This document shows, in pieces, positions 1 through 33,749 of a stretch of DNA of 33,749 nt. This DNA is from Candidatus Acetothermia bacterium (GTDB lineage Bacteria; Bipolaricaulota; Bipolaricaulia; Bipolaricaulales; Bipolaricaulaceae): the NCBI GenBank assembly GCA_003566155.1, contig PXEP01000198.1, forward strand, positions 1 to 33,749. Direction: 5' to 3'. The stretch's first letter is position 1. Every line of letters starts with the position of its first letter. The position numbers and the translations under genes are program-made. A model generated the notes under the pieces. The model did not search any database and was not told the origin of the DNA. It saw nothing but the letters and a program-made list of their open reading frames with translations.

Positions 1-639
1 CGCAGGTGCAACTCGGGGTCTCCCGGCCGACACAACTCCCGGAGCACTGCAAGACGCGTTCTTGAGAAGAGAGCCTCAGCCAACGCCTTTGTAGACATTC
101 TGTCCTCAAGTGTAGACTTAATGTCCGCATTGTCAAGGATGATGTTTGCTGGGCGCATCGCTTAGCGAGGTGTGCTCGCTCCACAGCTTTCTTCGGCTCC
201 GCTGTGCTCGGAGGAAGCGAGGAACTCGACATTGAACGCTCTGAGCTCCATGTGACGGAAGTTTGAACGTCACTGGGGTAACTCAGCCAACCTCGAGCGG
301 AGTTCGGAAGTCGGCCAGTAGGGCGTACGAGCAGAGTAAATGCTGACTAGAACGAGATCTTGCGGCTGATCACCTGTTGGTTTCGAACTCCCTGTAGTGG
401 CCTGGCAGAAGCACGAGGGCTTTGACGTTCTTCTGTCTCTGCGCCAACGAGGTGCCATGTATCGCCTTGTTCACGTCCTCATCGGGTCCTCGACCTCCGT
501 GTATCATCGATGCCTTTGTCCCTCCGGTAACACCTAACATGGGACAGCAATGGCTCACCCGGAAGCAGTCTGAACGAGGCGACTTGGCTACTGGCCCGTG
601 AGGTGTTGGAGGAGTATGGTGGCCTGGGAGGAGAAGGAG

Positions 640-2190
640 ATGGGCGAGCACATGCGTAAGCCTATTATGGGTATTCTACTCATGGCGCTGGCCCTGCTGG
701 CAGCGGTGGCCTTATTGAGTGGTTGCAAAGAGGAGAAGGCAACCGATCCGGTGACGCCGTCAGCGGCGGTGCCCGGCCAGGAACGAACGACAGCCGACGC
801 GCAAGCAATCATCCAACCAGCCGCGGGCCAGTCGGAGTTGAACGCAGCCCAGGACTTCCCCGATCCACCGGAGCCGGAGGAGCTCCCCTGCACAATCACC
901 GTGAAGCCGGGCGAGTCGATCCAGGAAGCGATCGCTGCGGCGCCTGCCGGGACGGTGATTTGTCTGGAAGAGGGTATATGGCGGGAGAACCTTGTGATCG
1001 ACAAGACGCTCACGCTCCGCGGTGCGGGGGTGGAGAAGACGACGATCGAGGGTACGGTGTCCGGCGAGAACGTGCTTTCGATCAGCAGCCGCACCGAGAT
1101 CGGGGTGACGGTGGAAGGTCTATCCATAACAGGAGCCCACGGATCCTGGGCCTACGGTATCGGGGTGGAGGGAACCGCGCGGTGCACGTTCCGTGATGTT
1201 AGTGTACGCGGAAATGCCTCCAACGGTATCTATGTGATGGACGCCGCCCATATCCTGATCGTGGGATCATCGGTCACGGGAAACCGCGGTATGGGTATCC
1301 GCGTACAGCAGGACGCCCGGGCGGAAATCAGGGACAGCATCATCGAGGGGAACAGCGGAGAGGGTATCTCTCTGACGAATGCTGCCCAGGTGACGTTGGT
1401 GGATACCGTCGTCCGGGGAAATGGCGGCGACGGCGTTTCCGTATACGACACCATCCACGTGGCCATTGAGCGGTTGACCATCGAGGAGAACGTTCGGGAC
1501 GGTCTGTCGGTCCGGGAATCCTTTGGCTCGGCGATCGAAACGCACGTCACAGTAACAGATACAACGTTCTCGCGGAACGGAGGCTACGGAACCGCCTTGT
1601 ACGGTTCCGCTAAGGTGGTGCTCACCGACTGCGCTGTCGTTGACCACGGGAGGGACGGCGTACTGCTTGCCCAGTCGGTAGAGGTCCTCATCGCAGGCAC
1701 GCGCATCTCCAGAAGCGCAGGATCTGGGCTCATGATTACGGGATCTGGTCAAGCCTCCGTTGAGAACTCGCGCATCTCGCACAACGCCTCGAGGGGGATC
1801 ATCATCCAGGGCTTGGCGCAAGCCACCATCGACAACACGTCGGTCAGTAATAACGTACGACAGGGCGTCTTCATGGCCGGTGCAGGTCAGGCCTCCATCA
1901 CGGGATCGACGATCAACGGAAACACGTTCGATGGTTTGCTCTTGCGGGATTCGGCCCAGCTCAGGCTGGAGCGAAGCGAGATCGCCGGCAATGGCCGCCG
2001 AGGAATCGCGCTGCTCCAGGCGCTATGCTTCGGCGACATTGAAGATGTATTCACCGGTTACATAGCCGGCTTCGGGAACACGATCCCCGGCCCAGACGAG
2101 GAGAACAGCAACGAGGAGGGGGTGGTCTGCCCCAATGAGCTGGCGTTCCTCACCACCGAGGAGGGCGGAAGACTCGAACGCAGGGAGTGA
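640..2190 (+). CDS. Right-handed parallel beta-helix (NosD/periplasmic copper-binding-like) repeat lipoprotein
   Basis: Long ORF; lipoprotein signal (LLMALALLAAVALLSGC); many beta-helix repeats (GNGGDGVSV, GNSGEGISL, GNASNGIYV). Start chosen at ATG 640 (652 also possible) after a GGAGGAGAAGGAG SD-like stretch. Confidence 0.85.
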   Translation: MGEHMRKPIMGILLMALALLAAVALLSGCKEEKATDPVTPSAAVPGQERTTADAQAIIQPAAGQSELNAAQDFPDPPEPEELPCTITVKPGESIQEAIAAAPAGTVICLEEGIWRENLVIDKTLTLRGAGVEKTTIEGTVSGENVLSISSRTEIGVTVEGLSITGAHGSWAYGIGVEGTARCTFRDVSVRGNASNGIYVMDAAHILIVGSSVTGNRGMGIRVQQDARAEIRDSIIEGNSGEGISLTNAAQVTLVDTVVRGNGGDGVSVYDTIHVAIERLTIEENVRDGLSVRESFGSAIETHVTVTDTTFSRNGGYGTALYGSAKVVLTDCAVVDHGRDGVLLAQSVEVLIAGTRISRSAGSGLMITGSGQASVENSRISHNASRGIIIQGLAQATIDNTSVSNNVRQGVFMAGAGQASITGSTINGNTFDGLLLRDSAQLRLERSEIAGNGRRGIALLQALCFGDIEDVFTGYIAGFGNTIPGPDEENSNEEGVVCPNELAFLTTEEGGRLERRE

Positions 2191-2272
2191 GAGTACCCTG
2201 ACAAGCAGGGCTGCTACGGTGCTCCCGAGGGCTCTCACGCCCGTGTGCCTCGGTTACATTCTGGCGCCGCGC

Positions 2273-3184
2273 TCAAGACCCGTCCCGCGTGCGGTTCATG
2301 ATCCCCAGCTGCCCCTTGCGGAACGCTTCGGCAAGGGCCCGGGGCACTTCGGCCTCGGCCTGCACCACCGCCGCGCGGCGCTCCTCGACCAGCGCGCTCA
2401 TCTCCTGCTCCTGGGCCACGGCCATCGCCCGCCTCTCCTCGGCGCGGGCCCGGGCCACCTTCAGGTCGGCATCGGCTTGGTCTGTCTGCAGCTGCGCGCC
2501 GATGTTCTTGCCCACGTCCACGTCGGCGATGTCGATGGACAGGATCTCAAACGCCGTTCCCGCGTCTAGTCCGCGCTCCAACACGCGCTTGGAGATAGAG
2601 TCCGGGCTCTCCAAAACGGCCTTGTGGTCTTTGGCCGAGCCGATGCCGGAGACGATCCCCTCGCCCACCCGGGCAATGACCGTCTCCTCGGTGGCGCCAC
2701 CGACAAGCCGCTCGAGGTTGGCCCGCACGGTGACCTTGGCCACAGCATAGAGCTGGATCCCATCGGGGGCCACGGCACTCACCCGCGGGGTCTCAAACAC
2801 CCGGGGGTTGACCGACATAGTCACCGCATCCTGCACATCCCGTCCGGCGAGGTCGATGGCCGCCGCCCGTTGGAACCCAAGGGCTATGTTGGCCTTGTCC
2901 GCGGAGATCAGCGCTCCCACCACGCGGCCCACGTTGCCCCCGGCAAGAAAGTGTGCCTCGAGATCAGAGATGCTGAGTTGCACTCCCGCCTTCCAGGCGG
3001 CGATCATCGGCTCCACCACCTTCTGTGGGCGTACCTTTCTCAGGCGCATCCCGATAAGAGATCCTGGACCCACCGGCAAACCGGCGGCGATGGCCGAAAT
3101 CCACAGGCCCACGGGAACAAAGTAGAAGAACAGCCATAACACCAAGATGGCCAGTCCGGCCATCACAAACACCAAAGGGTTCAT
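2273..3184 (-). CDS. floA: Flotillin-like protein FloA (SPFH family)
   Basis: Protein [14 protein letters not shown]...[13 protein letters not shown]..., [21 protein letters not shown]-terminal [23 protein letters not shown] before ATG at 3184. Confidence 0.93.
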
Positions 3185-4075
3185 CCTGTCACCTCCAAGC
3201 GCGTGTTCCACTGGCGAAAGAACCACGCGTCACCCTGCGAGAGCTGTTGAGCTTGTCCCGGGCTGTCAGTAGTCGAGGTTTCCCATTTGGCTTGGCCCTC
3301 ATGCTACGACCCCCCCCCTTGTTGCGTTTGGCGAAGTCAGTGTAGCACATTCTCGGCCCGCGTGCCATTTCCTGCGCCCCCCGACACCTCCGGAGCCACC
3401 TTGCGGGGAACCAAATCTGGAAAGCTAGTGCCCATGGGCACTTCCTGGCTATCGACCGGCTGGCAGAACTACAGGCTGATATCCGTCAACTCGTCCCCTC
3501 GGTCCCCACTCGCTTGCTCCGATGGTAAAGGTTACGCTTGGCGGGGTTCTGACGTGGGAATCAGAGGTTCGCGTCCGCATAGGCGGTGGAACTGGTCCCT
3601 GCCTGTCCGAAGCGTGGGTGGGACACTGGCCTCAGTGGTGTTGGGGGTCTTCCAGTGTGGGTCTGGATAACTTCTGCTCTCGGCCAGGGCGAAGTTCCAA
3701 GATCGTCCACTCTAGCGTATAGAAAAGCCTCTTCAGATAGGCCTTCGCCACAGACCCGGCAGGCCCAAGTTCCCGAACAAGCCTGGAGGCGCCTTTCGGA
3801 TACCAGAGAAGTAATTTCCCGACATTACTGCGGCCGTTCGGGGCTCATCGCTTAGCAGCTGCCTAGGCTGGTCCCGACTTAGGTAGACTTGGACGTGAGA
3901 GATGCATTATCGTGTCGGGAGCGTACCAAGAAGTCCTGTGCCCCATATACGGAACACCGGTATTCTAACCGCATATAGTAGTTGTGCAGTGGCTGATAGT
4001 GACTCTCTTGTGGAGAGCCTGAATGGAACGCTGTCAGATGGCTTCACCACCTACTGAGGCATCCTCATCGGGGAC

Positions 4076-4104
4076 TTGACGGGACAACGCCATCAGGCTA
4101 TAAT
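4076..4104 (+). promoter_or_regulatory. Sigma70-like promoter TTGACG-N17-TATAAT
   Basis: TTGACG 4076-4081, 17-nt spacer, TATAAT 4099-4104. Confidence 0.75.
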
Positions 4105-4290
4105 GACACACATAAGGTATCAATTTATTGGCGGGCACGCCTGCACTGGGTGTGCCCATGAGGGGGTCATGGCCCAAAACGGTGGACAAAACAGGCTCAC
4201 CGCTGCAAGCGCATGGCACCAAAGAGTCGCCTGTGCGTTCGCTGGCGAGAAAGAAGTTGCCAGGAAAGGCAGTTTCAGAAGGAGGAACCA

Positions 4291-4446
4291 ATGAGGACTG
4301 CAAAGCTGCTCATGAGTGCGGGGATGATGGCCGTACTGCTGACCGCTTATCCAGCGCTTGCGGTGCAGGGTAGAGCCGAAATTGACCGTGAGATGGCTGC
4401 TGCGTTCGCACCCATGCTGGCAAGTCGTGTGCCGGCAGATGTGTAG
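4291..4446 (+). CDS. Small secreted peptide (51 aa, signal peptide + ~27-aa mature part)
   Basis: GAAGGAGGAACCA-ATG; MRTAKLLMSAGMMAVLLTAYPALAVQGRAEIDREMAAAFAPMLASRVPADV; AxA cleavage site; terminator directly after the stop. The track lists it only as the 3' part of longer ORF 4213..4446. Confidence 0.6.
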   Translation: MRTAKLLMSAGMMAVLLTAYPALAVQGRAEIDREMAAAFAPMLASRVPADV

Positions 4447-4452
4447 GTAACG

Positions 4453-4481
4453 CCCCCCGGTTGCCACGTGTGGCCGGGGGG
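4453..4481 (+). terminator. Intrinsic terminator-like hairpin
   Basis: CCCCCCGG-ttgccacgtgtgg-CCGGGGGG followed by TTCTAT; 8-bp perfect outer stem plus inner CCAC/GTGG. Confidence 0.7.
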
Positions 4482-4732
4482 TTCTATAGGGGGGACGGGA
4501 GTCCGCCTCGGGGCGCGTCGATGGGTGCGGCCCATGAACCGAAGTACAGCGGAGGATCCTCGAGGAACGTGATCTCCTTGGTGTCCATAAACGGCCCCGC
4601 CATGTGGTCGAACACTAGAGGTATGATCCCTGTCCCGGCATCGCCGTCCTGCATTTCCCAAGTAAGATCAAACCACCCGCTGCTGAACGAGCCGACGAGC
4701 CGCGATCGTGCGTCAGACGGACGGCGGCGTGG

Positions 4733-5011
4733 TTACGGCGGGGTGAGAATGGTCCAGATCCCGACGGCGATGAACAATGCCCCCGACGCCCAGCGAACGG
4801 CCCTTGCCAGGCCGTGCGGGACGAAATCACCAACCAACCAGGCAAGCAACACTGCCAGTGCGGTGCTGACGACAAGCGCCACGATAGCTCCGAGGAATAC
4901 GGCCCCCGGGTGGCGCTGCGTTGCCAAGGCGAACACCGCCAATTGTGTCTTGTCGCCGATCTCCGCGAGGAACACCATCGAGAACGCAAGGACGATCGCT
5001 CCTAAGTCCAC
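4733..5011 (-). CDS. GDT1/UPF0016 (TMEM165-type) membrane protein, single-motif half protein
   Basis: MDLGAIVLAFSMVFLAEIGDKTQLAVFALATQ contains the E-x-G-D-K-T motif; about 3 hydrophobic helices; 92 aa. Confidence 0.9.
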   Translation of the reverse strand: MDLGAIVLAFSMVFLAEIGDKTQLAVFALATQRHPGAVFLGAIVALVVSTALAVLLAWLVGDFVPHGLARAVRWASGALFIAVGIWTILTPP

Positions 5012-5280
5012 GGCAATATCACCGTGCCCATTGTACCCGCGCTCACGTGCTGGTCCTGGTCATATACGAGGAGGCACCTGTCTGGCGCGAAACTTGATAC
5101 CCATAGCACTGGCTAAGCAGATTCGCGAGCCCCTGCTGAGCGTATTGACGGTGCTTGGCTGGGTAGACTAATGCCTGGCGATCTGAGACTGCCAGGTCGA
5201 GCCAGCGAAGGGGTGGCGCGGGGGGGGTCCAGTCCGTAATCTGTACCTCATTCCTGGACGTACCCTGAAAGGAGCATCGC

Positions 5281-6684
5281 TTGCGCGAGCGTATTCTCGG
5301 CGGGCCGATCCTGAAGACTATGGTGCTATTGGGGTGGCCGGTCATGGTCACCAACTCGCTCCAGGCACTCTATAACCTGGTGGATGCCTTCTGGCTGGGC
5401 CGTGTTTCCACCGAGGCGGTGTCAGCGCCGAGCATGGCCTGGCCGGTGCTGTTCCTGACGATGTCGGTGGCCATCGGGTTCCAGTTTGCCGGAATCGCTC
5501 TGGTGGCCCAGCATACGGGCGCCGGCGAGCGCGAGCGTGCCGATGAGGCGGGAACGCAGCTCTATTCGTTCCTGTTTTTGGTAGCCGTTGCCCTCGGGGC
5601 GCTCGGCTATGGCCTCGCCCCGCTGGTACTGCGGGCGATGAACACCCCAACGGACGTTTTGCCGCTGGCCGTTTCCTACCTACGCATTGTTACGGCTGGC
5701 ATGCCGCTTATGTACGGCTCGTTTGCCTTTATGGGCCTCCTTATGGGCATAGGCGACACGCGGACGCCGATGTACTTGATCGGGGGTTCGGTGCTCTTGA
5801 ACGCGGTGTTCGACCCCGTGCTCATCTTTGGCTGGGGGCCGTTCCCCGAGATGGGGGTTGCCGGCGCGGCCTGGGCCACGGTGATCACCCGCGGGCTGGC
5901 TGCGGGCATTGGATTCTGGATGCTCGCCCGCGGGCGCGTTGGCATCCACTTGCGGGCACGCTATGCGATGCCCCGACTGCGGTGGATCCACCAGATCGTA
6001 CGCGTGGGCTTGCCCAACGTAATCGACCAGGCAGGAACGTCGCTTGGGTTTGTCATTCTGATGAGCTTGGTGGCGGGATTTGGCACGGTCGCCGTGGCCG
6101 CCTACGGTGTCGGGAACCGGCTGACAAATCTGCTAAACGTGGCCATCATGGGGGCCACCTCGTCCCTCCTTACGATGGTGGGCCAGAACCTGGGAGCTGA
6201 CCAAGTCGACCGTGCCGAGCTGATCGCCAAGCGCGGGATTCGGGCCACCATGCTTGCGCTGTTTGGGCTGGCGGGGTTGACCGTGTTGCTGCGGGTGCCG
6301 CTGTACCGGCTGTTCGTGCCGGACCCGGAGGTCGTGGCTATGGGAAGCCAGTTCCTGCTCATCTTCGGATTCTCGGTCCCGTTCTTTGGGCTGTTTGCTG
6401 GCGCCAGCGCTGTGTTTCGCGGGTCGGGACATACGATTCCGCCGATGGTCTTCTCGCTGATCAGGCTGTGGGCCCTGCGGCTTCTGCTTTCGTGGTCGCT
6501 TGCCTACCCATTGGGTCTTGCTACCACCGGTCTGTGGACGGGAATGGCCTTGAGCAATGTTGTGGCTGCCCTGGGGCTCTACGGGTGGCTCCTGCGGGGC
6601 ACCTGGAAGCGCAAGGTGATCAAGGAACAGGCAAATCTGGAGACGGCGGCCGCTGCCGCACCCCGCGGCTCTCCCGAGCGCTAG
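5281..6684 (+). CDS. MATE family efflux transporter
   Basis: 467 aa, 12-TM-like profile; ILKTMVLLGWPVMVTNSLQALYNLVDAFWLGR, GDTRTPMY, FGWGPFPEMGVAGAAWAT; TTG start after GAAAGGAGC. Confidence 0.93.
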   Translation: MRERILGGPILKTMVLLGWPVMVTNSLQALYNLVDAFWLGRVSTEAVSAPSMAWPVLFLTMSVAIGFQFAGIALVAQHTGAGERERADEAGTQLYSFLFLVAVALGALGYGLAPLVLRAMNTPTDVLPLAVSYLRIVTAGMPLMYGSFAFMGLLMGIGDTRTPMYLIGGSVLLNAVFDPVLIFGWGPFPEMGVAGAAWATVITRGLAAGIGFWMLARGRVGIHLRARYAMPRLRWIHQIVRVGLPNVIDQAGTSLGFVILMSLVAGFGTVAVAAYGVGNRLTNLLNVAIMGATSSLLTMVGQNLGADQVDRAELIAKRGIRATMLALFGLAGLTVLLRVPLYRLFVPDPEVVAMGSQFLLIFGFSVPFFGLFAGASAVFRGSGHTIPPMVFSLIRLWALRLLLSWSLAYPLGLATTGLWTGMALSNVVAALGLYGWLLRGTWKRKVIKEQANLETAAAAAPRGSPER

Positions 6685-6711
6685 CCCGGGGCGTACCTCT
6701 GGCCGGTTCCA

Positions 6712-7002
6712 TCACTTTTGGAGCAAAGGACGCTCATACCAAATGTAGCACAAGAGCCTCAGCACCGGGATCCAAGCCCCCAGGAGGAGGATGAACACGC
6801 CCCGGCCTACATTGCCTAGGCCCAACAGCAGCCCTCCCCCTGTGACTCCGACGATGCCGCTCATCCACGCAGAGAAGTTGCCCCACCCGTGGTTGATCGG
6901 GGTGCCCCCGGTAAGGAAGTGGTGTCCGGTACGTTGTTGTTCTTGCGCGTAGCAGGAAGCGTGGTAGGGAAGCAACTTGAGCCCCAGGATGGCTACGACC
7001 AT
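6712..7002 (-). CDS. Small putative membrane protein
   Basis: 96-aa ORF with two hydrophobic Gly-rich helices (GIVGVTGGGLLLGLGNVGRGVFILLLGAWIPVL); weak SD. Confidence 0.4.
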   Translation of the reverse strand: MVVAILGLKLLPYHASCYAQEQQRTGHHFLTGGTPINHGWGNFSAWMSGIVGVTGGGLLLGLGNVGRGVFILLLGAWIPVLRLLCYIWYERPLLQK

Positions 7003-7251
7003 CAGATCTTCGACGGACAGTACCGGCTCGATGCATCGCTGACAGATCGGTCCGGGACGCTGTAGGTCACTCCTTCGTTCGGGACTGGATGCTCATCCCC
7101 TCCTGTCGATCGGTGCTCCTGTAAGCGCGACGGGTTCGCGTCCATGTTAGCAGGGGAGCTGTAGTGCGACTAGTGTCGTCTGGAACAGTGGATGAGCTCA
7201 CCTCGGGCGCACTGGCGACCGTGGGGAGTCCCTCGGCGAGGAGGCGTATGC

Positions 7252-8244
7252 TCAGCGCGCGAGTCGGAAGCCGTCCGGGAAATAGTCCGCCCGGTGAATG
7301 CGGATGCTCTCGTCGCCCTCGCCCATGTGAAGGCCGAGGAACTCGCGGCCCCTTGCAAACAGCATGGCATCGCCCACGTCGCTTCTGACCAAGTATAGGT
7401 CAACAGTCAGTTCCCTGTCCCCGGCGAAGATGCGCTGCTCACCCTGGTGTTCTATTCGTATCACCGGAAGAGAATCTGCTGGCTCGGCCTCTTCAGAGGC
7501 GTTCCGGCCGAGCATGAGGACCGGGTACTCCGCTGCGCCGTCGGGGTGGCCCGCGACCAACGCCGGGAGCATTGTGTAGGAACTGAACATCCCCAGCATA
7601 AGCGCTGGACCTGGATCGACCGGGGTTTCACGCTGCTCGTCGTCCGCAGTGATCACCGCCCGCTGGCCGTCGATATGGGCGCTTGTGGAGAATGACCTGC
7701 CCAAGGGTACGTTCATGTCCAGGGAGTAGCTGCTGGCGCGCAGTGTGGAATCCAGAACCGTCTCTTGTGTGAACCGAGCACGCACGTTCACCAGCACCAC
7801 CCGGACGGAGAAATAGCCTTCGGAACTCAGCGTCACGCCATCGGGACCGATCTCCAGCTGATAAGTCTCCCGACCCAGGTCCCTGCCGCCGGACGAGAAG
7901 GCAAGCGTTCCGCTGGTGTCGAAAGGAGACAGCGGCGAGAATGCCGGTGTGGGGTCCTCCTCTACAGGCGGGTCCTCCTCGGGCTCCGGGGGATCCACGG
8001 GGACCTCTTCCTCCTCGACGTCCGGCGGGGCCAACTCCGGGGGTGCAGGCGCCTCATCGGTCTCCTCGGGGGGCGCGGGCGTCAGCCAGTCTTCGGGGAT
8101 GTCCCTGACAGCCACGGGCTCATCCTCAGGGGCCGGGGGAGATGTAATCCAGATGGCCAGCGTGCCTCCGCCCAGCGCGAGCACCAGGACCCCTATTGGA
8201 ATCCCCACAAGCAGCACCCACCTTCGTCGCCTGGTCATCATCAC
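7252..8244 (-). CDS. Membrane-anchored hypothetical protein with acidic Pro/Glu-rich linker and C-terminal globular domain
   Basis: N-terminal TM after MMMTRRRR; long PPEPEEDPPVEEDP-type linker; ORF fits codon usage on this strand. Confidence 0.75.
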   Translation of the reverse strand: MMMTRRRRWVLLVGIPIGVLVLALGGGTLAIWITSPPAPEDEPVAVRDIPEDWLTPAPPEETDEAPAPPELAPPDVEEEEVPVDPPEPEEDPPVEEDPTPAFSPLSPFDTSGTLAFSSGGRDLGRETYQLEIGPDGVTLSSEGYFSVRVVLVNVRARFTQETVLDSTLRASSYSLDMNVPLGRSFSTSAHIDGQRAVITADDEQRETPVDPGPALMLGMFSSYTMLPALVAGHPDGAAEYPVLMLGRNASEEAEPADSLPVIRIEHQGEQRIFAGDRELTVDLYLVRSDVGDAMLFARGREFLGLHMGEGDESIRIHRADYFPDGFRLAR

Positions 8245-8306
8245 CTACCCGTACCTTAGAGCCTCCCGCACACACGGGCCACTAGAGAGGGGCATCTCCC
8301 CCGCGA

Positions 8307-9074
8307 CTACAGGGTTTGACAGGCCTCCACGGAAAGCCAGAACAGTTTCTCGCGCACCGACGCGCGGTCGCTTCCGTGCCGGGGATCCCACACGGCGCCG
8401 CTCACATCATCGCCGCCATAGAGCAGAACGCCCAGAGGTACACCGCGGAAGGCAGCCACAGAAAGGAGTGACGCCGCCTCCATCTCCACGATGAGACACC
8501 CTTCGGCTCGGCGACGGTCAACGCGAGCGCGCGTCTCGCGGAAGATGGCATCCGTGGTCCAAGCCTTACCCACAACGTGGGGGACGTTTCGCGTGTTCAG
8601 CACACGGCTCAGCGCATCTGTGACTGCAGGCTCCACACGAACCTCACGATCTGGTGCAAGGTAGTGGTAGGAGGTTCCTTCGTCACGCACCGCGGAGTCC
8701 ACAACCAAAACGCGGTTTCCCAGCTCTTGGGAATCCAGGATCCCACCTCCCCCGCAGGCAACGAAAGTCCGGCAGCCCACGGCGACCAGCTCCTCGAAGA
8801 GCGCAGCGACCATCGGGCCTCCGAGGCCGGGATGGAAAAGAGCTACTTCGTCGCCGTCCACGGGAACCCTGTACATAGGATGCTCGCCGACCTCTGTGTG
8901 CAGAGAAGCTGCAGGGCGGGCTGCCCCACTGTCCACGAGCGCCTTGATCACGTCTTGGAAGAAGGTGAGCACGCACCTTTGGGGTACAGGTTGGGGTTTT
9001 ACCACGCGCGCGGGTTCGATGAGCGCCTCGCGCGAGCTGTCAAACTCGAGGATCGGAAACGAACCTGTGTTCAT
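8307..9074 (-). CDS. Nucleoside phosphorylase family protein (uridine phosphorylase-like)
   Basis: VALFHPGLGGPMVAALFEELVAVGCRTFVACGGGGIL and IVEMEAASLLSVAAFRGV match PNP_UDP family motifs. Confidence 0.88.
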   Translation of the reverse strand: MNTGSFPILEFDSSREALIEPARVVKPQPVPQRCVLTFFQDVIKALVDSGAARPAASLHTEVGEHPMYRVPVDGDEVALFHPGLGGPMVAALFEELVAVGCRTFVACGGGGILDSQELGNRVLVVDSAVRDEGTSYHYLAPDREVRVEPAVTDALSRVLNTRNVPHVVGKAWTTDAIFRETRARVDRRRAEGCLIVEMEAASLLSVAAFRGVPLGVLLYGGDDVSGAVWDPRHGSDRASVREKLFWLSVEACQTL

Positions 9075-9362
9075 GCGAACTCCTTTTGGTTAACGGGGGC
9101 AAGTGTACCGGGGCAAACAAACCTGTGCAGCAGGCTAGCATGCCGGACTGCTTGCGACAATCGTGTGTTGCGCGCGCGTGGGTTGCCGCTGCCGGCAGCA
9201 CATGCAGGACAAGGCCGGTACGCGAACTGCTCCGGACCCAATAGAGCTCTGGATGAGGCAGCTTGGCGCACCTGACAGCGGCTGGGCCTGCCAGGTGCGA
9301 GCATTGCGTGTTCTAGTCTTCTTGTGATTGTACAATGGGCCGATCGCTCGAAGGAGGCGCTT

Positions 9363-10565
9363 GTGAACACCGCACGCCGTGCTGTTTTTGTTGCCCTGAC
9401 CGTGATTCTGGTTTTGTCCGTAATGGCCCTCTCGGATACTGACGATCCCGCACGGGGTCTGCTTTCCATGCTGGCCCAGGTGCCGCAGGAAGCCGTATTG
9501 GAACAGCAGAGTGGCTGGGCCGCCGTGCGCTACGTGGACTACGAAGCGCTCGCCGCTGCAGAGGGCATCGGCGCGTTGCGCGACCTGGGGGACGTGGATC
9601 TGGTGATGACGATGGTACCCATCTCGCGGATCATGGGCCGGATCGCGGTCGGTCCCGATCCCCTGAGGAACGTGGTGCTGAGCGCAGGGCAGATGGCCGA
9701 CACCGTCGGGTTCGAGTGGCTGGTCGATGTGGATCGTAGTCTCGAATTCGGCGAGCCGCCCAACCCCGGATTGGTGTTGGACGGAAGTTTCGACCACGTG
9801 GCGATTGGTTTGGCACTTGAGGACCGTGGGTATGATCTGTCTTCGGTCGCGGGCGTGCCGGTATGGCATCGGTTTGATGACTACGCGATCTCGCTTGGGG
9901 ACAGGGATATGGCCGACCCGTTCGGCGGACATCTTGGTGCCGCGGCGCGGGTCGCTTTGCTGCCAGACCACCTGGCCAACGCGCGCAGCTGGCCGCTGAT
10001 CGAGGCCATCATCGCAGCTTCCCTCGGGGAGACTCCGTCTTTGGCCGATGATGTGGGCTACCGGGCGCTCGCTGAGGCGATCAGCGGTCCCGAAGGTTGG
10101 CTGATCGAAGCGCTCTTCTTCGCTGGGGAAGGCCCGGGGCAGCCCAGCGATCCTGGGGGGACGGCGTCTGCGCAGGATACAGACGAGCCGCGCTCGTTGC
10201 CTCCGTTTTCCTTGGTGGTCCTCGCCGACCGCCAGGAAGGCGGCGAGCAAGTCCACCTCGTGGGACTGGTGTGCGATGACCGGGAGGACGCTGAAGTTGC
10301 CGCGGAGGTACTGGCCGAGCGCCTGGAGGCGTTTCGGCAGCCGTCCGATGCAGAAGAGTCGCTTGCCGAGCAGTTCGGCGCGAGGATCGGCAGCACGGTG
10401 CTTCCGGTCAAAGAGAAGGGAACGGCGGTCGCGTTGGTCGAGGCCCGATACCCGGCTCCCCCGTCCTGGGACGATCCAACTGCCGATTCTTTCGTTCCCG
10501 GTGGGCAGTTGTATCGAGCATGGGTGCAGGCGATCATGCGCCGCGAGTTCTCCCCGTTGTGGTAG
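9363..10565 (+). CDS. Secreted hypothetical protein
   Basis: AAGGAGG SD at 9351-9357, GTG start at 9363, signal peptide NTARRAVFVALTVILVLSVMA; 400 aa, no family recognised. Confidence 0.75.
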   Translation: MNTARRAVFVALTVILVLSVMALSDTDDPARGLLSMLAQVPQEAVLEQQSGWAAVRYVDYEALAAAEGIGALRDLGDVDLVMTMVPISRIMGRIAVGPDPLRNVVLSAGQMADTVGFEWLVDVDRSLEFGEPPNPGLVLDGSFDHVAIGLALEDRGYDLSSVAGVPVWHRFDDYAISLGDRDMADPFGGHLGAAARVALLPDHLANARSWPLIEAIIAASLGETPSLADDVGYRALAEAISGPEGWLIEALFFAGEGPGQPSDPGGTASAQDTDEPRSLPPFSLVVLADRQEGGEQVHLVGLVCDDREDAEVAAEVLAERLEAFRQPSDAEESLAEQFGARIGSTVLPVKEKGTAVALVEARYPAPPSWDDPTADSFVPGGQLYRAWVQAIMRREFSPLW

Positions 10566-10592
10566 ATAGAAGGCCTGTGGGGCTACGTGCCC

Positions 10593-11210
10593 CTAGCGGT
10601 TCTGTCCTTTCATAATCCAGCCGGCGACCTGGACCACCCGCGTCGCCATGTGCCCGACGGCATCCAGTACCTCATCGGGAAGCTCTGGGTCCTTCGGATC
10701 GGCTGTGGCGCTGACCCCGTAGGGGTTTCCACCCGCGGCGAACACTTTGGCGTCGGTATACCCGGGGGGGACGATGATGCAGCCCAAGTGGCAGAATACG
10801 TTGTATAGTGTAAGCAAGGTTGTTTCCTGTCCACCGTGCGGGTTCAGCGCGCTGGTGAAGCCGGCGACCGGCCTGTCTGCCAGCTTTCCTTTCGACCACA
10901 GTCCCCCCAGCGTGTCCAGGAACTGTTTCATCTGGGCAGCTATGTTCCCAAAGCGGGTCGGCGTCCCAACGATGAACGCGTCCGCCCAGTCCATATCGTC
11001 TGGAGTAGCTTCTCGGATGTCCTGGGTAGCGTTTAAGTGTGCACGCCAAGCGGGGTTGCTGTCGATCGCACTGTCAGGCGCCAGCTCGCGCACCTTGCGC
11101 AGGCGTACGGTTGCGCCCGCCTGTTCCGCTGCGGTGGTCGCCGCCTGTGCCATCTGATGGTTGGTACCAGTAGAGCTGTAATAGACAACCAAGAGTTTCA
11201 CCTGGGCCAT
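10593..11210 (-). CDS. wrbA: NAD(P)H:quinone oxidoreductase, WrbA type flavodoxin-like protein
   Basis: VKLLVVYYSSTGTNHQMA, FIVGTPTRFGNIAAQMKQFLDTLGGLW, ALNPHGGQETTLLTLYN. Confidence 0.95.
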   Translation of the reverse strand: MAQVKLLVVYYSSTGTNHQMAQAATTAAEQAGATVRLRKVRELAPDSAIDSNPAWRAHLNATQDIREATPDDMDWADAFIVGTPTRFGNIAAQMKQFLDTLGGLWSKGKLADRPVAGFTSALNPHGGQETTLLTLYNVFCHLGCIIVPPGYTDAKVFAAGGNPYGVSATADPKDPELPDEVLDAVGHMATRVVQVAGWIMKGQNR

Positions 11211-11278
11211 GGTTCACCTCCCGACACCCTATTGTGTGTCGTTACACGCTCAGTTCACGAAAGCCGCCGGCCATCACG

Positions 11279-11719
11279 CTACAGCAGGGCAGCATCAAGC
11301 TCGATCGTGGGCCCTCCGCGTAGGGCACCGGACACAGGGCAGCCCTGTTCGGCCTGCCGGGCAAGGTCTTCGAACTTTCGTGCCTCGATGCCCGGTACGC
11401 GCGCCCGCGACTCCAGGCGCATGCGGGCGATCTTGAATCCGCCCTCCTCACGCGGCGCTAGCGTGCAGACCGCCTGGGTCTCTATACGCTGTGGCTGATA
11501 ACCGTTGACCTTCAGCGTATGTGCGAGGGCCATGCTGTAGCAGGCTGCGTGGGCTGCGGCGATGAGCTCCTCGGGATTGGTGCCCGGTTCCTGCTCGAAC
11601 CGGGTCCGGAAGTCGTACGGGGTGTCGGCAAGGACGCCGCTTCCGCTTGAGATAAGGCCGGACCCCTGGCGAAGGTCGCCGTTCCACTCCGCTTTTGCTC
11701 TACGCTCGATATGTGCCAT
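11279..11719 (-). CDS. OsmC/Ohr family peroxiredoxin-like protein
   Basis: MAHIERRAKAEWNGDLRQGSG...TNPEELIAAAHAACYSMALA...CPVSGAL. Confidence 0.93.
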   Translation of the reverse strand: MAHIERRAKAEWNGDLRQGSGLISSGSGVLADTPYDFRTRFEQEPGTNPEELIAAAHAACYSMALAHTLKVNGYQPQRIETQAVCTLAPREEGGFKIARMRLESRARVPGIEARKFEDLARQAEQGCPVSGALRGGPTIELDAALL

Positions 11720-11877
11720 GTTTGCTCGCTTTCTAGGCGGGGCGCCGAAGCTGGTCCAAAGCAAAGCCATCGGCGCACACCGCGCTCACCATGCCAGCGA
11801 GTATAGCACACCCGCGGGACCGGCCTGCCTGGTCCTCCTTGTGCTCGAGAGTACACTCGCCGCCGAGCGATACCCGA

Positions 11878-13278
11878 CTAACGTTCGACCTCCAGTGCCT
11901 CGATGCGGGACACGATCTCGGCGGCCTCGCCCACGGCGGCCACGGCCTTTTGGTATGCCTCTAGTGCGGCACGACGATCTTCTTCAATTTGGGTCTCAAG
12001 TTCGGCGATGCGTTCGTTGTGCTCTTGCTCCGACTCGCTCTGTAGCTCCGCTAGCTCAGCCTGGCTCTTTTCTATCCTCTGCTCGTACAGCGTGCCGATC
12101 AGGAAGGGAAGGAGTTCGTCCTCCACCTCTTCCTCTACGTGCGCCTCCCGAAGGAGCTCAAGGCTCTGGTCGAGGTCGTCGGCGCGCACGTACCACGCGT
12201 GGAGGATCGGATCGCTGAACGCTAGCTCCGCTGCCTGGAGCTGTCCTTCCATCCAGGATCGGAAGCGCTCGTCTCTGACCTCCTCCTCGAGGTCCGCACG
12301 TATTTGCTCTCGGAGCTCGTCGAACTGCGCTTCCTCTTCCGTCTGGCGGTCGGTCACCGAGATGATGTGGAATCCAAAATCGGTTTTCACGAGCCCGCTC
12401 GTCTCCCCTACCTCCAGGGCGAACGCTGCTTCCTCGAACTCGGGCACCATTCGTCCCCGGCCGAACCATCCTAGGTCGCCCCCTCTGGCTGCGCTGGGGC
12501 AGGTCGAATACTCACGGGCGAGTTCAGCGAAATCGTCTCCGTCTTCCAGTCGAGCCAGGAGCTCTTGACCCGTTTCCTCGTCCTCAACGAGTATGTGCGA
12601 TGCTTCCACCTGGGCCCCGGTATCGTACTGGGTCCGGTGTTCCTCGAAGTACGTTTGCAGGTCGTCCTCGGAGAGATCGATCGGGCCGGCCACTTCCTCG
12701 GCTACGGCGTCGCGCAGGAACTGCCGTTCGATCTGGGGCATGACGTCCTCTCTGAATTCGTCAAAGGTGAGGCCGCGCTCCGCCAGGTACTGGGTATGCT
12801 GCTGTGCTGTTGCGCCTTGTGCCTCTAGCCACCGGGTGTACTGCTCGTCGAACCCGCGCTCCAACTCCTCCTCGGGGATCGTGATCTCTCGGCGGCTCGC
12901 CTCCTCTAGCACCGTCTCGTCGGCAAGCACGGAGTCGAGCGCAGCCAGTTCCAGGTCCAACTCGAACAGGCGTCCCCGCGGCCCTTGCAGAAGCTCACGA
13001 ATGTCCATCCCTATCTGGGCGTAGAGCTGCTGGTAGTAACTAAAGACCGATGCCTTGGCCTGTTGGAAGCGCTCGTGTGTGATCGGCCGGCCGTCGACCG
13101 TGGCCAGCACGTCGCCCTCGGAGATCGCAGGCTCGGTGATCTCCTCTGCGTTGGTTGCCTGCGCGACCTCATTCTCCGCAGGAGCTTCTTCCCTCCCACA
13201 GCCAGCCAACAGGACTGCTGCAAGCAGAACTAGACACATCCCCCAGATAACTTGATACCTCAACGCGGCCTCCTTCAT
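11878..13278 (-). CDS. SurA/PrsA-like lipoprotein peptidyl-prolyl isomerase with C-terminal coiled-coil extension
   Basis: Lipobox LLAGC; SurA_N-like region; parvulin domain [20 protein letters not shown]...[32 protein letters not shown]...FGFHIISV. Confidence 0.93.
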
Positions 13279-13330
13279 ACTTCCGGTTCCCACATGGTGC
13301 CACTTAGGCAGCGCGTTTGCCATCCATGGG

Positions 13331-14068
13331 CTACAGAAGCCAGCGCCGACGGACGTTGCGCAGACTCAGCATGAACAGCCCCGCACAGAAGGCGGCCAGC
13401 ACAATGAAGTTGGCCGCAAGCGGGAGCATGTGTTCTCCGGTGATCGCCCCACGCAGGATGTCCACGCCGTAGGTCAGAGGAAGGGCGTACGAAAGCGGGA
13501 GCAAAAACACGGGCAGACTGGATAGGGGGAAGAACAGGCCGCACAGGAAGATCATTGGGAAGCGCAGAAAATTGGAGAAGGTTTGTGCTTCGAACACCTC
13601 TCTCACCGACACTGCGATGAACAGTCCCAGGAATGTGGACACTACGGCGATCAATATGATGGCCGGTACCACCGTGGCCCAAGCGACTCCGGAGAGGTCG
13701 GCGAGAAATGAGGCCAACACTATTGGGACGACAGCGTTGACCGTTCCGAACAGAATCGCCCCGGAGGTCTTGGCCAGCATGAGCTGTTCCAAGGAAAGTG
13801 GAGCCAAGAGCAACCTCTCGAACGACCGGTGGCGTTTCTCGAAGGTAACCGTGACCGCCAACATGGATGTAGTGCCGAACAAGACGGAGATCGCGATCCC
13901 CCCGGGGAGGAGTTCGATCACGCTTTCCAGACCAAGTCCCGAGCGGATGAAGAACATCCCCGTCCAGGCCATAGGGAAAATCAGTCCCCAGCTGATATTC
14001 GGTGGTTTTAGGTAGTAGGCACGCAGATCCTTTTTGAATATGCCCCAGATCGCGATCCATCGGGTCAT
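13331..14068 (-). CDS. ABC-2 type transporter permease
   Basis: [33 protein letters not shown]..., six hydrophobic segments; its ATG overlaps the upstream ATPase stop. Longer track ORF (to 14437) rejected as start. Confidence 0.92.
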
Positions 14069-15066
14069 GTGCTTTGGCCCCCTTCCACCTGCCCGGCGTT
14101 CATCGCGGTGCGCTCGATGCCGGTGACGTCGACGAACACATCCTCCAGCGACAACCGCACCGTGCGCATTTCCAGTATCTGCAGGGAATGCCGCTCCAGG
14201 AGGTTTACCAAGGGCCCGATCTGGAGGGGGCTGCTTGCACTCAGCCGCAGCGCCCCTGGGCCGGTGGACTCCAAGGTCACGTCGTGAAACACCCTCCGCA
14301 ACTCCTCGGTTGGCGGCAGGGCATTGTCCGAAAGGAGAACCTGAACGATGTGTTGCCCCTTCACCGGTTGCAACAGAGCCTCGAGCGTGTCCAGTTTGAC
14401 GATCTTCCCGTGGACGATGAACGCAATCCGCTGGCACAGGCGTTCGGCTTCCTCGATATAGTGCGTCGTCAGGAGGATGGTGGTGCCGGAGTGGTAGAGG
14501 TCGGCGATCAGCTGACGGATCTGCCGGGCGCTGGCCACGTCGATGCCCGTGGTGGGTTCATCAAGAAACAGGATCGACGGGTTGTGCACAATCCCCGCGG
14601 CGATGGTCAGCTTGCGCTTCATACCCTTGGAATAGGTGGAGAAGCTCCGCTCCGCCGCCTCCTCGAGGCCGAACCGCGACAAGAGCTCTCGGGCCCGTGC
14701 ATCGCGGTGGCGCTTTCGCATCCCGTACAGCGCGCCACAGAAGCGAAGATTGTCCCGTCCGGAAAGCTCTGGGTACAGGTTGCTCTCATCGGGAACCACG
14801 CCGATCAGGTGTTGCGCTGCTTTGGGGTTGCTGACCGCATCCACTCCGGCGATGTTGATGCGGCCCCTGTCCGGTTTGGCCAGCCCCGTGAGCAGGTTGA
14901 TGGTGGTGGTCTTGCCCGCTCCATTTGGGCCAAGTAGGCCGAACAGCTCTCCGCGACCGATATCGAAATCCACGCCGTCGACGGCGATCACATCCTGGAA
15001 TCGCTTTGCCAGGTCCCGTACACAGACAGCTGCCTCTCCGGTGCCTGCGTTGCGTTGCGAGTGCAT
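14065..15066 (-). CDS. ABC transporter ATP-binding protein
   Basis: Walker A LLGPNGAGKTTT, signature STYSKGMKRK, Walker B ILFLDEPTTGID; start MHSQRNAG. Confidence 0.95.
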   Translation of the reverse strand: MHSQRNAGTGEAAVCVRDLAKRFQDVIAVDGVDFDIGRGELFGLLGPNGAGKTTTINLLTGLAKPDRGRINIAGVDAVSNPKAAQHLIGVVPDESNLYPELSGRDNLRFCGALYGMRKRHRDARARELLSRFGLEEAAERSFSTYSKGMKRKLTIAAGIVHNPSILFLDEPTTGIDVASARQIRQLIADLYHSGTTILLTTHYIEEAERLCQRIAFIVHGKIVKLDTLEALLQPVKGQHIVQVLLSDNALPPTEELRRVFHDVTLESTGPGALRLSASSPLQIGPLVNLLERHSLQILEMRTVRLSLEDVFVDVTGIERTAMNAGQVEGGQST

Positions 15067-15113
15067 TCGTGCCTTTCTCGTTTTCGCTCTATGTTCCGGA
15101 GGCCGAAGTCCAA

Positions 15114-15143
15114 GCCCCGGGGGAACCATTGTGCCCCCGGGGC
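15114..15143. terminator. Perfect inverted repeat, possible terminator/attenuator
   Basis: GCCCCGGGGG-aaccattgtg-CCCCCGGGGC between the 43-aa ORF and the ABC ATPase; no long T-run. Confidence 0.45.
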
Positions 15144-15171
15144 GGAGCTTTGGTCCAGCTTTTGGGTCTGT

Positions 15172-15303
15172 TCACTCGGCCTTCTTCTCGCAGGAGTGCT
15201 CCTTATCCGAGCCGTGACACTTCTTGATCTGCTCGGGACTGCACTCACTGGGCTTACCCTTCAGGTTCTCCGGCTTCTGACAGCCCTTCTTCTCTACACT
15301 CAT
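15172..15303 (-). CDS. 43-aa Cys/Lys-rich small protein, candidate metal/metalloid or redox binding
   Basis: Absent from the ORF track (<60 aa). SD AAAGGAGGTG 6 nt before ATG at 15303; MSVEKKGCQKPENLKGKPSECSPEQIKKCHGSDKEHSCEKKAE*; immediately follows arsR-like gene. Confidence 0.75.
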   Translation of the reverse strand: MSVEKKGCQKPENLKGKPSECSPEQIKKCHGSDKEHSCEKKAE

Positions 15304-15652
15304 GGCCCACCTCCTTTCTCGCGCAACCTCCCGCGGCAGGGGAAGTCTGCGGTGGTGTTGATGCGTCGAGCAGTGCGTGCACGGCCTGTTGCCACTGACC
15401 GATGGCCTCGCGGTCCAGGCGGTAGTGGACGAAGTTGCCCCGTCGTTCCCCGATTACAAGCTGCACATCGCGCAGAACACGCAAATGCTGGGACACGGCT
15501 GCGTCGGAGATACCTAGATTGCGGGCCAACGCGCCCACGCACATGGACCGAGTTCGGAGGAGCTGGAGCATACGCACTCTGTTCTCCACCGACAGCGCTC
15601 CGAACAGTCGTGCCAAGGGTCTCGCGTCCACCGGCTGACATAAATTAAGCAT
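15254..15652 (-). CDS. ArsR family winged-helix transcriptional regulator
   Basis: LARLFGALSVENRVRMLQLLRTRSMCVGALARNLGISDAAVSQHLRVLRDVQLVIGERRGNFVHYRLD. Confidence 0.93.
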   Translation of the reverse strand: MLNLCQPVDARPLARLFGALSVENRVRMLQLLRTRSMCVGALARNLGISDAAVSQHLRVLRDVQLVIGERRGNFVHYRLDREAIGQWQQAVHALLDASTPPQTSPAAGGCARKEVGHECREEGLSEAGEPEG

Positions 15653-15704
15653 CTGCGCGGATACTACACCACGAGTCCCGGAAGGGCAACCTAAAGAAGA
15701 CGTG

Positions 15705-15732
15705 GCTGTAAGCAGCTCAGCTGTCGTACAGC
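15705..15732. promoter_or_regulatory. Nested inverted repeat upstream of arsR-like gene (candidate operator)
   Basis: GCTGTA-ag-CAGCT-c-AGCTG-tcg-TACAGC. Confidence 0.4.
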
Positions 15733-15756
15733 ACCAGAGCTGGCTGAGCGAAGTGT

Positions 15757-15785
15757 CCCCGGCTGCGGGACGCACGCAGCCGGGG
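15757..15785. terminator. 11-bp perfect hairpin downstream of csp
   Basis: CCCCGGCTGCG-ggacgca-CGCAGCCGGGG; no T-run. Confidence 0.45.
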
Positions 15786-15907
15786 TGATCCCCTGGGGGT
15801 TATTGCTTGGGCGCCCACCCCTTGGGTTGTCCTATGCCCTGGGTTTCAAACCCGCCGTAGACCGCCCTGATGTGCGCCAGCACACCTGGGACCCGAAAAA
15901 CGTTTGA

Positions 15908-16108
15908 TCAGCTAGGGCTGACGTTCTTTGCTTGGGGGCCCTTAGGGCTCTGCTCTATCTCGAACTCCACTGCTTGTCCTTCGCGAAGGCTCTTGAATCC
16001 AGGTGCGTTGATCTCTGAGAAGTGTACAAATACGTCCGGACCGTCCTCCTGCTCGATGAAGCCGAAACCCTTTGCATCATTGAACCACTTTACTTTGCCA
16101 GTCGCCAC
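15908..16108 (-). CDS. Cold shock domain protein
   Basis: [32 protein letters not shown]...[23 protein letters not shown] start at 16108 after AAAGGAGG. Confidence 0.95.
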
Positions 16109-16189
16109 TTCTGTTTCCTCCTTTGAAACTCTTCTCCGACCGTGCGCAGGCGTTGTTGGTTTCCACATGCGCCGCGGCCCTACGACGGG

Positions 16190-16217
16190 ACTATAGCCGT
16201 TAAGTGGCGTGTGTCAA
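16190..16217 (-). promoter_or_regulatory. Sigma70-like promoter of csp (TTGACA-N16-TATAGT)
   Basis: Reverse strand TTGACA (16217-16212), 16-nt spacer, TATAGT (16195-16190); gives ~75-nt 5'UTR to csp. Confidence 0.7.
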
Positions 16218-16239
16218 GGGCAAAACCTGCTCGTGTTGC

Positions 16240-16935
16240 CTAGAGGTTGATCGTAATGTCTGCTTCCTCGCGCAGGGCGCTAAGCCATTCCTCCCAGGTC
16301 TGACTACGTTTCCTCTGCAAGAGCTCCTGACGCAGTTCTTCCTCTATCTCCTCGAACGGAAGCATCTCACCGTCCGCATCTTGAAACTGGTCGGGATTGT
16401 CATCGTAGTAGGCTCTCAGTTCTTCGTCGGAGACCGTTGCTTCGCCGGTGATTTCCTCTCGGAGGCCCTGGCGAACGAGATGCTCGCGCGCGTCGACCGC
16501 GATCTCTTCGCGGAAGTTTTCCAGGGTGCGTCCTTGCTGGGCCAGCGCAGCCTCAAGTTCCGCCTCGGAGGCAAGCTGGTTTTGCTGCATTATCCTTGCA
16601 ATGGTGGAATCGACCAGTTCCTGTACCTCGTCCTCGTCGGCGGTAAGGCCCATGTCCAAGGCGGCCTGGGTCATCAGCATGCGGTCGATTATGTCGTTTA
16701 GCACGTCCCTTTCGAACCGATCCAGCAGGGCCGAGCCTTCCTCCGTCCCAAGCAGCGCTTCGCCGAACCGGGGGAACTGCTGGTATATACCAAACACGAT
16801 TTGGTAAAGGTTGGCCTCCGACTGAACCTGCTGGCGGGGGATCTCCTCGCCGTTCACCACGGCTGCCGGCTCATCGGCAAACAGGGCGAAGGTGAGGCAT
16901 GTGGCAATCAACAACCCTGAAACAATGGTACGCAT
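16240..16935 (-). CDS. SurA N-terminal-domain chaperone lacking a PPIase domain
   Basis: Signal peptide MRTIVSGLLIATCLTFALFA; VVNGEEIPRQQVQ; LLDRFERDVLNDIIDRMLMTQAALDMGL; no parvulin motif. Confidence 0.85.
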   Translation of the reverse strand: MRTIVSGLLIATCLTFALFADEPAAVVNGEEIPRQQVQSEANLYQIVFGIYQQFPRFGEALLGTEEGSALLDRFERDVLNDIIDRMLMTQAALDMGLTADEDEVQELVDSTIARIMQQNQLASEAELEAALAQQGRTLENFREEIAVDAREHLVRQGLREEITGEATVSDEELRAYYDDNPDQFQDADGEMLPFEEIEEELRQELLQRKRSQTWEEWLSALREEADITINL

Positions 16936-17138
16936 GTGGACTCCTCGTGTACGTGAATTTGCAAGAGTATGTGAACTGTCGAAGGTCCTGTCAACCGACA
17001 TTCGCGCTTGGAGCTGGGAGCAGGGGAGGCCCGCCTCACAGTACAGAATACGCGTTGAGCCTCGGCCGAGGAGACGGCTTTCGCTTAACAGCGGCGTCCT
17101 CGACACGTATACTGCATGTTGTATGGGGGTGACTACAG

Positions 17139-17534
17139 TTGAGTAAAGCAGTTGTCGTAGTTGTACTGGTTGTGGGCCTGGTGGGCGTGCTCAACATGGC
17201 TGCCGCTGCCCAGCAAGCGCAGGAACGGGAGCCTATCCTTTACGCGTTGGCGTCCTTCTTCATTCCGGGACTGGGTCAAGTTCTGCAAGATGAAGTGCAG
17301 ACAGGGATTGTGCACTTCGGCATTGCTGTGGCAATTCCCATTGCCGGAAGCTACTTGCGGGCTGTGTCTCCGGCACCCATCGTCATCGGCTGGTCTGTGG
17401 CCGCTGCTCAGTTTGCCTGGTCCTTGTATAGCGCGTTTCACAGCCACGATCTTGCCGTGGAGCACAACCGGCGGCACGGGTTCGCGCTCGTCGACCTTGA
17501 TACGGAACGCTCAATGACCTTTACTGGGCCCTAG
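17139..17534 (+). CDS. Small integral membrane protein
   Basis: 131 aa, several hydrophobic segments, SFFIPGLGQVLQDEVQTGIVHFG; TTG start; stop codon formed by repeat edge. Confidence 0.7.
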   Translation: MSKAVVVVVLVVGLVGVLNMAAAAQQAQEREPILYALASFFIPGLGQVLQDEVQTGIVHFGIAVAIPIAGSYLRAVSPAPIVIGWSVAAAQFAWSLYSAFHSHDLAVEHNRRHGFALVDLDTERSMTFTGP

Positions 17535-17603
17535 GGGGACAGTCCCCCTAGGGAGGACGCCGGGGACTGTCCCCCTAATGGAGGCTCGGGGGACAGCCCT
17601 CTT
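17531..17603. repeat. REP-like repeat cluster A (GGGGAC[A/T]GTCCCC)
   Basis: CTAGGGGGACAGTCCCCCTAG (perfect 21-bp palindrome 17531-17551), CGGGGACTGTCCCCCT, degenerate GGGGGACAGCCCTC. Confidence 0.93.
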
Positions 17604-17629
17604 AATCCGAGCTGAGCAGTTGGCAGGAG

Positions 17630-18058
17630 GTGGTGACTTTGGACCAATGCATCTTGTTTACAGCCTGCAGGAGGGCGGCAGCGACGTTGTTGATTGCGTT
17701 GTTGGTTGTGGGAGGTGTTGGGCTCGTAGGACTGGCGGAAGGGCCCGACATGACCATAGGACTGGGTTCGTTCCCTTCGCTTGGGTGGACAGGATTCGAT
17801 GAACAAGGGAACTTGGTTAGAGCAACGGGGTTCAATCTGGGCCTAGGTTATAGTGCTCGTTATTTCTACGGCGAAGGCGGGCTGCGCCCCGAGCAGTTTA
17901 ACCCGTATTGGGGCTGGGGGACCTTCGTGTTGATCATCCCGTACCTTGAGTTTGGGTGGTTGTACACCTTGCCCATGGGGGGCCAGGACCAATACTTCGC
18001 CATAGACCTTGGCTTTATCTACATCCTCCCAAGGATTGGGCTGGGGTTTTACTTCTGA
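17630..18058 (+). CDS. Secreted hypothetical protein (outer-membrane-like, aromatic-rich)
   Basis: GTG start after GGAGG; hydrophobic signal AAATLLIALLVVGGVGLVGLAEG; alternating aromatic C-terminus ILPRIGLGFYF. Confidence 0.65.
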   Translation: MVTLDQCILFTACRRAAATLLIALLVVGGVGLVGLAEGPDMTIGLGSFPSLGWTGFDEQGNLVRATGFNLGLGYSARYFYGEGGLRPEQFNPYWGWGTFVLIIPYLEFGWLYTLPMGGQDQYFAIDLGFIYILPRIGLGFYF

Positions 18059-18060
18059 AC

Positions 18061-18089
18061 TTGACCGGGTGTGAGCCGGGAGATATAAT
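18061..18089 (+). promoter_or_regulatory. Sigma70-like promoter TTGACC-N17-TATAAT
   Basis: TTGACC 18061-18066, TATAAT 18084-18089. Confidence 0.7.
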
Positions 18090-18100
18090 ACAGAACGGCA

Positions 18101-18145
18101 TTGTCGCCATTGCCCCGCTTTGGTAAGCGGGGATGTGGGCGGCAA
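18101..18145 (+). promoter_or_regulatory. Long two-part hairpin in the 5' leader
   Basis: TTGTCGCC-attg-CCCCGCTT-tggt-AAGCGGGG-atgtg-GGCGGCAA. Confidence 0.55.
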
Positions 18146-18196
18146 GAGAGCGAGGTTCGTCGGGAGACGGGCCTGGGACATTAGGAGGTTGCACTG

Positions 18197-18853
18197 ATGA
18201 GAAGGAAGCTGGTCGGCGCGGCGGTTGGGTTGTTGGTCTGTGCACTGTTTGTCGGCTCTGCTATGGCCCTCGACCGGGTCATCGGCGAGACGGAGATCAG
18301 TCTCAATGGGGAGAGGGAGCACGTCAGGACGCAGGAGACGAACCTGGGGAACCTGGTATGCGATGTCCTGCGTTACTACACAGGCGCAGATGTGGCAGTC
18401 TATAACGGCGGTGGAATCAGGGCTTCGGCTGACCTTGGGGAGATCACGTTGGAGAAGGCGATGGAGATCTTGGCCTTCAACAACAACGTGGTGACGTTGG
18501 AGGTAACGGGCGCCCAGATCATCGCGGCGCTGGAGCACGGGGTCGGCTCGTATGGTTTCGTGTCCGGGAAATTCCTCCAAGTGAGCGGCCTTAGGTTCTA
18601 CATCGATTCCGCCCAGCCGGAAGGAAGCAGGGTCACGGACGTGTTTGTCCACGGTGAAGCCATCGATCCCGAAGGCACGTACACACTCGCCACCAACGAT
18701 TATCTCGCCGCCGGCGGGGACGGATACGACATGTTGGCGGACGCCGAGGAGATCGCGGTCGCTGACATGACGGACCAAGAGATGTTCATTGCCTATCTAC
18801 AGGAGTACAGTCCTGTGTTCCCCTTGGTTGAGGGACGTATCGTAGTACGGTAA
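18197..18853 (+). CDS. Exported 5'-nucleotidase C-terminal domain protein (stand-alone)
   Basis: Signal peptide; ETNLGNLVCDVLRYYTGADVAVYNGGGIRASADLGEITLEKAMEILAFNNNVVTLEVTGAQI; TLATNDYLAAGGDGY. Confidence 0.93.
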   Translation: MRRKLVGAAVGLLVCALFVGSAMALDRVIGETEISLNGEREHVRTQETNLGNLVCDVLRYYTGADVAVYNGGGIRASADLGEITLEKAMEILAFNNNVVTLEVTGAQIIAALEHGVGSYGFVSGKFLQVSGLRFYIDSAQPEGSRVTDVFVHGEAIDPEGTYTLATNDYLAAGGDGYDMLADAEEIAVADMTDQEMFIAYLQEYSPVFPLVEGRIVVR

Positions 18854-18885
18854 CTGCAGGATTGAGAACACTGAGGGGTTGATGA

Positions 18886-18925
18886 GCGCCTGCCGGGGGT
18901 GAGGCTCCCCGGCAGGCGCGTCTTT
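18886..18925 (+). terminator. Rho-independent terminator
   Basis: GCGCCTGCCGGGG-gtgaggct-CCCCGGCAGGCGC-gtcTTTTT. Confidence 0.92.
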
Positions 18926-19009
18926 TTCCGCTCTGCTGTGGCCGGTCGGCTATACTATGGATACGGAACATAAGCTGTGTCTTGCGACCAGCCAAAGGAG
19001 GGATACGGG

Positions 19010-19930
19010 ATGAGAGAGAGAGGATTGCGTGTAGTGGTGTTGGGCTTGGCCCTGCTGGTAGCGGCAGCGACCGCTGTTTGGGGAGAGCCTGTTGATCTGT
19101 TGATCCTTCATACCAACGATATACACGGACGTATCGAGATCGATGAGGGTTTGCTAGGGATGCCGTATATCAGCTCGCTGATCCAGTACTACCGTGGGCA
19201 GTATGAGAACGTCCTGGTGCTGGACGCCGGGGATACCATCCATGGACGTCCGATAACCGACCGGCTGGACGGCGAAAGTGCCGTGTTGGCCATGAACTTG
19301 GCTGGATACGACGTAATGGTTGCCGGAAACCACGATTTCAACTTCGGGTACCAGCAGCTTGTGGAGCTGGAAGAAGAGATGATGGAGTTCCAGCTTCTGT
19401 CAGCGAACGTGTACAAGGGCGACGGACCGCTGCTTACGCCGTATGTCGTTAAAGAAGTGGGCGACTACACCATAGGCATATTCGGGCTGACGACCGACTC
19501 CGTATCGACCCACCCGGACAACGTGGTGGGCCTGGAATTCCGAAGCGCCATGGACGCCGCCCGCACGTACACCGCCCTGCTTCGCGATGAATACAACGTT
19601 GACCTGGTGATCGCTCTTAGCCACGTGGGCGTGCACGTTTCCGAGCCCATAGCCGCCCAGGTCGAAGGCATAGACCTCATTGTTGACGGCCACAGCCACA
19701 CACTCCTCCGCGAGGGCAGATGGGTGGGCGAGACGCTGATCGTCCAGGCCCAGGAGTACAGCAAGTACATGGGCAAAGTGGAAATCAACATGAGCGGGGA
19801 GAGGCTGGTTATGGAGGCTTCTTTGATCTCAGCGGCGGCCGCCAGAGAGTTGGTCGACCCCGACCCCGATATGATCGAACTTCTAGAGGAAGCACGCGAC
19901 GAGATCATCCGCAGAATGTTCGGAGACTAG
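19010..19930 (+). CDS. Exported metallophosphatase (5'-nucleotidase N-terminal domain, stand-alone)
   Basis: Signal peptide; LLILHTNDIHGRI, VLDAGDTIHG, VAGNHDFNFGY, VDGHSHT; AAAGGAGGG SD. Confidence 0.93.
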   Translation: MRERGLRVVVLGLALLVAAATAVWGEPVDLLILHTNDIHGRIEIDEGLLGMPYISSLIQYYRGQYENVLVLDAGDTIHGRPITDRLDGESAVLAMNLAGYDVMVAGNHDFNFGYQQLVELEEEMMEFQLLSANVYKGDGPLLTPYVVKEVGDYTIGIFGLTTDSVSTHPDNVVGLEFRSAMDAARTYTALLRDEYNVDLVIALSHVGVHVSEPIAAQVEGIDLIVDGHSHTLLREGRWVGETLIVQAQEYSKYMGKVEINMSGERLVMEASLISAAAARELVDPDPDMIELLEEARDEIIRRMFGD

Positions 19931-19940
19931 CTCAATCGTT

Positions 19941-20029
19941 TAACGGGGACAGTTTAACGGGGACAGTCCCCCGGGTGTAGGATAAGGGGACTGTCCCCCT
20001 AACAGCTTCCGTGGGGACAGTCCCCCTAC
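19941..20029. repeat. REP-like repeat cluster B
   Basis: ACGGGGACAGTTTAACGGGGACAGTCCCCC...AGGGGACTGTCCCCCT...TGGGGACAGTCCCCCT. Confidence 0.93.
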
Positions 20030-20051
20030 CCGCCTACCCGATGCACGTCAA

Positions 20052-20094
20052 TTGACGGTAGTCCACATAAGGTGCTATACTCGAAACGGTTCGA
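20052..20094 (+). promoter_or_regulatory. Promoter TTGACG-N18-TATACT with overlapping LacI-type operator TCGAAACGGTTCGA
   Basis: -35 at 20052-20057, -10 at 20076-20081; near-palindrome 20081-20094 with central CG. Confidence 0.65.
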
Positions 20095-20127
20095 TTGAGC
20101 AAAGCGCGATCCTGTGGAGGTGGGCGC

Positions 20128-21252
20128 GTGACCATTCGGGATGTAGCGCGGCGAGCTGGTGTGGCTGTATCCACTGCCTCCCTGGCGTTGAACGGAAAGC
20201 CTAACGTCAGTCCTGAAGTGGCACGAAGAGTGCGCCGCGCAGCTCTTGAGCTCGGCTACAAACCCAACGCCGTTGCCCGCAGCTTGAAGACCCGCCGCAC
20301 CCAACTTATCAGCCTGGTAGTGGCCGATGTGACCAATCCCTTCTTCTCCGCAATGGCCCGCGGTGCCGAGGAGGCCCTCTCCCGACGTGGTTACAGTCTG
20401 ATTATCTGTAACACCGACGAAGACGCAGCCAAGGAAGCGCAGCTTCTGGATGTCTGTCTGCACAAGAAGGTCGACGGCGTACTGCTGGTGCCCACGGGGG
20501 AGCAGCACGCGGCCATTCGGGCGCTGGCCGAGGAAAGCCGACCGTTGGTCCTCCTCGACAGGCTGGCGCCGTGGATGGACGCCGACGCGGTCCTTTCGGA
20601 CAACATCGGAGGGGCATATGCTGCAACCCAACATCTCATCGAAACAGGGCACCGGCGGATCGGGCTGATCGCAGGCCATGTATTGGTCTCTGCCATTCGC
20701 GAGCGTGTGGCCGGTCACGTACGTGCGTTGCGCGACCATGGGATCAGACGTAACAAGGAGTTGACCGTCTGGGCTGGCCATACCAGCCGCGGCGGGTACG
20801 AGGCCTGTCTCGAGCTTCTTAAGCTCGAACCGCCACCTACGGCCATCTTCAGTGCAAACAACCTCATGGTCCGCGGGGCGATGATCGCCGTGCGGGAACT
20901 AGGCCTGACTTGGCCGGACGATGTTTCGCTCATCGGGTTCGATGACTTCGAAGAGGCGGAGCTTGTCACCCCTCCGGTCACAGCGGTTGCACAGCAGCCG
21001 TTCCAGATGGGCTTGCGGGCTGGGGAGCTCCTCCTCGATCGCCTGGAAAGGGGAAACTCCCCAACAGAGAGACGACAGCTTAGGCTGGAGACCAGCCTGG
21101 TCCATAGAGGTTCAGTCGCCACACCACACGCCGGCTGTGAGGAGGTGATAGAGGAAGCAAAGCGCACGACCTGTCCCCCGCATGGCGTGGGGGGAGCCGA
21201 GCACAAAGCCTTACATGACGTTCAGTACCAAGGAGGTATAGGAAATGCGTAA
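20128..21252 (+). CDS. LacI family transcriptional regulator
   Basis: MTIRDVARRAGVAVSTASLALNGKPNVSPEVARRVRRAALELGYKPNAVARSLKT; GTG start after GTGGAGGTG. Confidence 0.95.
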   Translation: MTIRDVARRAGVAVSTASLALNGKPNVSPEVARRVRRAALELGYKPNAVARSLKTRRTQLISLVVADVTNPFFSAMARGAEEALSRRGYSLIICNTDEDAAKEAQLLDVCLHKKVDGVLLVPTGEQHAAIRALAEESRPLVLLDRLAPWMDADAVLSDNIGGAYAATQHLIETGHRRIGLIAGHVLVSAIRERVAGHVRALRDHGIRRNKELTVWAGHTSRGGYEACLELLKLEPPPTAIFSANNLMVRGAMIAVRELGLTWPDDVSLIGFDDFEEAELVTPPVTAVAQQPFQMGLRAGELLLDRLERGNSPTERRQLRLETSLVHRGSVATPHAGCEEVIEEAKRTTCPPHGVGGAEHKALHDVQYQGGIGNA

Positions 21253-22498
21253 GCTCATGGTATGGCTGATGGTTGCTGGACTGCTGTTAAGCGGCAGCGC
21301 GATCGGCTGGGCAGCTGACGAGGACCTCACGGGGACATTGGAGATCGTCCACTGGTGGACCGCCGGTGGCGAACGGGAAGCCATGGACGCTCTGTACGAT
21401 GTGTTCCGGGATCGCTATCCGTTGGTGTCGCTCATCGACGCCAGCATTTCGGGCGGCGCCGGTATCGCCGCGCGTGCCGTCTTGATTTCCCGCATTGTCG
21501 GTGGGAGGCCCCCGGGGACGTTCCAGGTGCACGCCGGCGCGGGCACCATCGATCCGTACGCCGAGCCGGGCTTTCTGGAACCGATCACCTTCATCTATGA
21601 GGAAGAGGGCTGGGTGGATGTGTTCCCCGAGCCCTTGCTGGACATGCTGCGCTTCGACGGGGAATACTGGAACGTGCCGGTGAACATCCACCGCAGCAAC
21701 GTCCTGTGGTACAACAGTGCCATCTTCGAGGAGCACGGCCTGGAGCCGCCGGCAACCATGGACGACTTCTTCGATGTGGCTGAGGAGCTGGAAGCGGCGG
21801 GTATCATCCCGTTGGCTCTTGGTGAGACCTGGACCGTCGTCCACCTATTGGAGACGGTGCTGCTCGGAACGCTGGGTCCGGAGGCCTACGACGGCCTGTG
21901 GGACGGCACCACCGACTGGGGCAGCAACGAGGTCCGCGATGCCCTGGTCTACTTCGACCGGATGCTGGACTACGTGAACCCGGACTTCTCCGCCCTGTCC
22001 TGGGACGAGGCGAGTGGACTGGTCGTCGACGGGGACGCCGCGATGAACATCATGGGCGACTGGGCGCACGGCTACTTCATGGCCCAAGGCTGGACGCCGG
22101 GCGTGGAGTATGGCTGGCAGCCCACGCCGGGAACGGCCGGTGCTTTCCAGGCCCTGTCCGATACGTTCGTCCTGCCCCAAGATGCCCCCGATCGGGATGT
22201 CGTCGTCGCCTGGCTGCGTACTGTGGGTACGCGCGAGGCCCAGGACGCGTTCAACCCGATCAAGGGTTCGATCTCCGCTCGTGTCGACGCCGACCGGGAC
22301 GCATACGACGTGTACCAAGAGTCGGCGATGGATGACTTCGCCCAGGACGCGATCGTACCCAGCTTGCAGCACGGAGCGGCCGCCAGTCCTGAATGGATGG
22401 ACGATTTCATCAGCGCGGTGGGCTCGTTCGTGGCCCATCGTGATGTGGACACGTTGCATAACGATCTGGTCGCTTCCGCGGAGGAGGCGTTGGACTAG
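21245..22498 (+). CDS. Sugar ABC transporter substrate-binding protein
   Basis: Signal peptide; GTLEIVHWWTAGGEREAMDALYDVFRDRYP; downstream permeases; SD AAGGAGG. Confidence 0.93.
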   Translation: MRKLMVWLMVAGLLLSGSAIGWAADEDLTGTLEIVHWWTAGGEREAMDALYDVFRDRYPLVSLIDASISGGAGIAARAVLISRIVGGRPPGTFQVHAGAGTIDPYAEPGFLEPITFIYEEEGWVDVFPEPLLDMLRFDGEYWNVPVNIHRSNVLWYNSAIFEEHGLEPPATMDDFFDVAEELEAAGIIPLALGETWTVVHLLETVLLGTLGPEAYDGLWDGTTDWGSNEVRDALVYFDRMLDYVNPDFSALSWDEASGLVVDGDAAMNIMGDWAHGYFMAQGWTPGVEYGWQPTPGTAGAFQALSDTFVLPQDAPDRDVVVAWLRTVGTREAQDAFNPIKGSISARVDADRDAYDVYQESAMDDFAQDAIVPSLQHGAAASPEWMDDFISAVGSFVAHRDVDTLHNDLVASAEEALD

Positions 22499-22569
22499 GC
22501 TAGAACCCTGGCCGTCAAGGGGGCGCGGGGCCCGGCGTCCCGCGTCCCCTTGGCAAGGGAGCGTGGAGC

Positions 22570-23472
22570 ATGGGCCGAAAGCGCAAGGATCGCCTGGGCG
22601 CGCTAGCGCTGCTTCTGCCCTCGGCGGCGGCGATCGGGGTGTTCGTGTACGGCTTCGTTGGCTGGACGGTGCGGGTGTCTATGTCGGACTGGCGAGGAAT
22701 CATGCCCGACTACACCTTCATCGGGTTTCAGAACTTCATGACCCTGTTCCAGCAGGACCGCTTCCAGACGAACATGTGGAACACCCTTGTATTCACGGTT
22801 GCGTTCATCATCGTGTGTCTGCTGTTGGGGCTGCTGCTGGCTGTCCTTCTCGACCGCAGTATGCGTGGCGAGTGGCTGTTCAGGACCATCTTCCTCTTCC
22901 CCATGGCCATTTCGTTTGTGGTCACCGGGGTGGTGTGGCGGTGGCTTCTGAACCCGGTCATGGAGGGGACACGACTGACGGGGCTCAATCTACTGTTACA
23001 CGAGATCGGCCTCGGGGCTCTCGCGAGCCCGTGGCACATGCATCCCACCTGGGGGATGCTGGCCATCGCTCTGGCGGCAACGTGGCAGCTTTCCGGCTAC
23101 GTGATGGCGTTGTACTTGGCTGGCATACGAGGCATTCCTGAGCAGCTCCGCGAGTCGGCGCGGGTGGACGGGGCCAGCGAGTGGCAGATCTACCGCCGTG
23201 TTGTGCTGCCTATGCTCCGGCCGGTTACGTTGGGCGCGGTGGTGATCCTTGGGCACATCTCGCTCAAGATCTTCGACCTTATCATGGCCATCTCGCCCGA
23301 AGGCGGGCGGGGCTTCTCCGTAGAGGTCCCGGCGATGAACATGTGGTTCACCACCTTCCGTGGCCTCAGGTTCGGGCGTGGGGCGGCGATCGCTGTGATC
23401 CTGTTTGTGATGGTTTCTTTGCTTGTGATCCCCTATCTCCGCTACAGCCTACGTAGGGAGGTAGAGCGATGA
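22570..23472 (+). CDS. Sugar ABC transporter permease (MalF-like)
   Basis: Six TM-like segments; EAA-loop-like EQLRESARVDGASEWQIYRRVVLPML. Confidence 0.93.
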   Translation: MGRKRKDRLGALALLLPSAAAIGVFVYGFVGWTVRVSMSDWRGIMPDYTFIGFQNFMTLFQQDRFQTNMWNTLVFTVAFIIVCLLLGLLLAVLLDRSMRGEWLFRTIFLFPMAISFVVTGVVWRWLLNPVMEGTRLTGLNLLLHEIGLGALASPWHMHPTWGMLAIALAATWQLSGYVMALYLAGIRGIPEQLRESARVDGASEWQIYRRVVLPMLRPVTLGAVVILGHISLKIFDLIMAISPEGGRGFSVEVPAMNMWFTTFRGLRFGRGAAIAVILFVMVSLLVIPYLRYSLRREVER

Positions 23473-24293
23473 GGGCCCGGCGGGCGTTTAGGCAAAGCTG
23501 GCACTACTTGCTGCTTGCGGCGGCGGCGGCGTTCTTTCTCATGCCTGTGTACGTGATGCTGGTCACTGGGTTGAAGCCGTTTGCCGAGGTGGCCTTGCCC
23601 CGGATGTGGCACCTGCCCCAGCAGCTCAGCTTCGACAACTTCGCGGCCGCGTTCAACGTGCTTTCCGGGAACCTGTTCAACAGCCTGCTGGTGGCGATAC
23701 TGGGTGCGCTGGGCTCGGCGATGCTCGGGTCGCTGAACGGCTATGTCCTTTCCAAGTGGCGCTTCCGGGGTTCCAACTTTGTGTTCGGCGCGATGCTGTT
23801 TGGCATGTTCATCCCCTATCAGAGCGTGCTCATCCCGCTGGTTCGGTTCATGCAGGAGATCAACCTGTATGGCGGCCTGCCGGGGCTGATCCTGACGCAC
23901 ATCGTGTACGGGATCCCCATCACTACGCTCATCTTTCGTAACTACTTCGCCACCGTTCCCACCGAAGTGGTCGATTCGGCGCAGATCGACGGCGCTGGCG
24001 TGCTGGGGGTGTATCGGTACATCATGCTCCCCATCGCCATCCCCGGGTTCGCTGTGACCATCATCTGGCAGTTCACCCAGCTGTGGAACGACTTCTTGTT
24101 CGCCATCGCCCTGACCGAGCCGCGGCACTGGCCGGTGACCGTGGCCTTGCAAAACCTGGCCGGGGCTCGGGTGGTGGAGTGGAACGTCCAGATGGCAGGC
24201 GCCCTGCTGGCAGCGCTGCCCACTGTGCTTGTGTATATCATCTTGGGACGGTATTTCCTCCGCGGGCTCATGTCCGGCTCACTCAAGGGTTAG
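23469..24293 (+). CDS. Sugar ABC transporter permease (MalG-like)
   Basis: EVVDSAQIDGAGVLGVYRYIMLPIAIPGFAV; ATGA overlap with upstream gene. Confidence 0.93.
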   Translation: MRARRAFRQSWHYLLLAAAAAFFLMPVYVMLVTGLKPFAEVALPRMWHLPQQLSFDNFAAAFNVLSGNLFNSLLVAILGALGSAMLGSLNGYVLSKWRFRGSNFVFGAMLFGMFIPYQSVLIPLVRFMQEINLYGGLPGLILTHIVYGIPITTLIFRNYFATVPTEVVDSAQIDGAGVLGVYRYIMLPIAIPGFAVTIIWQFTQLWNDFLFAIALTEPRHWPVTVALQNLAGARVVEWNVQMAGALLAALPTVLVYIILGRYFLRGLMSGSLKG

Positions 24294-24339
24294 CCAGGCC
24301 CCGGCCGATCCCCGGTCCAGTTGGGAGTTCAGCGCGAAG

Positions 24340-24368
24340 TTGCGATCCATTCCGTATTCGTGTAGCAT
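24340..24368 (+). promoter_or_regulatory. Putative promoter TTGCGA-N17-TAGCAT for glyA
   Basis: Hexamers at 24340-24345 and 24363-24368 in the permease-glyA gap. Confidence 0.4.
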
Positions 24369-24390
24369 AGAGGGTATTGTTGCCTCTGCA

Positions 24391-24636
24391 GGCGGGGCAT
24401 GATGGACTGTGCCCGCCGCATGTCGAGGGCTCCACGGGGGAGGTTTCCCCGCTACTTGTGGGTGTTGTGCTAACCCGCTGCGAAAGAGCAAAGCCTCGAC
24501 ACTGGTCGGCGTAAGAGACGCCCGACCAGGCCTTAAGAAGCTGGAGGGATGAGCAGGTCGTGGTATGACGGAGGGGCGCGCAAGCGTCTCCATCCGCCCT
24601 AGCTACGTGTGCCATCCCGGGCGACCACCGGTCGCC
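24391..24636 (+). promoter_or_regulatory. Structured 5' leader of glyA (candidate riboswitch/attenuator, family unknown)
   Basis: Helices: GGCGGGGCA/TGCCCGCC; GTCGAGgGCT (24422-24431)/AGCCTCGAC (24492-24500) enclosing CGGGG/CCCCG and GGGT/ACCC; CTGGTCGGCGT-aagag-ACGcCCGACCAG (24502-24529); GGCGACC-acc-GGTCGCC (24620-24636). Confidence 0.45.
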
Positions 24637-24663
24637 GCTTCGCAAAACCGTGTAAGGGGGATC

Positions 24664-25995
24664 ATGAATAGCCAGAGAGGAAATGTGCAGACCATGCTGG
24701 AACAGGACCGCGAGCTCCGCCGGGCCATTGCCGGTGAGGAAGCGCGCCAGCAAGAGGGGTTAGAACTCATCCCCTCGGAGAACTACGTATCACGGGCGGT
24801 GCGGGAGGCGCTATCCTCCGCGCTGACCAACAAGTACGCTGAAGGCTACCCGGGCCGGCGCTACTACGGCGGTCAGGAGAACACCGACATCGTAGAGCGT
24901 ATTGCCATCGACCGGGCCAAGCGCCTGTTCGGGGCCCAGTACGCCAACGTGCAGCCCCTGTCGGGGGCGCCGGCCAACCTGGCCGTGTACGCGGCGTTGC
25001 TTAAGCCGGGGGACACCGTGCTGGGGATGGACCTCTCCCATGGCGGGCACCTTACTCACGGACACCCGGTGACCCTCCCGGCCAAGGTATACCGCTTCGT
25101 ACGCTATGCGATGAGCGACCCGGAGACGGGGGAGATCGACTACGAGGACATGCGCCGCACAGCGCTACGTGAGCAGCCGAAGATGATCCTGGCCGGATTC
25201 TCCGCCTACAGCCGAAACCTTGACTACCAAGCGTTTGTCGACATCGGCCGCGAGGTGGGCGCCTACGTCGTTGCTGACATCGCCCACATCGCCGGGCTGA
25301 TCGCAGGCCGTGCCCTTGAGAACCCGTTCGACTATGGCTTCGATGTGCTCACCACCACCACGCATAAGACGCTCCGTGGACCGCGCGGAGGGATGATCCT
25401 CGTGCGAGAGGACCGCGACATCGCCAAGAAGGTCAACAAGGCCGTGTTCCCCGGGCTGCAGGGTGGGCCGCACATGAACGTGATCGCGGCCAAGGCGGTG
25501 GCGTTCGGCGAAGCGCTGCACCCATCGTTTGCCTGCTACGCCCGCCAAGTGTGCTCCAACGCCAACGCGATGGCCCACATACTTGCCGCCCGCGGCGTGC
25601 GCATGATCGGCGGGGGGACGGACAACCACCTCATCCTGGCCGATGTGTACTCCTCGCTAGGCATATCTGGTGCTGAGGCCGAGGAACTGCTGGATAGCGT
25701 AGGGATCACGGTGAACAAGAACGTAATTGCCGATGATCAGCGCAAGGCGCTTGATCCTTCGGGGATTCGCCTGGGCACCCCTGCGCTCACGACGCGTGGC
25801 TTCGGTAAGGCCGATTGCGCGCGTGTAGCGCATCTCATTGTTGACACAATCGAGCAACGGGACGATAGCTCACGGCTTGAGGCCATTCGCCGCGAGGTCC
25901 GCGAGCTGGCCCGTGCGCACCCCATCCCGCAGGACTTCATTCCCACGCGCCAGGGTGTGCGCCTCGTCCGGCGCCCCCGCGTCCCCACCAGCTAA
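24664..25995 (+). CDS. glyA: Serine hydroxymethyltransferase
   Basis: LELIPSENYVSRAVREALSSALTNKYAEGYPGRRYYGGQENTDIVE; TTTTHKTLRGPRGGMIL. Start at ATG 24664 after AAGGGGG. Confidence 0.97.
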   Translation: MNSQRGNVQTMLEQDRELRRAIAGEEARQQEGLELIPSENYVSRAVREALSSALTNKYAEGYPGRRYYGGQENTDIVERIAIDRAKRLFGAQYANVQPLSGAPANLAVYAALLKPGDTVLGMDLSHGGHLTHGHPVTLPAKVYRFVRYAMSDPETGEIDYEDMRRTALREQPKMILAGFSAYSRNLDYQAFVDIGREVGAYVVADIAHIAGLIAGRALENPFDYGFDVLTTTTHKTLRGPRGGMILVREDRDIAKKVNKAVFPGLQGGPHMNVIAAKAVAFGEALHPSFACYARQVCSNANAMAHILAARGVRMIGGGTDNHLILADVYSSLGISGAEAEELLDSVGITVNKNVIADDQRKALDPSGIRLGTPALTTRGFGKADCARVAHLIVDTIEQRDDSSRLEAIRREVRELARAHPIPQDFIPTRQGVRLVRRPRVPTS

Positions 25996-25997
25996 TC

Positions 25998-26096
25998 CAC
26001 GGGGACAGTCCCCCAGGGGTAGGTAAAGGGGACAGGCCCCCCGGTGAGGTCGAAGGGGACAGTCCCCCACCTCTGATCGGCGGGGACTGTCCCCCT
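25998..26096. repeat. REP-like repeat cluster C (four copies)
   Basis: ACGGGGACAGTCCCCC, AAGGGGACAGGCCCCC, AAGGGGACAGTCCCCC, GCGGGGACTGTCCCCCT. Confidence 0.95.
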
Positions 26097-26101
26097 TTCG
26101 A

Positions 26102-26926
26102 CTATCCTTCTTCGACCACGAACTCCACGCACACGTAGGCGGGGCCTTCCTCGTGCAGGGTATCCCCCTCCACTCTGCCCTGAGTGGTTAGCGTCCCCTG
26201 CAGAGTGTAGGTTCCCGGACCGGGGAGCTCGCCTGTGTTGATGCGCTCGAAGTAGAGCGTGCCGTCCATGGTGTAGGTCTCCTCGCCCAAGGCCATGATA
26301 AATGCCTGGTCATCGGACCAGCGCCACACCTCGTCTCCGTCCTTGTACACAGCGAAGTCGTAACGCTGTCCGGTGTTGAACGCGAACGTGTGGTCAGCCG
26401 CGGTTGTGGTCACCACCATCGCAACCGGAAGCGACGCCCCCCAGGGCACTTCGTCCACAGTAGACAGGAGCACGACGAGGGGTGGGAAGTAGGGATTCTC
26501 ACAGTCGATGGCCGGTTCGGTAGGCGGGATGTCCCAGAAGTTGTTGTTATCGTCGACATGCTCGGTTACCTGGAACGAGTCCTGTAAGATAGTTTCCCCC
26601 TCGTAGGAGACCGTCACCATATATGTCCCACGGGAAAGCTCTCCCAGCGAAGCCTCTAACTCCCACGGCGTGGGTTCGGGGTCGCAGTCAGTATCGCGGG
26701 TGGCCAACCTTACGGTAATGAAGCTCCCCAGGCGGATGAGGGTGTACGAGGTGGGGACGCACGCGTCCGGCCACACGCCGGACAACACGAGGGTCACCTC
26801 CTCGTCCTCCACGGGGGTAGGCGGGATCGTCTCCATACTTATCTCTTCGACTTGCTCTGCGTCGAATGCCAGGCCCATGGTCCCGAAGACCAACAGCCCC
26901 AGCAACACAGCTAACAGTTTGCGCAT
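26102..26926 (-). CDS. Secreted protein with BsuPI (intracellular proteinase inhibitor-like) domain
   Basis: Signal peptide MRKLLAVLLGLLVFGTMGLA; HTFAFNTGQRYDFAVYKDGDEVWRWSDDQAFIMALGEETY resembles BsuPI; SD GAGGAGGTGA. Confidence 0.75.
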   Translation of the reverse strand: MRKLLAVLLGLLVFGTMGLAFDAEQVEEISMETIPPTPVEDEEVTLVLSGVWPDACVPTSYTLIRLGSFITVRLATRDTDCDPEPTPWELEASLGELSRGTYMVTVSYEGETILQDSFQVTEHVDDNNNFWDIPPTEPAIDCENPYFPPLVVLLSTVDEVPWGASLPVAMVVTTTAADHTFAFNTGQRYDFAVYKDGDEVWRWSDDQAFIMALGEETYTMDGTLYFERINTGELPGPGTYTLQGTLTTQGRVEGDTLHEEGPAYVCVEFVVEEG

Positions 26927-26977
26927 CGCTGCACTCACCTCCTCCTCCACCATAGCCGACTCCCGCTCACCGGAAAA

Positions 26978-27043
26978 GGGGGGGGACAGAGGGGGGGGGG
27001 CAGTCCCCCCTACCCAGGTAACGGGGACTGTCCCCGTCCCCCC
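26978..27043. repeat. REP-like repeat cluster D (degenerate, with long G-runs)
   Basis: GGGGGGGGACAGAGGGGGGGGGGCAGTCCCCCC followed by ACGGGGACTGTCCCCGTCCCCCC. Confidence 0.85.
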
Positions 27044-27055
27044 TTAGCGCGCTAA
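27044..27055. promoter_or_regulatory. Perfect 12-bp palindrome TTAGCGCGCTAA upstream of the epimerase gene
   Basis: Read directly; 9 nt before the ATG at 27065. Confidence 0.35.
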
Positions 27056-27064
27056 CATGGCCCT

Positions 27065-28207
27065 ATGGGGAAGACTAGAGTTGTAGAGGCAACGGTATTC
27101 CGGTTTCCTTTTACGTTGAAGAAGGCGTTCCGTATTGCGCTGGGCGCCACCAACCGGATGGAGGAGATCATCCTACGACTGCGCACCGAGGATGGACACG
27201 AAGGTTGGGGGGAGGCTTCGCCTAGCCCTCGGATCCTCGGGTCCACGGCGGGGTCGACCCTGGAGGCGTTGGAGGTGCTGCTGCGGGTCGTGTTGGGCGA
27301 GGATCCCCGGCGTATCGGCTACCTCGTCGACCAGATGGACCGGGTGATGTTGGGGCAGTCGGCAGCCAAGGCTGCGGTGGATATTGCCCTCCACGACCTT
27401 GTGGGGAGCATCACAGGTGAGCCCGTATGGCGCATGCTCGGTGGGCACCGCACCGAGCGGGTGGAGACCGACTTCACTGTGGGGATGGACGATCCCCGCA
27501 CCATGGCTGCCGAGGCCAAGGAGCTTGCCGAACAAGGATTCTGCACGATCAAAGTGAAGGTGGGCGAGGATCCGGAGATGGACGTCGCCCGAGTGTGGGT
27601 GATCCGGGAAGCAGTGGGCGACGATGTGGCCATCCGCATCGACGCCAACCAAGGCTGGACCGTGCCCCAGGCCATTTGGGCCTTGGCTGCGATGAGCGAA
27701 TGCGACGTCCAGCTGGCCGAGCAGCCCGTAGCCGCCGAGGACATCGAAGGGTTGGGCCGTGTGCGCGTTCACTCCCCGATCCCGATCATGGCCGACGAGG
27801 CGGTGCACTCTCCACAGGATGCCCTGCGGGTGATCCGTGCTGGCGCGGCCGATTATGTGAACATAAAACTCATGAAGGCCGGTGGGCTGTGGCGGGCGCG
27901 GGAGATCGCGGCCATCTGCCGGGCGGCCAATATCCCCAACATGATTGGCGGCATGGTGGAGTCCAATATCTCGGCCACTGCGGCCATTCACTTTGCCATC
28001 GGCGAAGGGAACATCGTGTTCCGCGATCTCGATCTTGCAGAGCGCCCCGAGGCCAAACTGATCAAAGAGGGCCCCACCGAGATTCGAGATGGCGAGCAGG
28101 TGCTGTTGCAGCCGGACGCGGCAGGGTTTGGCTTTGGCCCGCTGCATGAGGACTGGTTGGTAGAGGAGAAAACGTATCGCTTCGACGGGGAGGTGACCGA
28201 TGCCTGA
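27065..28207 (+). CDS. Dipeptide (L-Ala-D/L-Glu-type) epimerase, enolase superfamily
   Basis: FCTIKVKVGEDPEMD (KxK), RIDANQGWT, MADEAVHS, NIKLMKAGG, NMIGGMVES. Confidence 0.88.
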   Translation: MGKTRVVEATVFRFPFTLKKAFRIALGATNRMEEIILRLRTEDGHEGWGEASPSPRILGSTAGSTLEALEVLLRVVLGEDPRRIGYLVDQMDRVMLGQSAAKAAVDIALHDLVGSITGEPVWRMLGGHRTERVETDFTVGMDDPRTMAAEAKELAEQGFCTIKVKVGEDPEMDVARVWVIREAVGDDVAIRIDANQGWTVPQAIWALAAMSECDVQLAEQPVAAEDIEGLGRVRVHSPIPIMADEAVHSPQDALRVIRAGAADYVNIKLMKAGGLWRAREIAAICRAANIPNMIGGMVESNISATAAIHFAIGEGNIVFRDLDLAERPEAKLIKEGPTEIRDGEQVLLQPDAAGFGFGPLHEDWLVEEKTYRFDGEVTDA

Positions 28208-29555
28208 TTGGAAGATGTTAGATGAGTTCGTGCGCGAGCGGATGAGAAGGACACGGCTGCCGGGGTTGAGCATGATTGTGATCCGCGGCGACGAGCCCTT
28301 GCACACGCGATCGTACGGTTTTCGCGATCTTGCCAAGCGCCTTCCAGCCTCGCCCCGCACTGTATACGGGATCGGAAGCATCTCCAAATCGTTCGCTGCC
28401 CTGTCCATCCTCAAGCTGGCCGAGGACGGGAAGCTCTCCCCCGAAGATCGTGTGGACCGCTTTCTTCCCCTGACCATCCGGCCCCACGGGGAGCCAATCC
28501 GCATATGGCACCTTCTCACTCACAGTTCGGGGATCCCTGCGCTGGGCTACGCCGAGGGGGAGATCCGCTTCGGGCAGGGCACCGGCGGACGGTACACCAC
28601 CCTCTCAACGATAGAGGACTTTGTGGACTGGCTGAACGACTCCGAGGACTGGGTCGAATCCCGCCCCGGCGAGCGCTGGCTGTACCTGAACGAGGGCTAC
28701 ATCATCCTTGGCGGGATCGTCGAGAAGCTTACCGGCCTTTCGTTTGCCGATTACGTCCGTAAAGAAATCCTCGAGCCTTTGCAGCTCCAGGAGACCGGCT
28801 TTCTCGGCGAGGACCTCGGGCCGGAGCTTGCGGTCCCCTACATCATCCCCAGCGAAGGACAGGCCAAGGCCGGCAAGGTCCTGCCCATCCCCATCGGAAG
28901 CGATGGGGGCTTGGCCAGCACGGCGCTGGATATGGCCAGGTACCTCGGGTTGTACCTCCGGCAGGGGAGTCCGTTGATCAGCCAGGAAACCTATCAGCAG
29001 ATGATCGCCCCACGGGTTAGGCTCCCCCACGTTCCGGCGCCGTTCTCTGACGCCAGCCGGGGCTCGTATGCGTATGGACTTATGGTGCAGCCCTTCTTCG
29101 GCCGCACGCTGATTGGCCACGGGGGGAGCGTCCTTGTGTACACCGCGTACATTGGCTATCTCCCGGAGGAGAACCTTGGGGTTGCCGTGCTCGCAAACGG
29201 GGGTGGCTACCCCTGCTCACAACTGGCGCAGATCGCCCTGGCCCATGCTGCCGGCGAGGATATTGACGAACTCTCCTGCCTTGAACTGGAGGACTTGGGG
29301 GAGGAGCTATCGGGGTCCTACGCCACGTACCGTGAAACCATGCGGGCTACCGTGCGGGTCCGCGGCGCCATTGTGGAACTCACCATAGAGGACAGCGAAT
29401 CGCCGCAGACCGTCTACCTCACTGTGGAGGAACCGGGCAAGGAGGAAGTTCGCTGCCGCGCGCACCTTGGAGACCGCCAAATGGAGGTGGTGTTCCGCCG
29501 CACAGGCTCCAACGTGGAACTCCTGTACGAACGCTACAAACTCCGCCGCCTTTGA
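28200..29555 (+). CDS. Serine hydrolase, beta-lactamase/class C PBP family
   Basis: GIGSISKSFAALSILKL (SxxK), WLYLNEGYIILGGIVEKLTG (YxN), LIGHGGSV; 8-nt overlap with upstream gene. Confidence 0.92.
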   Translation: MPDWKMLDEFVRERMRRTRLPGLSMIVIRGDEPLHTRSYGFRDLAKRLPASPRTVYGIGSISKSFAALSILKLAEDGKLSPEDRVDRFLPLTIRPHGEPIRIWHLLTHSSGIPALGYAEGEIRFGQGTGGRYTTLSTIEDFVDWLNDSEDWVESRPGERWLYLNEGYIILGGIVEKLTGLSFADYVRKEILEPLQLQETGFLGEDLGPELAVPYIIPSEGQAKAGKVLPIPIGSDGGLASTALDMARYLGLYLRQGSPLISQETYQQMIAPRVRLPHVPAPFSDASRGSYAYGLMVQPFFGRTLIGHGGSVLVYTAYIGYLPEENLGVAVLANGGGYPCSQLAQIALAHAAGEDIDELSCLELEDLGEELSGSYATYRETMRATVRVRGAIVELTIEDSESPQTVYLTVEEPGKEEVRCRAHLGDRQMEVVFRRTGSNVELLYERYKLRRL

Positions 29556-29597
29556 GGGGGACAGTCCCCCTCAAGCTAGGTAGGGGGACAGTCCCCG
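29554..29597. repeat. REP-like repeat cluster E (5' flank of transposase)
   Basis: GAGGGGGACAGTCCCCCTC and TAGGGGGACAGTCCCCGTTG. Confidence 0.93.
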
Positions 29598-29625
29598 TTG
29601 CCTTATCCTCTTTCTGCGTTATACT
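29598..29625 (+). promoter_or_regulatory. Putative transposase promoter TTGCCT-N16-TATACT abutting repeat cluster E
   Basis: Hexamers at 29598-29603 and 29620-29625. Confidence 0.5.
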
Positions 29626-29650
29626 GATGTGGAAGGAGGAGCAAAGGTTC

Positions 29651-30238
29651 ATGGCACGGAAACCTCGTTCATGGCTCGTTGGACATGCTCATCATGTGCT
29701 TTCCCGAGGGAACCAACGAAGGAGGGTCTTCCACACACCTGATGACTACGCAGCGTTCCTGGCGATCATGAGAGAGGCCAAGAACCGGCATCCCATTCGC
29801 CTCCTTGGGTACTGTCTTATGCCCAACCATCTGCACTTCGTTCTCATGTCACGCGAACCCTGGGAGCTTAGTCGTTGGATGCATTTGGTGCTTACAACGC
29901 ACGTGGCTCGCTACCGCAAGGTTCACCAGTCTGTGGGGCACATCTGGCAAGGACGTTTCAAGAGCTTCCCGATCGAGGATGGGCACATTCTCCTGGTGCT
30001 ACGATATGTTGAAGCCAATCCTGTGCGGGCAGGACTAACCAGGTCGGCAGGCGCATGGTTGTGGTCTTCGCATCGCGAGCGGCTTGGCATCGCAGGAAGA
30101 CAGCTCGCCGACCCTCTCCCGATCAAACTTCCGGCAGACTGGGCCGACTACGTCGACAGGCCGCTCAAAGAGGCAACCCTCAGTGCGGTGCGGCAAGCCG
30201 CACAGAAGGAGAAGAGGGTAGAGGGACTGTCCCCATAG
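29651..30238 (+). mobile_element. rayT: REP-associated tyrosine transposase (Y1/HUH, RayT/TnpA_REP-like)
   Basis: MARKPRSWLVGHAHHVLSRGNQRRRVF, GYCLMPNHLHFVLMSRE (HUH), GHIWQGRFKSFPIEDGHILLVLRYVEANPVRAGL (catalytic Tyr); SD GGAAGGAGGAG. Confidence 0.93.
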
Positions 30239-30263
30239 TCAGCTTGATGGGGACAGTCCCCCT
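30221..30263. repeat. REP-like repeat cluster F (3' flank of transposase)
   Basis: GAGGGACTGTCCCCATAGTCAGCTTGATGGGGACAGTCCCCCT. Confidence 0.93.
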
Positions 30264-31152
30264 AGCATTCGGTGTCGGGACAGGCGGGGCCGTCGGGGCG
30301 CTCGATCTCGATGGTGGCGTGTTCAACGCCCCGCGACTGCAGCTCCTGTTTGATCCGCGCCCGTAGGTCGGCCGCTTGCTCGTAGGTATCTACCATGTCC
30401 GACACGACGTGTGTCGTGAGCACATGGTGCACGCCGTCCTGCGACCACAGGTGCGTGTGATGTATATCACATACACCTGGCACGCTGCGGACTAGCTCTT
30501 CGATCTGTCCTAGATCCAAGTCCTCGGGTACGCCCTGAAGGAGGATCACCAGCGTTTCCCGTAGCCGTTTCCCCACGTTCCACACCACATACAGCGTGAT
30601 TGCAAGCGACAGGATAGGGTCCAGGATGGGCACGTTGTGTATCCAGATGACCACGCTGGCCACCAACACCGCCAGCCACCCAAGCACGTCCTCCAGAAAG
30701 TGCCAGGTGACGATGCGGTCGGTGAGGCTGCGGCTTCCGTGCATGCGCAGGGCGGCGGCGCCGTTCACGAGGACGCCCACGACGGCGAAGGCGAACATCC
30801 CCGGAGCATGCGTGGGCTGGGGGGAGATGATCCGGGGGATCGCCTGGGACAGAACCACGACCGCCCCGCCGAACAGCACCACCGACATGAGCAATGCTCC
30901 CAACAGCGAGAAGCGCCGGTAGCCAAAGGTGAACACCTCATCGCCTCGGCGGCCGGACATCCGGGCGAACCGCCAGGTCATCCCCAGGGTGATCGTGTCC
31001 CCCAGATCGTGCAGGGCATCGGACAGGATGGCCATGCTATTGGTCCAGATGCCACCGGCGACCTCAAACAGGGTGAACCCCAGGTTAAGGAAGAACGCGG
31101 TCCGGATCCGCTGCTCCGAGGTGATCGCGTGTCTATGGTGTTCGTGGGCCAT
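30262..31152 (-). CDS. Cation diffusion facilitator (CDF) family metal transporter
   Basis: NSMAILSDALHDLGDTITLG, WHFLEDVLGWLAVLVASVVI, VCDIHHTHLWSQDGVHHVLTTHVV. Confidence 0.95.
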   Translation of the reverse strand: MAHEHHRHAITSEQRIRTAFFLNLGFTLFEVAGGIWTNSMAILSDALHDLGDTITLGMTWRFARMSGRRGDEVFTFGYRRFSLLGALLMSVVLFGGAVVVLSQAIPRIISPQPTHAPGMFAFAVVGVLVNGAAALRMHGSRSLTDRIVTWHFLEDVLGWLAVLVASVVIWIHNVPILDPILSLAITLYVVWNVGKRLRETLVILLQGVPEDLDLGQIEELVRSVPGVCDIHHTHLWSQDGVHHVLTTHVVSDMVDTYEQAADLRARIKQELQSRGVEHATIEIERPDGPACPDTEC

Positions 31153-31297
31153 GGTCAGCTTCTATGGGCAATGATGGGCGGTTGATCCCCGAGCTTCAAC
31201 CAAGCTGTCACAGCGCTCCGTTGCGGTAGCCGGCTTTCGGGCCTCACAGCCAAGCCCCGGAGGCTACGGCGTGCACTAGGTCGTGCTCGGCTCGGAC

Positions 31298-31765
31298 CTA
31301 GGCGCTCTCCTCTCCGAGATCGTCGGGCGCGCCGTCCTCATCGGCGACACCATCAGGAGATACAAGCTGCTCCATCAGGTATTCAAGACACTTTTCGATC
31401 AGCTCCAGGCGGGGCAACGCCTCCACTTGGATGGCTGCTGGGGCCAGCTGTTCGCCTAGCCACTCGGCCAGCGCCTCATCATGTACCTGCAGTCGCCCCG
31501 GCCGATAGCTTACATCATCATCATTGGCGAACCCCACGAGTGCGTTCAGAAGGAGAGTCACCGCTGACACCTCTGTGTCCTCCGGGATTTCGCTGGAGCG
31601 CACGCGCCCTGTTTCCATGCTTCCGCACAGCCCGAGGATCGGCCCCTCGGACTCATCGGCATCGGTCTCAGCAAGCGGCGGAAACTGGACTACTGCCAAC
31701 TGCCACGTTTCATCGCCCCGCTGGGGGAGTTGGGTAAGCGCTTGTGCTTCGCTGTTTAAGTCCAT
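31298..31765 (-). CDS. Acidic hypothetical protein
   Basis: 155 aa from ATG 31765 (MDLNSEAQALTQLPQRGDETWQLAVVQFPP...); no family recognised. Confidence 0.6.
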   Translation of the reverse strand: MDLNSEAQALTQLPQRGDETWQLAVVQFPPLAETDADESEGPILGLCGSMETGRVRSSEIPEDTEVSAVTLLLNALVGFANDDDVSYRPGRLQVHDEALAEWLGEQLAPAAIQVEALPRLELIEKCLEYLMEQLVSPDGVADEDGAPDDLGEESA

Positions 31766-31842
31766 GAAGTCACCCCTGTCTGCTAGTTGCCTCACTCATC
31801 GTAGTGGGTGCTCGGCGCGCCCACAACTCTCCTTTTCGCGGT

Positions 31843-31915
31843 TAGGGGGACAGTCCCCATGTGGTGTTCGGGGGGGACTGTCCCCCTACTACCCCCCTTG
31901 GGGACTGTCCCCCTA
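31843..31915. repeat. REP-like repeat cluster G
   Basis: TAGGGGGACAGTCCCCAT, CGGGGGGGACTGTCCCCCT, TTGGGGACTGTCCCCCT. Confidence 0.95.
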
Positions 31916-31950
31916 CCACTACCACATTGCCCTGAGCTTGGGGAGGGATG

Positions 31951-33749
31951 TTACGGCCTGCGCTCGACCGCGAAGCTGCCCTCCAGCTGGTAGCTCTCGA
32001 ACGTGCCCCGGATCATCCCCCCTACTGGCCCGTACTCGCTGATCGTAAGCTGAACAGGGAAAAGATCCGGCATGGCCATGTACGTGATGCCCAACGCCGA
32101 AGAAAACGGCGGTGTCCCAGCCAGCCACTGGAAGATGAACGTGGTCCCCGCTGCGCGTGGGCTGAACACCCCGGGGCCGTCCACCATGGCGAACGAAAGG
32201 CTCACGGCAGCTTCGACCGAACCTCCCATAATGCCTGTAGCTCCTGTCTCTGGATCACGCTGGCCGATCGCCGGGTACTCGTAGGCCCGCCCCTGCAGGG
32301 TGAAGCTGATCGTCCCCATGGCAGCATCGCCGGCCGGCGGGCTATCGGCTGCGGCGGGAAGGTCGGGACACGGCCCCATAGAGGCGAAGATCTCCTGCAG
32401 GATGGGCTGCGTAGAGTCAATGGTTTCCAGCTCGGTCACCGCGATCACGGATAGGTAGAGCCCGTCCGGCCCCGGTGAAGCCTGATGGACGAACGACATC
32501 CGCAACTGGCCATCCATGTCGTAGGCGTACCATTCGGCGCGCTGCCCGCCGAGGCTGGCTTGGTGCTGTTCCACAAGCACCATCCCCGGGTCGCGCTCGT
32601 TCTCGGCGATGTCCCTCTCCAGTATTTCCTTGGTCGTGCGTGCCACCGCAAAATGCGATCCGGGACCTTGCACGATCTGCGTGGTCGCCCAGTACCCAAG
32701 CAAAGTGGTGCCTCCTTCGGTTCGGCGCTTTCCGGCTTCGGTGTTGTCGTACCAGTCGCCGGGCACCCTCAGGCACATATCCCCGGCGCGGACGTCCATC
32801 CAACCGGAGGGATCCATGATCGGCGGGGCGTCCGGCTGACGCGCGGGGTCCTCAACAGGGTCAGGGTCCCCCGCGGGCGGCCCGCCGACACCGGGTGCCT
32901 CCACGCCCGGTCCGTCTGGCGCAAGCGCCGGTAACAAACGGTACCCTCCGTGCCCTTGCGTACGGTACAGGCGGACGAAATAGGTCCCCGGGGCGACGTC
33001 GGTTCGCTCCACTGCCCGGGAGGACTCGTGCCCGGAAGTATCGGAAGCAAGTACGGTCCGTCCGTTCACGTCGTAAAGATGGAGCTGAAGTTTGAGCGTC
33101 TCTTCGGCCTGGACGCTTACCGAGAGGGTCCCCGGCTCGTCTGTGGTCACCTTAAACCAGTCGTAGTTATCCGTCCCCTCCACGTTCCCGTAACCCAGAA
33201 GTCCTGTGGTCGTCCTTCCCAGTGAGATCTCCTGTGCCTGGTCCACGGTGTCGTTGGGCTCCTGGTCTCCGGGCATCGTGGCCGCCGTAAGCTTCGTGGT
33301 CAGCGTGTATCCGCCGTACCCCTGGCTTCGGTACAGGCGGATGAGGTACGTCCCCGGGGCGAGCCCGGGTCGTTCTGCTGCCCGGGAGGACTCGTGCCCG
33401 GAAGTATCGGAAGCAAGTGTGGTCCGTCCGTTCACGTCGTACAGGTGGAGCTGGAGCTTCAGCGTCTCTTCGGCCTCGACGCTCACCGAGAGCGTCCCCG
33501 GCTCATCAGTCGTCACCTTGAACCAGTCGTAGTTATCCGTACCCTCCACGTTCCCGTATCCAAGGAGTTCTGTGGTTGCCTCCCCCAGCGGGACTTCCTG
33601 CGCCAGATCCACGGTGTCGTTGGGCTCCTGGTCGCTCTCGTAGGCGACGGGCACAAGTTCTGTCTCAAGCGCATATCCTCCGTACCCTTGCGTACGGTAC
33701 AGACGGATGAAGTACGTCCCCGGGGCGAGCCCTGCCCGTTCCACCGCGC
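31951..33749 (-). CDS. Protein with tandem PPC (bacterial pre-peptidase C-terminal) domains; N-terminus truncated by window edge
   Basis: DQEPNDTVDQAQEISLG...GNVEGTDNYDWFKVTTDEPGTLSVSVQAEETLKLQLHLYDVNGRT...APGTYFVRLYRTQGHGGYRL, repeated; ORF open at window end. Confidence 0.88.
   Translation of the reverse strand, partial: AVERAGLAPGTYFIRLYRTQGYGGYALETELVPVAYESDQEPNDTVDLAQEVPLGEATTELLGYGNVEGTDNYDWFKVTTDEPGTLSVSVEAEETLKLQLHLYDVNGRTTLASDTSGHESSRAAERPGLAPGTYLIRLYRSQGYGGYTLTTKLTAATMPGDQEPNDTVDQAQEISLGRTTTGLLGYGNVEGTDNYDWFKVTTDEPGTLSVSVQAEETLKLQLHLYDVNGRTVLASDTSGHESSRAVERTDVAPGTYFVRLYRTQGHGGYRLLPALAPDGPGVEAPGVGGPPAGDPDPVEDPARQPDAPPIMDPSGWMDVRAGDMCLRVPGDWYDNTEAGKRRTEGGTTLLGYWATTQIVQGPGSHFAVARTTKEILERDIAENERDPGMVLVEQHQASLGGQRAEWYAYDMDGQLRMSFVHQASPGPDGLYLSVIAVTELETIDSTQPILQEIFASMGPCPDLPAAADSPPAGDAAMGTISFTLQGRAYEYPAIGQRDPETGATGIMGGSVEAAVSLSFAMVDGPGVFSPRAAGTTFIFQWLAGTPPFSSALGITYMAMPDLFPVQLTISEYGPVGGMIRGTFESYQLEGSFAVERRP
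33021..33749 (-). repeat. In-frame tandem duplication of PPC units, period 366 bp (122 aa)
   Basis: aggactcgtgcccggaagtatcggaagcaagt at 33021 and 33387; tccacggtgtcgttgggctcctggtc at 33242 and 33608. Confidence 0.92.

Follow-up and report, generated by a model that had tools for sequence, protein, structure and literature searches.

The window, a stretch of 33,749 nucleotides of bacterial DNA, carries a Y1 transposase gene between two matched inverted clusters of a palindrome that is repeated throughout the source genome. The best explanation is that the locus is a TIRYT/RAYT-type element and that the scattered palindromes are short non-autonomous copies of its ends, dispersed by its enzyme or by a recent ancestor of that enzyme; we put the probability of this reading at about 0.8. 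An initial annotation, made from the letters alone, had proposed an autonomous REP/RayT-type element at 29554-30263, with the transposase gene bracketed by the palindromes. The palindromes are placed as it described and the region is a coherent element, as judged by its matched ends. The exact 27 bp period of the palindromes, the inversion of the two clusters over 58 bp, the stop codons that abut the element and the short C-terminus of the protein go beyond what it reported.

The element and its transposase

The features of the element are as follows.

29555-29612, plus strand: 5' terminal inverted repeat (TIR; palindrome pair E and inner extension), an inverted match to 30206-30263
29557-29569, plus strand: palindrome GGGGACAGTCCCC, cluster E unit 1, exact match
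29584-29596, plus strand: palindrome GGGGACAGTCCCC, cluster E unit 2, exact match, 27 bp after unit 1, with GTAG before it
29651-30238, plus strand: Y1/HUH transposase of RAYT/TIRYT type, 195 aa, by PF01797, fold match and catalytic columns
30206-30263, minus strand: 3' terminal inverted repeat (palindrome pair F and inner extension), overlapping the 3' end of the transposase gene
30222-30234, plus strand: palindrome AGGGACTGTCCCC, cluster F unit 1, one mismatch, with GTAG before it, encoding GLSP
30249-30261, plus strand: palindrome GGGGACAGTCCCC, cluster F unit 2, exact match, next to the stop codon of the cation-efflux gene

Clusters E and F match each other in inverted orientation over 58 nt, with 76% complementarity. 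Outside the palindromes 20 of the 32 TIR positions match (permutation p = 2e-5), and it is this agreement of the non-palindromic bases that makes the clusters a matched couple rather than two random members of a repeat family. Each arm of the element is itself palindromic, and GGGGACAG, which has the motif GGGGWSAS, is found in both ends. At the 5' end of the element a beta-lactamase-like ORF ends at 29555, its TGA running directly into GGGGAC (29552-29557). The stop codon of a cation-efflux ORF (30262-31152, minus strand) adjoins the 3' end, where CCCC is followed by CTA, the stop on the other strand (30261-30264). The stop codons of both neighbours abutting the element suggest that it inserted exactly between two convergent genes.

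The longest ORF spans 29552-30238, its open frame reaching back to a TTG at 29552, although the likely start is the ATG at 29651, about 10 nt 3' of GGAGGAG. The protein matches Pfam Y1_Tnp (PF01797, E = 8.5e-13), in agreement with the assignment made from its motifs, which are NHLH at residues 59-62 and YVEANP with Tyr119. Residues N59, H60, H62, Q100, R102, K104 and Y119 are among the invariant columns of 33 homologues and all are kept in the window protein. The model NF047646 (REP_Tyr_transpos) is matched by all 33 aligned homologues (E <= 0.001), with the window protein scoring 68.9 bits, under the cut-off of 80. A sequence search of the PDB with the transposase gave no true relative and a fold search was therefore run. 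The predicted structure has a pLDDT of 86.6 and its top match in the PDB is 4er8, a TnpAREP-REP hairpin complex (E = 3.2e-8).

The last codons of the gene, GAG GGA CTG TCC CCA TAG, fall within the palindrome at 30222-30234, so that cluster F does encode the final residues (GLSP) and the stop, as had been read initially. About 35 C-terminal residues of the relatives, the segment 'PFG...GRPRK', are missing here, with palindrome-coded residues in their place, and because of this loss the window enzyme is possibly inactive. Its branch length is 1.42 against a median of 0.35, which fits the divergent ends of the window element; its placement, among sequences with GGGGACAGGCTAC ends, is unsure. In a Pfam scan Y1_Tnp is the sole match, with no C-terminal HTH in the window protein or in relatives of 160-225 aa. 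No tnpB is seen beside the transposase gene. There is no match to the element among PLSDB plasmids, none to the palindrome pair in IMG/VR, and no Rfam family match within the window.

Phased palindromes in the window and the source genome

If one mismatch is allowed, GGGGACWGTCCCC has 18 matches in the window, where 0.11 are expected and none of 100 shuffles reached 18. Beyond clusters E and F they include five groups, to which no strand is assigned.

17535-17601: array of two exact units and one decayed unit (17589), 27 bp period
19959-20025: array of three units, 27 bp period
26001-26094: array of four units, 27 bp period, between the convergent genes for SHMT and a BsuPI-domain protein
26996-27035: unit pair, 27 bp period, between divergent genes
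31846-31912: array of three units, 27 bp period

The source genome (G000), an assembly of 236 contigs with a total of 1.93 Mb and a completeness of 83%, contains 73 exact copies of GGGGAC(A/T)GTCCCC and none of a reversed-pattern control. When the DNA around every exact copy is included and up to two mismatches are allowed, 109 units are detected, with 28 arrays of 2 to 4 units scattered over about 30 contigs. By simple ORF calling, the 41 clusters lie between unidirectional genes (17), between convergent genes (10), between divergent genes (4), within a called ORF (8) or at contig edges (2), and they are often 30 bp or less from a stop codon.

When the units are oriented by their central A, 62 of 73 have an A at position -2 (background 19%), and a sign test comparing the two sides gives p = 9e-7. 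This asymmetry gives the near-symmetric palindrome a direction. The foot of the units is a strict GTAG in 7 of 73 and TAR in 26 of 73, and the TAG or TAA that precedes some of them may be the stop codon of an upstream gene.

The spacing of the units is strict, with 33 of the 45 short gaps being exactly 27 bp and a further 6 being 26 bp. The match to the consensus at an offset of 27 averages 7.43 of 12 positions, against 3.37 +/- 0.25 at other offsets. The 14 nt spacers, on the other hand, are essentially random, sharing 4.1 of 14 positions between arrays as against 3.8 for nearby flanking DNA. Single strands of the palindrome pairs fold well (z -3.9 to -6.5) and the expected order of A and T is seen in 17 of the 33 pairs with the 27 bp period. 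The self-complementarity of the spacers is not above chance (p = 0.35), which speaks against their forming hairpins. Tandem duplication was rejected as the source of the arrays, since consecutive spacers agree at 4.55 of 14 positions compared with 4.12 (11 pairs), with the exception of locus L131. A CRISPR-like array is not supported, there being just 2 to 4 units per array, spread over so many contigs.

Two palindrome clusters are found in one called ORF with a high coding score (L139, contig C113, 849-2228), being either intragenic REPs or the result of a miscalled ORF. Contig C81 (L135) has related, longer three-unit arrays at 2528-2592 and 6934-7034, with variant units GGGGACAGGCCCC and a common outer context, which are a local duplication of the entire array. 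Another variant unit, GAGGCCTGTCCCC / GGGGACAGGCCTC, recurs at L140 2472, L142 1242, L150 1924, L133 2576 and L147 2510; in every case an exact unit lies 27 bp away, and the variant forms a repeat subfamily. On contig C3 (L125, 2787-2919) a unit and its flank are duplicated at an offset of 103 bp, and one unit pair there is merely 17 bp apart rather than the usual 27.

Homologous elements and class assignment

Among 100 genomes of the phylum the palindrome expansion is present only in the source genome, the other 99 each having 0 to 2 copies. The source genome has one gene of this transposase type; in a genome of the same genus (G001) neither the palindrome nor a match to the transposase is present. 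One gene and one expansion, both absent from the same-genus genome, support the linkage of enzyme and palindromes that had been proposed. A genome of the same family (G007) has one GGGGACAGGCTAC pair and a homologue that is 48% identical, with a full C-terminus and ends of the GGGGACAGGCT type. The source genome has one copy of the element, and no empty site was found. A DNA search of four relatives and a comparison of syntenic genes gave no orthologous intergenic site that could be aligned well enough, divergence or rearrangement at the loci being too great; the same-genus genome retains the DUF6930 and PPC-domain genes in a different order. That genome also contains another GTAG-tagged inverted-repeat family (GTAGCGTCGGAG/GGGG ... 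CTCCGACGCTAC), with several copies in about 230 bp (L193, contig C59, ~2190-2420).

Homologues of the transposase with 36-52% identity are found in Omnitrophota, Planctomycetota, Elusimicrobiota, WOR-3, Nitrospirota, Aminicenantes, Pseudomonadota and others. For the 72 loci with enough flank for their ends to be assessed, 48 have GGGACA within 200 bp 5' of the gene and TGTCCC just 3' of it, compared with 3 of 1106 control windows. The usual TIR of the homologues is AAAAAGGGGACAGGCTACTTTTT, which often provides the gene's own TAG stop, and locus L036 resembles the window in having an entire hairpin pair at both ends. Genome G075 has 33+33 copies of GGGGACAGGCTAC that form inverted pairs; the distance within a pair is mostly 26-29 bp, and the spacer is rich in A/T and able to pair. 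G075 and the source genome have in common the outer 8-mer GGGGACAG and the spacing of the pairs, whereas the inner half-site (GCTAC in G075, TCCCC here) and the spacer differ; from these sequences we infer that the pairs of the two genomes are one homologous design. An Aminicenantes MAG (G063) has 43+40 copies of the GGGGACAGGCTAC half-site. It also has GGGGACAGGCTAC pairs at a distance of 65-67 bp whose internal sequences are alike in part (L184-L186); these pairs are MITE-like and have the same end type.

Two relatives have several copies of the whole element. Singulisphaera sp. GP187 has three (L057, L058 and L060), 98% identical and in unrelated flanks, in which similarity starts at GGGGACATAGC and stops at GCTATGTCCCC, the ends falling at GGGGACA/TGTCCCC. 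This is apparently a recently mobile multi-copy relative of the RAYTs. Four near-identical copies, also in unrelated flanks, are present in Ca. Thiodubiliella with ends GGGGACAGGCTAC...GTAGCCTGTCCCC; the intact ends again stop at GGGGACA/TGTCCCC, one copy being degraded at its 5' end and one having a diverged 3' end. Near-identical copies in unrelated flanks show that the enzyme family moves whole elements, in the case of these homologues rather than of the window copy. The description 'autonomous' is borne out for the relatives, and the window element, a single copy that lacks the C-terminal segment and for which no empty site was found, is no more than a candidate for it.

Di Nocera et al. 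(2013) gave the name TIRYT/TIRtron to RAYT-like genes flanked by inverted repeats that share GGGGWSAS, in some cases with self-complementary ends that occur as dimers or in clusters, the dimer spacers being able to vary in sequence at similar length (PMC3733652). In its enzyme, TIR and motif the window locus fits this class: it has a Y1 RAYT-like gene within TIRs that contain GGGGWSAS, here as GGGGACAG, and its ends are also found in the genome as dimers and clusters. It differs in its 73 exact copies with their 27 bp phasing, the random spacers, the palindrome-pair ends and the loss of a C-terminal segment that close relatives have, and its lineage is outside that survey as far as the text of the survey shows (PMC3733652). 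Quentin et al. (2018) placed 20 of the 26 described TIRYTs in subclass 2.1 of TnpAY1 and asked for confirmation (PMC6006769). Proteins of this subclass carry a C-terminal HTH, and no REP-like repeats are reported near its genes (PMC6006769). The window protein shares the N-H-u-H, WQ and SS motifs and Y-x-x-x-N-P with it (PMC6006769), but has no such HTH, nor do its relatives of similar size. Since the HTH is described in members of subclass 2.1 and is not stated as part of the definition of TIRYTs, the general class is kept and the subclass is not claimed.

The canonical RAYT/TnpAREP systems of E. coli and Pseudomonas resemble the window enzyme in fold (4er8) and catalytic motifs (PMC2817692, PMC3116915, PMC8266576), and RAYT/REPIN systems share the hairpin pairs in the 3' regions of genes and the single enzyme per repeat family. 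Here, however, the foot is a degenerate nAR in place of strict GTAG, the score against NF047646 is below its cut-off, the spacers are neither conserved nor self-complementary, and the genes are in TIR-bounded elements, which are multi-copy in two relatives. The matched TIR, the related ends of the homologues and the movement of whole elements in some of them thus uphold the link between a RayT-type enzyme and the palindromes, with TIRYT/TIRtron as the nearest class rather than the canonical GTAG-RAYTs. With IS200/IS605 (IS608, ISDra2) the locus shares, by homology, an HUH/Y1 single-strand mechanism, as well as PDB fold matches. It differs in having inverted repeats as ends, rather than subterminal imperfect hairpins, and no adjacent tnpB; the multiple copies expected of such elements are seen in Singulisphaera and Thiodubiliella and not in the source genome.

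Origin of the palindromes

By analogy with studied enzymes, the transposase would recognise its own palindromes as single-stranded hairpins, strand-specifically, by a CAG loop and an A two bases before the stem, a candidate substrate being 5'-GTAGGGGGACAGTCCCC. It would cut beside the hairpin and re-join the strand elsewhere, like TnpA of IS608 and TnpAREP, probably on the lagging-strand template. Canonical TnpAREP is known to cleave hairpins strand-specifically, with a dependence on GTAG that varies (Corneloup et al., PMC8266576). The 27 bp pairs would correspond to the hairpin pair ('REPIN') that is mobile in relatives, in which the inner half-site GCTAC may have been replaced by TCCCC here, making each arm a palindrome by itself. 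The short palindrome copies are then most likely non-autonomous ends moved by the enzyme.

Since the spacers are not shared, the arrays are not what simple copying of a 40 bp pair would predict. Either the pairs are old, with selection on the palindromes and their distance, or palindromes were inserted singly at a fixed distance, and the data are compatible with both. It is conceivable but unlikely that the mobile unit is the single 13 bp palindrome and that the enzyme inserts each new copy so that its centre lies 27 bp from that of a palindrome already present. If this were true, insertion would act as a self-targeting ruler, producing phased arrays with pre-existing host DNA as spacers.

Strict spacing with random spacers (33 of 45 gaps) also resembles selected sites more than copied units, and the arrays might be the sites of an unrelated cellular protein, a regulator or chromosome organiser, selected at a 27 bp period, into which a transposase merely inserted. 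This is quite unlikely, as clusters E and F match as inverted repeats outside the palindromes too, and homologous genes in other phyla are bounded by the same GGGGACAG outer half-site. In addition, a conserved regulon would not be confined to one genome of the phylum, and just 4 of 41 clusters are between divergent genes. The many clusters between unidirectional or convergent genes and close to stop codons, together with the good folding of the pairs, could instead indicate hairpins that act as intrinsic terminators or at mRNA 3' ends, amplified for that function and unrelated to transposition. No T-run is seen 3' of the arrays, however, and Rfam gives no match; the same preference for 3' ends is common to REPs in general (PMC3733652), and neither the directional A at -2 nor the presence in one species is a feature of terminators. 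This origin is very improbable. The palindromes could serve the cell in other ways, at RNA 3' ends or in protein binding, whatever their origin.

Compatible with the preferred origin, and somewhat unlikely rather than remote, is that the element is decayed and immobile, its truncated enzyme dead and its palindromes relics or otherwise maintained. The missing C-terminal residues, the long branch and the single copy are in keeping with this. Against it, the frame is open with every catalytic column kept, 73 of 109 units are exact, so that the repeats are not decaying freely, and other RAYTs that lack such C-terminal modules are active in vitro (PMC8266576).

For the TIRYT/RAYT-type element with scattered ends, the fixed 27 bp period and random spacers are a constraint that goes beyond a simple REPIN-copying model. 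The TIRYT branch has barely been studied, having been described in 2013 and its link to repeats left open in 2018, and in the literature examined we met with no in vitro work on it. This locus is a clean pair of one enzyme and one repeat, and two relatives have multi-copy elements with ends that can be read to the base. Together they bear on, and make testable, how the end of a transposon becomes a family of palindromes scattered through a genome.
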